A stretch of 64,000 nucleotides of DNA from NCBI GenBank assembly GCA_021325235.1, contig JAJPHN010000009.1, forward strand, positions 62,001 through 126,000. The letters are read 5' to 3'. Positions 1-64,000 of the stretch are shown here, piece by piece. Numbering within the stretch: position 1 is the first letter of the stretch; the number at the start of each line of letters is the position of its first letter. A program made the translations under genes and the position numbers. This DNA is from Terriglobia bacterium (GTDB lineage: Bacteria > Acidobacteriota > Terriglobia > Bryobacterales > Bryobacteraceae). The notes below the pieces were generated by a model. That model was not told the DNA's origin, did no database searches, and worked only from the letters and a program-made list of their open reading frames with translations.

Positions 1-702
1 CAGATTGCAATCCTCTTCCAGGACCTTCTGCGGAAGTACCGCTTTCCCGGCCCGAACGTTCACGCCAATCTCGACCCTCGCCGGCTGCGATTTCGTCGAG
101 AAACTCACGCGCTCGATGTAGCCAGTGCTCGCGTAACCGTCCGTCATCACGGCGCAACTGTCCAGGCTGTCGGGCACGCTAAAGAATATCTGAGCAGCCC
201 GTAGCGTTGACGCGTCAGGACCGTTCAAATCGAGTAAATACAGAAACTGGTCTTCGATCCCCTGGTGCCCGTCGCTCGATTCGCAAATCAACATATCGCG
301 GCCATCCGTCGCCTTCAACTTTTTGCAATCTGTTGCGATGTAACCGGGCCGATACCAAACCTGCTGATAGCCATTCCCTTCATCGCGCAACAGAAATGCC
401 CCGCCAGATCCGGCCGCATGCGGCTCGCATCCGACCGTACTGAGCAGCACTTCATTTTCTTTGGGAGCGGTAAAATGCCCCATCGTGACCGCGGCGAGGC
501 GCCATCCTCTGCGATCATCTGGAAAACCCGAGTCAGACGGACAAGCAGCGCATGTTTGCGCGTCCTTCACAGGACCAGGACACGCGATCTGCATCAATCG
601 GGCTAATTCGCGAATAGAGAGCTTCGCCGCATCGGACGGAACGGATTGCGCGCATGCCGGAACAGCACCGAGCAGCAGCAGCAATTTCGCCCGGCTTAAC
701 AC
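1..702 (-). CDS. Secreted hypothetical protein, 3' end outside window
   Basis: An open reading frame runs leftward from a GTG at 702 and leaves the window without a stop (234 codons visible). The N-terminus has a signal peptide: a basic SRAK segment, a run of leucines, and a likely cleavage site after PACAQ. The mature part is Cys-rich early on (about residues 35-50) and contains no motif I recognise. A TTG at 714, preceded by GGAG about 10 bases upstream, is an alternative start that would lengthen the signal peptide by four residues. It lies just after the small ORF at 719-901 on the same strand, so it could be co-transcribed with the amidohydrolase. The function is unknown; coding is supported by the long open frame and the signal peptide. 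Confidence 0.6.
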   Translation of the reverse strand, partial: MLSRAKLLLLLGAVPACAQSVPSDAAKLSIRELARLMQIACPGPVKDAQTCAACPSDSGFPDDRRGWRLAAVTMGHFTAPKENEVLLSTVGCEPHAAGSGGAFLLRDEGNGYQQVWYRPGYIATDCKKLKATDGRDMLICESSDGHQGIEDQFLYLLDLNGPDASTLRAAQIFFSVPDSLDSCAVMTDGYASTGYIERVSFSTKSQPARVEIGVNVRAGKAVLPQKVLEEDCNL

Positions 703-718
703 CGCTGCCCGGTGCAAT

Positions 719-901
719 TCACTTTGACTCCGCTTCCGGCCTCGCGTTCTTCTTCCGATGCCGGAAAAACTGCAAGGCAAACGGCACTTCATCCGGATAC
801 ATGGCGCACCACGCCACGATCCGCTCCAGCTTCGCAATATCGTCCTGAATCGTGCTGATCTCCATCAACTCGGCTTCGACTACCTGTTCATCTCGCTGCA
901 T
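719..901 (-). CDS. Small hypothetical protein (60 aa)
   Basis: A short acidic-then-basic protein. It begins with an ATG that overlaps the 3' end of the amidohydrolase gene by 14 bp and ends about 16 bp before the next secreted-protein start. The first half is predicted helical (QDDIAKLERIV), followed by an aromatic/hydrophobic stretch and a basic tail (RHRKKN). There is no signal peptide or recognisable domain. The overlap and same-strand spacing fit translational coupling in a leftward operon, but the ORF is short enough to be spurious. Confidence 0.4.
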   Translation of the reverse strand: MQRDEQVVEAELMEISTIQDDIAKLERIVAWCAMYPDEVPFALQFFRHRKKNARPEAESK

Positions 902-2555
902 TGCTGCGCAACACCTTTCCCGGAAGCTCGTTTGTCATCTTGCCATCCGCAATCACAGGCACTCCGTTCACCAGCACCCAGCGCATCCCGACCGACAACT
1001 GGTTCGGCTTTTCGAATGTCGCCTGATCGCGAATCGACTCCGAATCGAACACGACGACATCAGCCCACATGCCCTGCTTCAGCACGCCGCGATCGGTCAA
1101 CCGCATCCGCTGCGCCGGTAAAGCGCTGAACTTGCGAATCGCATCTTGCAGCGTCAGCAGCTTTTCTTCACGCACATACTTGCGAAGAATGCGCGGAAAT
1201 GTCCCGTATGCCCGCGGATGCGGATGCTCGCTCGCCAGAATGCCTTCGGGCGATGTCCCCTGCGAATCGTTGTCGATCGATACCCAGGGCTGCCTGAGCG
1301 CCAGTTCCACATCCGGCTCCGACATGCCCGAGACCGCCACCGACATACTCGGGTCTTCAATCAGCAAATCGAAAATCGTATCGATCGCATCTTTGTTCTG
1401 CTCTTTCGCAATCTGCGCAATCGTTTTGCCCTGCAACGCCAGCAGCTTCGGATTCGTCACCACGCTCACCAGAATCGCTTCGGGCCCCGGGATCTCCTGC
1501 CACTCGTTATCCCATCCCTCGCTGTCCTCGATCATCTGTTTGCGGATACGCGCACGCACGGTCGGATCTTTCAAACGCGCCACCATCTTCGCATCGCCGC
1601 CGTCGTGCACCCACAGCGGCACAAACGCCGAAAACGAGTTGAACCACGCTGTGTAGGCATAGGTATCGGCTTCTACATCCACACCAGACTTCCTCGCTGC
1701 TTCGATCCGCGCCACGATCTCCGGCATGCGGCCCCAGTTCTTTCTCCCCGCAGCTTTCAAATGCCAGATCTCCACCGGAATATTCGCCTCGCGGCCGATG
1801 CGAAATGTTTCCTCGAGCGCCTGATCGATGGCATCGCCTTCGCTGCGCATGTGCGTCGCGTAAATGCCTCCGTACGCGGCTGCTTCCTTCGCCAATGCAA
1901 TCAACTCATCGGTTTTCGCATACGGAGCAGGCGCATATTGCAGCGCGGTTGATAATCCGACGGCCCCTTGCTGCATCGCTTCCCGCACCAGCGTTCTCAT
2001 TCGCTCGAGCTCCGCTGCAGTCGGTGCGCGATCGGCATCGCCAATCACCAGGCGCCGGACCTGCGTCGCACCCACGTAGCTCGCCAGGTTGATGCCCATG
2101 CCGCGCTGCTCGAGCTGGTCGAAGTACTCGCGCAAATTCGTCCAGTGCGCGTCCGAGTGGTAATGCTTGAGCAGTGGCTCGTAGTCGGTACGAAACAACT
2201 CCGGCGTCACGGGTGCGACCGACCCGCCTTCACCCGTAATCTCGCTCGTAATTCCCTGAAAAATTTTGGACGGCAGATGCGGATTCGCGAGAATCGAAAA
2301 TTCCGACTGCCCGAGCATGTCGATAAAGCCCGGCGCAACGATCAGTCCGCGCGCATCGATCACGCGTTTGGCGCGCGAAGCGTCAAAAACACCGATGCCG
2401 GCGATATGGCCACTGCGAATGGCAACATCGCCCGAATACCACGGCGAACCGGTCCCGTCGATGATGTGGCCGTTGCGGATAAGAACGTCGAAGTCCTGCG
2501 CGAAAGCACTCGACGCCAACAGCGCCAACGCCAGGAACGTCGCTCTCCGCCGCAC
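888..2555 (-). CDS. N-acyl-D-amino-acid deacylase-like amidohydrolase, secreted
   Basis: A 555-residue amidohydrolase with a signal peptide (ALALLASSAFAQ). The fold markers of the D-aminoacylase branch are present: IIDGTGSPWY near residue 35, APGFIDM near 75, ATHMRSEGD near 235, VEIWHLKAAG near 262 and the C-terminal RGVLKQGMWADVVVFD. Characterised D-aminoacylases hydrolyse N-acyl-D-amino acids using a zinc site made by an HxH motif after PGFID, a Cys in TGNCG, two later His and an Asp. Here the HxH position reads GQSE and the Cys segment reads TGEGG, while the two later His are kept. The substrate is therefore uncertain. The GTG start lies 3 bp after the stop of the upstream binding-protein gene, so the two are probably co-transcribed. 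Confidence 0.8.
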   Translation of the reverse strand: MRRRATFLALALLASSAFAQDFDVLIRNGHIIDGTGSPWYSGDVAIRSGHIAGIGVFDASRAKRVIDARGLIVAPGFIDMLGQSEFSILANPHLPSKIFQGITSEITGEGGSVAPVTPELFRTDYEPLLKHYHSDAHWTNLREYFDQLEQRGMGINLASYVGATQVRRLVIGDADRAPTAAELERMRTLVREAMQQGAVGLSTALQYAPAPYAKTDELIALAKEAAAYGGIYATHMRSEGDAIDQALEETFRIGREANIPVEIWHLKAAGRKNWGRMPEIVARIEAARKSGVDVEADTYAYTAWFNSFSAFVPLWVHDGGDAKMVARLKDPTVRARIRKQMIEDSEGWDNEWQEIPGPEAILVSVVTNPKLLALQGKTIAQIAKEQNKDAIDTIFDLLIEDPSMSVAVSGMSEPDVELALRQPWVSIDNDSQGTSPEGILASEHPHPRAYGTFPRILRKYVREEKLLTLQDAIRKFSALPAQRMRLTDRGVLKQGMWADVVVFDSESIRDQATFEKPNQLSVGMRWVLVNGVPVIADGKMTNELPGKVLRSNAAR

Positions 2556-2558
2556 CTT

Positions 2559-3551
2559 CTATTGACCGCTCGGAGGCTGCTGGCTCAGACTGCCGACATT
2601 GCCCTTGTCAACCACAAAGGCGCCAGTATCGACGAACGTCGGATACGGCGAAAAAACATTCTGCGCCCAGTTCTGCGAGAGTGGTTTGGCCGGATGGTGA
2701 TGAATGTCGTCGAGCAGCTTCGTGCCGTAATATCCCATGGTCCAGGGCTTTTGCGCCACCGTGGCCGAGATCACGCCCTTGTTGATCCACTCGACCGTAC
2801 CCGGGTCGGTGTCCATCGCGATGATCTTCACCTTTCCTGCCATGCTGCTGCGATTCACTACATCGGCCACTGCCGGGCAAGCCAGCGCTTCCAGACAGAT
2901 AAACGCATCCACCTTCGCTTTCGCATCCAGCAGTTTCTTCGCCGAGTCGAAGGCAATGTCCGAATTGCCATTCATGTCCACCGTCTGGAAGATATGAATG
3001 TCCGTATGATCGGCGAAAGCAGCGGTGTAGCCGGCCAGGCGATCTTTCAAATTGTTCTGCGTCGGAATCGTGTAAATGACCACGTTACCTTTGCCGTTCA
3101 AAAGCTTCGCCGCCACTTTACCGCCGATCATGCCGGCATTGAAATTGTCGGTACCGACGAAAAAGATGCGTTTGCTGTCGGGCGCATCCGAATCGATGGT
3201 GATCACGGGAATGCCCTGATCAATCGCGGCGTTGATGTCGGGCGCGAGCAACGTCACATCCGAAACGGACACGAGAATGCCCGATGGCTTTTCCGCTACC
3301 GCCCGCCGGAACGCATCATGCTCACCCTGCGGATCGTGACCGTCGGGCCCCTGCAGCTCAGACTTCACTTTCATCTCGGCTGCAGCATGGTTCAGTCCCT
3401 GCACCGCGCTTTGCCAGTACGGAATCTTGCTGTTGTCAGCGACGAGAATGTATTTCTCCGTCGGTTCATGCGGCGTGGCAGCGCAGCCCGCCATAAAAAG
3501 CAGCGCAGCTCCGGAAGCTGCCAAAACTAAAAAGCGCCCAGTTTTTCCCAT
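2559..3551 (-). CDS. Periplasmic sugar-type substrate-binding lipoprotein (RbsB/Peripla_BP_4 family)
   Basis: A 330-residue lipoprotein. The start at 3551 (MGKTGRF) was chosen because it gives a clean lipoprotein signal with lipobox LFMAGC and has AAGG upstream; a longer version from 3587 only adds a non-signal leader. The fold is that of ribose/sugar ABC-binding proteins: YILVADNSKIPYW at the N-terminus, ILVSVSDVTLLAP, IPVITIDSDAP, FVGTDNFNAG and the hinge-side IIAMDTDPGTVEWI. No ABC permease or ATPase is next to it, so it may serve a distant transporter or act as a sensor. It lies 3 bp upstream of the amidohydrolase gene, which suggests a shared operon. The ligand is unknown. Confidence 0.8.
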   Translation of the reverse strand: MGKTGRFLVLAASGAALLFMAGCAATPHEPTEKYILVADNSKIPYWQSAVQGLNHAAAEMKVKSELQGPDGHDPQGEHDAFRRAVAEKPSGILVSVSDVTLLAPDINAAIDQGIPVITIDSDAPDSKRIFFVGTDNFNAGMIGGKVAAKLLNGKGNVVIYTIPTQNNLKDRLAGYTAAFADHTDIHIFQTVDMNGNSDIAFDSAKKLLDAKAKVDAFICLEALACPAVADVVNRSSMAGKVKIIAMDTDPGTVEWINKGVISATVAQKPWTMGYYGTKLLDDIHHHPAKPLSQNWAQNVFSPYPTFVDTGAFVVDKGNVGSLSQQPPSGQ

Positions 3552-3623
3552 GTCACGATACCTTGCGCGAAAGTGTATCACGACCACCGCTTTTCAGACA
3601 TCTTCTGCCTGCATGTTATGCTT

Positions 3624-5510
3624 TCAGCCCGGCTGCGGCTCCAGACGGAAGTAAACCGCGGCAAGCGGCGGCAAATCGACCGTTACCGAATAGCGGCGTC
3701 CATGCGAAGGAACCGGCGCCGTATCCACACCGCCAAAATTGCCCCGCCCGCTTCCGCCATAAATCTTTGCGTCGGTATTCAAAAGCTCCCGCCAGAAACC
3801 CTTCTCAGGCAAGCCGATGCGATAGTTGGCGCGCGGAACCGGGCTGAAATTGCAGATCACGGCGATTCGCTGCCGTTCGCCCATTCCTTTGCGCAGGAAG
3901 CTGAGCACGTTCTTCTCCGCATCGTGCACGTCGATCCATTCGAAGCTCGCCGGAGTTTGCTCGCCCTGCCGCAACGCCTGCTCCTCCCGATAAAGCCGGT
4001 TCAGATCACCAACCAGCAAACGCAGAGCGGAATGGTTTTCCTCTTTCAGCAGCTGCCAATCCAGGCTGGTTTCATGATTCCACTCGTTCCACTGCCCAAA
4101 TTCATCGCCCATGAACAGCAGCTTCTTGCCGGGTTGCGCGTACATATAGGCAAACAGCAGCCGCAGGTTTGCGAATTTCTGCCAGTCGTCACCCGGCATT
4201 TTGGCAAGCAGCGAGCGCTTCCCGTAAACGACTTCATCGTGCGAGAGCGGCAGGATGAAATTCTCGTTGAACGCATAAATCATCCGAAACGTGAGCTCGT
4301 GATGATGGTACTTGCGGAAATAAGGATCCTGCTCCATGTACTGCAACGTGTCGTGCATCCATCCCATGTCCCACTTGAACCCGAATCCAAGACCGCCAAT
4401 ATAAGTGGGCCGCGAAACCATCGGCCATGCAGTCGATTCTTCCGCAATCGTCTGCACATCCGGATGGTTGCGATAGACGTCTTCGTTGAGCCGGCGCAAA
4501 AATCCAATCGCGTCCAGATTTTCGCGGCTTCCGTATTCGTTCGGTATCCATTCGCCCGGCTTCCGCGAGTAGTCGAGATACAACATCGAGGCAACCGCAT
4601 CCACGCGCAGGCCATCGGCGTGATACTTCTCCAGCCAGAACAACGCCGAGCTCAGTAGAAAACTACGCACCTCGCCTTTGCCGTAGTCGAAAATAAAACT
4701 GTTCCAGTCGGGATGAACGCCGCGCCTCGGATCAGCCGGCTCAAACTCGTGCCCCCCGTCGAAATTGCCCGGGCCATGCGGATCCGTAGGAAAATGCGAC
4801 GGCACCCAATCCAGAATCACGCCGATACCGTTGCCATGCAGTTCGTCGATCAGCCGCATAAAGTCCTGCGGCTCGCCGTAGCGGCTCGTCGGAGCGAAAT
4901 AGCCGGTGGTCTGGTAACCCCACGAGCCATAAAACGGATGCTCCATAACGGGCAGCAGCTCCACATGCGTAAAGCCCATTTCCTTCACGTATGGAACGAG
5001 CTCTGCTGCGATCCCGGCGTAGTTGGGGAAGCCGTCCGCGGGTTTGCGCCACGATCCCAGATGCACTTCATAAATCGCAATGGGCGCATTCAGGCTGTTG
5101 GCCGCGCGGCGCGATTCCATCCACGCCTGATCGTTCCAGTGGTACTCGAGATCCCACACGATCGAGGCATTCCCTGGCGGCTGCTCCTGGAGAAACGCAA
5201 ACGGATCTGCCTTTTCGATCACTCGGCCGTCTTCGGTTTCAATGCGGAATTTGTAGTGGGTTCCTTTCCTCACTCCGGCCACGGTCCCCTGCCAGATACC
5301 CGCACCCGCCGCAGATAACGCCGCTCCATTCTGCTGCCATTCATTGAAACTGCCCACAACCGAAACAGCGCGAGCACGTGGAGCCCACACCGCAAACCGT
5401 GTGCCCTCGACTGTGAGATGCGAGCCCAGCACTTCGCCCAGCCGCTCGTGCGTGCCTTCTCGAAACAGGTACAGATCGTTTTCGGTGATATTTCTGCTCG
5501 GAACGGGCAT
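3624..5510 (-). CDS. glgB: 1,4-alpha-glucan branching enzyme
   Basis: A 628-residue GH13 branching enzyme that makes alpha-1,6 branches in glucan. An N-terminal CBM48-type domain (FAVWAPRARAVSVVGSFNEW, about 37-56) precedes the catalytic barrel. The four GH13 regions are visible: DWVPSHFPTD, GLRVDAVASML with the nucleophile Asp at about 304, IAEEST with the acid Glu at about 357, and LPLSHDEVVYG. Length is normal for a short-form GlgB. It is the last gene of a leftward operon glgM-glgE-mak-glgB and starts 5 bp after the mak stop. In the GlgE pathway GlgB branches the linear chains that GlgE builds. Confidence 0.95.
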   Translation of the reverse strand: MPVPSRNITENDLYLFREGTHERLGEVLGSHLTVEGTRFAVWAPRARAVSVVGSFNEWQQNGAALSAAGAGIWQGTVAGVRKGTHYKFRIETEDGRVIEKADPFAFLQEQPPGNASIVWDLEYHWNDQAWMESRRAANSLNAPIAIYEVHLGSWRKPADGFPNYAGIAAELVPYVKEMGFTHVELLPVMEHPFYGSWGYQTTGYFAPTSRYGEPQDFMRLIDELHGNGIGVILDWVPSHFPTDPHGPGNFDGGHEFEPADPRRGVHPDWNSFIFDYGKGEVRSFLLSSALFWLEKYHADGLRVDAVASMLYLDYSRKPGEWIPNEYGSRENLDAIGFLRRLNEDVYRNHPDVQTIAEESTAWPMVSRPTYIGGLGFGFKWDMGWMHDTLQYMEQDPYFRKYHHHELTFRMIYAFNENFILPLSHDEVVYGKRSLLAKMPGDDWQKFANLRLLFAYMYAQPGKKLLFMGDEFGQWNEWNHETSLDWQLLKEENHSALRLLVGDLNRLYREEQALRQGEQTPASFEWIDVHDAEKNVLSFLRKGMGERQRIAVICNFSPVPRANYRIGLPEKGFWRELLNTDAKIYGGSGRGNFGGVDTAPVPSHGRRYSVTVDLPPLAAVYFRLEPQPG

Positions 5511-5515
5511 GCCGG

Positions 5516-7054
5516 TTAACGCACGAGGCTCAGTATTCCAAGCACTGGAATTTGCAGCCAGTCCGGACGGTTGTTCAGTTCGTAGCCAACTTCGTACAGC
5601 GCCTTCTGTAACAGAAATGCATCCAGCAGAACGCGGCGTTCGCGCGCATTATCCGGTACAAACGGTTTGCCCTCGGCGGCTCCGAAATAGCTTTGTAGAT
5701 ACGCCGCGCTTACGTACGCATTCCAGGCCGCGGCCCACGCTTCCACTCGTTCGCGCGATCCCGGAGCGATCACCAGTCCCGGAACCTGCCCGAACAAGGC
5801 GGCAAACGCGGCATACTGAAACGAACGCACCATTCCCGCCACATCGCGCAGCGCCAGCGCTTTGGCGCGCCGCTCCGCCAGCGGCCGCGCGGGTTCGCCT
5901 TCGAAGTCGATGATCATGAAATCGCGGCCCGTGTACAGAACCTGCCCGAGATGATAATCGCCGTGATGCCGTATCCGAACCGCTGATACCGATTGCTCTT
6001 GAATGGCTGCAAACCGTTCCGCAACGTGGTTCTCCAGCCGCAGCAGTTCGCGCACTGGTTCCACCACCGCCCCGCTCACAGCCGCCTGCTTGCGCCGCAG
6101 CAGCCCAAAAACGATATCTGCTTCGCCCACCAGATCGCGGTGCAAGCGGCCGGCATCCTCTGCGGTGAATGGCTCCGGCGCAAAGTCGGCGTCTGCTGCC
6201 CCGCTCGCAAGCGCCGCATGCATTTCAGCTGTACGCCGTCCCAGCAGCGCCGCCGATTCGAGGTACGAGCCAATATAGGAGCGAATCTTCTCCGGCACTT
6301 GTGCACTGCTCAATTCCAGCGGATGCTCCGATTCGCGTCGAGGCGGGTCCGTATCGCTCGCCAGCGCACGCTCGAAGAATCCGGTCAGTTGCTCGAGTGT
6401 ATGCTTCCATGCGTCGCCTTCGTTCCGCACAAACGCCTGCAGAATGCCTGCCGCTGAAGCTTGCCCCTCGTGCTCATAGCTCAAATTCCCCAGTACGGCC
6501 GGCGTGTTGACAAATCGATGCACGGTCAGAAAATTTCCGATCTCCACATCCGGATTCGTCCCCTGCTCGAGCTTCCGAAACAGCTTTAAAATGTAACAGC
6601 CATTGTAGATAATCGAGGTATTACTCTGTTCCGCTCGCGACACTGCGCTCTCCAGCGCCGCGTCGCCGCATTTGCGCTCCAGCGCACCGGTTCGCGATGC
6701 AATCAGTGTGCCCCGCCTGCCCGGAATACGCCGTTCGCAGGCAATCGCGTTCAGCAGTTCGTCGCGGAAACGCTTCTCGTTCAGCGCATTCGTAAGCGCA
6801 TGATCTCCGGCGCGAGCGATCGCCTCTCCCGAGTCCGCCTGAGCAAGAGCAATCGGAAGAACATACCGATCGCCTTCGCCTTCGCTGTAGCGAATGCCGA
6901 GGACCAGGAAATAATAGTCCGTTTCCGGCAGTCGTAACGCATCCTCGATCTCGATCCCCGTAATCTGCTTCGTCTTCGCGCGAAACCAGCGGCTTCCGGC
7001 AACGTACTCCTTCAGCGCATCTCCGAGCCGTGCATCTTCAAAAATCGCATTCAT
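5516..7054 (-). CDS. mak: Maltokinase (ATP-dependent, makes maltose 1-phosphate)
   Basis: A 512-residue member of the maltokinase/Pep2 family, which phosphorylates maltose to alpha-maltose 1-phosphate for GlgE. The N-terminal cap has SRWFRAKTKQI (about 21-31). The nucleotide-binding core has KLFRKLEQGTNPDVEIG, and the kinase-like catalytic motifs are HHGDYHLGQVL and MIIDFEGEP (metal-binding Asp), followed by KALALRDVAGMVRSF. Free-standing Mak and a C-terminal domain fused to trehalose synthase are both known forms; this one is free-standing. It starts at an ATG with GAGG upstream, 11 bp after glgE. No treS is present in the window, which leaves its maltose source open. Confidence 0.9.
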   Translation of the reverse strand: MNAIFEDARLGDALKEYVAGSRWFRAKTKQITGIEIEDALRLPETDYYFLVLGIRYSEGEGDRYVLPIALAQADSGEAIARAGDHALTNALNEKRFRDELLNAIACERRIPGRRGTLIASRTGALERKCGDAALESAVSRAEQSNTSIIYNGCYILKLFRKLEQGTNPDVEIGNFLTVHRFVNTPAVLGNLSYEHEGQASAAGILQAFVRNEGDAWKHTLEQLTGFFERALASDTDPPRRESEHPLELSSAQVPEKIRSYIGSYLESAALLGRRTAEMHAALASGAADADFAPEPFTAEDAGRLHRDLVGEADIVFGLLRRKQAAVSGAVVEPVRELLRLENHVAERFAAIQEQSVSAVRIRHHGDYHLGQVLYTGRDFMIIDFEGEPARPLAERRAKALALRDVAGMVRSFQYAAFAALFGQVPGLVIAPGSRERVEAWAAAWNAYVSAAYLQSYFGAAEGKPFVPDNARERRVLLDAFLLQKALYEVGYELNNRPDWLQIPVLGILSLVR

Positions 7055-7065
7055 CGCTTCGCGCC

Positions 7066-9081
7066 TCAGAGGAAGTACTCGAAATCGTTTTCCACTCGCA
7101 GCCGTCGCCGGATCTGCAGAATGTGCCCCGGCAGGCTCTCCGGCCGCAGTTCCACGTAATTGCGCGGGCCGCTCCAGACGTAATGCGCGCCGGTCAACAG
7201 ATCGTTCGCCTGATACGGCCTGTCCTCCTCAATACCTAGCTTCCTCAGCGGCAAATCGACAAATCCTGACTGCACGTAATGCGGGTCCAGATTCACCACC
7301 ATCAGCAGCAGATTACTTCCGTCGGGCGCGTTCTTGCTGTAGCAGAGCAATTGCTCGTTATCCACCGGATGAAACTGCAGTGTCCAGTCGTTCTGCAGAG
7401 CCGGATTCTGATGCCGGATGCGATTCACCAGCGCAATGAATTCACGCAGGCTGTCGGGCCGCTCCAGATCCCACACCCGCCGCTGATATTTCTCCGAATC
7501 GAGATACTCTTCGCTGCCCTGTCGTACCGGCTTGCTCTCCATCAGCTCAAAAGCAGGTCCGTACATCCCGTAATTTGCCCCGAGCGTTGCCGCCAGAAAA
7601 AATCGAATGAGAAATGCCGAGCGCGTGCCGATCTGCAGAAATTCCGTCAGGATATCCGGCGTATTCGGCCACTGATTCGGTCGGAAGAATTCGTGCACCG
7701 GAGTCTGCGTGAGCTCCGTCAGATACTCCGTGATCTCGCGCTTGGCATTGCGCCAGGGGAAATATGTGTACGACTGACTGAACCCGAGCTTCGCCAGCCG
7801 GTACATGATCTTCGGCCGCGTAAAGGCCTCCGACAGGAACAGCACTTCCGGCGTTTTCTTCTTCAGCTCCGTAATCACCCACTCCCAGAACGGGAACGCT
7901 TTGGTATGCGGATTGTCCACGCGGAAAATGCGCACACCATTCTCGATCCAGAATTCGAAGACGCTCTTCAGTTCCTGCCAGAGTCCCTGCCAGTCTTCGG
8001 TCTCATAATCGAACGGATAAATATCCTGATACTTCTTCGGCGGATTTTCGGCGTATTGAATCGTGCCGTCTGGCCGCTTCTTGAACCAGTTTTCGTGCTC
8101 GGTCACATACGGATGATCCGGCGAGACTTGAAACGCGATGTCGAGCGCGATGTCAATGCCGTACTCTTTGGCTCGCTCGACAAAATGCCGAAACTCCTCG
8201 AGCGTTCCCAATTCCGCGAGAATCGACTTGTGTCCACCTTCCGCCGCCCCGATCGCCCATGGGCTGCCCACGTCTCCCGGTTCGGAATTGACGGAATTGT
8301 TCTTGCCCTTGCGAAATTTCGTTCCGATCGGATGTATCGGCGGCAGGTATAGTACGTCGAATCCCATCTCGGCGACGTACGGCAGCCGCGCCTCGCAATC
8401 GGCAAACGTTCCATGCCGCGCCGGATCGGGCGATGCCGAGCGCGGAAACATCTCATACCAGGTGCTGAAGCGCGCCCGCACCGGATCCACCACGATCGCC
8501 AGCTCGCGATGATACTGCGTCTCGAAACGCCGGTCCGGATAAAGCGTCATCAGCGCATGCAGCACGACGTCCACCGCCAGTGTTCGCCTCTTGATCGAAT
8601 CGGACTCGGTTCGTAGATCCTTTGCACGCGCGCGCAACTGCTGCGCATCATCGCCTTTCGCGCGCCCCGCCGCATCTTCGATCAACTCTGCGCCAATCTG
8701 GTAGTCGAGCGGCGTATCGCTCTCGGCCTGAATGCGTTTCCGCAGGTCGCGCAGCCAGGTCTCCCAATGATCCACCCACGCCCGCAGTGTGTAACGATAG
8801 CGGCCCAGCTCGGCCGCCGAAAACTCACCCGTCCAGCGATCGTTTACCAGCGCCCGCATGGGAGTCTCGCTCCAGTTCGAGTCCTTCTCACGCCGGTAAC
8901 AGAGCACAGCCGAAATTGCGTCGTGCCCGTCTGTGAAAATGTCGGCTTCCACCTGCACGCGATCGCCCACGGTCCGTTTCGCCGCAAACCGGCCGCAGTC
9001 AATCTCCGGTGTTACGCCTTCGATAATGACTCGTTGCCGTCCGTTTTCCGTCATTGCACGTGGGACAAGGCTGGCGCTCAT
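7066..9081 (-). CDS. glgE: Alpha-1,4-glucan:maltose-1-phosphate maltosyltransferase
   Basis: A 671-residue GH13_3 enzyme that transfers maltosyl units from maltose 1-phosphate to the non-reducing end of alpha-1,4-glucan. The family signature around the nucleophile is clear: IFRVDNPHTKAFPFWEW (Asp about 388), with the acid Glu in LFLSEAFTRP at about 417 and the following SYTYFPWRN. The N-terminal domain (VIIEGVTPEIDCGRFAAKRTVGD) is typical of GlgE. The gene begins 4 bp after the glgM stop. The neighbours glgM, mak and glgB supply and process its substrate, which makes the assignment secure. Confidence 0.95.
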   Translation of the reverse strand: MSASLVPRAMTENGRQRVIIEGVTPEIDCGRFAAKRTVGDRVQVEADIFTDGHDAISAVLCYRREKDSNWSETPMRALVNDRWTGEFSAAELGRYRYTLRAWVDHWETWLRDLRKRIQAESDTPLDYQIGAELIEDAAGRAKGDDAQQLRARAKDLRTESDSIKRRTLAVDVVLHALMTLYPDRRFETQYHRELAIVVDPVRARFSTWYEMFPRSASPDPARHGTFADCEARLPYVAEMGFDVLYLPPIHPIGTKFRKGKNNSVNSEPGDVGSPWAIGAAEGGHKSILAELGTLEEFRHFVERAKEYGIDIALDIAFQVSPDHPYVTEHENWFKKRPDGTIQYAENPPKKYQDIYPFDYETEDWQGLWQELKSVFEFWIENGVRIFRVDNPHTKAFPFWEWVITELKKKTPEVLFLSEAFTRPKIMYRLAKLGFSQSYTYFPWRNAKREITEYLTELTQTPVHEFFRPNQWPNTPDILTEFLQIGTRSAFLIRFFLAATLGANYGMYGPAFELMESKPVRQGSEEYLDSEKYQRRVWDLERPDSLREFIALVNRIRHQNPALQNDWTLQFHPVDNEQLLCYSKNAPDGSNLLLMVVNLDPHYVQSGFVDLPLRKLGIEEDRPYQANDLLTGAHYVWSGPRNYVELRPESLPGHILQIRRRLRVENDFEYFL

Positions 9082-9085
9082 GCTG

Positions 9086-10312
9086 TTACAGCCGAGATGC
9101 TTTCTGCTGCCCGATCAGTTCCTTGTAAAGCTCGATCGTCTGCGCGGCGATAGACGACCAGGCAAATTTTTCTTCGACCCGTCTTCGCCCCGCTTGGCCG
9201 AATCTCCTGCACTTCTCCGGATCAGCCAGCAGTTCCGAAAGCCTGTCGGCCAGATCGCGCGCAAACTGATCCGGCTTCGTCGGAAAAGCCGTTACCGGAT
9301 CCTGCTCGAACGGTACTAGATAGCCCGTCTCACCATTCACTACCACTTCCAGAATCCCGCCCGTCGCGCTGGCCACCACCGGCGCCCCGCAAGCCATCGC
9401 CTCCAGATTGATAATCCCGAACGGCTCGTACACCGAGGGACAGCAGAAAATTCGAGCGTGGCTATAAAGCTCAATCGCCTCCTGTTTCGTCACCATCTTT
9501 TCAATCCAGACAATACGCGGATTGTGCGCGCGCGCTTCTTCCACTTTCTGCCGCATCTCGGCCGCGATCTCCGGCGTGTCGGGCGCTCCCGCGCACAGCA
9601 CCACCTGCATATTCGCCGGCAAGTAGCGAATCGCATCCACCAGATGCGTCACACCCTTCTGCCGCGTGATGCGCCCCACGAACAAAATGTACGGCGCGCT
9701 CTGATCCACTCCGTATTTCTCGAGTGCCCCCGTCGAGCTCTTGCGCTGATACTCGTCCAGATCAATCCCGTTATAGATAACGTGAACCCGCTCGGGAGCA
9801 ATTGCCGGATAGGCGCGCAGAATATCTTCTTTCGTCCCGTTCGAAACCGCAATCACCGCATCCGCATCCAAAATCGCGGTCCGCTCCATCCACGAACTCA
9901 TCGCATACCCGCTGCCCAGTTGCTCCGCTTTCCACGCCCGCAGCGGTTCCAGGCTATGCGTTGTCAGCACAAACGGAACACCATACAGCTTCTTCGCCAG
10001 GAACCCGGCCATCGAAACGTACCAGGTATGCGTATGCACCACATCCACGCCCTGGAGCGCTTTGATCTGCGTCAGATTCAGACTGAACGCTTCGAGCGCC
10101 GTCTTAAATTTCCCCTCCGTACCGTTCGTGATCTCGCTCCAGGGCAGAGCCCCGCGCACATGCAGCGCGCCGTTATCGGAATGCTGCTCACCCCAGCAAT
10201 GCACCTCCACTTCGATCTTCTTGGCGAGCTCGCGGCTCAGGTATTCCACATGCACACCCGCCCCCCCGTAGACGTTCGGCGGATATTCTCTGGTAAACAG
10301 CGCTGCTCGCAA
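9086..10312 (-). CDS. glgM: Alpha-maltose-1-phosphate synthase (GT4 glycosyltransferase, GlgM/actinobacterial GlgA type)
   Basis: A 408-residue GT-B glycosyltransferase of family GT4. It begins RAALFTREYPPNVYGGAGVHVE, matching the actinobacterial GlgA/GlgM group, rather than the GT5 GlgA of enterics. The donor-site motif EPFGIINLEAMACGAPVVAS (about 317-336) is intact. Mycobacterial GlgM makes maltose 1-phosphate from ADP-glucose and glucose 1-phosphate, and its position directly upstream of glgE supports that role. Direct glucan elongation is the alternative. The start is a TTG at 10312, supported by GGAGG nine bases upstream and by homology reaching the first residues. It is the first gene of the operon; the promoter should lie in 10313-10509. 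Confidence 0.85.
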   Translation of the reverse strand: MRAALFTREYPPNVYGGAGVHVEYLSRELAKKIEVEVHCWGEQHSDNGALHVRGALPWSEITNGTEGKFKTALEAFSLNLTQIKALQGVDVVHTHTWYVSMAGFLAKKLYGVPFVLTTHSLEPLRAWKAEQLGSGYAMSSWMERTAILDADAVIAVSNGTKEDILRAYPAIAPERVHVIYNGIDLDEYQRKSSTGALEKYGVDQSAPYILFVGRITRQKGVTHLVDAIRYLPANMQVVLCAGAPDTPEIAAEMRQKVEEARAHNPRIVWIEKMVTKQEAIELYSHARIFCCPSVYEPFGIINLEAMACGAPVVASATGGILEVVVNGETGYLVPFEQDPVTAFPTKPDQFARDLADRLSELLADPEKCRRFGQAGRRRVEEKFAWSSIAAQTIELYKELIGQQKASRL

Positions 10313-10509
10313 TTCCGCGTCCTCCCGACTGAGAAAGTACCATGAGCCCTCTGCTCAGTCGCCATTCGCAATGCCCAACATTTTTGAGTGACACGATTTT
10401 GCGCTTCCGCCCGGTTACCACTAACCTCCGCATTTGCCGCTCTTAGGCGCAAGACTCCGCGCGCACCCCCCGCCGTATCTGCCGGACGCCCGTTGTACAT
10501 TTACCTACG
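10313..10509. promoter_or_regulatory. Divergent intergenic region, glgM operon / patatin-like gene
   Basis: 197 bp separate the TTG of glgM (minus) from the ATG of the patatin-like gene (plus). Promoters for both should be here. I see no convincing -35/-10 pair, operator palindrome or small gene. Confidence 0.4.
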
Positions 10510-12984
10510 ATGAACTGGTTCCTGATCGGCAGAGCACTGCGCCTCGGGTTCCTGCTGCGCGTGCCTTTGCTGACGCTCGTGCTGCTGGCCGGGCTCGGTC
10601 CGGTTTCCGAATGGACCGGCGCTCGCTCGCTGCTCGGCAACTTATTTAATCAGCAAAACGATGCTGGCGCCGTCTGGTTCGATACCTTCGCCGTTTCTTT
10701 CGCCGCTTTTCTGCTCGCGTTTACGGCCGTTACCGCCATCAATCTCGTGCTGCATTACGGCGCGCTCCGCTTTAGCGACGACCCCGGCACCTCGCCCCGC
10801 TTCCATATCGCGCAGAAACGGCCCGGCCTCACATTCACAGTCGGCACTTTGGCGGCCGTCGTCCTCGTCGCCACGGTCATCTGGCAAACCGGGCGCGATC
10901 AGCTGACCGCCACTCTCGGCGCAGCTCTCACCGCATTTCTGGCCGCGTGTTTGATGACGCTCGCCGCCAAAATCGTTCAACTAGCGCTTACCGACGCCTC
11001 CGTCACCCCACACCCTCCGCCCTTTCTCGTCTTTCCGGTCTACCGCATCCGCTTCCTCGAAAAGCGCTTCGACGATCTCTACTGCTGGCCCGCTCCCGAT
11101 GCGCCCTCCCGGCTCGCCCGCCTCGTGCGCCGTGCCAAATACGGCTTGAGTGGTTGGAGTCAGTGGCTCTATCAAATCGTCGAGGGCGCCGCGCAAGGCT
11201 ATCTCTCCACCACACAAATCCCCCACGGCCGCCGTCTCAAGCTGCGTTCCGGCCATGTCTTCGCTTTAACCCTGGCGCTCCTGGCACTCGCTACCTATCT
11301 GATCGTCGGCTATAACAAGTCCTACATCACCCCGCGCCCCGCATCCGTCCCGGCACTCGCCTATGTCCTGCTGTTCCTGATCGTCTGCTGCTGGTTCCTG
11401 TCCGCCCTGACGTTCTTCCTCGATCGCTACCGCTTTCCGCTTCTCGCCGGACTCCTCGTGCTCGGCTCCATCACCGCATCCGTCCCCCAGTCCGATCATT
11501 TCTTTCGTGTCGAAACATCCAGCACAGTCCCGCGCCTTGCCAACGTTCGTCCCGACAACTTTCTTTCACCCGGCGACTACCTGAGCGCCCGTGTCGCGCA
11601 AAGCTCTGCCGTCACTCACCATCCCCGGCTGATCGCGATCGCCACGCCCGGCGGCGGAATACAAGCCGCTGCCTGGACCGCGGAAGTCCTCCAGCACCTC
11701 GACGCCATGTTTCCCGACACCAATAGCGCTCCCGGTTTTCGTCGCTCTGTCGTGCTCATCAGCTCGGTATCCGGCGGTTCGCTCGGCTCGCTCATTTATG
11801 CCGCCAGCTTCGCCGGCAACGTGAATCCGAACTGCGTAGCCCCCAACGCCCGCACCTCCGCCATCGACGAAGTCGCCTGGGGCCTCACGAGTCCCGATTT
11901 CTGGCGCGCCGTCATTCCTCTGTTCCGGCGTCATCCCGAAATCGATCGCGGCTGGGCACTCGAGCAGAAGTGGGCCGTCGTGAACGGTCTCAGCCCCGAG
12001 CCAGGCTGCACCGTTTGCGTTCACTCCAATCTGACTTGCGTCGGCCAGAATCCCGCTTCCTTTTCGCTTCCCGCCGCAAACGATACTTATCTCTCCGATT
12101 GGGCCGCGCGCGGTACTGCCCTGCCCGCGCTTATCTTCAACGCCACTCTGCTCGAACGCGGCCAGCACGTGGTATTCTCCACCACCCGCTTTCCCGATAA
12201 AGATGACCCGCGCGGCATCGTCAACTTCTATTCCCTCTACCCCAACCTCTCCACGCCATTCGATATCCGCGTCAACACAGCCGCGCGCTTATCGGCTTCG
12301 TTTCCCTACGTTGCTCCTGCAGCACGCCCGAATCTCAGCACGCCCTACGCCGGCGATTTTCATTTCGTCGACGGTGGCTATTACGACAACCTGGGCGTCG
12401 ATTCGCTCATCGGATGGCTGGCCACAGCGCTTCGACAACAGCCCGCACTGGTCCGCGAAGTGCCCGAAATCCTCATCCTGCAGATCCGTCACTTCAACCC
12501 CAAGGCGCTCGCCCCCGGACGCCGCGCCGGCTGGAGCTTTCAACTGCTTGCGCCCCTTCGCGCGCTGCTCAATATGTGGAATACAGCCCCAGTCAACCGC
12601 GATCGCAACGAACTCGATCTCTTCGCCCGGAATCTCCAGTCTTCGACTGGTCTCAAGATCGCGAGCGCGACGATTCCCTACTGCGGACTCGACTACAGCC
12701 GGCCCGGCGATGCCGAAAAAACCATCGACGCCTGTATCGCCTCCGCAGGAGGCCGGCCCGCCGCTTCCCATCCCCAGCGCTTCGCCGCATCTTTGTCATC
12801 GTCCAGCTCGCGAAAGCGCGCGATCGATTGTGCCGACCCGCCTCTCTCCTGGAAGCTGACCGCCGATCAGAAAACGTGCCTCGATGAAACCTGGCGCGCC
12901 TACGCGGCCGGCGACCCCAACGGCGCCCTCCAGTCCATACGTCAATTTCTTTATGGCCAGAATCTCAATCCGGGTGCTCGATAG
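10510..12984 (+). CDS. Membrane-anchored patatin-like phospholipase
   Basis: An 824-residue protein. About seven hydrophobic segments in the first 330 residues (for example LLTLVLLAGLGPV, FALTLALLALATYLIVGY and ALAYVLLFLIVCCWFLSAL) are followed by a patatin-like acyl hydrolase domain. The oxyanion-hole glycines are in TPGGGIQAAAW (about 377-387), the nucleophile is Ser421 in SSVSGGSLG, and the dyad Asp is D621 in DGGYYDNLG. These are the hallmarks of patatin-like phospholipases, which cleave acyl groups from glycerolipids. The domain probably lies at the membrane face; its topology cannot be fixed by eye. The 3' end overlaps the next gene by 32 bp. Confidence 0.8.
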   Translation: MNWFLIGRALRLGFLLRVPLLTLVLLAGLGPVSEWTGARSLLGNLFNQQNDAGAVWFDTFAVSFAAFLLAFTAVTAINLVLHYGALRFSDDPGTSPRFHIAQKRPGLTFTVGTLAAVVLVATVIWQTGRDQLTATLGAALTAFLAACLMTLAAKIVQLALTDASVTPHPPPFLVFPVYRIRFLEKRFDDLYCWPAPDAPSRLARLVRRAKYGLSGWSQWLYQIVEGAAQGYLSTTQIPHGRRLKLRSGHVFALTLALLALATYLIVGYNKSYITPRPASVPALAYVLLFLIVCCWFLSALTFFLDRYRFPLLAGLLVLGSITASVPQSDHFFRVETSSTVPRLANVRPDNFLSPGDYLSARVAQSSAVTHHPRLIAIATPGGGIQAAAWTAEVLQHLDAMFPDTNSAPGFRRSVVLISSVSGGSLGSLIYAASFAGNVNPNCVAPNARTSAIDEVAWGLTSPDFWRAVIPLFRRHPEIDRGWALEQKWAVVNGLSPEPGCTVCVHSNLTCVGQNPASFSLPAANDTYLSDWAARGTALPALIFNATLLERGQHVVFSTTRFPDKDDPRGIVNFYSLYPNLSTPFDIRVNTAARLSASFPYVAPAARPNLSTPYAGDFHFVDGGYYDNLGVDSLIGWLATALRQQPALVREVPEILILQIRHFNPKALAPGRRAGWSFQLLAPLRALLNMWNTAPVNRDRNELDLFARNLQSSTGLKIASATIPYCGLDYSRPGDAEKTIDACIASAGGRPAASHPQRFAASLSSSSSRKRAIDCADPPLSWKLTADQKTCLDETWRAYAAGDPNGALQSIRQFLYGQNLNPGAR

Positions 12985-13780
12985 AGCCTACAGCAGGCAG
13001 GCTCTGCTGGCCGGCCTTGCCGCCCTCGCAGTCTTGATCTGGTCCGTGTGGATGCAGTTCGCCTTCACAGTCTGGCCGCGGCCCTACTGGTTCGAGCATC
13101 GTTTCGCGCGTCCCGTCGATTCGCCTTTGCTCGCGCTCGAGTTTTCACGCACCCCGGCCGAAGCCGCCACTGTTTTTCAACAGAACGATCCCAACAACCC
13201 CGATCCCGGCCGCGTCTCCAAAGCCCGGCAGTCGCTCTCGTTCCGCATCGTCCTCGCCTGCGTCCGCGTGCCACTTACCGCGCTCTATCTGTTCCTCTGG
13301 AGCTGCTGTTATCAGCCTGCAAGACGCTTCGGCACGTTGTTACTCGCCACCCTTAGCCTGTGGACCCTCATCTCCTGGACCGAATACGGCATCCTGCTCT
13401 CCGGCCATCCGCCTGTTCCCATCGCCGCCGCTGTCATGTGGCTCTTCGCCGCGCTCACGATAGTACTAACCGGTACACCTCTATTGCGCAAAAAGCCCGG
13501 ACCGTACTCCACCGGCACTCGCCGGCTACTCGCTCTGGCTCACGTTGCTTCCGGCGCTTTGGTTTTTTCCGCAATCTGCTTCGATCAACTGCCCTGGCTA
13601 GAGGCCGGCCAGAAGATTTTCACCGCGACCATTCTCTTGAATCTGGTCGGCTTGCTCGGCCCTCTGTTTGCCACCAAAGGCGTCGTCCAGGTTTCCGATC
13701 CGAATTTCTGTGAAAAGAGAAAAAAATCCGCTCCGCCGGACTCCGGCGCACCCGCGTCTTTCACCACTGATGGCGCTTGA
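12953..13780 (+). CDS. Multi-pass membrane protein of unknown function
   Basis: A 275-residue protein with about five to six hydrophobic segments (ALLAGLAALAVLIWSVWMQF, IVLACVRVPLTALYLFLW, LLLATLSLWTLISW, AAAVMWLFAALTIVL, and two near the C-terminus), ending in a charged tail. The ATG at 12953 is preferred over an upstream frame-compatible ATG at 12884 because it lies closer to the end of the patatin-like gene (32 bp overlap) and starts just before the first membrane segment. No family is recognised. The overlap suggests translational coupling and a shared role with the phospholipase. Confidence 0.65.
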   Translation: MARISIRVLDRAYSRQALLAGLAALAVLIWSVWMQFAFTVWPRPYWFEHRFARPVDSPLLALEFSRTPAEAATVFQQNDPNNPDPGRVSKARQSLSFRIVLACVRVPLTALYLFLWSCCYQPARRFGTLLLATLSLWTLISWTEYGILLSGHPPVPIAAAVMWLFAALTIVLTGTPLLRKKPGPYSTGTRRLLALAHVASGALVFSAICFDQLPWLEAGQKIFTATILLNLVGLLGPLFATKGVVQVSDPNFCEKRKKSAPPDSGAPASFTTDGA

Positions 13781-14036
13781 GCGTGCCGTCGTCGCAGATC
13801 TTGGAAAATTCCACATGCCCGCCCGCTCGCCGCACTGGCATGCCGATAAAACGGGCTTCCCGTAGCGTGCTCACAAACTCGCTGCGCGCCGCACCTTTCT
13901 TCGGCCGGATGTCGAGGCGATACTTGTACCCATATTCCAATGCCAGCAGATTCAGCCGGCTCTCGACCAGTATTTCCGGGCGATCAGCACCCTCCCAGAA
14001 ATCCTTGAACGTTCCGTGGTGAAGAACCAGCGCCAT
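13761..14036 (-). CDS. Hypothetical protein (91 aa)
   Basis: A small protein beginning MALVLHHGTFKDFWEG, with a central charged segment (YRLDIRPKKGAARSEF) and a C-terminus ending LKRHQW. The ATG at 14036 is used; an upstream TTG at 14054 would add six residues. Its 3' end overlaps the convergent membrane-protein gene by 20 bp. The balanced composition looks like a folded soluble protein, but no domain is recognised. Confidence 0.5.
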   Translation of the reverse strand: MALVLHHGTFKDFWEGADRPEILVESRLNLLALEYGYKYRLDIRPKKGAARSEFVSTLREARFIGMPVRRAGGHVEFSKICDDGTLKRHQW

Positions 14037-14226
14037 AAATATTCGGCAAAACAAAAAAACAACTCAGCTACTGCCGCTATTATAAGTGTTTTGCGTTATT
14101 AAACCCGCTTATTCGGCGCATGCTGGGCGGTTTGCCGCAACTCGCCGAATCCTTAAACAAAACAATTCTGCTTTCGCTAACGCTGTACTTTTCGCCAGAT
14201 CGCCTAGTACTTATTCAACAGGAAAC

Positions 14227-14245
14227 GCCGGGCGCCACGCCCGGC
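14227..14245 (+). promoter_or_regulatory. Perfect GC hairpin in the 5' leader of the subtilase gene
   Basis: GCCGGGCG and CGCCCGGC form an uninterrupted 8-bp inverted repeat around the 3-base loop CCA. It ends 22 bases before the ATG at 14268 and just upstream of the purine-rich ribosome site (GAAAGGAAAG). There is no U-tract, so it is not a terminator; it could protect the leader or control translation. The role is inference. Confidence 0.55.
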
Positions 14246-14267
14246 TCAATGAGAAAGGAAAGCTCTC

Positions 14268-15590
14268 ATGCTGCGCCGGTTATTACTTGCATCTTTCGTA
14301 GCCGTAGCTTTGGGATCGGTCCCCGCGCTCGCCACCGACCGCGTCATCGTTCGCTTTAATCTCGGTCTTCCCGCTCTTCAGAACGATTGCGCGCTGCTCG
14401 GTTGCACAATCGCGGAAACTCTCGATGGCGCTACCGGTTCGCTCTTTCTGGTTACTGCGCCCGACACGCTGGATCTCAATCAACTGCTCTCCGCCATCCT
14501 CAACCTCACCGGCGTCGTCGATGCCGAAGTCGATCAGATTGCCAACGTCTCTGGCTCTGCAACTTCTATTCCTCCGGCTCTGAACGATAACAAAGCCGTC
14601 CAGTACTACGGCGCAACCGTGATCGATGGCTACGTCCATCAGCCCGCCACCTCCATCGTCCGCCTCTCGAATATGCGGGATGCCTTCCCCAATGCCACTG
14701 GCGCGGGAATCGTGGCGGTCATCGATACCGGTGTCGATCCCAACCATCCCGCACTCAAAGGCGTTCTGCTCCCCGGCTACGATTTCACTCGCAATCGCGC
14801 CGGTGCTGACGAGACCGCCGATGTCACGCTTGGCCAGACCCCTGTTGTGAACGGTGTTCCGCCCACCTGGGTCAGCGGAAGCGGCGATTCCAGCGACCTC
14901 GATCAGTCCACCGCCGCCGTCGTCGATCAGTCCACCGCCGCCGTGGTCGACGGCAATCCGCAGTACGGCGATTTCGGTCATGGCACCATGGTCGCCGGCC
15001 TGGTGCATCTGGTCGCACCCACCGCCCGCATTCTTCCGCTAAAAGCCTTCAAGGCCGATGGAACCGGCTACACCTCCGACATCCTGCGCGCCATCTATTA
15101 CGCCATCGCAAGCAATACCAACGTCATGAACATGAGCTTCAATCTAACGTCGTATTCCACCGAGCTCGCCATCGCCGTCCATACCGCCACGCTCACCGGT
15201 ATCGTTTCGGTCGCCGCAGCCGGCAACAGCGGCGAGAAAACGCTCGTGTATCCGGCTGCGCTTGTAGACGTCATCGGCGTCGCCTCCACCAACAACCACG
15301 ACCAGCTTTCCACCTTCTCTAATTACGGCCCGCAACTGGTCTGGGTCGCCGCACCCGGTGAAGGCGTCATCACCACCTATCCCTTCGGCACCTGGGCCGC
15401 AGCCTGGGGCACCTCGTTCAGCACGCCGCTCACCTCCGGCCTGGCCTCCGTGTTGATGAGCATCAATGCGCCCTGCGGCCCCTACTCCGCTGCCCAGTCG
15501 ATCGCTCACGCCAAGTGGATCAACTACAACCTGGGCCACGGCCGCATCGACCTCTATCAGGCCACCGAAGCCTGGAATTCCGGCTACTAA
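14268..15590 (+). CDS. Secreted subtilisin-like serine protease (S8 family)
   Basis: A 440-residue secreted protease. A signal peptide (LLLASFVAVALGSVPALA) is followed by a propeptide-like region to about 130, then the S8 domain. The catalytic triad is visible: Asp153 in AVIDTGVDPNHP, His238 in FGHGTMVAGLVH, and Ser383 in WGTSFSTPLTSG; the oxyanion Asn is in AAAGNSGE. A 24-bp tandem duplication (14901-14948) encodes two copies of DQSTAAVV just ahead of the catalytic His. There is no PEP-CTERM or other anchor, so it is probably released. It lies 65 bp upstream of a peptide importer operon on the same strand and may supply it with peptides. Confidence 0.92.
   Translation: MLRRLLLASFVAVALGSVPALATDRVIVRFNLGLPALQNDCALLGCTIAETLDGATGSLFLVTAPDTLDLNQLLSAILNLTGVVDAEVDQIANVSGSATSIPPALNDNKAVQYYGATVIDGYVHQPATSIVRLSNMRDAFPNATGAGIVAVIDTGVDPNHPALKGVLLPGYDFTRNRAGADETADVTLGQTPVVNGVPPTWVSGSGDSSDLDQSTAAVVDQSTAAVVDGNPQYGDFGHGTMVAGLVHLVAPTARILPLKAFKADGTGYTSDILRAIYYAIASNTNVMNMSFNLTSYSTELAIAVHTATLTGIVSVAAAGNSGEKTLVYPAALVDVIGVASTNNHDQLSTFSNYGPQLVWVAAPGEGVITTYPFGTWAAAWGTSFSTPLTSGLASVLMSINAPCGPYSAAQSIAHAKWINYNLGHGRIDLYQATEAWNSGY
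14901..14948 (+). repeat. 24-bp tandem duplication within the subtilase gene
   Basis: Two adjacent 24-bp units (14901-14924 and 14925-14948) differ at one base and encode DQSTAAVV twice, at about residues 212-227. The repeat stays in frame and sits in the loop before the catalytic His238. It looks like a recent slippage duplication or a variable surface loop. Confidence 0.85.
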
Positions 15591-15655
15591 CAAGAATCTA
15601 TTCACGCTCCTGATTCCGAAGCGGCTCGCTCCTTCCGCACCACTGCACGACAATC

Positions 15656-16399
15656 GTGAAAGGAATGGGCGAGCCGCTGCTTCTTGTTCGCGACCTCTGC
15701 ATTCGCCACCGCTCGAGCGGCCGGCAGATTCTCGATCACGTCAGCTTCGAACTGCAGCGCGGCGAGTGTTTAGGCCTTCTCGGTCCATCCGGCGCAGGCA
15801 AGAGCACTCTCGCACGCGCCCTTCTCCGTCTGCTTCCGCCTGCCCTCTGGGAAGTAACTGGCTCCATCCACCTGAACGGCTTCAATCTCCTGACCGCGCC
15901 CGAAGGCGAGATGCGGCGCTTCCGCGGCGCGCGGATTACGCTCGTCGGCCAGGAACCCGAACTGGCGCTGAATCCCGTACTCACCGTCGGCACACAGATC
16001 GAAGAAGTGCTTCGCGCGCACTTCCCCTTGACAGCAAATCAGCGCCGCCAGCAAGCCGAAGAAGCACTCGCCGCAGTCGGCTTACCTGACCCGAGATTCT
16101 TCCGGGCGCCCATCCAGGAACTGAGCGGCGGCGAGCGCCAGCGCGTCGTCCTCGCTCAGGCTCTGGCCGTCCGCCCCGCCCTGCTCATCCTTGACGAGCC
16201 CACCAGCGCAGTCGATACAATCACCCAAGCGGAAGTGCTCGAATTGTTGAAGAAGCTGCGCGACAGTCTGGAACTCGCCCTCTTGTTCATCACGCACAAC
16301 CCGGCTCTGCTGAGCGGCTTCACCCAACGTGCCCTGCTTCTGCACGACGGCCGCGCGCAACACGTAGAACCGTTCGGTGCCGCTCTCGAAAATTCATGA
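15656..16399 (+). CDS. Peptide/nickel-type ABC transporter ATPase (DppD/OppD-like)
   Basis: A 247-residue ABC ATPase with Walker A GPSGAGKST (Lys49), the signature LSGGERQRVVLAQAL, Walker B LLILDEPTSAVD and the switch His in FITHNPAL. It matches the first of the paired ATPases of Dpp/Opp importers, but is shorter than the usual 320 or so residues because the C-terminal oligopeptide region is missing. The GTG at 15656 is used; an ATG three codons later is possible. It overlaps the next ATPase gene by 4 bp (ATGA), showing tight coupling. It would energise uptake of peptides through the permeases encoded downstream. Confidence 0.9.
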   Translation: MKGMGEPLLLVRDLCIRHRSSGRQILDHVSFELQRGECLGLLGPSGAGKSTLARALLRLLPPALWEVTGSIHLNGFNLLTAPEGEMRRFRGARITLVGQEPELALNPVLTVGTQIEEVLRAHFPLTANQRRQQAEEALAAVGLPDPRFFRAPIQELSGGERQRVVLAQALAVRPALLILDEPTSAVDTITQAEVLELLKKLRDSLELALLFITHNPALLSGFTQRALLLHDGRAQHVEPFGAALENS

Positions 16400-17211
16400 G
16401 CTCGCCCCCTCTGCTCTCGGTCCAGGGCTTGCACAAAAGCTATCGTTCTCCGAAGCGGCCATTCCATGCGCCCGCCGTGCTCCCGGCACTCATAGACATC
16501 ACGCTTCAACTCGCCTCTCATTCCACGCTCGTCCTGGTCGGACGCTCCGGCAGCGGCAAATCCACGCTCGCCCGCTGCATCGCTCGTCTCGAAGCTGCCG
16601 ATAGCGGCGCAGTGTTCTTCGCCGGCCGCAATCTCATGCACCTTCATCCGCGCGAATTGAAGCCCATTCGCCGCGAGCTTCAGATTGTCTTTCAGCACTC
16701 CGCCACCGCCATCAACCCGCTCTTCACCGCTCTCGAGGCCGTCGCCGAGCCGCTCGACGTGCAGCAGATCGGACATCGTCGCGAGCGCCGCGAGCGAGCT
16801 CTCGAGGCGATCGAAACAGTCGGGCTGCCGCGCGCCTGGGCCCATCGCTCGTCACTCGAATTCAGCGGCGGCGAACGCCAGCGCCTTGCCCTGGCCCGCG
16901 CTCTCATCCTCGAACCTAGACTGCTTATCCTCGACGAAGCGCTCTCCGGGCTCGATCGCGTCACCCAGAACCGCATCTCCGATCTTCTGCACGCCTTACA
17001 GCAGCAGCGCTCGCTCGCCTATCTCTTCATCACGCACGATCTGCAGCTCGCTTCCAGAGTTGGTCGCGAACTGGCCGTCATGGAACACGGTCGCATTGTC
17101 GAAAGCGGCCCCGTAGCTGCCATCCTCGCTCAGCCTCAATCCGATGCCGCGGCCGCGCTGGTACGCGCCATCCCGCAACTCCCGGGCACCTCACCTTCTC
17201 TTACCGCCTGA
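16396..17211 (+). CDS. Peptide-type ABC transporter ATPase (DppF/OppF-like)
   Basis: A 271-residue ABC ATPase, partner of the preceding one. Walker A is GRSGSGKST, the Q-loop is IVFQHSATAINP (the position typical of Opp/Dpp ATPases), the signature is FSGGERQRLALARAL and Walker B is LLILDEALSGLD. It overlaps the upstream ATPase by 4 bp and its stop directly abuts the ATG of the first permease gene. A heterodimer of the two ATPases is the normal arrangement in this family. Confidence 0.9.
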   Translation: MSSPPLLSVQGLHKSYRSPKRPFHAPAVLPALIDITLQLASHSTLVLVGRSGSGKSTLARCIARLEAADSGAVFFAGRNLMHLHPRELKPIRRELQIVFQHSATAINPLFTALEAVAEPLDVQQIGHRRERRERALEAIETVGLPRAWAHRSSLEFSGGERQRLALARALILEPRLLILDEALSGLDRVTQNRISDLLHALQQQRSLAYLFITHDLQLASRVGRELAVMEHGRIVESGPVAAILAQPQSDAAAALVRAIPQLPGTSPSLTA

Positions 17212-18168
17212 ATGCCCTTCCTTCTACGCCGCCTCCTGCGCAGCCTTGCTCTTCTGATCGGAGTCTCCTTCCTCTCTTTCCTGCTGCTCGATCTCGCTCC
17301 CGGCGATTACTTCGACACCATGCTTCTCAATCCGCAGATATCGCCTGCCACCGTCGCCGCCATCCGCTCGCAGTACGGTTTGAATCGTCCGCTGCCCCAG
17401 GAATACTGGTCCTGGATTCGCTCCATCGGTCGCGGCGACTGGGGTTATTCCCTCGCCTACAACCTTCCCGCCGCTCCTCTCATCTGGCAGCGCGCGCGCT
17501 ACACGCTTCTGCTCTCCGGCACCGCTACCGCACTAGCCTGGATCGCCGCGCTCGCGCTCGGCATCTGGTCCTCCGCGCGTCCCCATAGCTGGATCGCCGC
17601 ATTGGTGCGCACGCTCGAAGCTCTGCTCATGGCAATTCCCGAACTTGTCCTCGCGCTCTCGCTGCTGCTCATCGCAGTCTGGTCCGGAATCGCTCCGGCC
17701 GCCGGCGCAAGCTCTTCCATCTCCGCTCTGCAGCCGCGCTCTCTACTCGATCTGGCCCGGCATCTTCTCCTGCCGTGCCTCTCTCTGGCACTCGGCCTCC
17801 TCCCCTTGCTCCTGCTTCACGTGCGCTCGTCTATGCGCCAGGCGCTCGATTCGCCATTTGTGAATGCCGCCCGCGCCTATGGAATCCGTCCCGCACGGCT
17901 TCTCTTCCGCCACGCGCTTCCCGTCGCCGCCAATCCCCTCATCTCCCTCTTCGGACTGAGCATCGGCCTGCTCATGAGCTCGTCCCTCGTCACCGAAACC
18001 GTCTTCAGCTGGCCCGGTATTGGTTCGCTCATGGTCACCGCCATCCTCGATCGCGACTTCTTCGTCGTCGTCGACTGCACTCTGCTCGCCGCCATCTTTC
18101 TTCTGGCCGGCAACTTCCTCGCCGACCTGCTTCTCTTCCTGCAGGATCCGCGCGTTCGAGCGAGCTGA
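17212..18168 (+). CDS. Peptide-type ABC transporter permease (DppB/OppB-like)
   Basis: A 318-residue inner-membrane permease. It begins MPFLLRRLLRSLALLIGVSF, the usual DppB-type start with a first membrane helix, followed by the periplasmic loop (LNRPLPQEYWSWI, GDWGYSLAYN). The cytoplasmic EAA-type loop that contacts the ATPase reads FVNAARAYGIRPARLLFRHALP (split here: FVNAARAYGIRP, then ARLLFRHALP). The end has VTETVFSWPGIGSLM. There are six predicted membrane helices. It is separated by one base from the second permease gene. Confidence 0.9.
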   Translation: MPFLLRRLLRSLALLIGVSFLSFLLLDLAPGDYFDTMLLNPQISPATVAAIRSQYGLNRPLPQEYWSWIRSIGRGDWGYSLAYNLPAAPLIWQRARYTLLLSGTATALAWIAALALGIWSSARPHSWIAALVRTLEALLMAIPELVLALSLLLIAVWSGIAPAAGASSSISALQPRSLLDLARHLLLPCLSLALGLLPLLLLHVRSSMRQALDSPFVNAARAYGIRPARLLFRHALPVAANPLISLFGLSIGLLMSSSLVTETVFSWPGIGSLMVTAILDRDFFVVVDCTLLAAIFLLAGNFLADLLLFLQDPRVRAS

Positions 18169-18169
18169 C

Positions 18170-19159
18170 GTGTTGAGCAAAGCTCTGCTGGCCGTTCTTG
18201 CCGCGCTGCATATCGCAGTTCTCTTTGCCGGATTCTTCGCGCCCTACGATTCCCATCAGCAATACCGCGAGTTCTCCTACGCTCCGCCCACTCCCGTTCA
18301 CTGGATCGACAGCGGCGGCCGCCTGCATCTGCGCCCTTTCGTCTACCGGCTCGTTCCCAAACCGGAATTCGCCGGCTATGAAGAAGACCGCACTCGCCTC
18401 TTCCCGCTTTGCTTCTTCTGCAGAACTTCAGGCGGCGACAGCCTCCATCTCTTCGAAGTCAGCGGGCCCGCGCATCTCTTTCTTGCCGGCACCGACGCCT
18501 ATGGCCGCGACGTTCTTTCACGCCTGCTCTTCGGAGGCCGCATTTCACTGGCCTCCGGTCTGCTCGGCGCCTTCATCGCCGTTGCGCTCGGGACCGCTAT
18601 CGGCGCCATCGCCGGCTACTACGGCAAGTGGCTCGACGAATCCGCCATGGCTCTGGCTGAAATTTTTCTGTCGGTCCCCTGGCTCTATCTCTTGTTAGTC
18701 GTTCGCGCACTGCTTCCGCCGCACATCGAGTCCGGCAGCATCTTCGTGCTGCTGGTCGCCGTGCTGGGCGTGGTCGGCTGGGCTCGCCCGGCGCGCCTGG
18801 TACGCGGTCTCGTTCTCAGCCTCAAGCGCCGCGTCTACGTCACCGCCGCCCGCGGCTTCGGCGCCTCCGGTTTCTACCTGCTCCGTCGCCACATCCTGCC
18901 CGGCGCAGGCCCGGTCATCGCTACTCAGCTCGCCTGGTATGTTCCGCAGTTCATGCTCGCCGAGGTCACGCTTTCTTTCTTCGGACTCGGCGTAAGCGAA
19001 CCCGCGCCCAGCTGGGGCAACATGCTCGCCGCTCTACAGCGCGCTTACGTCCTCCAGTCCTGCTGGTGGTTGTTCGCGCCCGCCATCGTCATCGTTCTCG
19101 TCTTCGCCGGCTATCGCCAGATCTTCGCCCGTTACGCCCCCGGCGCACCCGAACTTTGA
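18170..19159 (+). CDS. Peptide-type ABC transporter permease (DppC/OppC-like)
   Basis: A 329-residue permease. The GTG at 18170, one base after the upstream stop, was chosen because the protein then opens with the expected membrane helix (KALLAVLAALHIAVLFAGFFAP). The diagnostic DppC features are GTDAYGRDVLSRLLFGGR (about 111-128) and the EAA loop YVTAARGFGASGFYLLRRHI, followed by ATQLAWYVPQFMLAEVTLSF and PAPSWGNML. The segment between helix 1 and GTDAYGRD is unusually long (about 80 residues) and contains two Cys (FCFFC-like region), forming a periplasmic insert. It pairs with the preceding permease. Confidence 0.88.
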   Translation: MLSKALLAVLAALHIAVLFAGFFAPYDSHQQYREFSYAPPTPVHWIDSGGRLHLRPFVYRLVPKPEFAGYEEDRTRLFPLCFFCRTSGGDSLHLFEVSGPAHLFLAGTDAYGRDVLSRLLFGGRISLASGLLGAFIAVALGTAIGAIAGYYGKWLDESAMALAEIFLSVPWLYLLLVVRALLPPHIESGSIFVLLVAVLGVVGWARPARLVRGLVLSLKRRVYVTAARGFGASGFYLLRRHILPGAGPVIATQLAWYVPQFMLAEVTLSFFGLGVSEPAPSWGNMLAALQRAYVLQSCWWLFAPAIVIVLVFAGYRQIFARYAPGAPEL

Positions 19160-19239
19160 CACTGCGCTTCGTCTCCCCGTCGCGGTAGACTCTAAATCAG
19201 CGTCTTTTCACCGCCTGTTCACGTCCGCCGCCGAGCACA

Positions 19240-21006
19240 ATGAGGTTCTTAGCTGTAAGCGCTAATGCATTTCCTCTCGTTTTGGCCCTGCTGCCCTTTC
19301 TATCCCGGACAGAAAATGGCGCTCGCTTCCAGACCTCTTCCGAAACCCATCCCCCACCGGCGCAATTCGTAGCCGAGCCCGGCATTCCCGGCGGAACACT
19401 CGTTATTTCCTCGCATTCCGAACCAAAAACCCTGAATCCGCTGCTGGCAGTCGATTCGAGTTCCCGCAAAATCACCGCTCTGCTCAACGCGGATTTGATC
19501 CACATTAACAGCGCCACGCAGCAAACCGAACCCGCACTCGCCGAATCCTGGTCCGTCTCCGACTCAGGCCGCCGCTATCTCTTACACCTCCGCCATGGCC
19601 TTCGTTTCTCCGACGGCTCGCCCTTCGATGCCGACGATGTCGTCTTTTCCTTCCGCGCCTATCTCGACGATCGCGTCCAGTCTCCCCAGCGCGATCTGTT
19701 AATCACCGCGGGGAAACCGATTCGCGTCGAAAAGATTGATCCATACACTGTCGCGTTCTCCCTGGAACGTCCCTACGCGGCCGCCGAACGACTCTTCGAC
19801 GGTCTCGCCATGCTGCCGCGCCACCTGCTCGAGAATCAGCTGCAGCAAGGCACCCTCCGCTCCGCCTGGAATCTCGCCACCGCGCCGCAGGCCATCGCCG
19901 GTCTGGGGCCGTTTCGCGTCGCTTCCTATGCGCCGGGCCAGCGCATCGTCCTCGAACGCAATCCCTACTATTGGAAATCCGACAGCCGCGGCACACGGCT
20001 TCCCTATCTCGACCGCATCTCGGTTGTCTTCGCCGCCAACACCGACGCCGAGGTCATGCGCTTCGAACAGGGCGAAACGGACCTGATCGAAAATCTCGAC
20101 GCGCAGAACTTTGCCCTGCTCGCGCGGCGTCAGAATGCCGGGCACTACCGCGCCGTCGACATCGGCCCCGGCCTCGAATACGACTTTCTCTTCTTCAATC
20201 AGAACGCCTTCCCTTCTGAACCCTTCCCCCATCTCTTCGAACGCCAGAAGTGGTTCCGCGAAACGCAATTCCGCCGGGCCGTATCCGCCGCCATCGATCG
20301 CGACGCGCTGATCCGCCTCGCCTACTTCGGACGAGCCGATGCACTCGCCACCCTTGTCACTCCCGGCAATCGCCGCTGGACCGATCCAGCCATTCCCCGC
20401 CCCGTGCGCTCGCTCGAGAACGCTCGCCGCCTGCTTTCCAGCTGCGGCTTTTCCTGGGCCAGCGATCACTCGCTCCTCGATCCCGCCCGCAACCCGGTTC
20501 GCTTCGCCATCACCGTGAATGCCGGCAAACCGCAACAGGTCGAGATGGCCACGCTCATTCAGCAGGACCTAAAAGACATCGGCATCCAGGTCGATCTCGA
20601 CCAGATCGAGTTCCACACCTTCATGGATCGCATCTTCTCGAATTACCGCTACGAAGCGGCCATAATCGCGCTCGCCGACGGCGACGCCGATCCGAATTCC
20701 GAATTCAATGTCTTAAGCTCCACCGGCACGGCCCACCTCTGGCAGCTCAAATCCGCCGGACCCATCCCGAAATGGCAGGCCGAGATCGATCAGTTGCTCG
20801 ACAAACAGCTAATCACACAAAATTACGAGGAAAGAAAGGCCATATATAACCGTATCCAGCAAGTGGTATGGGAAAATATGCCGATGATTTGTCTGGTGAG
20901 CCCGCATATTCTGGCCGCCGCTAAGAACAGCGTTGGCAATTTTCATCCCGCCATTTTGGGCGATCCGGCACTCTGGAATGCCGACCGGCTTTTCCTCCGG
21001 CCCTGA
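19240..21006 (+). CDS. Peptide-binding protein of the ABC importer (SBP_bac_5, DppA/OppA-like)
   Basis: A 588-residue extracytoplasmic binding protein. An N-terminal hydrophobic stretch (SANAFPLVLALLPFLS) acts as signal; no lipobox Cys is seen. The family motifs are GTLVISSHSEPKTLNPLL, LAESWSVSDSGRRYLLHLRHGLRFSDGSPFDADDVVF (read in two pieces), GLGPFRVASYAPGQ, VLERNPYYW and the FRRAVSAAIDRDALI helix. It begins 80 bp after the permease gene, the largest gap in the cluster, so it may have its own start of transcription. The sigma factor follows 16 bp later. The ligand is probably a peptide, inferred from the family and the neighbouring subtilase. Confidence 0.9.
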   Translation: MRFLAVSANAFPLVLALLPFLSRTENGARFQTSSETHPPPAQFVAEPGIPGGTLVISSHSEPKTLNPLLAVDSSSRKITALLNADLIHINSATQQTEPALAESWSVSDSGRRYLLHLRHGLRFSDGSPFDADDVVFSFRAYLDDRVQSPQRDLLITAGKPIRVEKIDPYTVAFSLERPYAAAERLFDGLAMLPRHLLENQLQQGTLRSAWNLATAPQAIAGLGPFRVASYAPGQRIVLERNPYYWKSDSRGTRLPYLDRISVVFAANTDAEVMRFEQGETDLIENLDAQNFALLARRQNAGHYRAVDIGPGLEYDFLFFNQNAFPSEPFPHLFERQKWFRETQFRRAVSAAIDRDALIRLAYFGRADALATLVTPGNRRWTDPAIPRPVRSLENARRLLSSCGFSWASDHSLLDPARNPVRFAITVNAGKPQQVEMATLIQQDLKDIGIQVDLDQIEFHTFMDRIFSNYRYEAAIIALADGDADPNSEFNVLSSTGTAHLWQLKSAGPIPKWQAEIDQLLDKQLITQNYEERKAIYNRIQQVVWENMPMICLVSPHILAAAKNSVGNFHPAILGDPALWNADRLFLRP

Positions 21007-21022
21007 TGGCGACGAACCCCGC

Positions 21023-21604
21023 ATGAGCGCAGGCGCAAAACCGTTCTTGGCACACAAAGGTTACAGAAGCGACGACATCCTGGTCCGCGAGTGCCTCCTC
21101 GGCACCGAATCGGCCTGGACGGAGCTGGTCGACAAATACCGCAATCTGATCTACTCCATCCCCATACGCTCCGGTTTCTCACCCGACGACGCCAGCGAAA
21201 TCTTCCAGTCCGTCTGCCTCATGCTGCTTCGAGACCTGCGCGCCCTCCGCGAGCCGCAGGCGCTCCCGGCCTGGCTCATCCGCCTCACCACCCGTAAATG
21301 CGCCAGCTTCCGGAAGGACCGGCTCGTACACAACGAGATCCAGCCCGATTCCGCCCTCGAGACCCGCGGCCTTCCCGAAGCCGTTATGGAACAGGTCGAG
21401 CGCGAGCAGATGTTTCGCGAGGCGCTGGCTGAAGGCACTCCCGAATGCGCCCGCCTCATTCGTCTGCTTTTCCTCGAACATCCGCCCCTCAGCTACGATC
21501 AGGCCGCCGCCGCGCTCGGCCTCGCCCGCGGTTCCATCGGAGCCACCCGCATGCGCTGCCTCGAAAAGCTCCGCCGTACCCTCGAAAAGAAAGGTTTTCG
21601 CTAA
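21023..21604 (+). CDS. ECF-type RNA polymerase sigma factor, paired with TPR-CHAT gene
   Basis: A 193-residue sigma-70 family protein. Region 2 is recognisable in LVDKYRNLIYSIPIRSGFSPDDASEIFQSV (read in parts, about 30-60), and region 4 in LSYDQAAAALGLARGSIGATRMRCLEKLRR with its helix-turn-helix. The start at 21023 (MSAGAKPF) lies 17 bp after the binding-protein stop; a longer frame into that gene exists but is implausible. No anti-sigma gene is adjacent. The next gene, 9 bp downstream with AAGGAGG between them, encodes a caspase-like TPR-CHAT protein, so the two are almost certainly translated from one message. Confidence 0.88.
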   Translation: MSAGAKPFLAHKGYRSDDILVRECLLGTESAWTELVDKYRNLIYSIPIRSGFSPDDASEIFQSVCLMLLRDLRALREPQALPAWLIRLTTRKCASFRKDRLVHNEIQPDSALETRGLPEAVMEQVEREQMFREALAEGTPECARLIRLLFLEHPPLSYDQAAAALGLARGSIGATRMRCLEKLRRTLEKKGFR

Positions 21605-21613
21605 AAAGGAGGA

Positions 21614-24478
21614 ATGGAATCGCTTACGGAAGAGCTCTGTGCGGAATTGGGCCGGCTCCCGCAGCGGACCAGCCGTACTTCCTTCCTGGCGCAAAACCGC
21701 GATTTGCTCAACGCTTCCCTCGTACGCGAACTCGGCGAAGCGGTGCGTTCCGCCGTGCGCAGCGACGTCCGTAAGGCTTTCGAGCTGGCGCAAGGCGCCC
21801 TCGCCATTGCACGTGAGCTGCGCGATATCGAAGCTCTTGCCACTGGCCTGCGCGCCAAAGCGAATGCGCTCTGGTTCCAGGGTGATTGCCGCGCCGCCGT
21901 TCGCCTCTTTCGCCGCGCCGCGCAGCTTTTTGAACGCTGCGGTAACGAGAGTGAACTCGCCCGCACCCTGAGCAGTTCCATCCAGTCGCTTGCTCTCTTA
22001 GGCGAATACCGCCAGGCCGTCGATGCCGCCGAACGGGCCCGCGAAATCTTCCTCCGCCTCGGCGACAGCTGGCGTTTGGCCCGCGTCGACATCAACCTGG
22101 CCAACGTCTACCACCGCCAGAACCACTACCGCGAAGCTCTGTCCGCCTACGAGCGCGCCTACCAGCAGCTCCTTCCCTACCGCGACATGGAAGCCATCGG
22201 CGTCGCGCTGCATAATATGGCCGTCTGCCTCATCGCGCTCGATAGCTTTGAAGAAGCCTTCCCCACCTACCAGCGCGCCCGCGATCTCTTCGCCCGCGAG
22301 GACATGCCGCTGCTGGTCGCCCAAGCCGATTACAACGTCGCTTCCCTGCATTACCTTCGCGGCGACTACACCGCAGCGCTCCAGCTGCTTCGCTCCACTC
22401 GTGAAACCTACAGCAAAAATGGCGACGATTACCATGTCAGCCTCTGCGATCTCGATCAGTCGGAAATCTATCTCGAGCTGAGCCTCGTCGACGAAGCGGC
22501 CGAAATGGCGCGCCGCAGCCTCGATCATTTCGAGAAGCTCGGCATGAACTACGAACAGGCGCGCTCTCTCGTCAACCTCGCCATCGCTCTCCATCTCGCC
22601 GGCGATTCCGCCCAGGCTCTCGCAGTCTTCGGCCGTGCGCGCGAAATCTCCGCCCAGGAAGAAAATCCCGTCCTGCCGCGCATCATCGATCTGTATCGCG
22701 CGCTCGTGCTTCTCGAACTCGGCGATGCGGCCAGTGCTCTCGAAATCTCCACCTCTACCGCAGAGTTCTTCGCTTCCATCCCCATACCCAGCAAGTACGT
22801 GCTGAGCAAACTCATCCTCACACGCGCCTGCCTGCGGCTCGGCCGCATCGAAGACGCCGAAACACACTGCCAGGAAGCTCTGCGCAGCGCTGAGCATCTC
22901 GATGCGCCCATTCTCTTCTATCAGGCCCACTTCCTGCGCGGCCAGATTCTGGAAGCCGAGACCAAAAACGAAGAGGCGTACGCCGCTTATCAGCAGGCGC
23001 GATCCGCCGTCGAAAGTTTACGCAGCAGCTTACAGCGCCAGGAGCTCAAGATCGGCTTCATGCGCAATCGCCTCGACGTGTACAGCCGTCTCACCGTTCT
23101 CTGCCTCGCGCGCGGCGGCGAAGATCACGCCTTCGAAGAAGCCCTGTCCTATATCGAGGCCGCGAAATCCCGTACCCTGCGCGACGTCATCCTTGCCGGC
23201 ACCCAGATCGAAGATAAATCCGCCCAGACGTCCGCTACCGAGGCTCGTGTCCGCGAGCTTCGGCGTGAGCTCAACTGGTATTACCACCGCATTGAGCGCG
23301 AGCAGCTCTCGCGCGAGCGCACCGCCATCTGGCAGGAAGACGCACTCAACCGCGAAGCTCATGCCCGCGAGCATGAACTCTCCCGTATCCTGCTCGAAAT
23401 GCCCGAAGCCCTGAGCGTCGGCGCGGCCCTGCGCGATTCCACTGCGGCCGGATTAAACCAGATCCGCGAAAAGCTGGGCGACGATGCCTCGCTGCTCGAA
23501 TATTTCGCGCTCGACGGCCAGATTCATGTCGCCGTGATCACCGCCGGCAGCCTGCAAGTCATTCCGCTCGCCCAGCTGCCAGGCGTCACTCAGTCCGTGC
23601 GCATGCTGCAGTTTCAGCTCGCCAAATTCCAGCTCGATCCGGCCTACACCACCCGCTTCCACGACCAGCTGCTTCGCTCCACCCAGCACCATCTCCGCAA
23701 TCTGTACGACGCTCTGGTCGCGCCGGTTGCACATCTCCTCAACGGGCGCGATCTGGTGATCGTTCCCTTCGGCGCGCTCCACTCGCTCCCATTCCACGCT
23801 CTATTCGACGGCGAGCAGTACCTCATCGATCGTTTCGATATCTGTTATGAGCCGAGCGCCAGCATCTTCCACCACTGCCATCGCGAAATGCCGCCCGTGA
23901 ACGGACCGTCGCTCGTCTTGGGCATCGAAGACGAGAAGCTGCGATTCATCAAAGAAGAAGTTGATGCAGTCGCCGGAGTAGTGCCGGATGCGCGTGTGCT
24001 CTACGGCGATCGCGCCACCGAATCCGAACTCCGGCGATACGGCCGCAGCAGCCGCATCATTCACATCGCAAGCCACGGCATCTTCCGGCAGGACAACCCG
24101 CTCTTCTCCTCCATTCGCCTGTCGGGTTCGTACCTCACGCTCTACGACCTCTACCACATGGACTTGCCGGTCGACTTACTCACCTTAAGCGGCTGTGTCA
24201 CCGGACTGAATGTAGTCGCCGAAGGAGACGAACTGCTGGGCCTCACGCGCGGCTTGCTCTATGCCGGCGCGCGCTCTCTGCTGTTGTCACTCTGGGAAGT
24301 CGACGATCGCAGCACCTCCGAGTTCATGCATGAGTTCTACTGCTCCATGGCCAAAGGCAGCCGCAAATCCGACGCCCTGCGCTCCGCCATGCTCGCTCTC
24401 CGTCAGCACTACCCGCACCCCTACTACTGGGCGCCTTTCAAACTCACCGGCCGCGCACTTACCGCCGCGGAGTCCTGA
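21614..24478 (+). CDS. TPR-CHAT protein (caspase-like protease)
   Basis: A 954-residue cytoplasmic protein. Residues from about 50 to 480 form a long array of TPR helical repeats (for example RALEAYERAYQQLL-like and YQRARDLFAREDMPLL units), followed by a linker coiled region (RVRELRRELNWYYHRIEREQ, about 545-565) and a C-terminal CHAT domain. The caspase dyad is visible: His821 in HIASHGIF and Cys861 in LTLSGCVTG, 40 residues apart; LLSLWEVDD follows. CHAT proteases are clan CD cysteine peptidases; TPR-CHAT (Csx29) in type III-E CRISPR controls a sigma factor by cleavage. Here the gene is coupled to its own sigma factor with no CRISPR locus in view. The substrate is unknown. Confidence 0.92.
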   Translation: MESLTEELCAELGRLPQRTSRTSFLAQNRDLLNASLVRELGEAVRSAVRSDVRKAFELAQGALAIARELRDIEALATGLRAKANALWFQGDCRAAVRLFRRAAQLFERCGNESELARTLSSSIQSLALLGEYRQAVDAAERAREIFLRLGDSWRLARVDINLANVYHRQNHYREALSAYERAYQQLLPYRDMEAIGVALHNMAVCLIALDSFEEAFPTYQRARDLFAREDMPLLVAQADYNVASLHYLRGDYTAALQLLRSTRETYSKNGDDYHVSLCDLDQSEIYLELSLVDEAAEMARRSLDHFEKLGMNYEQARSLVNLAIALHLAGDSAQALAVFGRAREISAQEENPVLPRIIDLYRALVLLELGDAASALEISTSTAEFFASIPIPSKYVLSKLILTRACLRLGRIEDAETHCQEALRSAEHLDAPILFYQAHFLRGQILEAETKNEEAYAAYQQARSAVESLRSSLQRQELKIGFMRNRLDVYSRLTVLCLARGGEDHAFEEALSYIEAAKSRTLRDVILAGTQIEDKSAQTSATEARVRELRRELNWYYHRIEREQLSRERTAIWQEDALNREAHAREHELSRILLEMPEALSVGAALRDSTAAGLNQIREKLGDDASLLEYFALDGQIHVAVITAGSLQVIPLAQLPGVTQSVRMLQFQLAKFQLDPAYTTRFHDQLLRSTQHHLRNLYDALVAPVAHLLNGRDLVIVPFGALHSLPFHALFDGEQYLIDRFDICYEPSASIFHHCHREMPPVNGPSLVLGIEDEKLRFIKEEVDAVAGVVPDARVLYGDRATESELRRYGRSSRIIHIASHGIFRQDNPLFSSIRLSGSYLTLYDLYHMDLPVDLLTLSGCVTGLNVVAEGDELLGLTRGLLYAGARSLLLSLWEVDDRSTSEFMHEFYCSMAKGSRKSDALRSAMLALRQHYPHPYYWAPFKLTGRALTAAES

Positions 24479-24492
24479 CCAGAAACCCGGGT

Positions 24493-24918
24493 TTAGAAGA
24501 GTAGCCGGTAACGATGCCCGTCCTGATCCCGGCAGCCGCCCATGCCGTGAGTACTTCCAACCAGAAATTCGCACGTCAACATCTTGCCTACACCGGTGAG
24601 AATGGCGGAGCCTTGTGCGGTGTCCGAAGTCCAACTTGAAAGCGTCTGCCCGGATCCAGTAACAATCCGGCCGCCCCCGACCACACTCGAATAGACAGTG
24701 CCCCAGCCCGACGCGCCGCCACGCACGACAATGTATTGGCCTTCCATTTGGGTTCCGTCGAGGTTTGCCCAAATCTTACCCGTAGTCTTGAAGATCGAGC
24801 GCGTGAACTCGAACGGCGTTGCCGTTCTGGTATCAAGCCGATACAGTGTACCCTTTGCTCTCGGAAACGCGGGGATCACCAATACAGCTGCTAAAACAAG
24901 TGCTTTGATTGCCTTCAT
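24493..24918 (-). CDS. Small secreted hypothetical protein
   Basis: A 141-residue protein with a signal peptide (MKAIKALVLAAVLVIPAFPRA). The ATG at 24918 follows AAGAAGAGG and is preferred over a long upstream extension without a signal. The mature part is a beta-rich, Gly-rich domain (GQYIVVRGGASGWGTVYSSV, GVGKMLTCEFLVG, GMGGCRDQDGHRYRLLF) with two Cys that could form a disulfide. I do not recognise the family. It ends 14 bp from the end of the TPR-CHAT gene, so the two are convergent. Confidence 0.65.
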   Translation of the reverse strand: MKAIKALVLAAVLVIPAFPRAKGTLYRLDTRTATPFEFTRSIFKTTGKIWANLDGTQMEGQYIVVRGGASGWGTVYSSVVGGGRIVTGSGQTLSSWTSDTAQGSAILTGVGKMLTCEFLVGSTHGMGGCRDQDGHRYRLLF

Positions 24919-25126
24919 CCTCTTCTTATCGGTAGAAAACGTCAGAAGATGAGCAAACGTTCGTAATTTGGGTACTGTCGCCGGGCGGCTAGCCTGCATC
25001 ATGCGGCAACAAACATACGAATGAATTCTGGGTCGGCTATACCATCCTGAGGTGTGCGAGCGGGCCGTCTCAAAAAGCCAAGCCACGCCGCCTCGCTCGC
25101 GCCGTTCCGCTGTCCTTCGCCTGACT

Positions 25127-27175
25127 TCAGTCGCCCGCGCGTTCCACTTCCACCAGGCAGTTATAAAAGGTCGGCCCGCCGCCCATATCCGTCAATCGCT
25201 GGCTGGTGAGCACGTTGACATTCTGGCGGTCCGGCGACTTCTTCGGCCAGCGCGTCGAAGGAGTGCTCACCACACCCCGCGGCACGCTCTCCCGCACCCG
25301 CGCCGTTAGAAAACAACTGCCGCGCTGGTTGAAAATACGCACCCGGTCGCCCTCGGCAATCCCCCGCGCAGTCGCGTCCTCGGGATGCAGCGTCAGCCAC
25401 GCTGTTTCTTCATCCACATCGTCTCGATTGCCAAACGTCGAGTTCATGCTGTTGTGGTTCTTGGCGGAAACCAGTTCCAGCGGGAAACGCGCCCGCAGCC
25501 GGCCGTCTCCATGCCGCGATTCCACCGGAGGCTCATACTGAATCGTCTCCGCCCGGAATTCGCACTTGCCCGAAGCGGTCCCGAAGTTTCCGTTTGCAAA
25601 CGGCAGAAACGGCTCGCCTTCCGAAGAAATGTTCAGCCGGATCGATCGCTCCCGCTCCAGCCGCTCGAGCGTGATTCCTTCAAAAAACGGATGGCGCGAA
25701 TCGAGCATGCCGCGAATCATGTCGTCTTCCGATTCCTCGAAGCAAGGCTCGGCAAAACCCATTCGCTTGGCCAGCTCGCGAAAAATCTCCACATTCGAGC
25801 GGCACTCGCCGGGCGCGGGCAATGCGGGCCGCGCCATCTGCAGATAATAATGCCCGTACGCCAGATACACGTCCGTGTGCTCGAGAAACGTAGTCGAAGG
25901 CAAAACAATATCGGCGAAATCGGCCGTATCGGTCTGCATCTGTTCGATCACGACCGTGAACAATTCGTCCCGGCGCAATCCTCGCCGCACCGAATTCTGA
26001 TCCGGTGCAATCGCCGCCGGATTCGAGCAGTAAACGAACAGCGCGTGAACCGCCGGATCGCGCGTCTCATTGAGCAGCTGCCCGAGCGGCGCCATGTTGA
26101 GCAGCCGCGCTTCCCGCCCGAGCGCAATCTGCTGCAGATCGGGCCGCTGCAGATTTGCGTCATTGAACACAAACGCGCCCGATGTACTCAGCTGCAATCC
26201 GCCGCCCGCCTCCCGCCAGGAACCCGTCAGCACCGGCAGATACGAAATCAGCCGCACGCCCATCCCGCCGCGTTCCGAGCGCTGCATGCCGTAATTCAAT
26301 CGAATCGCTGCCGGTCGCACCGTGGCATATTCGCGCGCCAGCATGACAATATCCTCAGCCGCAACGCCCGTCAGCGTCGAAGCCTGCGCCGGCGTAAATT
26401 CCTCCACCTTGCGCACAAGTTCCTCAAAGCCGTCTGTGTAGCGTGCTACATACTCCGCATCGTACAGCTTTTCGCGGATGATCACGTGCATCATGCCTAG
26501 CGCGAGCGCCGCGTCCGTTCCGGGATAAATGAAAAAGTGCCGGTCCGCCAGTTCGCCGACCTTCTGCTTGATCGGATCAATCGTGTAGAATCGTGCTCCG
26601 TTGCGCCGCGCCTCAACAATAAACGGCCACAAATGCACATTCGTCGCGAGGATGTTCGCGCCCCAGCCCAGAATCAGTTTGGAATGGCGAAACTGTTCGG
26701 GCTCGGTACCGTACTTCACTCCGAGCGCCGCCAGTAATCCCGCCCCGCCAGCGCTCGAACAAATCGTCCGATCCAGCCGCGAGGCGCCGAGCCGGTGAAA
26801 GAATCGCCGGTCCATCCCGTTCGCGATCAGCTTCCCCATGGAGCCCGCATAGCTGTACGGCAGAATCGCTTCCGGCCCGTGCTCCGCCGCGATACGCTTC
26901 AGCCGCTCGGCGATTTCGTCGAGCGCTTCGTCCCAGCTAATGCGCGCAAATCGCCCGTCGCCCTTTGCTCCCGTCCGCCGTAGCGGATACAGCAGGCGCT
27001 CCGTCGAATATTCGCGCTCCAGGTACTTCGCTACTTTGCCGCAGAGAAAGCCGCGCGTAATCGGATGCTCGGGATTGCCACGCAGCCGCGAGCCGCGTCC
27101 CGCTTCGTCTACATTGATCAGCAGCGAACAGCAGTCCGGACAGTCGAGCGCACAGACGGATTGCCGGACCATCAT
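25127..27175 (-). CDS. Molybdopterin-dependent oxidoreductase with [4Fe-4S] cluster (DMSO reductase superfamily)
   Basis: A 682-residue catalytic subunit of the CISM/DMSO-reductase superfamily. The N-terminal iron-sulfur motif is C8-x3-C12-x2-C15 (CALDCPDCC) with C45 in GFLCGK. The molybdenum-site segment reads ICSSAGGAG, and GWGANILATN and YTIDPIKQKVG bind the pterin guanine dinucleotides. The C-terminal cap domain contains NHNSMNSTFGN and LTLHPEDATARGIAEGDRVRIFN. There is no Tat signal, so it is cytoplasmic. The start at 27175 or 27172 follows AAGGAG and lies 4 bp after prmA; a longer start at 27208 would overlap prmA. No electron-transfer subunit is adjacent and the substrate is unknown. 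Confidence 0.88.
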   Translation of the reverse strand: MMVRQSVCALDCPDCCSLLINVDEAGRGSRLRGNPEHPITRGFLCGKVAKYLEREYSTERLLYPLRRTGAKGDGRFARISWDEALDEIAERLKRIAAEHGPEAILPYSYAGSMGKLIANGMDRRFFHRLGASRLDRTICSSAGGAGLLAALGVKYGTEPEQFRHSKLILGWGANILATNVHLWPFIVEARRNGARFYTIDPIKQKVGELADRHFFIYPGTDAALALGMMHVIIREKLYDAEYVARYTDGFEELVRKVEEFTPAQASTLTGVAAEDIVMLAREYATVRPAAIRLNYGMQRSERGGMGVRLISYLPVLTGSWREAGGGLQLSTSGAFVFNDANLQRPDLQQIALGREARLLNMAPLGQLLNETRDPAVHALFVYCSNPAAIAPDQNSVRRGLRRDELFTVVIEQMQTDTADFADIVLPSTTFLEHTDVYLAYGHYYLQMARPALPAPGECRSNVEIFRELAKRMGFAEPCFEESEDDMIRGMLDSRHPFFEGITLERLERERSIRLNISSEGEPFLPFANGNFGTASGKCEFRAETIQYEPPVESRHGDGRLRARFPLELVSAKNHNSMNSTFGNRDDVDEETAWLTLHPEDATARGIAEGDRVRIFNQRGSCFLTARVRESVPRGVVSTPSTRWPKKSPDRQNVNVLTSQRLTDMGGGPTFYNCLVEVERAGD

Positions 27176-27179
27176 CTCC

Positions 27180-27977
27180 TTACGATGATAGCCACCATTC
27201 CGCTGCATGCGTCAGCGGCTCGCGGGGAGCTGCGACCGTCATCGTCTCCGGACGGCACACCCAACACAGCCAGCCCTCGCGCTCGAACTCGCATTCCGCG
27301 ACAAAACTCTGCGGCACCCGTTCCCGCGTGAAGCCGGTCACCAACAGCGTCCCGTTCCGCCGCGCCACGCGCTTCAGATCCCACGCCAGTGCTTCGAGTA
27401 TCGGCGCCGTCAGATTCGCCACCACCAGGTCCGCCGCCTCCCCCTGCACCGCATCCGCCGAACCGGTAAACAAAGGCGTGCTCACCTGCCGCCGCGCCGT
27501 CCCAATCGCCTGCTCATCGATGTCGCAGCTGAAGACCTCGCGCGCGCCCAGCAGCCGCGCAGCCGCCCCCAGAATGCCGGATCCGCAGCCCACATCCAGC
27601 ACCACGTCACCCGCCTTCAGATAGCGCTCCATCGCCTCGAGACAAAGCTGCGTGGTCTCGTGCCGCCCGGTTCCAAACGCCGCACCCGTCTCCAGTGGCA
27701 GCAGAACCCTCCCCGCCGGCGCCTCGCCACGAAACGAAGCCGGTACAATCAGCAAACGCCTTCCAACCGGAATCGGCTCCCAATCGGCGTCATCGCTCGC
27801 GACAACCTTAGCTTCTCCGCCGAATTCTCCGCCCAGATACGCCAGTTCGGCAGGCGTTCGGTCGTCCGCGAAATACGCACGCAGCCCCTGGTCATCTTCC
27901 AGCAGGCCCGCCGTGCCCGCCTCCCACAGCGATGCAATCAGCGTGTCATCATAACGCCGGAAAAGCAGCGACCACAA
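27180..27977 (-). CDS. prmA: Ribosomal protein L11 methyltransferase
   Basis: A 265-residue SAM-dependent methyltransferase that trimethylates lysines of ribosomal protein L11. The PrmA signature GAAFGTGRHETTQLCL precedes the SAM-binding motif DVGCGSGILG, and VVANLTAPILEAL is the NPPY-equivalent region. It is slightly shorter than the enteric enzyme at the N-terminus. The gene is upstream of the molybdopterin oxidoreductase on the same strand, 4 bp apart, which is probably a chance operon. Its start is only 30 bp from the divergent M61 peptidase start, leaving little room for two promoters. Confidence 0.9.
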   Translation of the reverse strand: MWSLLFRRYDDTLIASLWEAGTAGLLEDDQGLRAYFADDRTPAELAYLGGEFGGEAKVVASDDADWEPIPVGRRLLIVPASFRGEAPAGRVLLPLETGAAFGTGRHETTQLCLEAMERYLKAGDVVLDVGCGSGILGAAARLLGAREVFSCDIDEQAIGTARRQVSTPLFTGSADAVQGEAADLVVANLTAPILEALAWDLKRVARRNGTLLVTGFTRERVPQSFVAECEFEREGWLCWVCRPETMTVAAPREPLTHAAEWWLSS

Positions 27978-28007
27978 GGCTTCAGTTTACTGTCACTATC
28001 CTGTAAG

Positions 28008-29888
28008 TTGAAGTTCTTTCCCGTCTTCTTCACCGCTTTCGCCGCTCTGGCAAGCGCCGCCGCACCCATCCGCCTGCAGCTCGATCTACGCGACGCACCG
28101 CGCAAAATCCTTCACGCCGAAATGAGCATACCGGTTCATCCCGGCCCCCTCACGCTGCTCTATCCGCAATGGATTCCGGGCGAGCACTCGCCCACCGGTC
28201 CCATCGACAACGCCGCCGGTCTCGTCATCTCAGCCGGTTCCCAGACACTCGCCTGGCGTCGCGACGACGTGAACATGTTCGCCATCCACGTCACCGTCCC
28301 GCCCGGCACCACCGAACTGAAAGCAAAGCTCGATTTTCTCGCCACCGCCGCTCCCTCGGGCTTTTCCGCAGGCGCCTCCACCGGACCCAACCTCGCCATC
28401 GTCAGCTGGAACGAAGTGGTCTTGTACCCGCAGGGCGAGCCCCCCGCCCAAATCCTCGTCCAGCCCTCTGTCCATCTCCCCGAAGGCTGGAAATACGGCA
28501 CCGCACTCACCCCATCCTCTGAATCGGCCGCCCTCGTCGACTTTCAGACCGTCCCCCTCGACATGCTGATCGACTCCCCCGTGCTCGCCGGCCGCTTTTT
28601 CAAAGAAATTCCGCTCGCTCCCGAAATCACACCGAAGCACTTCGTCGATCTCGCCGCCGATGGTCCCGAAGACCTAAACATCTCCGCCGAGCGCATCGAC
28701 GCCTGGAGCAATCTCGTGCGCGAAACCGGAGCCCTCTACCGCTCACGGCATTACAACAGCTACCACTTCCTCGTCACCCTCAGCGACAGCGTCGCGCACT
28801 TTGGCCTCGAGCATCATCAATCAAGCGACGACCGCGTCGAAGCCCGAGGTTTTGTCGACGACGATGCCGCCATGCTCAACGGCGATCTTCTCCCGCACGA
28901 ATTCACCCACTCCTGGAACGGCAAATATCGCCGTCCCGCCGGACTCGCCACCGGCAACTACAGCGACCCCATGAAAGGCGATCTGCTCTGGGTCTATGAG
29001 GGGCTCACGCAATATCTCGGCGATGTGCTCGCCGCCCGCAGCGGCATCTGGACCGCCGACCAGTACCGCGCCTATCTCGCCGCCTCCGCCGCTGAAATGG
29101 ATCATCGCCCCGGCCGCACCTGGCGCGATCTGGAAGATACCGCCGTCGCCGCGCAGATTCTCTATTCCACCAGCCAGCAGTGGGACAACTGGCGCCGCTC
29201 CGTCGATTACTACCCGGAAGGCGAGCTCATCTGGCTTGATGCCGACACGACCATTCGCAAGCTCACCCACGACAAAAAATCGCTCAACGATTTCTGTGCC
29301 GTTTTTCTCGGACTCGGCGGCAACACCCAGCCCGAAGTCGTCCCCTACACCTTCGATCAGCTCGTCGCCACTCTCAACTCCGTCACGCCTTACGACTGGG
29401 CCGGCTTCCTGCGCGAGCGCGTCACTTCCAAATCGCCCCACGCGCCTCTCGGCGGAATCACCGCCGCCGGTTACCACATCGAGTATCAGCCGGAGCCAAA
29501 CGAGTACACCCGCGCCGAAGAGAGCCACGATCGCGGCGTCAACGCCTGGTATTCGCTCGGCTTCCGCGCCACCGACAACGTCATCGACGACGTACTCGTC
29601 GGCTCCCCGGCTTACAACGCCGGCCTCGGACCCGAAATGCGCATCGTCGCCGTCAACGGCCGCCGCGCCAGCGACGAACTTTTGAAGCGTGCGATTCGCG
29701 ATACCAAAGCAAACGGTCCCGCAGTCGAGCTCATCCTCGAAAACAACGGCTTCTTCAAAACCGTGAAAATCGATTACCAGGGCGGCGAGCGCTATCCGCA
29801 CCTGGTTCGCGATAAAAACCAGCCGGATCTGCTGGAACAGATCCTGAAACCGCTCGCCCGCCACGAAACCCGCGCCAGCCTCGAATAG
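28008..29888 (+). CDS. M61 family (glycyl aminopeptidase-type) metallopeptidase with PDZ domain
   Basis: A 626-residue secreted peptidase. The start is a TTG at 28008, giving a signal peptide (FFPVFFTAFAALASAAA); a longer frame upstream is only antisense to prmA. The N-terminal beta domain (IPVHPGPLTLLYPQWIPGEH) is typical of M61. The zinc motif is H297-E-F-T-H301 in LLPHEFTHSWNGK, and the third ligand is Glu331 in WVYEGLTQYLG. A PDZ domain at about 520-600 (VLVGSPAYNAGLGPEMRIVAV) ends the protein. It probably trims peptides in the periplasm. The next gene follows after 33 bp on the same strand. Confidence 0.9.
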   Translation: MKFFPVFFTAFAALASAAAPIRLQLDLRDAPRKILHAEMSIPVHPGPLTLLYPQWIPGEHSPTGPIDNAAGLVISAGSQTLAWRRDDVNMFAIHVTVPPGTTELKAKLDFLATAAPSGFSAGASTGPNLAIVSWNEVVLYPQGEPPAQILVQPSVHLPEGWKYGTALTPSSESAALVDFQTVPLDMLIDSPVLAGRFFKEIPLAPEITPKHFVDLAADGPEDLNISAERIDAWSNLVRETGALYRSRHYNSYHFLVTLSDSVAHFGLEHHQSSDDRVEARGFVDDDAAMLNGDLLPHEFTHSWNGKYRRPAGLATGNYSDPMKGDLLWVYEGLTQYLGDVLAARSGIWTADQYRAYLAASAAEMDHRPGRTWRDLEDTAVAAQILYSTSQQWDNWRRSVDYYPEGELIWLDADTTIRKLTHDKKSLNDFCAVFLGLGGNTQPEVVPYTFDQLVATLNSVTPYDWAGFLRERVTSKSPHAPLGGITAAGYHIEYQPEPNEYTRAEESHDRGVNAWYSLGFRATDNVIDDVLVGSPAYNAGLGPEMRIVAVNGRRASDELLKRAIRDTKANGPAVELILENNGFFKTVKIDYQGGERYPHLVRDKNQPDLLEQILKPLARHETRASLE

Positions 29889-29921
29889 CGCGAGGCGCTC
29901 AGCCCGTTACTCTGGTCTCAA

Positions 29922-30809
29922 ATGGAGTTTTTGACGATCGACACTTGGCCGCCCGCATCGCTGACCGATTACCGGCCGCAGCTCGAAACCGGCAACGTTC
30001 TCTATTTCCCAACAACTCCCTTTTCATTCCCGGCCGAATCCCAGGATTTCCTGCGCAGCCTCGATTTCGCCGGCAAAGCGATTCACAAGAACATCGCCTA
30101 TCGTCCGGCCAGCGACCGCGTCACCGGCTTCGAAGGCACACCCGAGCAGCAACAGCATCTCCTCGCCGTCATGCGCGACTACTCGCGCACCGTCATCGCC
30201 TTCACCGCTTCTCTCCTGCCCGAATATGCCGCCGCCTGGAAGCTCGACTACGCCAGCTTCCGTCCCCTCGAAGAGAGCAGCCGCGACTTGCCCGTCAACA
30301 AGCGCAACGATCTCCTGCACACCGACGCTTTCCCATCACGCCCCACCCACGGCGATCTCATTCTGCGCGTCTTCACCAACATCCATCCTTCCAAGACTCG
30401 CAACTGGATCACCACCGATCCCTTCCCCGCTCTGGCCGAGAAATACGCACGCGCCGCCGGCCTCGACCGCATCGCCGCCAATACCTGGAGCGAACCGGCC
30501 GCCCGCGTTCTTCATTCCATTGGTCTCCCGGTCGTGCCGCGGTCGCCCTACGACCGCTTCATGCTTCACTTCCACGAGTACCTGAAGCGCAACACCGATT
30601 TTCAGCAGAACTGTCCCAAGTACCGCTTCGACTTCCCGCCCGGTTCCACCTGGCTCACCTTTACCGATGTCCTGCCGCACTCCGTCCACTCCGGCCAGCA
30701 TGCCCTGGAGCAGACCTTCATCATCTCGAAGAGCTCTCTGTCGCGCGCCGAAAATGCCCCAGTGCGCATCCTCGAGCGCCTCTACGGCAAACCCCTGGTC
30801 GCCGCCTGA
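29922..30809 (+). CDS. kdoO: Probable Kdo hydroxylase (Fe(II)/2-oxoglutarate dioxygenase)
   Basis: A 295-residue protein resembling the Kdo hydroxylase family, which converts Kdo of the LPS inner core to Ko. The characteristic stretch is NDLLHTDAFPSRPTHGD (about 130-146) with the iron-binding HxD in HTD, followed by LRVFTNIHPSKTRNW; the distal His is probably in HSVHSGQHALEQTF near 255. No signal peptide is present, as expected for an enzyme acting at the inner face of the membrane. It starts 33 bp after the M61 gene. The assignment rests on the recalled family signature. A generic 2OG oxygenase is the alternative. Confidence 0.72.
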   Translation: MEFLTIDTWPPASLTDYRPQLETGNVLYFPTTPFSFPAESQDFLRSLDFAGKAIHKNIAYRPASDRVTGFEGTPEQQQHLLAVMRDYSRTVIAFTASLLPEYAAAWKLDYASFRPLEESSRDLPVNKRNDLLHTDAFPSRPTHGDLILRVFTNIHPSKTRNWITTDPFPALAEKYARAAGLDRIAANTWSEPAARVLHSIGLPVVPRSPYDRFMLHFHEYLKRNTDFQQNCPKYRFDFPPGSTWLTFTDVLPHSVHSGQHALEQTFIISKSSLSRAENAPVRILERLYGKPLVAA

Positions 30810-30827
30810 ACCGCGCCGAAGTGGCGT

Positions 30828-31664
30828 TTAGCGCGTCGGTGCCGGCCCGCCCAGTGCGATTCCCGCGCGCTCCGTAGCCACGCCTTTGCCCTTCTCCGCA
30901 CCCTTCACTGCCACCTTCGGCGTCGTCGACGGGTCACCATACAGCACGATCACCGAAATCCGCCGGTTCGACGGATCCTCCGGATTTTGCGCATTGCGCA
31001 GGCTCTGGTCGGCGTACCCGCGCACCTGCTTGATCTGATCAGCCCGAATCCCGTGCTCCTGCATCAGTTTGCGCGCCTCGTTCGCCCGGTCGGTCGAGAG
31101 CTCCCAGTTGCTGTAGCCCTTCGCTCCAGCATAAGGAACCGCATCCGTATGGCCTTCGATCACAACCGCGTTCGGCAACGATCCAAGTTGTGACCCGAGC
31201 ACTCCCACCGCTTCAACCCCCAGTTCGGTCGGTTTCGCGCTCCCCGATTCAAAGAAAACGCCCTTGGAATTCTCCACCAGCTCAATACGCAGACCTTCGC
31301 CCGTGATCGTCATCGTGATCTGGTCTTTCAGCTTCTCGATCGCCGGCAGCGATTTGAACGCCTGCTCCAGCTTGGCCTTCAAATTCCGCATATCGTCGAT
31401 GGAAAGGAACATCGACTTCCCCGAACCGGTCAGCCCGCCGCTCCCCACCTCGTGCTTCTTGCCTTGCGGATCCAGAAAGTAGGCCGCAATCGATTGCTTG
31501 ACCTGTTCGCTGCTCGCCATCAGCCACAGAACGATGAACAGCGCCATCATGGCCGTCACGAAGTCTGCATAGGCCACTTTCCACGCGCCGCCGTGATGTC
31601 CGGCATGGTGAGCCGCCTTCTTCTTGATAATGATGATCGGTTGAGCGGATGACGATTGTGGCAA
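30828..31664 (-). CDS. motB: MotB-type stator/OmpA-like peptidoglycan-binding protein
   Basis: A 278-residue protein. The N-terminal basic segment (IIIIKKKAAHHAGHHGGAWK) and single membrane helix YADFVTAMMALFIVLWLMA carry the proton-binding Asp34 expected of MotB. The C-terminal OmpA/MotB domain has IEGHTDAVPY, NWELSTDRANEARKLM and RGYADQSLR. MotB anchors the flagellar stator to peptidoglycan and needs MotA. No motA or other flagellar gene is in the window, so it could pair with a distant MotA. The start is a TTG at 31664; no ATG exists upstream of the helix. The 3' end is convergent with kdoO. Confidence 0.85.
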   Translation of the reverse strand: MPQSSSAQPIIIIKKKAAHHAGHHGGAWKVAYADFVTAMMALFIVLWLMASSEQVKQSIAAYFLDPQGKKHEVGSGGLTGSGKSMFLSIDDMRNLKAKLEQAFKSLPAIEKLKDQITMTITGEGLRIELVENSKGVFFESGSAKPTELGVEAVGVLGSQLGSLPNAVVIEGHTDAVPYAGAKGYSNWELSTDRANEARKLMQEHGIRADQIKQVRGYADQSLRNAQNPEDPSNRRISVIVLYGDPSTTPKVAVKGAEKGKGVATERAGIALGGPAPTR

Positions 31665-31817
31665 GCGATTCTTATTCCCTGCGAATCCATCGGCAGTCCC
31701 TCGCCCGGACTTTAGCCCCGGCGCAGCTTACCGACCCGCCCGTTACGCACCCACACCCCCGCTTAACCGAACCGCGACCAAACCGAGCCGCGACGAAAAG
31801 GAGCGGTCCCCAACCAC

Positions 31818-32441
31818 CTAATACTTCCGCATCACCGCCAGCACCCGCCCCTGAATCTGCAAATTCGCCGGATCCACATAAATCGGCGCCATGCTCGCAT
31901 TGGCCGGCTGCAGCCGCACCCGCCCGTCGGCTTCCAGATAGTAGCGCTTCAGCGTCGCTTCCGTGTTGTCCACCAGCGCCACCACGATTTCCCCATTCCG
32001 CACGCTGTTAGTCTTCTCCACCAGCACGTAATCGCCGCTGCAGATGTGGTCCTCGATCATGGAATCGCCCCGCACCTCCAGCGCGAACGTGTTCCCATCC
32101 GCGGCAAAATCCGAGAAGTGCAGCACCTCCGGGTTCGGAATCGCCTCCACCGGCGCACCCGCGGCAATCCGGCCCAACAGCGGAACGCTCGGCGCCGCAC
32201 TGATTCGCTCCGGCGATTGCTCCCGGAAAAATCTGTCGCTCACTTCCAGCGAGCGGCTATGGTTGTAGTTGCGCTTAAGATACTGCTTCGTCTCGAGCGC
32301 CTGAATGTGCTTGTGCACCGTCGCAAGCGATGCCAGGCCCAGCCCCGAGGCGATCTCCTCGTAGCTCGGGCTGTAGCCGTGCTGGCGGATGAACCCGGCC
32401 AGAAAGTCCATCAGCTCTTTCTGCCTTCGTGTAAGCGCCAT
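31818..32441 (-). CDS. lexA: LexA repressor
   Basis: A 207-residue SOS repressor. The winged helix-turn-helix is at the N-terminus (YSPSYEEIASGLGLASLATVHKHI). The self-cleavage site is Ala94-Gly95 in GRIAAGAP; the catalytic dyad is Ser127 in RGDSMIEDHI and Lys165 in EATLKRYY. The ATG follows GGAGG at a good distance. It is divergent from a response regulator with 149 bp between them. I could not identify a LexA operator with confidence. Confidence 0.95.
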   Translation of the reverse strand: MALTRRQKELMDFLAGFIRQHGYSPSYEEIASGLGLASLATVHKHIQALETKQYLKRNYNHSRSLEVSDRFFREQSPERISAAPSVPLLGRIAAGAPVEAIPNPEVLHFSDFAADGNTFALEVRGDSMIEDHICSGDYVLVEKTNSVRNGEIVVALVDNTEATLKRYYLEADGRVRLQPANASMAPIYVDPANLQIQGRVLAVMRKY

Positions 32442-32590
32442 GCTTCCTCCCTATCTGTAAGTTTTGGCGAATAAACAACGAAAGTCAACCGCTGAGGCCA
32501 AAGTGGCCGGGAAAAAAACGAAAACTGCCCGCTAACCGGACATCTTTACGAGATACTCCGCAAACGGTGTTGTCTATAAGACGTTAGAGC
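32442..32590. promoter_or_regulatory. Divergent promoter region, lexA / response regulator
   Basis: 149 bp between divergent starts. On the minus strand a TTGACT box (32483-32488) lies 17 bases before a weak AAAACT, a possible lexA promoter. On the plus strand TATAAG occurs about 15 bases before the response-regulator ATG. A LexA box is expected here, but none was recognised. Confidence 0.35.
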
Positions 32591-33025
32591 ATGACTGACA
32601 AAGTCGTACTTTACGTCGAGGACGAGGACGCGGCCTGGATGTTGTTCGAGTCCGCGGTCAAGAGCGCCCGTCTGCCCATCCACCTCTATCGGGCCTCGGA
32701 TGGCGAAGAGGCACTCTCCTTCCTTCGCTCCACCCGCAACGGCAACGATAGCCTTCGACCCGATCTGCTCATCCTCGATCTCGGCCTTCCTCGTAAGGAC
32801 GGCTGGGAGCTGCTCAACGAGATCCGCGCTGATCCACAGCTCAATAACATCCCGATCGTCGTTTTCACCTCGTCCGCCATGCCCGGTGACATGCGCCGAA
32901 CCATGGAACTCGGCGCACACGCCTACGTCACCAAGCCCTTCACCTACGACGATTTCCTCAAAGCCGTCGATATCGTCTGTTCGTACCTGCCGCCAGGCGC
33001 GAAAGCGGCCAAAAACCAGCCCTAA
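32591..33025 (+). CDS. Single-domain response regulator (CheY/Rcp1-like)
   Basis: A 144-residue receiver domain with no output domain. The acidic pocket is Glu10-Asp11 (YVEDEDA), the phospho-acceptor is Asp63 in LLILDLGLPRKDG, the switch Thr/Ser is in VVFTSSA and Lys115 is in YVTKPF. The insertion RKDGWELL and the overall spacing match the phytochrome-associated (Rcp1) style of receivers. No histidine kinase is adjacent. The 3' end overlaps the convergent FmdB gene by 4 bp. Confidence 0.9.
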   Translation: MTDKVVLYVEDEDAAWMLFESAVKSARLPIHLYRASDGEEALSFLRSTRNGNDSLRPDLLILDLGLPRKDGWELLNEIRADPQLNNIPIVVFTSSAMPGDMRRTMELGAHAYVTKPFTYDDFLKAVDIVCSYLPPGAKAAKNQP

Positions 33026-33270
33026 TTGAAGTTCATTCTGCAGGCTCCGCTGCCGCAGAAGTCCGATCCGCACATCCCGCTGCCGCATCCGGCTTCCGCT
33101 TGCGAGGCCCCCGTTTTTCCCCCCGCATGGGCCGCAAAGGTGGAATATTCGGTCGTCAGATGATCGGTCCCGCACGCCGGACACCGCACGCCATCTGCCT
33201 CTGAAGCCCGCCGCACCAGTTGTTCGAAGCGCTTGCCGCAATCGTCACACGAGTATTCGAAGATCGGCAT
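33022..33270 (-). CDS. FmdB-family zinc ribbon protein
   Basis: An 82-residue protein with the family start MPIFEYSCDDCGKRFEQLV and two CxxC pairs (CDDC at about 8-11 and CPAC at about 30-33) that bind zinc. The C-terminus is Gly/Cys-rich (GCGSGMCGSDFCGSGAC), which may add a further metal site. Members are regulatory or assembly proteins of unclear role. It starts at ATG 33270. Confidence 0.85.
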   Translation of the reverse strand: MPIFEYSCDDCGKRFEQLVRRASEADGVRCPACGTDHLTTEYSTFAAHAGGKTGASQAEAGCGSGMCGSDFCGSGACRMNFN

Positions 33271-33509
33271 GCCTTCAACTTATCAGAAATACTGCAGCGC
33301 TGGCCAAAAACGGCCTTCCGAATGCTCGGCTCACCTCGCTGCTTGCGCATTATCCAAAAGGTAAATCTCGATCGATCGAAGGTTTTAGTACTTGTTCTCG
33401 GCCACCCAGACCGGGCATCGGAAAATCCGTATAGCGTACAGACAGTACTTTCCTCTGGCAAGAAAAGTGATCCATGCTAGGCCAGTAGTAATCCTTTTCG
33501 AGGAGAAAC
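33271..33509. promoter_or_regulatory. Divergent intergenic region, fmdB-like / PEP-CTERM gene
   Basis: 239 bp without a gene. A strong ribosome site (GAGGAGAAAC) lies just before the PEP-CTERM ATG at 33510. The rest is AT-richer than its surroundings. I see no clear promoter pair or conserved structure. Confidence 0.35.
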
Positions 33510-34106
33510 ATGACTGTAACGAAATATTCCCTGATCGGCGCTTTACTGTGCGCCGGCTCCCTGGTGGCGGCCCCGATCTGCCCCACCACGTCTAACAACG
33601 ACACCGGCACCAATCCCACCGGCTGCTCTGTCCTGATCAGTCTCACCGGTCCAACTTCCGGCACGATTACCACCACTGGAATCGGACCGTACGACGGCAG
33701 CGAAGACGTCACAGTAGGCGTGACCAACAACTCCAAGGCTGCCATTTCCAGCTTCTCGCTCACTTCGACCTCTTCGGATGCCTTCGGCTTCGACTTAGAT
33801 GGAATCCAGACCTTTACCGCAACCAACGGCGTGGCGATCGGACATGGCGGCGCCACCGGTTATGAAGGCCCGGATAATACGTTTAATACGTCCGGTGTTG
33901 TCAGCGGTAACGGCACCCTGGTGATCAACTTCAACACTCCCTTGGCGGTCGGCGCTTCCGACTACTTCAGCCTCGAAGGCACGCCGTCCATCGGTGGCGG
34001 AATCGTCGTCGGCGGCGCAGCTCCGGAGCCCGGCTCCATCGCTCTCCTTGGCAGTGGACTCTTCGGTCTGGGCGCTCTCGCTCTGCGCCGTCGTCGCCGC
34101 AGCTAA
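33510..34106 (+). CDS. PEP-CTERM sorting-signal secreted protein
   Basis: A 198-residue exported protein. The signal peptide is YSLIGALLCAGSLVAAP; the body is a Thr/Ser/Gly-rich beta domain. The C-terminus is a textbook PEP-CTERM tail: APEPGSIALLGSGLFGLG followed by ALALRRRRRS, i.e. PEP motif, membrane helix and Arg cluster. Such proteins are processed by exosortase and often belong to exopolysaccharide matrices. No exosortase gene is in this window. The gene is monocistronic, with a strong ribosome site upstream and a perfect terminator downstream. Confidence 0.93.
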   Translation: MTVTKYSLIGALLCAGSLVAAPICPTTSNNDTGTNPTGCSVLISLTGPTSGTITTTGIGPYDGSEDVTVGVTNNSKAAISSFSLTSTSSDAFGFDLDGIQTFTATNGVAIGHGGATGYEGPDNTFNTSGVVSGNGTLVINFNTPLAVGASDYFSLEGTPSIGGGIVVGGAAPEPGSIALLGSGLFGLGALALRRRRRS

Positions 34107-34132
34107 CCATCAACTAACCTTCAACCGAAACC

Positions 34133-34160
34133 GGCCTCCTGAACTCTCAGGAGGCCTTTT
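34133..34160 (+). terminator. Rho-independent terminator of the PEP-CTERM gene
   Basis: A perfect 10-bp stem (GGCCTCCTGA / TCAGGAGGCC) around the loop ACTC is followed directly by TTTT. It lies 27 bases after the PEP-CTERM stop. Confidence 0.92.
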
Positions 34161-34259
34161 CGCTTTCTGTCACCCTCCGCCTCACCGCTGGTCCCCTAAG
34201 TACCGGGTTGCAAACGACATAGCAACCGGGCTATCGTTTTAGAGTCTGCAGGAGGCGGC

Positions 34260-35114
34260 ATGGCGGCTACTGTTTGGAAAGGCTACATCACCTTCGGACT
34301 GATCACCATCCCGGTCCGGCTGTTCGCAGCAGCACGCACCGAACGCGTCAGTTTCAACCAGCTGCACGGCGAATGCGGCAGCCGCATCAAGCAGCAAACC
34401 TTCTGCCCGCGCTGCGAACGCACCGTCGAGCGCAGCGAACTCGTCAAGGGTTACGAGGTCGAAAAAGACCGCTACGTCGTGGTCAGCGACGAAGACATCA
34501 AAGCCGTCGCCCCGCCCTCCAGCGACAACATGGAGATCCTCGAATTCGTCAAGGCTGAGACCATCGATCCCATCTATTTCGACGCCTCCTACTTCATGGT
34601 TCCCGAAGAGGCCGGCAAGAAAGCCTATCATCTGCTGCTTGAAACCATGCGCAAATCCGGCTATAGCGCCATCGCGAAAATCGCCATGCACCAGCGCGAG
34701 TTCACCGTCGTGATTCGCCCGCACGCCGACGGTCTTCTGCTGCATACGATGTTCTACCCGGAAGAAGTGCGCGAGGTCCCCGAATTCCGGCAGGATTCAA
34801 GCGTCACCGTCAAGCCGCAGGAAGTGGCTCTGGCGGAAAAGCTGGTCGAGGGTCTCGCCACCGACTTCGACGCCTCCAAATACACCGACGAGTATCAGGG
34901 CCGCCTCAAGCAGATGATCGAAGCCAAGCGCGAAGGCCAGCAGGTCGAAGAGAGTGCACCCAAAAAGCGCGCTCCCGTGATCGATCTGATGCAGGCGCTC
35001 CAGAAGAGCCTCGGCGAACTACCCAGGAAGCCCGCCGCAACCGTCGCCGCTGTACCGGAGCCCGCCTCGAAACCCGTTGCTCAGCCCAAACGCCGCCGCG
35101 CCGCCGGCGGCTAA
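34260..35114 (+). CDS. ku: Non-homologous end joining protein Ku
   Basis: A 284-residue bacterial Ku. The N-terminus WKGYITFGLITIPVRLFAAA is diagnostic, and LHGECGSRIKQQTFCPRCER carries the extra Cys pair often seen. The core ring region includes KGYEVEKDRYVVVSDEDI and FDASYFMVPEE. The C-terminal tail is Ala/Pro/Lys-rich (PKRRRAAGG), as in Ku proteins that recruit LigD or bind DNA. The ATG follows GCAGGAGG. Ku homodimers bind broken DNA ends. No ligD is within the window. Confidence 0.95.
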   Translation: MAATVWKGYITFGLITIPVRLFAAARTERVSFNQLHGECGSRIKQQTFCPRCERTVERSELVKGYEVEKDRYVVVSDEDIKAVAPPSSDNMEILEFVKAETIDPIYFDASYFMVPEEAGKKAYHLLLETMRKSGYSAIAKIAMHQREFTVVIRPHADGLLLHTMFYPEEVREVPEFRQDSSVTVKPQEVALAEKLVEGLATDFDASKYTDEYQGRLKQMIEAKREGQQVEESAPKKRAPVIDLMQALQKSLGELPRKPAATVAAVPEPASKPVAQPKRRRAAGG

Positions 35115-35426
35115 ACCCTTTTCGGCCTCACCATCGCCTGCGGCCCGACCCCAGGCCACAGGATTTTCGAGCGAAGCGCCGAGTGCGCAGAAACTTCATC
35201 TCGGGGCAGTCCTGATCACAGGAACGTTATAAGTTGGGCCTGGCTTCCAAGACTCGCCTTATTCGGACGGCGGCCGCACCGTTGCAATCAGTTAGAAAAT
35301 CGTGAAGGCCAGGTCCCGTTTTCGGACACCTGACCCCGAAAATCAACCACAGGCTGACCTTACGGTGCAATAGAATCAAGCACCTACTGCAGGAAGCCAA
35401 CGTGCATCCAAAGCGCAGGAAACCAC
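35115..35426. other. Intergenic region, ku to permease pseudogene
   Basis: 312 bp with no credible gene. It holds a palindromic element at 35310-35332 and a pair of complementary GTTTTCGG/CCGAAAAT segments around 35318-35342. A weak ribosome site precedes the pseudogene at 35427. It marks the left edge of a rearranged patch. Confidence 0.5.
35310..35332. repeat. Imperfect palindrome, REP-like candidate
   Basis: A 23-base imperfect palindrome with arms CAGGTC and CACCTG around CCGTTTTCGG. The next bases (CCCCGAAAAT) repeat the complement of the centre, allowing alternative stems. The pattern resembles palindromic repeats dispersed in intergenic DNA and mobilised by REP-associated transposases, but only one copy is seen here. 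Confidence 0.35.
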
Positions 35427-37719
35427 ATGCGCGGCGTCTTTGAAGACCTCCGGTATGCCATACGTGTCCTCCGCCGGACCCCGAGCCTGACCGCGGTCGC
35501 AGTGCTTACTCTGGCGCTAGGTATTGCCGCGATCACGACCGTCTTTGGCTGGATCGACGGAATGGTCCTACACCCGTTCCGCGGCGCCAGGAACGACGGA
35601 CAACTCGCTGTGCTTGAGTCCATCAATGCTAGCGACCTGCAGCATCTGGTTTCGTACGCCGACGCCCGCGACTTCCAGGAAAGCATGAGGAGCATCTCCG
35701 GATTGTTGCTGAACCAAAAAGGCCCCGCCTCGATCGGCGACGGAGAAAAGCCCGATTTCGCGTGGTACGAATCGGTGTCCGGAAACTACTTCGACGTGCT
35801 GGGCGTGAAGCCAGTCCTCGGTCGCACGTTCGCTCGCGACGAATACGGCGACCGCGGCAAAGCGTTCACGGCCGTCATCAGCTATCGGTTGTGGCATAAC
35901 TATTTCCATGCCGACAAGTCTGTCCTCGGCCGGACCGTGCCGATCAACCGGTACCCGGTCACCATCGTGGGAGTCGCGCCTCCGGAATTTGGCGGCGATT
36001 TCCCGGGAGTGGCGCTCGACCTCTGGGTTCCGATGAGGCTGGATCGAGAACGCGAGCGCGATGCGCGGCACTTCGACGCCATAGTCAGACTCAGACCCGG
36101 CGTCAGCATCTCGGAGGCAAACGCCGAGGCCGCAACGGTTGCCGCGCGCCTCGCCCGCGCCTTTCCGAAGACTAACCAGGGGATCAGCGCCCGGATCGTA
36201 CCGATCTGGAGAGCGCAGGAGGGGGCATCGAGCATTGTGGCATGGCCGATGGCCATTCTTGCTGCGGCGTGTTTACTCGTGCTGCTGATTGCCTGCGCCA
36301 ACGTTGCCAATCTTCTACTGGCTCGTTCCACAGCCCGGCAGACGGAGTTCGGCATCCGTGCTGCCCTGGGTGCCGGTGAGTTTCAACGTACATCCCAGCG
36401 CCCGGGTGTTCCTGTTTGCCGCTCTGGTCTGCCTGGCTTCCGCGCTGATTTCCGGGATTCCGCCCGCGTATCAGTTGCTGCAGCGCAGCCTGCTGGATGC
36501 ACTGAAGCAAGCTGGAAGGAGCGGTACACGGAGCGGGCACGCGCGGCGCATCTCCGGGATGCTGGTGGTGGCCGAAACGGGGCTGGCGCTTGCGGCTTTG
36601 GTGACGCTCGGACTGTTTGTTCGGAGCCTTCACGGATTAGAGAATACGCCGGCCGGTTTCGATCACCGCAACGTCACAGTGTGCCGTCTTTTTCTGTCGA
36701 CCAATAACTACACGCCGAGCGAGGAGAAGGAATTCTCGCGGCGGCTCCGCCAGCATCTGCTCGCCGCACCAGGGGTGACAAGCGCCGCCTATTCCGACTC
36801 CATCCCGCTCGGCTTCGGGCTGGGAAAGTGGGCCAGCGTCGTGGTCGAAGGGTATGCGTCGCGGGCCGGCGAGAACCTGGATGTGCATCACGCCTCGGTG
36901 TCGCCCGGCTACTTCGACTTGCTGCGGATCCCGCTTGTCACGGGCCGCGATTTCCGGGCCGAGGATAACGAAACGGCGCCGCGCGTCATGATCGTCAACC
37001 AGTCCTTCGCACGGCGCTTTTTCGACGGGCGCGACCCGGTCGGGCACCGGGTGCAGATTTTCGGCAAACCGTTCAAGATCGTCGGAATGGTCAGGGACAC
37101 CAAGTACTTCCATTTATCGGAAGCGCCCCAGCCCTACTTCTACATGTCCTTCGACCAGGTGCACTACGGCAGTGGCGAAAACGGAGTAGCCTTCTACGTT
37201 CGCACTGACCGTGACGCGCGCGATTTACTCCCCGTACTGCGCCGCGAAATGGCAGCCATCGATCCAAATTCCACGGGCCTCACAGCCATGCCCTTGTCGG
37301 ATTACATCTCGGCTGCCTGGTTTGGGCCGCGGATCGCCTCGTCGTTCCTCGCAGTGCTCGGCGCCATTTCGATGCTGCTCGCCGGGGTAGGTCTTTATGG
37401 AGTTATGGCTTACTCGGTAAGCCAACGGACTCGGGAAATCGGCATCCGCATGGCGCTGGGAGCGGTCCCTGGGGGTGTGCTTCGGATTGTCATGAGAGAA
37501 GGCTTGCTGCTGGCATTATTGGGGATCGCCGCAGGTCTCGCCATCGCGCTGGCAGCGGCCCCGCAGATCGCGCCTCTGCTTTACCAGGTCAGTCCAGCCG
37601 ACCCGGTGAGCATAGCGGCTGCGGCGCTGTTCCTGATTGTAGTTGCGGTACTCGCAAGCCTGATCCCAGCGCTGCGAGCCACCAGGGTTGACCCGATTCG
37701 GGCACTCCGCCAGGAGTGA
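35427..37719 (+). pseudogene. FtsX/MacB-type permease (acidobacterial duplicated permease), frameshifted by internal deletion
   Basis: The 5' part (35427 to about 36377) encodes the N-terminal membrane helix (LTAVAVLTLALGIAAITTVF), a MacB-like periplasmic domain and the first FtsX core ending GIRAALGAG. The reading frame then fails. The +1 frame resumes at once with VSFNVHPSARVFLFAALV and continues through a second periplasmic domain to a normal end (LRATRVDPIRALRQE) at 37719. Compared with the intact paralogue at 38238-40883, about 43 residues (helix 2 region) are missing at the junction, so a deletion of roughly 130 bp both removed sequence and shifted the frame. A functional protein is unlikely. 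It lies on the same strand as the padR-permease operon. Confidence 0.85.
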
Positions 37720-37854
37720 CCGGCGAGCGCTGGTACCCAGCCGGCATTTGGCCGGTCGATCAAGCGACCGTCTGCTGTGTCCGCCCGGTTGTGCAATACC
37801 CGAACAATAGCCTGCCCTCGAATCTCTCCTCTTTGCATCCCACATGTCCTGTGC

Positions 37855-37870
37855 TATAGTCTCATCTATA
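37855..37870 (+). promoter_or_regulatory. Candidate PadR operator/promoter
   Basis: The perfect inverted repeat TATAG-TCTCAT-CTATA is 18 bases upstream of the padR ATG at 37889. PadR regulators commonly bind AT-rich dyads of this kind at their own promoters, and the TATAGT half also resembles a -10 box. Autoregulation is inferred. Confidence 0.55.
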
Positions 37871-37888
37871 CAACCCACAGGAGCCGCT

Positions 37889-38233
37889 ATGCCCGAGAGC
37901 AAGTCCGAAATATTGCAAGGCACCCTCGACCTGATGGTCCTGCAGACGCTGGAGGCAATGGGGCCGCAACACGGATATCGAATCGCCCGCAGGATCGAGC
38001 AGATCAGTGAGGATGCGCTCCAGGTAAATCAGGGAACGATCTATCTGTGTCTGGTCCGCCTCCTTCAGAAGAAGTGGATAAAAGCGGAGTGGGGCACGTC
38101 AGAGAATAACCGCAAGGCCAGGTTCTACTCCATAACGAATGCCGGCCGGAAACAGCTGGCCGCAGAAGCCGAGAACTGGCAGCGTGTATCGGGCGCAATC
38201 AGCCGGCTGCTCGCGCTCAGTGGGCAGAGGTGA
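37889..38233 (+). CDS. PadR family transcriptional regulator
   Basis: A 114-residue winged-helix regulator. It has the family opening EILQGTLDLMVLQTLEAMGP, then HGYRIARRIEQIS and the recognition region VNQGTIYLCLVRLLQKKWI with the wing EWGTSENNRKARFYSITNAG. The ATG at 37889 has AGGAG at good spacing; an upstream ATG at 37844 lies across the candidate operator and is rejected. It ends 4 bp before the permease gene. The padR-permease pair is a common acidobacterial arrangement in which PadR probably controls the transporter. Confidence 0.92.
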   Translation: MPESKSEILQGTLDLMVLQTLEAMGPQHGYRIARRIEQISEDALQVNQGTIYLCLVRLLQKKWIKAEWGTSENNRKARFYSITNAGRKQLAAEAENWQRVSGAISRLLALSGQR

Positions 38234-38237
38234 TTCC

Positions 38238-40883
38238 ATGCTCAGCTCCCTGTATCGAGCAGCCGCACGCATCCGGGCACTATTCGCCTCCCGCGCTTTC
38301 GATCAGGATCTTTCCTCCGAGATCGAATCGCACATATCATTGCGAACCGAAGATCATCTGCGCCGTGGAGTGCCGCCGGAAGAGGCCGAACGATTGGCAA
38401 GGGTCGAATTCGGCAGCGTCAGCCAGTTACGCGAAGCCCACCGCGAAATCCGAGGAGTTCCTTTCGTGGACACGCTCCTTCAGGATCTCCGTTACGCGCT
38501 CCGCTTATCGCGTCAGAACCCGGGATTCACACTGTTCGCGGTTCTGATCATCGGCCTCGGCATTGGCGCCAGCTCAACCGTCTTCAGCATCGTCAATTCT
38601 TTGCTCATTCGCCCGCTGCCTTTCAGAGATGCTACACGTCTGGTCTGGATCTCGAACCTTGCCGATGACGGCATTTCCGAGTGGAACACGCAGGTGGACA
38701 ACTTCCTGGATCTCCGCGCAAAAAACACGTCCTTCTCGGATCTGACAGGGTATTTCGGCCACTTCGAACCAGGAGATACGAAACTAACCGAAGGCGGCCT
38801 CACGCACCGCCTGAGCGGCCTGCGAGTATCGCAGAACTTCTTCCCGTTTCTGGCCGTTCAGCCGCTTCTCGGTCGAAACTTTACCGGCGAGGAGTGCAAA
38901 CCGAACGGGCCGGGAGCCGCGCTGCTCAGTTACGGCTTTTGGCGGCGTTACTACGCTTCCGATCCGACCATCGTGGGCCGGCAAATTACTCTGAATGATC
39001 AGCCCGTCACGATCGTCGGCGTCGCACCTTCCAGTTTCGACTTCGGCACCGTCTTCGCCCCCGGCAATCATATCGATGTGTTTCTTCCCATGCCGCTCAG
39101 CGAGGAAACGAACCGCTGGGGTAACACGCTCTCCATCATCGGCCGCCTGAAGCCAGGCATAACCCTTCCGCGCGCCCGCACCGAATTGAAGATCCTGGCG
39201 GCCCGCATGCAACGCCTGCATCCTGAGCGCCAGACCTTTCGTCCGGTCCTCACCTCGCTCGACGAGCACGTCACCGGCCACGTGAGGCGGCCCGTGATCG
39301 TTCTCGCCTGGGCGGTCGCCATCGTCATGCTGACCGTCTGCGCCAATATTGCCAATCTTCAATTGGCACGAAGTCTCGGCCGGCAAAAAGAAATCGCTGT
39401 CCGCGTAGCGATCGGCGCCGGGCGGCGCCGTCTCATTCGGCAGATGTTGACCGAAGGCATGGTTCTTTCGCTGTGCGGCGCAGTGTTCGGCCTGCTTCTC
39501 GCCTTCCTGGTTGTCCGCCTCCTGGCCGGCCTGACTGCCTTTAAGCTCCCCCTCTTGTCAACCGTTCGCATGGACCCCGCATGCCTCGCCTTCTCTCTGT
39601 CCCTCGCCCTAATCAGCGGATTGTTGTTTGGGCTGGCGCCCGCTCTTCAGATTTCTTTGGCTTCTGTGCATGACAAATTAAAGGACACCACACGCAGCGC
39701 CACCGGAACCAGACATCACCTGTGGCTTCGAAACACCCTCGTCGTTTCCGAGATCGTCCTCGCTTGTGTGCTGCTCTCGGGAGCGGGCCTGCTGATCCGC
39801 AGCTTCATCAACGTCCTGCAGTTGAACCTGGGATTCCAGCCCGAACGCGCCGCCGCTTTTCACATCGATCACAACTATTCCAGCCTGGAGGAAAAAACGA
39901 AATTCTGCGACCGCGTTCTCGAACGCGTCCGGACTCTGCCGGGAATTCGTGCAGCCGCACTAACCGACAATCTGCCGCTCGTCGGAGATCGTAGCTGGGA
40001 CATCGCAGCCAAAGGCAAGCTTTACCAGCGTGGCCACTACCCGGAGGGCTTTATTCGCCTTGTCAGCGATGGTTATATTCGGGCAATGGGCATCCCGCTG
40101 CGCGCCGGCCGCGAATTCACCCCACGCGATACCTCCACCAGCGAACCGGTTGCGCTGGTAAACGAGACCGCCGCGCGCACTCTCTGGCCTGGGCAGGATC
40201 CAATTGGACAGCTCGTCATTGCCGAAGGTGGCCAGCATCCGGCGCGCCGCGTGGTCGGCGTAGTGGCCGATGTGCGCCACCGTTCCCTCGAACAGGGGTC
40301 CGGCTGCGAACTCTACATTCCTCTGCCACAACGCGACGAAAACACCCCACTCTATCTCGTGGTCCGTACTGCGCTGCCGCCCGCTGCACTCGCCTTTTCT
40401 ATTCGAACCGCTTTGCGTCCGATTGCGCCCGGACTCTCGACTGATGAATTCAGAACCATGCAGCAAGTGGTCGATGCCGCCGTCTCACCCCGCCGTTTCA
40501 TCGTTCTGTTGCTTTCCGGCTTTTCCGCCTTCGCACTCGTTCTCGCTGCCTTGGGAATCTATGCCGTCATCTCGTATTCCATCAATCAACGTCAAATCGA
40601 GCTCGGGATCCGCATGGCTCTCGGTGCCACCGTGCGTGAGTTGCAAGGCGATGTTCTTCTTCAGGCGCTCAAACTTGCTTCGCTCGGCATGCTGATGGGC
40701 GGCATCGCGGCATGGTCCGTCTCGCGCGCCTTGGCCAGTCTTCTCTTCGGAGTCACATCCACCGATCCGCTTACCTTCTTCGCAACCGTGCTCGTTCTTA
40801 CCTCGATTGCGCTCGTGGCGGCCTACTTGCCCGCGGTGCGAATTTCAAAAATTGAACCTCAGGCAGCCCTTCGTGGGAGCTAG
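38238..40883 (+). CDS. FtsX/MacB-type ABC permease (acidobacterial duplicated orphan permease family)
   Basis: An 881-residue permease with two MacB-periplasmic/FtsX cores in tandem. A cytoplasmic N-terminal region (FDQDLSSEIESHISLRTEDHL) precedes the first membrane helix (FTLFAVLIIGLGIGASSTVF). The first core includes NIANLQLARSLGRQKEIAVRVAIGAGRRRLIRQ (read in parts), and the second ends with RQIELGIRMALGATVREL and VRISKIEPQAALRGS. No ATPase gene is adjacent, as is usual for this orphan family. The ATG at 38238 lies 4 bp after the padR stop. The substrate is unknown; MacB relatives export peptides or lipoproteins or act as mechanotransmission devices. Confidence 0.9.
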   Translation: MLSSLYRAAARIRALFASRAFDQDLSSEIESHISLRTEDHLRRGVPPEEAERLARVEFGSVSQLREAHREIRGVPFVDTLLQDLRYALRLSRQNPGFTLFAVLIIGLGIGASSTVFSIVNSLLIRPLPFRDATRLVWISNLADDGISEWNTQVDNFLDLRAKNTSFSDLTGYFGHFEPGDTKLTEGGLTHRLSGLRVSQNFFPFLAVQPLLGRNFTGEECKPNGPGAALLSYGFWRRYYASDPTIVGRQITLNDQPVTIVGVAPSSFDFGTVFAPGNHIDVFLPMPLSEETNRWGNTLSIIGRLKPGITLPRARTELKILAARMQRLHPERQTFRPVLTSLDEHVTGHVRRPVIVLAWAVAIVMLTVCANIANLQLARSLGRQKEIAVRVAIGAGRRRLIRQMLTEGMVLSLCGAVFGLLLAFLVVRLLAGLTAFKLPLLSTVRMDPACLAFSLSLALISGLLFGLAPALQISLASVHDKLKDTTRSATGTRHHLWLRNTLVVSEIVLACVLLSGAGLLIRSFINVLQLNLGFQPERAAAFHIDHNYSSLEEKTKFCDRVLERVRTLPGIRAAALTDNLPLVGDRSWDIAAKGKLYQRGHYPEGFIRLVSDGYIRAMGIPLRAGREFTPRDTSTSEPVALVNETAARTLWPGQDPIGQLVIAEGGQHPARRVVGVVADVRHRSLEQGSGCELYIPLPQRDENTPLYLVVRTALPPAALAFSIRTALRPIAPGLSTDEFRTMQQVVDAAVSPRRFIVLLLSGFSAFALVLAALGIYAVISYSINQRQIELGIRMALGATVRELQGDVLLQALKLASLGMLMGGIAAWSVSRALASLLFGVTSTDPLTFFATVLVLTSIALVAAYLPAVRISKIEPQAALRGS

Positions 40884-41101
40884 CCCACGCACACTTTGAC
40901 GTTCGTTTTTCTAAATTCGTTCGCAACGGTAATTGTGGTCGCGCTGAGCGCGGCCTTCGATGGGGTGTAAGCAGCGCTAAAGATGTTGCAGTACGGAAAC
41001 TCCGGGTTGCCGTCTAACGTAAGCGAGCCCGACGAACTGCCCACGTTGAGAATCCGTCCGGCCAGCGCCTCCGATCTCATAGTCGCCGTCTTCCGGGTAT
41101 C
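40880..41101 (-). pseudogene. Remnant of a short-chain dehydrogenase/reductase
   Basis: Only the central part of an SDR is left on the minus strand: EALAGRILNVGSSSGSLTL, then YTPSKAALSATTITVANEF with the catalytic YxxxK, ending NVKVCVG at a stop. The Rossmann N-terminus (TGxxxGIG) and everything after the catalytic helix are missing. The stop overlaps the stop of the permease gene by 4 bp, so the downstream part was lost at that junction, and a stop codon at 41102-41104 closes the frame upstream. Confidence 0.75.
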
Positions 41102-41304
41102 TCAACAAGCGACTGCGCCCAGCGCTAAAGTGGCTCCTGGATGCGGCGGCCAAGGCGAATGCTGTACGCCCCGGCACTGACCCGGATGATCTTTTGGTAG
41201 CGGTCGCAAACCCTTGCAGCGCTGGTTACGGGCCAGGCCCGCAACATGCCAGGCAAATGGCAAGGTTGCTGGTCGACGCGCTCCGATTTCGAGGGGCCGA
41301 TTGA
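41083..41304 (+). pseudogene. Remnant of a TetR-family regulator (C-terminal domain only)
   Basis: A 73-codon open frame without a start codon encodes LRPALKWLLDAAAKANAVRPG, then DPDDLLVAVANPC and HARQMARLLVDALRF before a stop. This matches the ligand-binding C-terminus of SbtR-like TetR regulators. The DNA-binding N-terminus is absent and a stop (41080-41082) lies directly upstream in frame. It points away from the SDR remnant, whose N-terminus is also missing at the same place. Confidence 0.7.
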
Positions 41305-41352
41305 AACCCAGCGGCTTTTCTATCTCGCAGCTCGCGAGGCGATAGCAGTATT

Positions 41353-41386
41353 GCCGGCCTTCGACCCCGCACGATCGAAAGCCGGC
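41353..41386. terminator. Hairpin between converging ends
   Basis: GCCGGCCTTCGA (41353-41364) and TCGAAAGCCGGC (41375-41386) pair over 12 bases with one mismatch around a 10-base loop. It sits 16 bp from the stop of the NHL-like gene (minus) and after the TetR relic (plus). There is no U-tract; a bidirectional terminator role is possible. Confidence 0.45.
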
Positions 41387-41402
41387 CTGGCCTCGAAGCT
41401 GG

Positions 41403-42581
41403 TCAGTACGCTTTCACCATCTTCGCGTTCGAATCCGGATCGTCGTAATTCAGGGTCCAGATCGTAAGCGTGTTTGTCACGTCATCCACGGCGGCAAACC
41501 GAACGGAGGAATCCGCGAGCGGCACGCCGAAAGCAAGTCCGAACGAGCCGCCCTGATTGGGATCGACCGGCAGCTCGGCTACAAACTTGCCGTCCTTGGT
41601 GAACTCCACGATCTCGCTCGGCTGATTCGGGTCGGAATTGATGCCGTCGGAGTTGGTCACGAGCAGATGGCCATTGGGAGCAGCTGTCATGGCAAGAGCG
41701 CCGTGTAAATGAACGTGGTCTTCGTAAATGATGCGGCCCGGCCCGATATCCTGCGTCGCAGTTCCGGCGTAAGGAACGGCGAACACAGCGTTATCGCCGG
41801 CGGATGCTACATACAACGTGTCCAGGGCTGCATCATAGACCAGACCCGTCGGTGCAACGAAGAGTGTTGCCGGATCGCCGCGATGCACATACCCCGAAGC
41901 GACGATATGCGCACTCAGGACCTTCACAGAGTTATAGCCAATCTCCAGATCGAGCCGCGCAACGGTGCCCGAGAGAGCGTTCGAGATGAACAGCTTCCCT
42001 TTGCCATTGTTCTCGTAGAGAGTGGAATCCCATGGCGCATCGATGTAGCGCGTGTCGGCCAGCGTCTGCAAAAGATGCCCGGTCGGACTGAGCACAAAGA
42101 TCGAGCCGGGCTGTGCGGTGGCGAACGTGCCATCGGTGGTCGGTGAGTTGCCTACAAAGATGGGCCCTTCTTTGGATACATTCAGCGCTGTGCTGAGCCC
42201 GATGCCGGGACGTCCCTCGAAAAACAGGCTCTGTTTACCGTGCGAATCGAAGCGCACAATCGTACGGCCGGTGCCCTGCAGATTCTGGGCATTGTTGTAA
42301 TTCGAGACGAAGATATCGCCCGGTTTAACAAATCCGGCCGGGTATCCCGGCGGAACGAACGCCACTCCGTATGGATTCACATCGCCAATCGACGGCACCG
42401 TCGAGGCGGTGATCACCGGATTGGGCAGAATTTGCCCGCCAGTATCGTCAGCGGGGCTGGCGAATGCCGGCGAAATGGCAGCAGAAAAAAGCAGGCATCC
42501 GGCCGCGGTCAGCCGAATCAGATGCGGTTCGAGAAGCTCGGCCGCGCGTGCGGCGAAGCGGGTGCAATTTGAAAGTTTCAT
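41403..42581 (-). CDS. Secreted NHL/beta-propeller-like protein
   Basis: A 392-residue exported protein. The ATG at 42581 has a strong AAGGAGG upstream and gives a signal peptide (LTAAGCLLFSAAISPAFA); extending the frame further would run into the kinase gene. The body shows propeller-type repeats: NPYGVAFVPPGYPAG, IFVSNYNNAQNLQGTGRTIVRF, GKLFISNALSGTVARLDLE, TLYVASAGDNAVFAVPY and GHLLVTNSDGINSD. Such proteins are extracytoplasmic scaffolds or lactonase-like enzymes; no catalytic residues are evident. It lies 100 bp downstream of the kinase gene on the same strand. Confidence 0.8.
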   Translation of the reverse strand: MKLSNCTRFAARAAELLEPHLIRLTAAGCLLFSAAISPAFASPADDTGGQILPNPVITASTVPSIGDVNPYGVAFVPPGYPAGFVKPGDIFVSNYNNAQNLQGTGRTIVRFDSHGKQSLFFEGRPGIGLSTALNVSKEGPIFVGNSPTTDGTFATAQPGSIFVLSPTGHLLQTLADTRYIDAPWDSTLYENNGKGKLFISNALSGTVARLDLEIGYNSVKVLSAHIVASGYVHRGDPATLFVAPTGLVYDAALDTLYVASAGDNAVFAVPYAGTATQDIGPGRIIYEDHVHLHGALAMTAAPNGHLLVTNSDGINSDPNQPSEIVEFTKDGKFVAELPVDPNQGGSFGLAFGVPLADSSVRFAAVDDVTNTLTIWTLNYDDPDSNAKMVKAY

Positions 42582-42681
42582 GTTCCTGGTCCTCCTTGTT
42601 CGAAGAAGGTAGCCGGCGGTTTCTCCGGTGACCTTCATCCAGACAAGCGACATCGCGGGACCAGTCGCCTCAAAAATTTTG

Positions 42682-45321
42682 CTATTGTGCGAAGCGAGCC
42701 GCGAAACGATCGTGTCGCGAGCGCGCCTGGGCCAGAATGTCGCTGAACGCACGTTCGCGGCGAATGTTGGCCAGCAGCGGATCGGACTGGAAATACGGAT
42801 AGCAGAAGAACCCACCGGCAACCGTGCGTTGAAATACCCGTAAGGCCGCGCGTTTATCGCCAAGCACCGCAAAAGCCTGGGCGATTTTGTAAATTCCCTC
42901 ACCGTCCTCAACGCCGCGCTCGCGAACTTTGGCATCCGTTTGCTCGAGCAGATGCAGCCCTTCGCGCGTTCGTCCGTCCATCCCGAGACGCAGCGCTTCC
43001 CCGACCTCCGCCTGCAGCAGCGATGGATCGGTGCGATAGGCTCGCTCGAAATATCTGGCAGCTTCTTTGTGGTCGTGTTTATAAAATTCTCCGAACCCGC
43101 GATAGAACAAGATGTAAGCCGTCTCGTCGTGAGGCAGACTGGCAAGAAACTTGTCGTACTCGCCGGTGTACAGATAGCTGTTGAAGGCTGAACTGTGAAG
43201 CTTCACTTCGGGATCGAGCCGGCGCGCCGTTTCGCATTCCGCGACTGACTTGTCCAGCAGCCCCGCGAAACGATACGCATATCCGAGCTCCCAGTGAGCT
43301 TCCGCGTAGTTCGGATTCGCGCGGAGTGCCTCTCTGAGCAATGGTACGGCTTCTTCCACGCGGCCCGTATCGGTCAGAAGATTTGCCATGTAGACTCGAG
43401 TTTCAACCAGCGAGGGATTCAGCCGGAGAGCCTTTTCGTAAGCAGCCTGCGCTTTGGCGTACTGTTCTCGTCCGCCGAACGCAAGCGAGGCATTGGTGGT
43501 ATACGCCCGGCCCAGATGAGCCCAGGTCAAGGCGTAGGAAGGTGCAAGTGCAGCAGCGCGCTCGAGCATATCGATAGCGCTGTGAAAATCGTTGGTCGCG
43601 TAAAGATCGACGCCCCGCAGGTAATCCTCGTAGGCCAGCGGATCGATCGAATTATCAAAGCGCACCCGCGCGGATTCGGCTTCGGTCAGCCGCAGCGACA
43701 AGCCCGCGATGATCTGTTCGGCGATTGTGTCCTGCACAGAGCGCAGATTTTCATACTGCACATCCATCGTGCGCTGCCACAGAATCGTCGCCGGATTTAC
43801 GTTCACTAGCTGCAAACTCAGGCGCAGATCGTCGCCTTCCTTAAGATAGGTGCCGGTCAGCAACGTATTCACGTGCAGCTCGGCGGCAACTTTGTCGGGG
43901 TCGATCTCACGGTTGCGATACCGCTCCACCGAACTCGATGGCCTCACCACTAACGATCCGATGCCGGCGAATTTTGTGATCGCAGCATCGGCCAGCGAAA
44001 AACTCAGGAAGTCGGTGCCCGCATCCGGCTTGAGATTGCGAAAAGGAAGAATCGCCAGCGTTCTCGGCTGGCCTGGCCCGGCGACTGGACGGCGCTCCCA
44101 CCAGATAACCGAAAAGACCGCAAGAATCGCGATCAAAACTGCAATGGCGGCGATCAGCGCTCTTCGGGAGATCCGCTGTGAGGAGATCGTCTGCACATGT
44201 GAAAAGGTGATCGGCTTCCCGAGGGTGCGCAAGTCTTCAGCGAATTGCCCGGCTGTCGCATAGCGCGCGGCAGGATCTTTGCTGATCGCCTTGGCTGCAA
44301 TCCGGCTTAGTTTCAACGGTATCGCCGGGGCGAGCTGATGCAGCGCCGGCGGATCGGTCTTCAGAATCTCTGAAATCAGATCGCTGGTGGTCTCGCCCTC
44401 AAACGGCGGCCGCCCGGAGACCATCTCATAGAGAACTGTTCCCAAACTAAAGAGATCGCTGCGTCCGTCGACCGGTGCACCTCGCGCCTGCTCCGGCGAC
44501 ATGTAGCGGGCCGTGCCGAGCACCATTCCCGGCGCGGTCGTGCACAAGATGCTGTCAGAAAGCGGCCCGGAATGCCCGCCGACCGTCTGTCTGGCCGCGC
44601 GCGGCCGTTCCGCCAGCTTCGCAATCCCGAAGTCCACGATCTTCACCAGCCCATCGCTTCGAACGAGAATGTTTTCCGGCTTGATGTCGCGATGTGTGAT
44701 GCCGAGCGCGTGCGCAGCAGCGAGACCTGTGGCGATCTGCGTGGCGATTTCGACCGCCGATGAAACTGGCAACGCACCGGCTCGCATCTTTTCCCGCAGC
44801 GTCTCGCCTTCGACAAATTCGCAGGCGATGAAGTGGATGTTTTCGAACTGATCGATCTCGTAGATAGTCGCGATATTCGGATGACTCAGTGCCGATGCCG
44901 CCCGCGCTTCGGTTTCAAATCGCGCCAGCGCGCCGCGGTCGTGCACATAATCGGGAGCGAGCGTTTTCAGCGCTACTCTGCGCCGCAATCGCACATCTTC
45001 TGCCACATAAACCTGCCCCATGCCGCCCGCACCGATCAGCCTTTCCACACGATAGTGCGATATGAGCGCGCCTGGAGCCAGCACCGGCTGTTTGTCGCCG
45101 CTCCAGATCGCGTCGGCCGCTTGCCTGACCGCATCGGAGATGAGCGTGTCGTCGCTATCGCTTGCAGCCGCGAGAAGAGATTCGAGCTCCTCACGCAATT
45201 CCGCATCCTGCCCGCACGAATGCGCGACAAACGCCGCCCGCTCCGCATTTTTCAGACTGAGAGCCTGATCGAACAGCCGGTTCAGAAGATCCCAGCGCTC
45301 AGAATTCGAGGGTGAAGCCAC
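42682..45321 (-). CDS. Ser/Thr protein kinase with TolB/FlgO-like and TPR domains
   Basis: An 879-residue transmembrane kinase. A short N-terminal region is followed by a Hanks-type kinase: glycine loop IGAGGMGQVY (about 96-105), Lys119, HRDIKPEN with Asp212, and DFG Asp230. A single membrane helix spans about 387-408 (LIAAIAVLIAILAVFSVIWW). The extracytoplasmic part has a FlgO/TolB_like domain (LAILPFRNLKPD, LLTGTYLKEGDDLRLSLQLV) and then TPR repeats to the end. The GTG at 45321, 14 bp after the sigma stop and with AGGAG upstream, is preferred over a GTG at 45366 that overlaps the sigma gene. The sigma-kinase pair suggests one signalling module. Confidence 0.92.
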   Translation of the reverse strand: MASPSNSERWDLLNRLFDQALSLKNAERAAFVAHSCGQDAELREELESLLAAASDSDDTLISDAVRQAADAIWSGDKQPVLAPGALISHYRVERLIGAGGMGQVYVAEDVRLRRRVALKTLAPDYVHDRGALARFETEARAASALSHPNIATIYEIDQFENIHFIACEFVEGETLREKMRAGALPVSSAVEIATQIATGLAAAHALGITHRDIKPENILVRSDGLVKIVDFGIAKLAERPRAARQTVGGHSGPLSDSILCTTAPGMVLGTARYMSPEQARGAPVDGRSDLFSLGTVLYEMVSGRPPFEGETTSDLISEILKTDPPALHQLAPAIPLKLSRIAAKAISKDPAARYATAGQFAEDLRTLGKPITFSHVQTISSQRISRRALIAAIAVLIAILAVFSVIWWERRPVAGPGQPRTLAILPFRNLKPDAGTDFLSFSLADAAITKFAGIGSLVVRPSSSVERYRNREIDPDKVAAELHVNTLLTGTYLKEGDDLRLSLQLVNVNPATILWQRTMDVQYENLRSVQDTIAEQIIAGLSLRLTEAESARVRFDNSIDPLAYEDYLRGVDLYATNDFHSAIDMLERAAALAPSYALTWAHLGRAYTTNASLAFGGREQYAKAQAAYEKALRLNPSLVETRVYMANLLTDTGRVEEAVPLLREALRANPNYAEAHWELGYAYRFAGLLDKSVAECETARRLDPEVKLHSSAFNSYLYTGEYDKFLASLPHDETAYILFYRGFGEFYKHDHKEAARYFERAYRTDPSLLQAEVGEALRLGMDGRTREGLHLLEQTDAKVRERGVEDGEGIYKIAQAFAVLGDKRAALRVFQRTVAGGFFCYPYFQSDPLLANIRRERAFSDILAQARSRHDRFAARFAQ

Positions 45322-45335
45322 GCCGCTGGAAACTC

Positions 45336-45920
45336 CTAGGCTCGGGTCAGTTCCCGGCGAATCCACGCTTTCGCCATCGAGAGTTCGCGATGCACGGTGG
45401 CCGGCGATACTTTCAGCGCAGCGGCGGTTTCCTCGTACGTCAGACCGCCGAAAAACAGCAGCTCGATAATGTCGCTCTTGCGCTGGTCCCGCTGCGCCAG
45501 GCTGTGCAGCGCTTCGTCGAGCTCGAGGATCGCGGGCGAACTCGCATTTTCCACCGCGACCGCCTCGTCCAGCGGCAACTTCACCGCGCCGCCGCCGCGC
45601 TTTTGCCGGTGGGCAGCCTTAGCGTGATCCACCAGGATATGCCGCAGGATGCGAGCCGCAACCGCATAGAAGTGAACTCGATCGTTGAAACCAAGCTCGC
45701 AATTCACCAAACGCAAATACGCTTCATGCACCAGGGCGGTCGCAGGAAGCGTATCGCGCTGGCGTTCGCCGCTCAGGCATCCCGCCGCCAGCCGGCGAAG
45801 CTGCGCATACACCAGTGGCATCAATTGATCCATGGCCCCCTTGTCCCCGTTTTGCCATTGCTTCAGCAACCGGGTGACCAACTCTGGATCGTGCGTTCGC
45901 GCAGCCGCCTCTTCCGCCAT
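45336..45920 (-). CDS. ECF sigma factor, kinase-associated (sigma70_ECF/TIGR02999 type)
   Basis: A 194-residue sigma factor of the group found next to protein kinases in Acidobacteria and Planctomycetes. Its first half contains LVTRLLKQWQNGDKGAMDQL and LPATALVHEAYLRLV, then FYAVAARILRHILVDHAKAA typical of region 2. Region 4 is LLFFGGLTYEETAAALKVSP, then ATVHRELSMAKAWIRREL. No anti-sigma is adjacent; in this group the kinase is thought to control the sigma directly. It is the first gene of the pair, with the kinase start 14 bp downstream. Confidence 0.9.
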   Translation of the reverse strand: MAEEAAARTHDPELVTRLLKQWQNGDKGAMDQLMPLVYAQLRRLAAGCLSGERQRDTLPATALVHEAYLRLVNCELGFNDRVHFYAVAARILRHILVDHAKAAHRQKRGGGAVKLPLDEAVAVENASSPAILELDEALHSLAQRDQRKSDIIELLFFGGLTYEETAAALKVSPATVHRELSMAKAWIRRELTRA

Positions 45921-46026
45921 CTTCCCTTGATTCCCGAATCCGCCCTGCAGTTGATTTTATGTGAAATGCAAGCAGCTTTCTTGCCGCTCTGAAGAATTAC
46001 CGGAAGCGCAGCCCGGGAATCAGGAA

Positions 46027-46431
46027 TTACTTCGAAAACGGATACTTGTGATGCGGGTCGATCGCGATCGCCTCGATTTCGATGCGTGCATCGCGCGGCA
46101 AACGGGCCACCTGAATCGTCGTACGCGCCGGTGGCGGGTCGCTGAAGTGTTTCGCGTAGGCCTCGTTCATTGCAGCAAAATCGTTCATGTCGCGCAGAAA
46201 AACCGTCGTCTTCACGATATCGTTGAGCGAAAGACCGCTCGCTTCCAGCACGAGTTTGAGGTTTTCCAGGGCGCGCGAGGTGGCCGACTCGATCGAATCG
46301 TTTACCAGTTCGCCCGAATGCGGGTCCGCCGATATCTGACCGCTCAGAAACACAAACCCGTTCACACGCAGACCGGGCGAATACGGGCCCGCCGGCTTGG
46401 GACCCTTCTCAGGAACAATCTTTTCCTTCAT
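46027..46431 (-). CDS. ridA: RidA family enamine/imine deaminase
   Basis: A 134-residue protein of the RidA/YjgF family, which hydrolyses reactive enamine/imine intermediates released by PLP enzymes. The core motifs are PAGPYSPGLRVNGFVFLSGQ, then DIVKTTVFLRDMNDFAAMNEAY, and the active-site Arg in PPARTTIQV followed by EIEAIA. The ATG at 46431 overlaps the pyrD stop (ATGA), so it is translationally coupled; an ATG at 46446 inside pyrD is less likely. A PLP decarboxylase two genes upstream is a plausible source of its substrate. Confidence 0.92.
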   Translation of the reverse strand: MKEKIVPEKGPKPAGPYSPGLRVNGFVFLSGQISADPHSGELVNDSIESATSRALENLKLVLEASGLSLNDIVKTTVFLRDMNDFAAMNEAYAKHFSDPPPARTTIQVARLPRDARIEIEAIAIDPHHKYPFSK

Positions 46432-47309
46432 TGCTTCATTTTCCACGCAAGCTTTTCCAGGCCCCGCGCAATGCGCACCGGCGCGCGCGGATCGATGAAC
46501 GTCGCCGTGCCGACTTCGACTGCCGTCGCACCCGCAACCAGGAATTCCGCCGCATCGTGCGCGTTCGCAATTCCGCCGATGCCGATCACCGGAATTTTCA
46601 CCGCCGCCACCGTCTCTTTCACCAGCCGCAGGGCGAACGGCTTGATCGCGGGACCGGATAATCCGGCCAATCCCGCGGCAATGCGCGGCTTTCCAGTGAC
46701 AGCATCGATCGCATACGAAACAACAGTGTTGATAAGCGAAACCGCATCCGCACCGGCGGCCTCGGCTGCCTGCGCGAACGGCTCAATGCGAGCGACATTG
46801 GGCGACAGCTTCACGATCACCGGCCGCCGTGCAATCGATTTCACGCGCCCTACAACTTCGGCCAGCAGAACCGGATCGCTCGAGAAGAAAATGCCACCCT
46901 TTTTCGTGTTCGGACAGGAAACGTTCAGCTCGTATCCGGCGATCCCTTCGGCATCTTCCAGCGCGCGCACCACTTCGACATAATCCTCGATCGCGTAGCC
47001 GAAGACGTTCGCAAATACCGGCACGCGATAGGCGCGCAGTTTCGGCAGTTTCTCGGTAATGAACGCGCGCACGCCTACATTCTGCAGGCCGACCGAATTC
47101 ATCATCCCGCCTTCGGTATGCCAGAGCCGCGGAGACGGGTTGCCGCGGATGGGTTCGCGCGAAAGCCCTTTCGTGACCAGGCCGCCAAGCTCGTTTAAGT
47201 CAAGCAGAGATGCAAATTCGAGACCGTAGCCAAATGTTCCCGATGCCGCGAGCACCGGGTTACGCAGCCGCACGCCGCAAAGGGTCAACGACAGATCGCG
47301 CCCGCTCAC
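46428..47309 (-). CDS. pyrD: Dihydroorotate dehydrogenase, class 1B-like
   Basis: A 293-residue FMN enzyme that oxidises dihydroorotate to orotate in pyrimidine synthesis. Visible motifs are VLAASGTFGYG, GGMMNSVGLQN, the class 1 active-site base Cys132 in ELNVSCPNTKKGG, VIVKLSP and the FMN phosphate site IGIGGI with GATAVEVGTA. The Cys indicates class 1; class 1B enzymes use a PyrK partner, and no pyrK is adjacent. The GTG start overlaps the decarboxylase stop by 4 bp. Confidence 0.93.
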   Translation of the reverse strand: MSGRDLSLTLCGVRLRNPVLAASGTFGYGLEFASLLDLNELGGLVTKGLSREPIRGNPSPRLWHTEGGMMNSVGLQNVGVRAFITEKLPKLRAYRVPVFANVFGYAIEDYVEVVRALEDAEGIAGYELNVSCPNTKKGGIFFSSDPVLLAEVVGRVKSIARRPVIVKLSPNVARIEPFAQAAEAAGADAVSLINTVVSYAIDAVTGKPRIAAGLAGLSGPAIKPFALRLVKETVAAVKIPVIGIGGIANAHDAAEFLVAGATAVEVGTATFIDPRAPVRIARGLEKLAWKMKQ

Positions 47310-48733
47310 GTTCGCGCGCCGCTGAGCGCATGCTCCTGCAACACGGTTTCCGCTTGTTGCCGGATCAGATCCCAGGTTTCGCGGACATCCTGCTCGGTGG
47401 TCTGGAAATTGCCGATGGCGCAGCGCAGCACATAACGCTCGTTCAGGATTGTGTGCGAGAGAAACGCCTGACCGCTGGCATTGATTGCCGCCAGCAGACG
47501 CTCGTTCGCGGCATTCTCCGCGCGCAGCCGGAAGCAGACGAGCGAAAAAGGTACCGGAGCCGCCAGCTCAAAACGCGCATCGGCCTCGACCAGGCCTTTG
47601 AGCACCTGCGCCAGACGCAGCGCCTCGCGCAACATCACCGAAACCCCTTCTCGGCCGTAATAGCGCAGCACGTACCAGAGCTTCAGTGCACGAAACCGGC
47701 GTCCGAGCTGCACGCCGTATTCGTTGTAATTCACAACCTGGTCGTCTTCCACGCTGCGAATGTACTCGGCTCCAAGCGCGGATGCGCGGCGTAGTATCTC
47801 CGGTCGCCGTGTATATAGAATGCTACAGTCGATCGAAACGTATAGCCATTTATGCGGGTTGAAGACGAGCGAATCGGCGCGCTCCACACCGGCCAGCACA
47901 TGACGCATCTCTGGCAGCACGCCGGTCGAGCCCCCGTAAGCGGCATCCACATGCAGCCAGATGCCATACCGCTCGGCGATATCGGCGATCTCGCAAACCG
48001 GATCGATGGCGCTGGTAGAAGTCGAGCCCACGGACGCCACAATGCAGCACGGTCTCTTGCCCGCCGCCACGTCTTCGCGGATCGCACTCTCGAGTAAATC
48101 CGCGCGCATACGGAACTGCTCGTCCACCGCGATTTTGCGGACGTTTTTCTGCCCGAAGCCGAGCGTAATGGCTGCTCGCTCAGAGGAGAAGTGCGTTTGC
48201 TCGGAGACGTACACGATCAGATCGCGCGACATCCCCTCCGTGCGGCACTCCGGCGCAACGTATTCACGCGCTGCGCCGATGGCCTGCAGCACTGCAACCG
48301 AAGCCGTATCGTAGATGATGCCGAAAAACGAGGGTGGCAGATCGAGCCACTCGCGAATCCAGCCAAGCGTCACCTGTTCGAGTTCGGTCGCGGCCGGTGA
48401 GGCCTTCCAGAGCATCGCGTTCACGTTCACGGCTGCCGCCAGATACTCGGCCAGAATCGATGGCGGCGTGGACGATACCGAAAACCAGGCGAAAAAGCGC
48501 GGATGATTCCAGAGCGTGAGCGCGGGTACCACCTTCGACTCAAACTCCGAAAGTAATTGCTCGAACGACTCGCCTCTTTCGGGCGCACTCACCGGCAGCA
48601 CGGCTGCAAACTCGCCCGGCGAAATCTCGGGCAGCACGCGCCGTCGCCGAACCCCCGAGAAGTAGCCGGCAATCCAGTCGGTGTGCGCGTATCCAGCGCG
48701 GCGGAAGTCGTCGATCGGATCGGAAACGCTCAC
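47306..48733 (-). CDS. PLP-dependent amino acid decarboxylase (group II, aromatic type)
   Basis: A 475-residue fold-type I decarboxylase. Marker sequences are ALTLWNHPRFFAWFSVSST, VLQAIGAAREY, WLHVDAAYGGSTG (PLP-binding Asp) and SLVFNPHKWLY with the Schiff-base Lys295. It belongs to the aromatic-L-amino-acid decarboxylase group; the exact substrate cannot be read from the sequence. The GTG at 48733 is 4 bp after the stop of the DapA-like gene; a much longer upstream frame would lie antisense-free inside that gene and has no family match. It overlaps pyrD by 4 bp. With ridA and a DapA-like aldolase it may form an amine or amino acid catabolic unit. Confidence 0.88.
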   Translation of the reverse strand: MSVSDPIDDFRRAGYAHTDWIAGYFSGVRRRRVLPEISPGEFAAVLPVSAPERGESFEQLLSEFESKVVPALTLWNHPRFFAWFSVSSTPPSILAEYLAAAVNVNAMLWKASPAATELEQVTLGWIREWLDLPPSFFGIIYDTASVAVLQAIGAAREYVAPECRTEGMSRDLIVYVSEQTHFSSERAAITLGFGQKNVRKIAVDEQFRMRADLLESAIREDVAAGKRPCCIVASVGSTSTSAIDPVCEIADIAERYGIWLHVDAAYGGSTGVLPEMRHVLAGVERADSLVFNPHKWLYVSIDCSILYTRRPEILRRASALGAEYIRSVEDDQVVNYNEYGVQLGRRFRALKLWYVLRYYGREGVSVMLREALRLAQVLKGLVEADARFELAAPVPFSLVCFRLRAENAANERLLAAINASGQAFLSHTILNERYVLRCAIGNFQTTEQDVRETWDLIRQQAETVLQEHALSGART

Positions 48734-48737
48734 TATT

Positions 48738-49655
48738 CTACGTTCGCATGGCGAGCACACCCGGCAGCCACGAGCGGAACCATTCCCGGAATGCATCGAG
48801 TTCGGTAGCGGTCTTCGGATCCACCGGAACAGCCGTCTCACGCAAGCTCCAGCCCCGCAGCGCAGCTGCCTGACGGATGGCCAGAGTAGACGGAAAGCGC
48901 TCGATCCAACCGAGGAACTCGCGGAGTTTCTGATCGAGCGATTCGGCGAGCCCGGCATTGCACGACGTGATGGCCCGGTCGAGCGCAACCAGCAGCTCCG
49001 GCACGGCCGCCGCCACGCCCGAGATGATGCCGTCCGCGTTTGCCGAGCGCCCCCCCAGGAAAACGCACTCATTTCCAACCAGCAATTGAAACCGGATCCG
49101 GCTGCGGAGGCTGGAAAGCTGCTCGAACTGCTGCCAGTCGCCGCTCGAATCTTTAATTCCGGCAAAAGAGCCGGTTTCGAGCAGTTGTCCCGCAAGCGCC
49201 GGCTGAATCGGATTCAGAAACGGCGCGAGATTGTACAGATAAATCGGCAACCCCGCTTCGAAACCCGCCAGAAACTGCCGGTAGAACTCGAAGATCTGAG
49301 CATCGCGATAGTGATAGAAATACGGCGGCGTCAGCAGGATACCGCTCGCACCTGCGTCAGCGGCATGCTCAGAGAGCGAAAGTGCGCCGGCGAGAGTCGA
49401 GTGCGAGGTATTGATGAGCACCGGTACGCGGCTGCGCTTGATGGCGAGCCCGGCGGCACGCATCCGCTCCTCGAGCTCGAAATGTATGAACTCGCCGGTA
49501 GAACCGAACAGGACGAGCCCGTTGACCCCCGCGTTGCTGACCGCGTCCAGATAATCGAGCAGCGCCGCCGTATCCGCTTCGATCGAATTCGGCCGGCGCG
49601 GGGTCGCGAGCGCAGCATAGACACCGGAAGCGAGCGGCGGCGAACCCTCGGGCAT
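48738..49655 (-). CDS. DapA/N-acetylneuraminate lyase family aldolase
   Basis: A 305-residue class I aldolase barrel. It shows the family pattern: GVYAALATPRRPNSIEADTA, GLVLFGSTGEFIHF, GILLTPPYFYHY, the conserved Tyr in LPIYLYNLAP and the Schiff-base Lys168 in GIKDSSGD. True DapA is possible but the residues after the Lys differ from typical lysine-pathway enzymes, so a catabolic 2-keto-acid lyase or dehydratase is equally likely. It is the first gene of the operon with the decarboxylase, pyrD and ridA. The ATG lacks an obvious ribosome site. Confidence 0.85.
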   Translation of the reverse strand: MPEGSPPLASGVYAALATPRRPNSIEADTAALLDYLDAVSNAGVNGLVLFGSTGEFIHFELEERMRAAGLAIKRSRVPVLINTSHSTLAGALSLSEHAADAGASGILLTPPYFYHYRDAQIFEFYRQFLAGFEAGLPIYLYNLAPFLNPIQPALAGQLLETGSFAGIKDSSGDWQQFEQLSSLRSRIRFQLLVGNECVFLGGRSANADGIISGVAAAVPELLVALDRAITSCNAGLAESLDQKLREFLGWIERFPSTLAIRQAAALRGWSLRETAVPVDPKTATELDAFREWFRSWLPGVLAMRT

Positions 49656-50074
49656 AGAGGAATTTTACCGGGCTCGCGCCACGTAGCCGAGCGCAGTTGC
49701 GTATTGCTTCTGATCCCACGCCACCTGCCCCAGATCGAGGAGCGGCTCGGGCGATTGCGGATCCGCTTCGGCGCTGTCGGGCATCATTGGCGCCCAAATC
49801 AGAAGCGCGATCAGAATGGGCTGCAGGCTTTAATACTTCCCGGCGTTCACAAGCATGTTTTCGAGATCGACGCGACGGTCGCTGTTCCACGGTTTAAACC
49901 CGTGTCTCTGTCGCCCATCCGTACGCGTTGTAGATCTTGACTTCGAACCTGCTGATCGGATGCGCCGTCCATCGTTGTCTCTTGCCAACATCGCCGGTAA
50001 GAAATGAGCGTAACTCAAGGGTTTTCACCGGAGCCTGTTTCTCGGAGGCCTTTCGTGTGCCTCGAGGCGTCCGT
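49656..50074. other. Intergenic region with two short leftward ORFs
   Basis: 419 bp between the DapA-like gene and the XRE-cupin gene. On the minus strand a 40-codon ORF (49665-49787) and, just upstream in the same frame but separated by a TAA, a 62-codon ORF (49830-50018) can be read. The frame continuity across one stop suggests a decayed gene. No family is recognised. Confidence 0.4.
49665..49787 (-). CDS. Possible micro-ORF (40 aa) or gene relic
   Basis: Begins with two ATG codons (MMPDSAEADPQ) and ends ATALGYVARAR. The composition resembles a helical TPR-like tail (EPLLDLGQVAWDQKQYATAL). No ribosome site is obvious. It could equally be the 3' remnant of a degraded gene. Confidence 0.2.
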   Translation of the reverse strand: MMPDSAEADPQSPEPLLDLGQVAWDQKQYATALGYVARAR

Positions 50075-50800
50075 CTACATCTGCGGACGCGTCGTCACGA
50101 CCAGAGCCTGTGCTGGAGGATCGGAAGTCCCGCGATAGGCATGCGGTTCGAGCGCATCGAAATACGCGCTGTCCCCTTCCCCGAGCAGATGCTCTTCGGC
50201 GTCAAATCGGATGGCCAGCGAGCCCGAGAGCACGTGAACCAGTTCCCAGCCTTCGTGAAAATGTTCGCGCACATCTTCCGGCTTGCGCACGGGGAATTCG
50301 GCTACATACGCCGACAATCGTTTTTCCTTCGCGCCAAACGCCAGCACTTCGAAAAAGTAGGATGGCAGGGGATTGTCCGGCCGATCCGGAAATCGAATGC
50401 GCTCTTTGGCGCGGGTCACCGAAAAGTTGTGTTTCGATCGCTGATTTTCGAAGAAATGATCGATCCCAACATCGAAGACCATTGCGATCCGCGCGAGTGT
50501 GGGAAGCGTCGGGGTAACCTTTCCGTTTTCGAGCTGCGAAAGCAGAGACGCCGAAAGTCCGGTATGCTTTCCGAGATCGACCAGTCCGATCTTCTTCCGT
50601 AACCGAAGCCGCTTTAACTTAGCGCCAATAGCATAACTGGAGAGAAGGCGCTCGATCGACTGCTCGTGTTTTTCAGATTTTTCAGAGCCACTCAAATCGA
50701 TTTCATTGTAGTGGAGTTTTGCCGTTCCACTTTCAGAGCTAATAAAAGCATCTTCGAAATCGCCTTTCAGTGAGGCGTCATTGGCTTTGAACTCGGGCAT
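50075..50800 (-). CDS. XRE-family regulator with cupin domain
   Basis: A 241-residue protein. A 55-residue acidic N-terminal extension precedes an HTH_3 domain (IGAKLKRLRLRKKIGLVDLG, then KHTGLSASLLSQLENGKVTPTLPTLARIA) at about 58-115, followed by a C-terminal cupin (REHFHEGWELVHVLSGSLAI, then EGDSAYFDALEPHAYRG) at about 165-235. Such regulators sense small ligands through the cupin and often control amino acid or polyamine genes. It starts at ATG 50800, facing a decayed sigma-factor fragment. A link to the decarboxylase operon downstream is possible. Confidence 0.9.
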   Translation of the reverse strand: MPEFKANDASLKGDFEDAFISSESGTAKLHYNEIDLSGSEKSEKHEQSIERLLSSYAIGAKLKRLRLRKKIGLVDLGKHTGLSASLLSQLENGKVTPTLPTLARIAMVFDVGIDHFFENQRSKHNFSVTRAKERIRFPDRPDNPLPSYFFEVLAFGAKEKRLSAYVAEFPVRKPEDVREHFHEGWELVHVLSGSLAIRFDAEEHLLGEGDSAYFDALEPHAYRGTSDPPAQALVVTTRPQM

Positions 50801-50816
50801 AAGCGGCTCTGAAGAA

Positions 50817-51092
50817 ATGGATTCTCGAACCCACGTTCAGGCAGAAAATAGCGCCTACAGTCGCAAGTCGGAGGAAGAGTTGATCCTCATCTGCGGAGGC
50901 GACCGGGAGGCGTTCGGAGAGTTAGCGCCGCGCCATCGGCGTATGGCATTTCAGGCGCCTTTTTGTGTGCTGCGCGATGAGATCGATTCGGAAAGAGGCG
51001 AACTCTTGAACCTGGCTCATGTCCATCGCCCCCGGCAAGATGCGGGCGCGGAAGGAACGCGCGCTTATCGCCGGAGCAGCTTGAATGCGTGA
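50817..51092 (+). pseudogene. Truncated ECF sigma-factor remnant
   Basis: From ATG 50817 the frame encodes EEELILICGGDREAFGELAP, then RHRRMAFQAPFCVLRDEIDSE, which matches the start of sigma region 2 (usual pattern GDREAFGELVRRHRR...VLRDEDDAED). After that the similarity stops and the frame ends in unrelated Arg/Ala-rich sequence at 51092, overlapping the F420-reductase-like gene on the other strand. Regions 2.3-4 are missing, so it is a relic. Confidence 0.6.
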
Positions 51093-51703
51093 TTCACGCC
51101 CTGTTTCTGATTGATCGCCAGATCGATCCAAAGCATCGCCATCGCCTCCAGCCAGCGCGCATTCCGCAGCGGTCCCACATCCACCGGATCGAGCGCCGCA
51201 TCCGCAATCAGCTCGCGGACCGCCGCTTTCGCCTCAGCATCGTCTCCGCAATAGAAGCCGCTCGCGCGTTCAGATCCGAATTGAGCATTCCCGTAACATG
51301 GCGCTCCAATCGTGTTGAACGCTTTCACAACCTTCGCACCCACGGCGAGTTGTGCCGTCTGCTCCGCGGCTGAAACATCTGTCCCGATCGCCAGCCCCGA
51401 CAGGTCGGGCTTGAGCGGATTTACGCAATCGAGGAGAATCTTGTCTTTCAAATCGCCTGATTCGCGGATGGCCTGCTCGCTTGCCTCCCATGGAACACAG
51501 AGCGCAACAACGCTCGCGCCCTCCACCGCTTCGCGATTCGTTGTCACACGCACGCCCGCTATCGAATTCTTCGCCTTCTGTGCACTCGCGCTGTTCGGAT
51601 CGGGCACTCCGATCGAAACACTGTGGCCTGCTTTACTCCAGATGCGCGCCAGTGCAGCCCCTACATTCCCCGCGCCCAGAACTGCAATATTTCGAGATGG
51701 CAT
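51065..51703 (-). CDS. NADPH-dependent F420 reductase-like oxidoreductase (COG2085)
   Basis: A 212-residue Rossmann protein. It begins IAVLGAGNVGAALARIWSKA (GxGxxG nucleotide site) and has VVALCVPWEASEQAI, LLDCVNPL and the family stretch VVKAFNTIGAPCYGN, ending with the C-terminal dimer helix. Members reduce F420 with NADPH or act on other carbonyl/imine substrates; no F420 genes are nearby, so the cofactor partner is uncertain. The 5' side faces a gap to the HhH gene. Confidence 0.85.
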   Translation of the reverse strand: MPSRNIAVLGAGNVGAALARIWSKAGHSVSIGVPDPNSASAQKAKNSIAGVRVTTNREAVEGASVVALCVPWEASEQAIRESGDLKDKILLDCVNPLKPDLSGLAIGTDVSAAEQTAQLAVGAKVVKAFNTIGAPCYGNAQFGSERASGFYCGDDAEAKAAVRELIADAALDPVDVGPLRNARWLEAMAMLWIDLAINQKQGVNHAFKLLRR

Positions 51704-51751
51704 ATCTTGAGGCTACTGGCAATTGCGGGCTCGCGTCACTAGCCATTCGAG

Positions 51752-52066
51752 CTATTTGGCCGCCGCGTGATGCGCCACAATCTGGTTCTTGATCTTCTCG
51801 TAGGTAGCATGCGGAATGATCTTCTTCGTATCCAGATCAGTTTTCGCGCGGTAGGGGCGCCCCGCAATAATTTTTTGCGCCAGCGCCGGCCCAATGCCCG
51901 AAAGACTCTGCAGCTGGTCCGAAGTGGCGCTGTTGATGTCGATCTGATCGGCATGCGTGTCAGCCGCGGTCGAGCTACGCGCCGGAGCCGGATGCGTCGC
52001 CGTGCTCTGTGCAGCGGCAACAACAATGGTTACAGCAGGAATGAGGAGCCAGCGAAGAATTTGCAT
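51752..52066 (-). CDS. Exported helix-hairpin-helix protein (ComEA-like)
   Basis: A 104-residue protein with a signal peptide ([15 protein letters not shown]), an Ala/Thr/His-rich linker and a helix-hairpin-helix DNA-binding domain: [20 protein letters not shown], then [17 protein letters not shown]. ComEA proteins bind incoming DNA in the periplasm during natural transformation; this one is shorter and lacks the membrane anchor, so a simple role in competence is not certain. It is divergent from the GH106 gene with 20 bp between. Confidence 0.85.
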
Positions 52067-52086
52067 ACCGTGGATTGTACAGCAGC

Positions 52087-53901
52087 ATGAACGATCCCTC
52101 CAAGCCTCGTGACAGATTCAGACCGATCACACGCTGGTGGTGGCTGGCCGGCCCGTTTTGCGAAACCGACATCCGCCGCCAGCTCGAATGGCTGTGTGCC
52201 AATGGCTTCGGCGGCGTGGAACTGGCCTGGCTCTATCCCGGCTGGCTCGATGATCCTGGCGAACGCCCCCAATGGCTCGGCCCCGAGTGGCAGTCGCTGG
52301 TCGCGTTCACCAAATCGCAATGCGACGCACTCGGTCTCGCATGCGATTTCACGTTTGGCAGTTGCTGGCCTTTCGGAGGATCGCACCTCACGCCAGCACA
52401 CGCAGCCCAGACCTTCGACGGCCTTTCGCGGCAACGGCTACGCTGCAGCTGGGAGCGCGGCGAGCAGCTGGTTCTCAATCATCTCTCGCACGAAGCTCTG
52501 GCAGTCTACGCGCGACCGCTGTTCGCGGCACTTCGGCCGGCGCTCGAAGGTTGGCCATCCGCGCTCTTCTGCGATTCGCTCGAGCTCGAGACCGAACGTC
52601 TCTCCTTCTCCGGTCTGTTCCGTGAATTCGAGCAGCGCTTCGGCTATGCCCTGCCCCACCACATCAGCAAGCTGAACCGCTCGCCACACGTCCGCTACGA
52701 TTACCGCAAACTGATCGCCGACACGATGGTTCGCGAGTTTTACGAAGCCTTTACTGCTCTGTGCCACGCGCATGGCGCCCTCAGCCGCGTGCAGTGCCAC
52801 GGTTCTCCCACGGACTTGCTCGCCGCCTATACCACCGTCGACATTCCCGAGTCCGAAAGCTTGCTTTTTCCGCCGGCCTTCTCCCGTATTGCCGCTTCAG
52901 CTGCTGCCTGGACCGGCAAACCCGTCGTCACGGCCGAAGCGTTTACCTGCCTTTACGGTTTTCCTGGCGACGGCGATGCCAACCGGCTCTGGAAACGCGA
53001 AGACGCTCGCGACATCCGCCTGCTTGCCGACGCGCTCTTCGCCAGCGGCGTGAACCGTATCGTTTGGCACGGCATGCCCTATCAGCCGGCCGGACGATCT
53101 GTCGAGTTCTACGCCTCTGTTCATGTCGGGCCGGACAGCGCCTTCGCGCAGGACCTGCCAGCTCTCAATCACTACTTCGCTCAAATGAGTGAGCAGTTGC
53201 AAAGCGGCCGCGCTTTCGCGCAAATCGGCGTGTATCTGCCCAACGAAGAGGCGCTCATGCTCCATCGCATCCCCGAGTCCGAGCGAACGCCCGGCGCCAA
53301 CTACATCTGGGAGATGCGCCACGCTGCCGTACCTGCTGAACTGGACGGCTTCGCTCCCGTGTGGATTTCACTGCCGTTTCTGCGCGAAGCTCGCGTCGAA
53401 AACGGATGCGTGCATTCACGCGAGCTGGCCCTCGAAGCTTTGTATATCGACTGCAAATGGCTCGATTACGCAGCGCTCGTCGAGTTTGCGCGATTGGCCG
53501 AGGCCGGCGCTCGCATCATCTGGAAGCGCCAATGCCGCGAGCCGGGCCATCGCAAGCATCGCGATTACAAGCGAGTCCAGGCACATGTTCGCCAACACGC
53601 CGAAAACGCAGTAAACCTGAAACCCGTGCTGGCGGGCGATGACCTTCCGCCGTACTGGACACGCCGCATCGGCGACGATCTTCTCATCTTCTTCGCTCAT
53701 CCACGCGCAAAGCAAATCCGCTATCCGATGCCCTACCGCTTCGGCGCGATCGACGAGGTCTTCGAACGCACCGTGGTCGTCAACTGGCGCGGTACCAGCA
53801 CGCCCTACACGCTGCGCTTCGAATCCGGCGAATCCATTCTGCTGCGCACCAACGCTCCGAAAGCGGTAGGTTCATCCTCGGTTCCCGGCGCAATCAGATG
53901 A
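52087..53901 (+). CDS. Glycoside hydrolase, alpha-L-rhamnosidase GH106-like
   Basis: A 604-residue enzyme. The opening [21 protein letters not shown], then [14 protein letters not shown], is typical of GH106. Further family-like segments are [35 protein letters not shown] and [16 protein letters not shown]106 enzymes release alpha-L-rhamnose from plant or bacterial glycans. It is shorter than many members (often 900 or more residues) and lacks the C-terminal beta-sandwich. No signal peptide is apparent. The ATG at 52087 is used. The last 97 bp overlap the GH5 gene on the other strand. Confidence 0.72.
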
Positions 53902-54755
53902 GGATGATCGCACCAGCTCCACGCCGCCCATCCGATTTCCAATGCGTCGAGATAATCCATCAGCTGATGTCCCCAGTCCAGATGTTCGTTTTCGCCTCCG
54001 AGCTCGGCCGCGAACACCGGATGCGTGCGGCTCAACTTCCCGAACGCCCGCTCCCAGTTCTTCGTTTTATGCGGATACACATGGGTTGAATAAACCACGT
54101 CCTCGATTCCCGCAATCGGAAAGCTCGACAGGTCATAACCCCAGTCGAGTCCCGACACGAAAATCAGCGCATCCGCATGTGCCGCGCGAATCGCGCGGAT
54201 CAGATCGCTAGCCCACTCGTGCCACACCCCGGCATCCACACGCCGGCGCTGCAATGGAAACGTATAGTCGTCCGGCAGCGGATCATGCGGCTCGTTGAAG
54301 ATGTCGTAGAGCACCGCCGGATTCGTGCGATAGCGCCGCGCCAGCAGGTCCCAGACGACCATTGCAGTGCGGTCCGGGAGCGCTGGCACAAAGTTCTCCC
54401 GGCCGTCCTTCAAATGCCCCCGCACCGTCTGCGCATCCAGCCATTGCAGGTCGAGCAGCGTGTACATCTTTCGCTCGGCAGCGCCTGCAATCGCCTCGTC
54501 GAGCGCGCATCGGTACGCCTCAGAACCGATCGCCCATGCCGCGTTGAAGGGCAGCCGGACGAGGTTCGCGCCCCAGCCCGCAATGCGATCGAGCGCAGCT
54601 TCACCCATTCGTGACTCACGGTTGTATTCGAAACCCGACCAGTTCACGCCCCGCAGCCGCACCGGCTCTCCCGTCCGGGCATTCACGATCCTGTTACCAA
54701 GCGCCTTCAGTGCCGGAAGTTGGGCTGCAACGTTTTCGGGTACATTCTGGTCCAT
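53805..54755 (-). CDS. Glycoside hydrolase family 5 (cellulase-type) enzyme
   Basis: A 316-residue (beta/alpha)8 glycosidase. RLRGVNWSGFEYNRES opens the barrel, the acid/base is Glu155 in YDIFNEPHD, and the nucleophile is Glu251 in VFAAELGGEN; STHVYPHKTKNW and [11 protein letters not shown] are also typical. No signal peptide is seen, so it may act inside the cell on imported oligosaccharides. The substrate (beta-glucan, mannan or other) is not fixed. Its last 97 bp overlap the end of the GH106 gene. It diverges from the BON-LysM gene with 18 bp between. Confidence 0.88.
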   Translation of the reverse strand: MDQNVPENVAAQLPALKALGNRIVNARTGEPVRLRGVNWSGFEYNRESRMGEAALDRIAGWGANLVRLPFNAAWAIGSEAYRCALDEAIAGAAERKMYTLLDLQWLDAQTVRGHLKDGRENFVPALPDRTAMVVWDLLARRYRTNPAVLYDIFNEPHDPLPDDYTFPLQRRRVDAGVWHEWASDLIRAIRAAHADALIFVSGLDWGYDLSSFPIAGIEDVVYSTHVYPHKTKNWERAFGKLSRTHPVFAAELGGENEHLDWGHQLMDYLDALEIGWAAWSWCDHPHLIAPGTEDEPTAFGALVRSRMDSPDSKRSV

Positions 54756-54773
54756 TTCGAGAGGAGCAATCCA

Positions 54774-55208
54774 ATGGACAGATTAGAAGAGTTGAAAAAT
54801 AAGTACAAAGGCGCGCTCGATACCATTCAGCAGAAGGGCGTTCGCCTGTCGCACCTGCATGTGCAGGACAATAAGCTGTTTATCCAGGGCGCCGCGCCCT
54901 CCGAGGACGCCAAAAATGCCGTCTGGAACGCGATCAAAGCGGCCGACCCGAGCTATAGCGATCTCACCTGCGATCTGACCGTCGATCCCAGCCTCGCTCC
55001 CCAGCAGGCACAATCGGCAACAGCTGCAGCCGGCGGCGCTTCGTCGTCCGGGCGGACCTACAAAGTTGCGCCGGGCGACACGCTGTCCAAAATCGCAAAG
55101 GAATACTACGGGAACGCGAACGATTACAACAAAATCTTCGATGCCAATCGCGACAAGCTCTCCGACCCCAATAAAATCCAGGTCGGCCAGGAGTTGGTGA
55201 TTCCTTAA
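54774..55208 (+). CDS. BON-LysM protein (Kbp/YgaU-like)
   Basis: A 144-residue protein with an N-terminal BON domain (VRLSHLHVQDNKLFIQGAAP, then SEDAKNAVWNAIK) and a C-terminal LysM domain (RTYKVAPGDTLSKIAKEYYG, then NKIQVGQELVIP). The size and order match E. coli Kbp (YgaU), a cytoplasmic potassium-binding protein, and there is no signal peptide. The ATG at 54774 has GAGGAG upstream. Its stop overlaps the stop of the convergent zinc-ribbon gene. Confidence 0.88.
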   Translation: MDRLEELKNKYKGALDTIQQKGVRLSHLHVQDNKLFIQGAAPSEDAKNAVWNAIKAADPSYSDLTCDLTVDPSLAPQQAQSATAAAGGASSSGRTYKVAPGDTLSKIAKEYYGNANDYNKIFDANRDKLSDPNKIQVGQELVIP

Positions 55209-55603
55209 ACCATCGGTTTCCCGCACTCGCCGCAGAACTTGAGGGGCTGCGCGAAACTCGCCTTACAGTGCGGGCAAACCGTAGCGAATTCCGGCTTCTG
55301 CGCAGGTTGTTTCAGCGGCCGCGCGGCGCTCCATCCGAGACGTTGCGCGGCCGTTTCCATTTCCGCCAGTACAACCGCCAGTTCGCGCTGTAGGGCCTGC
55401 TTGCTCTGCTGATAATCTTCGTCCGACAATTTACCCAGCCGGTACTCAAATTGCAGATCGCGCAGGTTTCCGTAGATCGCCTGCTTCCGGTCTTCCAGAT
55501 ACTGCACTGGCGAGACAGCCTCCGGCTCCGGTACATCCTTCGCGCGAATCCCTAGCGTGAAATACAGCGCCGCCAGCACGATCGCCGCGGCCAGCACAAT
55601 CAT
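55205..55603 (-). CDS. Membrane-anchored zinc-ribbon protein, last gene of ccm cluster (CcmI-like position)
   Basis: A 132-residue protein: an N-terminal membrane helix (IVLAAAIVLAALYFTLGI), a helical segment with YLEDRKQAIYGNLRDLQFEY and DEDYQQSKQALQRELAVVLA resembling the N-terminal part of CcmI/CycH, and a C-terminal zinc ribbon (CPHCKASFAQPLKFCGECGK). The ATG at 55603 overlaps the ccmH stop by one base (TGATG), indicating coupling; a GTG at 55606 is the alternative. It probably assists CcmH in handling apocytochrome c, but this is inferred from position. Confidence 0.8.
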   Translation of the reverse strand: MIVLAAAIVLAALYFTLGIRAKDVPEPEAVSPVQYLEDRKQAIYGNLRDLQFEYRLGKLSDEDYQQSKQALQRELAVVLAEMETAAQRLGWSAARPLKQPAQKPEFATVCPHCKASFAQPLKFCGECGKPMV

Positions 55604-56103
55604 CACGTGCGATCGTCCTCGAGTTCGCGATCCATCTGTGCACGATAGCGCTCAATCAGCGATTCATCCGTGGGCGTCAACGGTTCCGGCGCTTTTTGAT
55701 GTCTTCGCACGAACGCCGACCAGATCCACAAACCGATCAGCAGCGCGACACCGGGCATTACCCACGTCACAATCGGTCCCAAACCCTGAGCTGGCGGCGA
55801 AGCCAGCGCGACGATTCCTTCCTCGCGAACAATATCGTTCACGATCGCCTCGTCGCTCATGCCCTTCTGCTTCATGCTGTAGATCCGGTGCCGCATCGGA
55901 TCCGCTGAACTGCAGCGCAGCATCGGACAATCGCCCACCGTGTTGCGGCATCCTCCGCAGCGGCAGGCCAGCTTGGCGCCTACACGGGTCACGTCCGGTG
56001 TCAGGTACGACGTAGACTCCTGCGCCCCCACCTGTATCGCGACCGCCCCGACAACAGCCAAGAACGCCAGCAGTAACTTAGGACTGAACCGTTGCCGTCG
56101 CAC
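55603..56103 (-). CDS. ccmH: Cytochrome c maturation protein CcmH (thiol oxidoreductase)
   Basis: A 166-residue protein with a signal/membrane helix, the Cys motif region LACRCGGCRNTVGDCPMLRC, the helical GMSDEAIVNDIVREEG and a C-terminal membrane helix (IVTWVMPGVALLIGLWIWSA). In classical CcmH the motif is LRCxxCQ; here it is a Cys-richer variant (CxCxxC...CxxxxC). CcmH reduces the apocytochrome haem-binding cysteines. The GTG at 56103 lies 26 bp inside ccmF. Confidence 0.88.
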   Translation of the reverse strand: MRRQRFSPKLLLAFLAVVGAVAIQVGAQESTSYLTPDVTRVGAKLACRCGGCRNTVGDCPMLRCSSADPMRHRIYSMKQKGMSDEAIVNDIVREEGIVALASPPAQGLGPIVTWVMPGVALLIGLWIWSAFVRRHQKAPEPLTPTDESLIERYRAQMDRELEDDRT

Positions 56104-58090
56104 GCGTAAAACCTACAATCTCCGTGCGCGCGTAATGCAGCCGCACCTTCGAAGGAATCAGGCAGATAATCGTTCCGCCCAGCAAGACAAAATAGCCGAT
56201 CCAGACCCACGCAACCAGCGGCAAGATGGACATCTGAAAGATAGCTTTCGTGTTGTCCGGCGAGATGCCTGCAAAGTTCACGTAAAGATCTTCGTTTAAG
56301 CGGCGGCGGATTGCGATGATCGACGATTGCTCCTGACTCGATTTGTAGAGGCGAATTTCCGGCGTCAGCTGGTCGATCACATGACCGTCTCGAGACACAT
56401 CCACGAACGCCCGGCTCGATTCGTAGTTGCTGTTATCGCCGTTCGTAACACTCAACAGCTTCAGTTCGTAATGCCCGAAGCGGGTGCTCTGATTCAGCCC
56501 GAGACTCAGCGTCTGGCGCAAATTGAAGGCGTTGCCCGTGAATCCGATAAACATGAACACGATGCCCATGTGCACGAGATAGCCGCCGTACCGCCGCGTA
56601 TTGCGCCAGGTGAGCTCGACCACCGCTCGCGGCATCGGCAAACTTTCTTTGGCATGGATCGCGCGCGCGCCTTTCCAGAACTCGATCACAATCGTCGCGA
56701 TCACAAATGCGCACAGACCAAAGGAAATGAGCGGCGCAATCTGATGAACACCGCAGGCGAGCAAAATGATCGCTACTGCCGCGCCGATAATCGAAGGAAT
56801 CAGGAACGCGCGCTTCAAACTGTTCAGCGAACTCTTGCGCCAGGCAATGAGCGGGCCGATTCCCGTCAGCAGCAGCAGAAATAATCCGATCGGCACGTTC
56901 ACCCGGTTGTAGTACGGTGCATCGATCGTCTCCTTCTCACCGCTGATCGCTTCCATCAGCACCGGAAACAATGTGCCCCACAAAACCGCGAAGCAGCTCG
57001 CCAGCAGAATCAGATTGTTGAATAGAAAACTCGATTCGCGCGAAACAACGCTTTCCAGCTTCACTTCGCTGCGCAAATACGGCAGATTGCGAATAATTGC
57101 AAATGCAGTCAATGCCGTCGCCGTAAGGATGAATGTCGTGAAATACGGCTTTACTGGCGACTGCGCGAACGCATGTACCGACGAGACCAGCCCCGTTCGC
57201 GTCAATGTCGTTCCGAGTATGCTCAGCAGGAACGTAGCCGAGACCAGCACCATGTTCCAGACCTTCATCATTCCCTTTTTTTCCTGCATCATCACCGAAT
57301 GCAGAAACGCGGTCGCCGTAATCCAGGGCATCAGTGACGCGTTTTCCACCGGATCCCAACCCCAGTAGCCGCCCCAGCCGAGCACCGTGTAGGCCCAGTA
57401 CATGCCGAGCGAAACGCCCGTGCTCTGAAACAGCCACGTCACAATCGCCCAGCGCCGCGTCGTATGAATCCATGCCTCGCCCGGCTGCTTGGTCACCAGC
57501 GATGCCATCGCAAACGCAAACGGCACCGTGAATCCGACGTAGCCGAGATACAGCATCGGCGGATGAATCGCCATCGTCCACCACTGCAGCAGCGGGCTCA
57601 GGCCGTTGCCATCGCCGACATCGATCACGCCTTTGCCCGCCATCAGTAGCTGAAACGGGCTCGCCACAAACGAGATCATCCCCACGAAAAACGCGAGCGT
57701 CGTCATCAGAATCGCGACCACAATCGGCATCATCTCGCGGAACTTGCGCCGGTTCGTGAAAACAACCACGGCCGAATAGCACGAAAGTATCCAGCTCCAG
57801 AACAGCAGTGAGCCTTCCTGTCCGCCCCACCAGGCCGCGAATTTATAAACCAGCGGCATCGCGCGATTACTGTGCGAGGCCACGTACGCCATGCGGTAAT
57901 CGCCCTTGATCAGCGAACTTACCAGCACCGCCGCCGCAATCGTGAGCAGCAGCCAGATCGCATACACCGCGCGCTCCGCGCTCACCACCAGAAACGGCCG
58001 GCGCCCGTACTTCCCCGCAATCGCCGCAATGACCGCGAACACGGCCAGACAAAACGCGGTCAGAACCGAAAGAGCGCCGATATTTTCCAT
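56078..58090 (-). CDS. ccmF: Haem lyase CcmF/NrfE
   Basis: A 670-residue multi-spanning membrane protein. The haem-handling tryptophan-rich motif GWGGYWGWDPVENASLMPW is at about 237-255, flanked by conserved His-containing segments (MAIHPPMLYLGYVGFTVPFA). About 13-15 hydrophobic helices are present and a periplasmic domain lies near the C-terminus (TLSLGLNQSTRFGHYELKLL). CcmF attaches haem to apocytochrome c. The gene lies 42 bp downstream of ccmE on the same strand and overlaps ccmH by 26 bp. Confidence 0.95.
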   Translation of the reverse strand: MENIGALSVLTAFCLAVFAVIAAIAGKYGRRPFLVVSAERAVYAIWLLLTIAAAVLVSSLIKGDYRMAYVASHSNRAMPLVYKFAAWWGGQEGSLLFWSWILSCYSAVVVFTNRRKFREMMPIVVAILMTTLAFFVGMISFVASPFQLLMAGKGVIDVGDGNGLSPLLQWWTMAIHPPMLYLGYVGFTVPFAFAMASLVTKQPGEAWIHTTRRWAIVTWLFQSTGVSLGMYWAYTVLGWGGYWGWDPVENASLMPWITATAFLHSVMMQEKKGMMKVWNMVLVSATFLLSILGTTLTRTGLVSSVHAFAQSPVKPYFTTFILTATALTAFAIIRNLPYLRSEVKLESVVSRESSFLFNNLILLASCFAVLWGTLFPVLMEAISGEKETIDAPYYNRVNVPIGLFLLLLTGIGPLIAWRKSSLNSLKRAFLIPSIIGAAVAIILLACGVHQIAPLISFGLCAFVIATIVIEFWKGARAIHAKESLPMPRAVVELTWRNTRRYGGYLVHMGIVFMFIGFTGNAFNLRQTLSLGLNQSTRFGHYELKLLSVTNGDNSNYESSRAFVDVSRDGHVIDQLTPEIRLYKSSQEQSSIIAIRRRLNEDLYVNFAGISPDNTKAIFQMSILPLVAWVWIGYFVLLGGTIICLIPSKVRLHYARTEIVGFTRATATVQS

Positions 58091-58132
58091 GCTGTTTAGA
58101 AGACTATCGAAGAGTACCGCTGAAGACCACCG

Positions 58133-58570
58133 CTAGATGCGCTTGGCGTCCGCCGTCTGCTCATGCTGCAGACCGCGCTGGCTTGGCTTCGCTTCATATT
58201 TCGAAGCGCATTTCGCCTGAATCGTGCTCGCCTCGAAGACGCCATCCGGCCCCAGCCGCCCATAGGCCAGCGCCTGCGCGTTGTCCTTGAATGTGTCGGG
58301 CAGCGGATCGGTCCCTGTGTAGAGAACACGCAGCGTCTGAGCGCCCTGATGCAGCACAAACGAGGTTCCGGTCGCGCTTTTCACGATCGAACCCGGCTGC
58401 ACATCGCCGCCCACCCGCAGCCGCTCGTGTTGCGCCGCCGGACCCATCTGCGCCAGCTCAGGAATCGTTTTGTAATACGCTTTCGTATCTTTGACGCCGC
58501 CCACCGCCAGCCAGACCAGGGATCCGACAATCGCAGCAATCAGAATGCCGAACTTTACATAGGTCTTCAT
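58133..58570 (-). CDS. ccmE: Cytochrome c-type biogenesis haem chaperone CcmE, Cys-type
   Basis: A 145-residue membrane-anchored haem chaperone. An N-terminal helix (FGILIAAIVGSLVWLAVGG) is followed by the OB-fold domain (RLRVGGDVQPGSIVKSATGT, LRVLYTGTDPLPDTFKDN, AYGRLGPDGVFEAS). In most bacteria haem is bound to His in KHDExY. Here the site reads AKCASKYEAK: Cys121 followed three residues later by Tyr125, the CxxxY variant known from deltaproteobacteria and archaea. It is the first gene of the ccmE-ccmF-ccmH cluster. Confidence 0.92.
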   Translation of the reverse strand: MKTYVKFGILIAAIVGSLVWLAVGGVKDTKAYYKTIPELAQMGPAAQHERLRVGGDVQPGSIVKSATGTSFVLHQGAQTLRVLYTGTDPLPDTFKDNAQALAYGRLGPDGVFEASTIQAKCASKYEAKPSQRGLQHEQTADAKRI

Positions 58571-58695
58571 AGGCGTAACGGGGCTGAAATCACAGTATAT
58601 CTTCGTTTGCCGCTGACTGTGCTTTCTGGCTCACACCTCACAACTACTGATCAGCGCCCCTCCCGGCCAGTACACTTGAGTTTCGGGACGTTCCC

Positions 58696-59961
58696 TTGGC
58701 ATCCGAACCCAGAGCCATCGCCGCACGCACCGCCTCCGCATCCCGAGAGGCGCGCCGCATCGCGCAACTCGCTGAAAGCCCGGCTCTCTTCGAAGCCCAA
58801 CGCTGGTTCGCGCGCGAACGCGGCTGGATCAACGAAACGCACCTCCAGCTCTGCCGCATTCCCGCCCCTACGTTTTTCGAAGGCCAGCGCGCCGAGTGGT
58901 TTCGCGCGCAGCTCGAGCAGTTTGGCTGGCGCGCCCGCCTCGATCGCGCCGGCAATGTTCTGGCCGATCAGCCCGAATCCGAAACCCCGCTCCTCATCGT
59001 CTCCGCGCACCTCGATACCGTCTTCGCGCCCAATCGCCCGGACGACATTTCTATAGCGAGCGATGGCCGCCTGCTCGGCCCCGGAGTATCCGATAACGGC
59101 GCCGGTCTCTCGGCTCTCCTCGCGCTCGCCCGCCTGCTGGTCGAAAATCCCGATCTCCAATCTCTCGCCTCTCGTGTCCTTCTGGTGGCCAATGTCGGCG
59201 AAGAAGGCGAGGGCAATCTGAGCGGTATGCGCTATCTTTGCCTGCACGGCCTTCCGCGCCAGAGCCGCCCGATCGGCGCATTCCTCGTGCTCGACGGTCC
59301 CTCCACCGAGCACATCACTGCCCAGGCTCTCGCCAGCCGCCGTTTCGAAATCGCCTTTTCCGGTCCCGGCGGCCACAGCTGGAACGACTATGGCGTCCCC
59401 AATCCCGTGCACGCGCTCGGCGAGCTCATCAGCCACTTCGCCCAGGGCGCGGACGCGCGCCTCGCAGCCGAACGCAAAACTCGCTCTTCGTACAACTTCG
59501 GCATCGTCGAAGGCGGCTCCAGCATCAACGCCATTCCCTCCGCCGCACGCGCCAAACTCGATCTGCGCTCGGAGAACTCGGCCGTGCTCGATGAACTCGC
59601 TGCGCTTCTGCGAACCTCCGTCGAGCGAAGCCTGGAACGCGAGCAGCGTATCTCCCGCGCCGGAAAACTTTCGGCCGCTATCAAGGAACTCGGCTCACGC
59701 CCCGGCGGCAAGCTCGACGACAAATCGCCCCTGCTCGAAGCAGTTCAGGCTGTTGATAACTATCTCAACATTCGCTCCCGCATCGACTGCGCTTCCACCG
59801 ACGCGAACGTACCGCTCTCCATGGGCTTACCCGCCATCTCCATCGGTGCCGGCGGACAGGGCGGAGGCGCGCACACCTCCGGCGAATGGTATCAGCCCGA
59901 AGGCCGCGAAACAGGACTCCGCCGCATTCTCCTCTTACTCGCTCTTCTCGCCGAAGCATGA
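58696..59961 (+). CDS. M20 family metallopeptidase
   Basis: A 421-residue zinc peptidase. Metal-site motifs are present: VSAHLDTVF (His, Asp), GVSDNGAGLS (bridging Asp), VGEEGEGNLSG (catalytic and ligand Glu), and the terminal His in GGAHTSGEWYQPEGRE. The dimerisation domain holds FSGPGGHSWNDYG. Members cleave di- or tripeptides or deacylate amino acids. The TTG at 58696 is used because no ATG or GTG lies near the start of homology; a nearby upstream region is occupied by the ccmE promoter side. It overlaps the EamA gene by 4 bp. Confidence 0.88.
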   Translation: MASEPRAIAARTASASREARRIAQLAESPALFEAQRWFARERGWINETHLQLCRIPAPTFFEGQRAEWFRAQLEQFGWRARLDRAGNVLADQPESETPLLIVSAHLDTVFAPNRPDDISIASDGRLLGPGVSDNGAGLSALLALARLLVENPDLQSLASRVLLVANVGEEGEGNLSGMRYLCLHGLPRQSRPIGAFLVLDGPSTEHITAQALASRRFEIAFSGPGGHSWNDYGVPNPVHALGELISHFAQGADARLAAERKTRSSYNFGIVEGGSSINAIPSAARAKLDLRSENSAVLDELAALLRTSVERSLEREQRISRAGKLSAAIKELGSRPGGKLDDKSPLLEAVQAVDNYLNIRSRIDCASTDANVPLSMGLPAISIGAGGQGGGAHTSGEWYQPEGRETGLRRILLLLALLAEA

Positions 59962-60869
59962 GCCGCGCCAACGCTCCGCCGCGCTGGCAGGCGGAACTCG
60001 CGCTTGCCTTCGTCGCGCTCGTCTGGGGCTCCACCTTCGTCGTTGTCAAGAGCGCGCTGACCGATATTTCGACCGTCTATTTCCTCGCGCTGCGCTTCTC
60101 GCTGGCCGCCTTCTGCATGCTGCTGATGTTCTGGCCGTCCTTTCGAAGCAGCAACGGCGCCGCCATTCGCAAAGGTCTCGCAGGCGGCGGCATCGCCGGC
60201 ATCTTCCTCTGGCTCGGCTATGTGCTTCAGACCTTCGGCCTCAAGTACACCACCGCCGGCAAGTCGGGCTTCATTACCGGCTTCTACATCGCGCTCGTGC
60301 CGCTGCTCGGCGCCGCCCTCTACCGGCGCTGGCCGCCTGCGCGCGAGCTTCTGGGAATCGCGGTCGCCACTGCCGGCATCGCCATTCTCACCCTGCCCCG
60401 AGGCAATCGATTCGTCATGAACCGCGGCGATCTGCTGACCATCGGCTGCGCTATCGCCTTCGCCATCCATCTTCTCGTCCTCGGCTACTACTCGCAGCGC
60501 TGTCTGGTTTCAGCTGTTGCACTCGGCCAGATCGCCTGCTCGGCCGTGCTCTCGACCATCTCTCTCGCCTGGGAACGTCCTTCGGCCATCTGGAACCGCA
60601 ACGTGCTCTTCGCTCTTACCCTCACGGCGATCTTCGCCACCGCCCTCGCGTTCGCCATTCAGACCTGGGGCCAGAAATACACCTCGCCCTCTCGCACCGC
60701 GCTCATCTTCGCTCTGGAGCCCGTCTTTGCTTTAGCCACGGCAGTCTCGGTCGGCCGCGAAGCGCTGACTGCTGCCGCGCTGGCCGGAGGCGCGCTGGTT
60801 CTCGCCGGAATTCTGCTGGTAGAACTCAAACCGAAACCGCGCACGCAACTCGAGCAGGTGGAAAATTGA
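59958..60869 (+). CDS. EamA/DMT superfamily transporter
   Basis: A 303-residue inner-membrane protein with ten predicted helices in two EamA repeats (LALAFVALVWGSTFVVVKSA in the first; LFALTLTAIFATALAFAIQ and TALIFALEPVFALATAVSV in the second). Family members export amino acids or other metabolites. It begins at ATG 59958, overlapping the M20 stop (ATGA), so the peptidase and exporter are coupled. The ligand is unknown. The 3' end is 7 bp from the convergent anti-sigma gene. Confidence 0.9.
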   Translation: MSRANAPPRWQAELALAFVALVWGSTFVVVKSALTDISTVYFLALRFSLAAFCMLLMFWPSFRSSNGAAIRKGLAGGGIAGIFLWLGYVLQTFGLKYTTAGKSGFITGFYIALVPLLGAALYRRWPPARELLGIAVATAGIAILTLPRGNRFVMNRGDLLTIGCAIAFAIHLLVLGYYSQRCLVSAVALGQIACSAVLSTISLAWERPSAIWNRNVLFALTLTAIFATALAFAIQTWGQKYTSPSRTALIFALEPVFALATAVSVGREALTAAALAGGALVLAGILLVELKPKPRTQLEQVEN

Positions 60870-60876
60870 GAGCGCC

Positions 60877-61989
60877 CTATGCCGCACCGCGCAACTTTCT
60901 CCACAGCAACCGGCCCGGCCAGATCGTGATCGCCCCAATTACCAGCAGCACCGGCCCGCACGTGAGCAGAAGTACCGCGCATCCCTCCACCAGATCGACC
61001 AGCGTCTGCCAGCCATCCACCGCCGCGTTCCGGAGCCGCGTCGAAATGGCCGCATGATCCGTTCCCGCCGGCTTGCGATACCGCTCAGTCATCGTCACCC
61101 GCACGCTCGCCAGCGCCACCCGATTCGCCAGCGCCTTCTGCTCCGCTTCTGTTGTCTCGATCTCGCCGCGCACCCGCGCAATCTGCTCCTCCACTTCCAG
61201 CACATCCGAAAGCTTGCCCGTCCGCTGCTGCAGAATTGCAGTGAGCCGTTTTTCTGTCTCGCGCAGATTTGCCAGCCGCGCATCGGTATCCACCGATTGC
61301 CGCGTTACATCTTCGCCCCGCTGCGATTCCGTATCCACGTGTCCCAGTGTTCTCAGATCGCGGTACAGCGCATCCAGTTCCGCCGCCGGTACCTTCAGCG
61401 TCGCCGTAAGCGACTTCGCCTCCTCCGCCGATCGGTTCATCGCGAGCTCTGAAACAAATCCGCCGCGCGCCTTCACCATCTGCTCCATACGCCCCCGAGC
61501 GTCGTCGAAGCGTTCCACGGTAATCGCCAGGTTCGCCTCCCGTGCGATCCTGACCGCCATAGCCGGCATATCCTTCTGAATCTGCCCCGCCCGATCCATC
61601 AGCATCACGTCAGGCGCGGGCTCTGTCGTCGTCGCTTGCCGCTGCTGCAGGGAATCTACGCTGGGCGCCGAGTAGTCAACAATTGCCGGCCGGTGCCTTA
61701 TCCCAAGCCCGATACCAAAAACTCCGATCACCCCTGCCGCAACTGCCGCCCACTCCCAACGAAACCGCCGCTTCTGCGGCACTGCGGGCGCGGTCCAATC
61801 CGCCCGAACACCCGGCGCTTTCCACCGCTTCATTGCGCCCGACAGATGCTTCAGATCCTCCACCACCCCGCGACACTCGTCACACCCGGCCAGATGTTCT
61901 TCCACACGCTCCGCCTCATTCAAGCTCAGCTCGCCATCGAGATACGCCATCATCTCCTCTTCCGCAAACGGATGCGTTTTCAGCTGCAT
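60877..61989 (-). CDS. Zinc-finger anti-sigma factor fused to DUF4349
   Basis: A 370-residue membrane protein. The N-terminal ZAS-type zinc finger (EEHLAGCDECRGVV, with His and CxxC) binds the sigma factor. A membrane helix follows (WAAVAAGVIGVFGIGLGI, about 80-97), then a DUF4349 domain with coiled-coil (VERFDDARGRMEQMVKARGG, then LNLRETEKRLTAIL-like heptads) and a C-terminal pair of membrane segments. The ATG overlaps the sigma gene by 10 bp. The extracytoplasmic DUF4349 is the likely sensor. Confidence 0.9.
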   Translation of the reverse strand: MQLKTHPFAEEEMMAYLDGELSLNEAERVEEHLAGCDECRGVVEDLKHLSGAMKRWKAPGVRADWTAPAVPQKRRFRWEWAAVAAGVIGVFGIGLGIRHRPAIVDYSAPSVDSLQQRQATTTEPAPDVMLMDRAGQIQKDMPAMAVRIAREANLAITVERFDDARGRMEQMVKARGGFVSELAMNRSAEEAKSLTATLKVPAAELDALYRDLRTLGHVDTESQRGEDVTRQSVDTDARLANLRETEKRLTAILQQRTGKLSDVLEVEEQIARVRGEIETTEAEQKALANRVALASVRVTMTERYRKPAGTDHAAISTRLRNAAVDGWQTLVDLVEGCAVLLLTCGPVLLVIGAITIWPGRLLWRKLRGAA

Positions 61990-62522
61990 GTTCCGTCCTC
62001 TCGCCCGAGCGCCGCTTCCACCGGCTCCAGATACCGCTTCAATTGCATGCGTGCCCGAAATAGCCGCGACCGCACCGTGTTTACCGGTATATCGAGCAGC
62101 ACCGCCATCTCCGCATAACTCAGCTGTTCATATTCGCGCAGCATCACCATCTCGCGCTCGCTCTCCTGCAAAAGCGACAGCGCCTTTCGCACCGCCAGAC
62201 TCGAGTCGTAGTCGCTCTCCGCGCCAGGCTCCGCCGACAGCCAATCCGTCTTACGAAACGCCTGCTTCCGCCGCTCCGCCATTGCCATCTTCAATGCAAT
62301 TCCGTATAAATACCCGCGCACCGGCGCTCTCGGGTCATATCGATCTCTCGCCTTCATCACTGCCACAAAGACTTCCTGCGCCAGATCCTCGGCCCGCTCG
62401 CGATCGAACACACGCCGGTAGAAAAATCCGAACAGCGGCTCGCGATATCGCGCGAACAGCTCCGCGAACGCCTCCCCCGATCCTCTCCGATATCGCCGCA
62501 ACAGCTCTTCGTCGCTGATCAT
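61980..62522 (-). CDS. ECF RNA polymerase sigma factor (RpoE-like)
   Basis: A 180-residue sigma factor. Region 2 is FAELFARYREPLFGFFYRRV, then RERAEDLAQEVFVAVM; region 4 is MLREYEQLSYAEMAVLLDIP, then VNTVRSRLFRARMQLKRYL. The downstream overlapping gene is its anti-sigma. The upstream gap (62523-62680) would hold the promoter, possibly self-recognised. Confidence 0.93.
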   Translation of the reverse strand: MISDEELLRRYRRGSGEAFAELFARYREPLFGFFYRRVFDRERAEDLAQEVFVAVMKARDRYDPRAPVRGYLYGIALKMAMAERRKQAFRKTDWLSAEPGAESDYDSSLAVRKALSLLQESEREMVMLREYEQLSYAEMAVLLDIPVNTVRSRLFRARMQLKRYLEPVEAALGREDGTCS

Positions 62523-62680
62523 CTTTGTGCTGACCGTGCCTGCGCTCTATCTCTCAATGTCCCCAGGCGCGGAAAAGTTCCATCTGGTGACGAGAATTTC
62601 TCCCGGATCAGTACCACGACACAGCACGTTACTTTCAGCTCTCATCCTTCGATGAACTTTCCGCCGGCTCGCGCAGGTCT

Positions 62681-63649
62681 TTAGAATTCGTAGCCCGTTC
62701 GCGAGTAGGCGATGGCTCCGGGCACCTTCACCACAACCCGGATCGAGTGGTAACCGGGCTCTGTGGAATTCGGCGTATACGTGAGCGAGTATGTGCTCCT
62801 CAATTCCGTGCCCATCACAATCAGCGCATCCTCGAGTTGTGCCTGTTTTCGGAAGTGAATCTGCATCCCTCCCGTTCTGGCTACCAGTTGTGAGAACGGA
62901 TCGCCTCTTTCCATCGATTTCGCGCCGTGCAACAGAGTCGGAATTAGCGACGTCAGCTCGACTCCTGCTGCCACCCCGCCTTTCTGCGACGACATGTCGG
63001 GAAAATGGAACGTGTCGGCCACAAACTTCTTGCCAGCTAGCGGCAGAACCAAAGCGTAGATCTGTACGTTTGCCCGTCCCGCATGCGCTGCAACGCTTGC
63101 GAACGTGCGCGCGCTTCGTTGGTCGTAAGGCTGTCCGATCAGCAACAAAACGCGAGCGCGCCCCGCTGGTTCGGTCTCCAGCATCTCGATTCCACGCTCT
63201 GCCGCATCGAGCATGTGGGCGTCCCGGCCCGCAGCGGACAATTTGGCGAATGCGTCTTTCATGCGAGCCGGCCCGAACCCTCTGACCACCTCCACATCAT
63301 CCGCGTAGGAAAGAACCGCTGCCTTCCCATCTGCCCCGAGCAGCAGATCCTCAACCACGCTCCCGGTCTTCACCACAAATGGCAGATAGTCCCGCATGGC
63401 CTCGTTCGCCTGTATCGCGATGACTGCCGACGCCGCCTCGAGACCTGACTCGAGCGAAAATTTCTGAGCGCGCCCGTTATCGAAAACTTCGAACTTGTCT
63501 GCCTCGAGGCCCGTGATCACTCTGCCGGCGCGCGACAACACAAGCGTGGGAACAACTACCAGGCGGACCGGAACGCGAACAACCGGGGATTGCCCCAACA
63601 CGAGTACAACGGCAAGCAGCACAATGCCGAGCCGTCCCGGGCAGGACAT
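62681..63649 (-). CDS. VWA-domain secreted protein (acidobacterial type)
   Basis: A 322-residue exported protein. The signal peptide is GIVLLAVVLVLGQ. The N-terminal part (RVPVRLVVVPTLVLSRAGRV, then DKFEVFDNGRAQKFSLES) is typical of the acidobacterial secreted VWA family (TIGR03436). The VWA domain follows, but the metal-binding MIDAS motif DxSxS is replaced by VIAIQANEAM, so classical metal-dependent ligand binding is doubtful. The ending AYSRTGYEF is family-like. It is divergent from purM with about 180 bp between. Confidence 0.82.
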   Translation of the reverse strand: MSCPGRLGIVLLAVVLVLGQSPVVRVPVRLVVVPTLVLSRAGRVITGLEADKFEVFDNGRAQKFSLESGLEAASAVIAIQANEAMRDYLPFVVKTGSVVEDLLLGADGKAAVLSYADDVEVVRGFGPARMKDAFAKLSAAGRDAHMLDAAERGIEMLETEPAGRARVLLLIGQPYDQRSARTFASVAAHAGRANVQIYALVLPLAGKKFVADTFHFPDMSSQKGGVAAGVELTSLIPTLLHGAKSMERGDPFSQLVARTGGMQIHFRKQAQLEDALIVMGTELRSTYSLTYTPNSTEPGYHSIRVVVKVPGAIAYSRTGYEF

Positions 63650-63829
63650 TTTCCAATGCTATAGCAGCACGGATGATCGCCTTCCTGCCTGGCGCGATCG
63701 CGACAGAGCGGCCCGCGACCTGTCAGTCACACACGGCAGCCGCGCCCATCTCCTTGCCAGCACGCATCTTCACTGAACGAGCGAGGCCGGCTCATCTTTC
63801 CATTCGATAAACTGATTTTTCCTGGACCC
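63650..63829. promoter_or_regulatory. Divergent intergenic region, VWA gene / purM
   Basis: 180 bp between the VWA start and the purM GTG. Promoters for both are expected. I do not see a PurR-like dyad, a riboswitch core or a small gene. Confidence 0.3.
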
Positions 63830-64000
63830 GTGCCGAAGAAAACAACCTATCGCGATGCAGGTGTCAACATCGACGAAGCGGATCGCGCCGTCTCGCGTAT
63901 CCGCCGCCTCGCCGCCGCTACCCGCACCGCCGGCGTTCTCACCTCTATCGGCAGCTTCGGCGCGGGTTTCAACCTCAAAGGTTTTCGCGATCCGGTGCTC
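63830..64000 (+). CDS. purM: Phosphoribosylformylglycinamidine cyclo-ligase (AIR synthetase), N-terminus only
   Basis: 57 codons run to the window edge from a GTG at 63830. The N-terminal pattern [20 protein letters not shown], then [16 protein letters not shown], matches PurM, which makes aminoimidazole ribotide in purine synthesis. A clear ribosome site is not visible. The rest lies outside the window. Confidence 0.85.

Follow-up and report, generated by a model that had tools for sequence, protein, structure and literature searches.

A conserved module of a sigma factor, a TPR-CHAT protein, an S8 subtilase and an anti-sigma-like protein: a candidate CRISPR-independent protease switch

The stretch of DNA analysed here, 64,000 nucleotides long and called the window below, carries on its plus strand a gene for an ECF-type sigma factor of 193 aa (21023..21604), followed on the same strand by one for a predicted caspase-like protease of 954 aa, TPR-CHAT (21614..24478), recognised from Pfam matches, an AlphaFold2 model and fold matches. 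The sigma gene lies downstream of a subtilase gene and an Opp-type transporter, also on the plus strand, a point absent from the sequence-only reading that had singled out the pair. The subtilase (S8; 14268..15590, 440 aa, Pfam Peptidase_S8 2e-35), a core member of the module described below, has all its Asp/His/Ser motifs and is predicted to be secreted; because its hydrophobic N-terminus is Sec-like, it is probably located outside the cytoplasm. The transporter, of the Opp/Dpp type, comprises two ABC ATPases (15656..16399 and 16396..17211, both matching Pfam ABC_tran), two permeases (17212..18168, Pfam BPD_transp_1 3.6e-32, and a listed ORF at 18020..19159 whose real start is probably near 18170, BPD_transp_1 9.7e-22) and a family 5 solute-binding protein of 588 aa (19240..21006, Pfam SBP_bac_5 4.5e-79), whose gene ends 16 bp ahead of sigma. 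Homologues of the first ATPase are found near sigma in relatives.

The sigma factor scored 58.0 bits against TIGR02937 (sigma70-ECF; cut-off 42.9) and also matched Pfam Sigma70_r2. It belongs to a discrete family, with 14 further matches at E <=1e-32 in 60 relatives and the next one at 7e-15. A gap of 9 bp (21605..21613, plus strand) separates sigma from TPR-CHAT and holds AAAGGAGGA, the last G of which lies 1 nt before the ATG. The usual spacing between a Shine-Dalgarno sequence and the start codon is wider than 1 nt, and since AAAGGAGGA is nearer the ATG than is usual, translational coupling of the two genes is graded as possible. At loci of this sigma family, TPR-CHAT was present within ±1.5 kb in 11 of 12 cases, the window's own included, and the twelfth (L003) runs into a contig end; as a control, 18 other ECF loci of the same search (L013-L030) had no TPR-CHAT. 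The adjacency of the two genes is more than chance.

A helical TPR array is predicted at about residues 34-471 of TPR-CHAT (21713..23026, plus strand), from the helix pattern of the model and TPR_12 matches, and a CHAT domain occupies residues 693-946 (23690..24451, plus strand; Pfam CHAT, 213 bits, 6e-63). The predicted catalytic residues His821 (codon 24074..24076, plus strand) and Cys861 (24194..24196, plus strand) lie within HIASHG and SGC, respectively. The initial description of the locus, a sigma gene followed after 9 bp by a 954-residue TPR-CHAT protein with an intact His821/Cys861 dyad, was therefore confirmed in the sequence and by Pfam and TIGR02937. Both residues are invariant in 59/59 sequences (alignment A3, the window plus 58 of 60 rows, omitting the partial L142 and L167) and, in another alignment with 67 rows (64 ORFs), in 62/62 aligned residues, the other rows not reaching those columns. 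TPR-CHAT is thus described as a CHAT-domain protein with a conserved dyad, for which proteolytic activity is predicted. Its AlphaFold2 model has a mean pLDDT of 92.4, and its top PDB fold match is Csx29 (8eey, E 1.2e-18, TMq 0.43), followed by separase; DdvA is also among the fold matches, and CHAT matches its chain 8rot (1.3e-4). The best NCBIfam match is likewise the Csx29 model, NF041237, at 57.3 bits and below its cut-off of 300. The other three CHAT genes of the window's genome had no match to the sigma, AS (see below) or S8 models in the stretches examined.

Related loci were then compared; the scan for them yielded at least 574, from which the 80 best were kept. Among 103 distinct sigma loci with at least 6 kb downstream, counted with profiles built from part of these same loci, CHAT was found at 94, S8 at 85, and a third gene, encoding the anti-sigma-like protein AS, at 91, with all three at 79. 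CHAT and AS occurred together at 87 of these loci, neither at 5 and one alone at 11 (7 with CHAT but no AS detected, 4 with AS but no CHAT). The count excludes L038 and L148, which have no sigma row but other genes of the module, and L204, which shows sigma, AS, TPR-CHAT and S8. The strict Asp/His/Ser pattern was present in 69/108 S8 frames, and 34 others fail only at the strict Ser, mostly keeping GTS. Where the sigma family occurs, then, the pair is kept as neighbours, and since its CHAT dyad is also invariant rather than degenerate in orthologues, neither of the objections that the sequence-only reading had anticipated holds.

The distribution of the sigma family is patchy. It was detected in 7/17 genomes of the genus and in 45/396 genomes sampled in the phylum, while AS was detected in 6/17 and 30/396, respectively, always within the sigma-positive genomes. 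The association in the phylum is strong (Fisher 3e-34, kinship ignored), and the phylum counts may be low, as 7-8 first-look candidates were scored per genome. In the family of a Geodermatophilaceae MAG (L200), the sigma family, CHAT and an AS homologue were found together at 9/12 loci, these 12 being the higher-scoring of 29 actinobacterial matches. With records from Acidobacteria, Chloroflexi, Phycisphaerae and actinobacteria, sigma, TPR-CHAT, S8 and AS, often joined by an Opp-type ABC transporter, form a conserved module of soil and water bacteria in several phyla.

This distribution bears on the proposal that TPR-CHAT acts as an effector of defence or death under sigma/anti-sigma control, with its substrate elsewhere. 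CHAT proteases do act in bacterial defence, in type III-E and gasdermin systems, according to excerpts of PMC9729208, and the PADLOC models for a subtilase (1e-11) and IetS (1e-6) match S8. However, these S8 hits may simply come from the subtilase fold in general, and the same applies to matches of the transporter ATPases; PADLOC gave 0 matches for sigma or AS and a weak TPR model alone for TPR-CHAT (0.0028), and several phyla share this gene set together with an importer. We consider a defence role highly improbable.

AS is a protein of about 205 residues with a zinc-finger or reduced N-terminus, a linker and a carboxypeptidase-regulatory-like beta domain. The AS profile (A1) matched RsiW (5wuq, 6e-5), 3hug_B (3e-4), the N-domain of DdvA (8rlz, 0.01) and ChrR (0.011) in the PDB, its best single match being an enzyme beta domain and no anti-sigma factor (4v4c_B, 5e-5). 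At E <= 0.01, 23/60 AS members matched the NCBIfam antisigma model, for which one example scored below the cut-off, and 9/60 matched zf-HC2; CarboxypepD_reg matched 7/60. By pattern, ZAS residues (Hx3Cx2C-like) were clear in 29/60 members, partial in 16 and absent in 15. A fold search with the AS model gave weak matches, mostly to beta-sandwich proteins (E >= 0.0036), which leaves sequence profiles as the basis of the anti-sigma reading. These point to an anti-sigma-like protein, with the class I (ZAS) motif in part of the family, and make it a candidate to bind and inhibit sigma.

That no anti-sigma gene accompanies the pair, as first noted, stands for the AS family within the 64 kb window: a six-frame profile search found no such gene beside the pair, the two matches passing the inclusion threshold lying at 60880-62127 (E 7e-6, confined to the zinc finger) and at 59760-60866 (E 0.007, marginal). 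The statement fails for the genome, which encodes a full-length AS homologue with the anti-sigma Hx3Cx2C-like motif, unlinked to the pair (contig C41 of G000, 121056-121664, E 5.7e-58); contamination of the assembly is 4.77%. That the system as such lacks an anti-sigma factor is contradicted by AS at 91/103 loci.

The same data weigh on the alternative that the CHAT protease, the subtilase or both degrade sigma itself, with no anti-sigma factor. Such proteolysis is proposed for ECF54, from its carboxypeptidase, subtilase and CHAT neighbours, in excerpts of PMC8999054, and the window, lacking an anti-sigma gene in cis, would fit it. Yet AS is present at most loci and in trans in the window's own genome, and the subtilase, with its Sec-like N-terminus, is probably not cytoplasmic. 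Moreover, no position is conserved in the linker between sigma regions 2 and 4 (at most 52% across residues 101-125 in 136 rows), which argues against sigma as the protease substrate, whereas AS has an invariant loop arginine. Direct degradation of sigma seems to us improbable.

The arginine lies in the AS linker and is invariant (60/60) in each of two alignments that have 7 rows in common; it is also kept in 10/10 actinobacterial AS homologues that lack the zinc half. The following residue is S/G/T in 52/60, the commonest context being A-G-V-R/S, and the AS model places the arginine in a loop ahead of the beta domain. Alignment A4 comprises 60 of 65 AS rows, omitting L157 (38 aa), L167, one of two L136 rows (the second) and the over-long frames L169 and L181. 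The profiles used to find the AS homologues already contained the arginine, and the residue could alternatively serve folding or binding.

As to whether TPR-CHAT would recognise such a residue, excerpts of PMC9729208 report that separase D2151 recognises Arg at P1 and that Csx29 has K670 there. By manual count on the Csx29 alignment this position corresponds to Ser902 in the window protein and is mostly Ala across the family, which leaves no evident pocket specific for Arg. The invariant Asp898 had been considered as a separase-type Arg pocket and was dropped, because the published D2151/K670 position maps to Ser902. The lack of an evident pocket would suit a mechanism in which TPR-CHAT binds and does not cut, the liganded TPR array switching partners with AS and the invariant arginine being a docking residue. 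TPR-CHAT is mostly TPR array, a common binding scaffold, and partner switching is a known mode of soluble anti-sigma factors in excerpts of PMC8999054. Binding without cutting seems unlikely, since scaffolding alone would hardly keep the dyad invariant (59/59) across several phyla.

Several known systems resemble parts of the module. Separase, a eukaryotic protease that cuts cohesin, shares with TPR-CHAT a helical array and a caspase-like domain, and differs in that its P1-Arg pocket residue is, by manual count, not conserved in TPR-CHAT. In Myxococcus xanthus DdvS/DdvA, the anti-sigma chains of DdvA match both the zinc domain of AS (8rlz, weakly) and CHAT (8rot), a hint of a fusion, although DdvA is a single transmembrane protein and the components here are two separate proteins. 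As in Rap-Phr/RRNPP peptide signalling, an Opp importer, a secreted subtilase and a TPR receptor candidate are all present; RapF and RapJ are among the TPR profile matches, TPR similarity being unspecific. No conserved small peptide gene was found inside the module on the same strand among the 25 largest clusters of 12,817 neighbouring ORFs (>=30 aa), a search in which short peptides can escape BLAST. Most of the recurrent small ORFs in those clusters lie antisense or upstream, or are pieces of S8 that had not been flagged. Nor was a shared promoter motif seen, spaced-dyad counts in 90 upstream regions being no higher than in shuffles.

Type III-E CRISPR (Csx29/Csx30/CASP-sigma), in which Csx29 cuts a sigma inhibitor (excerpts of PMC10028731), has in common with the module a TPR-CHAT protein with a His/Cys dyad, an ECF-like sigma and a probable sigma inhibitor. 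The inhibitor is different here, a zinc-finger and beta-domain protein, and Csx30 was neither among the PDB matches of the AS profile nor among the 50 fold matches listed. An RNA-guided trigger was also not seen. The window between 10000 and 36000 has no spaced direct repeats (>=22 nt, within 120 nt) indicative of a CRISPR array, and Cas1 occurs in the genome as pieces only, on contig C49.

Among described ECF groups, compared by their neighbours and descriptions in excerpts of PMC8999054, the actinobacterial ECF54, exemplified by a Geodermatophilus, has CHAT, subtilase and carboxypeptidase-domain neighbours, like the sigma family here. It is listed there without an anti-sigma factor, in contrast to AS at 91/103 of our loci, and its carboxypeptidase neighbour is likely AS with its carboxypeptidase-regulatory-like beta domain. 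ECF270 and ECF271 resemble our family in the phyla of their example organisms (Acidobacteria and Chloroflexi) and in a soluble ZAS partner, the mechanism of which is given as not known.

Our preferred reading, which we regard as reasonably probable, is that the window encodes part of a CRISPR-independent protease/anti-sigma/sigma switch, in which CHAT would cut the AS linker and free sigma, the part that Csx29 plays towards Csx30 in type III-E CRISPR. Soluble AS would keep the ECF-type sigma bound, and TPR-CHAT would be a ligand-gated caspase-like protease whose TPR array takes the trigger. Once triggered, the CHAT dyad would cut AS in its interdomain loop, most likely beside the invariant arginine, and the cut AS would release sigma. 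AS is the obvious substrate candidate because the system normally has one, and in the window's genome it would act in trans, since its gene is on another contig. The secreted subtilase and the Opp-type importer probably belong to the source side of the signal, to the regulon, or to both. From the computed linkage, domain identities, invariance of dyad and arginine, modelled loop position of the arginine and AS in trans, we infer that AS binds sigma and is cut by CHAT, as well as the cut site, the trigger and the regulon. Against the switch, the pair in the window has no AS alongside; against a cut beside the arginine, the Arg pocket is not evident (S902) and Csx30 is cut after Leu, not Arg (excerpts of PMC9729208).

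A more ambitious version, tentative and on balance rather doubtful, would have peptides made by the subtilase, imported by Opp and read by the TPR array, upon which the protease would cut AS at the invariant arginine and fire the sigma regulon, making the module a widespread equivalent of the Craspase circuit without CRISPR, and perhaps its ancestral stock. Among the literature found, only the review PMC8999054 and papers on type III-E join CHAT and sigma, as far as the available parts of these go, and protease/inhibitor/sigma logic is worked out for Csx29 only; the module would offer this logic a CRISPR-free setting. With a concrete substrate and residue named, the mechanism is testable with three purified proteins. 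The module also suggests that an anti-sigma factor exists, masked by the label carboxypeptidase, in an ECF group classified as having none. If the peptide-driven version were true, it would represent a peptide-gated caspase-to-transcription pathway in bacteria.

The ORFs of the window confirmed the pair described in the sequence-only reading, an ECF-type sigma factor gene (21023-21604) ending 9 bp 5' of the gene for a 954-residue TPR-CHAT protein (21614-24478), in which the dyad residues are present as His821 in HIASHG and Cys861 in SGC. Both belong to a single plus-strand run that also encodes a secreted subtilase of family S8 (14268-15590), a pair of ABC ATPases of the Opp/Dpp type (15656-16399 and 16396-17211), two permeases, one at 17212-18168 and the other in an ORF that ends at 19159, and a family 5 solute-binding protein (19240-21006), the sigma gene starting 16 bp 3' of the latter. 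The gap between the sigma and TPR-CHAT genes contains AAAGGAGGA, through which their translation had been proposed to be coupled; as its final G lies just 1 base from the ATG, such coupling is uncertain. Within the subtilase gene, a 24-nt tandem duplication (14894-14941, copies 92% identical) produces a repeated DQSTAAVV.

The window sigma factor is, judging from sequence matches, a member of a distinct family: a search of 60 relatives gave 14 other matches at E <=1e-32, and the next match, at 7e-15, marked the onset of other ECF sigma factors. Conservation of the pair as neighbours was borne out, with a TPR-CHAT gene adjoining sigma in 11 of 12 family loci (±1.5 kb, own locus counted; the twelfth, L003, stops at a contig end) against 0 of 18 ECF loci outside the family that came up in that search. 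In longer stretches TPR-CHAT was present in 12 of 14 family loci. Locus L032, which lacks it, is the same contig end as L003, and a CHAT gene sits on another contig of that genome (L210) together with a gene for an anti-sigma-like protein (AS); locus L044 had AS and no CHAT. Across the family (136 rows plus the window gene, 21023-21604), Cys24 (97%), Cys142 (99%) and Cys179 (100%) were near-invariant, and every position of the interdomain linker (101-125) showed at most 52% identity among the 136 rows. To our knowledge, three such conserved cysteines are unusual for an ECF sigma factor.

In relatives, the ~205-residue AS is encoded beside TPR-CHAT or sigma. The best PDB match of its profile was a transhydroxylase subunit beta domain (5e-5), over the C-terminal half of AS; RsiW (6e-5), 3hug_B (3e-4), which we take to be RslA, DdvA (0.01) and ChrR (0.011) were also matched. 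Among 60 members, 9 had a Pfam zf-HC2 match and 7 a CarboxypepD_reg match, and an NCBIfam antisigma model matched 23, the member shown falling below that model's cut-off. This "carboxypeptidase" neighbour of CHAT and sigma genes is probably an anti-sigma homologue. It is also probably soluble, since no clear membrane-spanning helix emerged from a crude 19-residue hydropathy scan, in which 1 of 60 members exceeded 1.6, as did 14 of 59 TPR-CHAT proteins. In the AlphaFold2 model of AS (mean pLDDT 90.7, pTM 0.65), residues 6-81 form five helices and residues 86-90 a strand; a turn and loop follow at 91-106 (pLDDT ~82), and residues 107-198 make up a beta domain.

The dyad of TPR-CHAT, whose general degeneracy in orthologues would have refuted the sequence-only reading, proved invariant in 62 of 62 aligned proteins of one set and 59 of 59 of another. 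An Arg in the modelled AS loop (R101 in the AS of locus L121, R102 in that of the window's own genome) was invariant as well, 60/60 in each of two sets with 7 rows shared. Most positions around it were variable (entropy 1.9-3.6 bits at 92-98, 100 and 102-107), with Gly at -2 in 53 of 60 members and Ser, Gly or Thr directly after in 52 of 60. The zinc cysteines were kept in only 43/60 and 42/60, and all 10 AS copies from the family of a Geodermatophilaceae MAG lacked the zinc half and retained the Arg and the beta domain. Because these zinc-less actinobacterial copies keep both elements and the cysteines are only partly kept, the zinc finger is not part of the constant core of AS, which consists of the Arg loop and the beta domain.

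Of 396 genomes sampled in the phylum, 45 were found to have the sigma family and 30 to have AS, each of the 30 being among the 45; the 17 genomes of the genus were likewise nested (AS in 6, sigma in 7). When 84,980 species genomes were scanned, at least 574 related loci came up, and the record titles of the best 80 name Acidobacteria, Chloroflexi (including Anaerolineae), Phycisphaerae, one Fimbriimonadaceae MAG, at whose locus AS was not found, and two actinobacterial MAGs. The sigma family occurred in 26 of 57 genomes of the Geodermatophilaceae MAG's family, and 12 loci fetched from it had CHAT and an AS homologue in 9 cases and neither in 3. Pooling without duplicates yielded 142 distinct sigma genes; in the 103 with at least 6 kb downstream, counted with profiles built partly from those same loci, CHAT was found within 9 kb on either strand in 94, AS in 91, S8 in 85 and all three in 79. 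CHAT and AS occurred together in 87 of these loci, CHAT alone in 7, AS alone in 4 and neither in 5. Two gene orders dominated: among 77 loci with 6 kb on both sides, Opp-type genes were nearby in 22 of 25 ordered sigma-CHAT-AS and in just 4 of 37 ordered sigma-AS-CHAT, and 15 fitted neither order. Loci L153, L086 and L154 have an apparent second tandem set of module genes, or a second AS, and these extra copies seem to be duplications of the putative switch. One genome, G191 (L073, L080, L090, L111), had 4 sigma and 7 AS family matches, which makes it well suited to the study of partner specificity.

The earlier statement that no anti-sigma gene is present held, as to the AS family, for the 64-kb window, but not for the genome, which carries a full-length AS (G000:C41:121056-121664) that is 45% identical to AS from two same-genus operons and keeps the zinc ligands and linker Arg (R102). 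As this gene lies on another contig, its absence beside the window's pair looks like a local rearrangement and not the nature of the system. No further module gene was seen in the 19 kb read around it and, since contamination of the assembly was put at 4.77%, contig C41 may instead be foreign to the genome. At window 60880-62127, on the minus strand, an ORF with a zinc-finger anti-sigma-like N-terminus, covered by the AS profile in its ZAS part only (E 7e-6), is probably a separate anti-sigma. Elsewhere in the genome, another TPR-CHAT gene (L201:6464-9292) lies beside an ORF labelled S41-like by eye, with no sigma or anti-sigma of the module families in the 18 kb read around it, and a different contig holds Cas1 pieces (L234 and L235, G000:C49:14429-15024), one with an internal stop.

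In a fold search, the TPR-CHAT model (mean pLDDT 92.4, pTM 0.90) came closest to Csx29, the TPR-CHAT protease of type III-E CRISPR (8eey, E 1.2e-18, TMq 0.43); human separase ranked next, and DdvA (8rot, 6e-13) was likewise among the matches. A CHAT-only profile matched Csx29 chains (1e-12) and DdvA (1.3e-4, residues 834-974), with a weak match to separase (0.05). DdvA, an M. xanthus anti-sigma, is thus matched by both module proteins, by AS only at 0.01, a hint that the two functions, anti-sigma and CHAT, go together. Most likely, TPR-CHAT would act on AS as a gated protease: by cutting AS at the invariant loop Arg it would separate the beta domain from the half that binds sigma, and so free sigma. 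PMC10028731 shows the same logic for Csx29, Csx30 and CASP-sigma. As the N-terminal piece of cleaved Csx30 still binds sigma, according to PMC9729208, cutting of AS might by analogy be insufficient on its own to free sigma. A second reason for care is that no counterpart of the residue with which separase reads a P1 Arg is evident in the window TPR-CHAT, and that Csx30 is reported to be cut after Leu. An imported peptide would be no more than a fair guess for the trigger of the protease, because a secreted subtilase recurs and an Opp importer accompanies one branch; no peptide gene was seen within the module among the 25 largest clusters of neighbouring ORFs of at least 30 aa.

PMC8999054 lists group ECF54 without an anti-sigma and proposes proteolysis for it on the grounds of its carboxypeptidase, subtilase and CHAT neighbours. 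ECF270 and ECF271, with examples from Acidobacteria and Chloroflexi, are described there as having soluble ZAS anti-sigmas of unknown mechanism. Judging from these published descriptions, the window module probably sits near these groups and ECF54. The present analysis adds that the descriptions may concern one system, and it contributes the probable anti-sigma identity of the "carboxypeptidase" neighbour, together with an invariant loop Arg alongside an invariant protease dyad.
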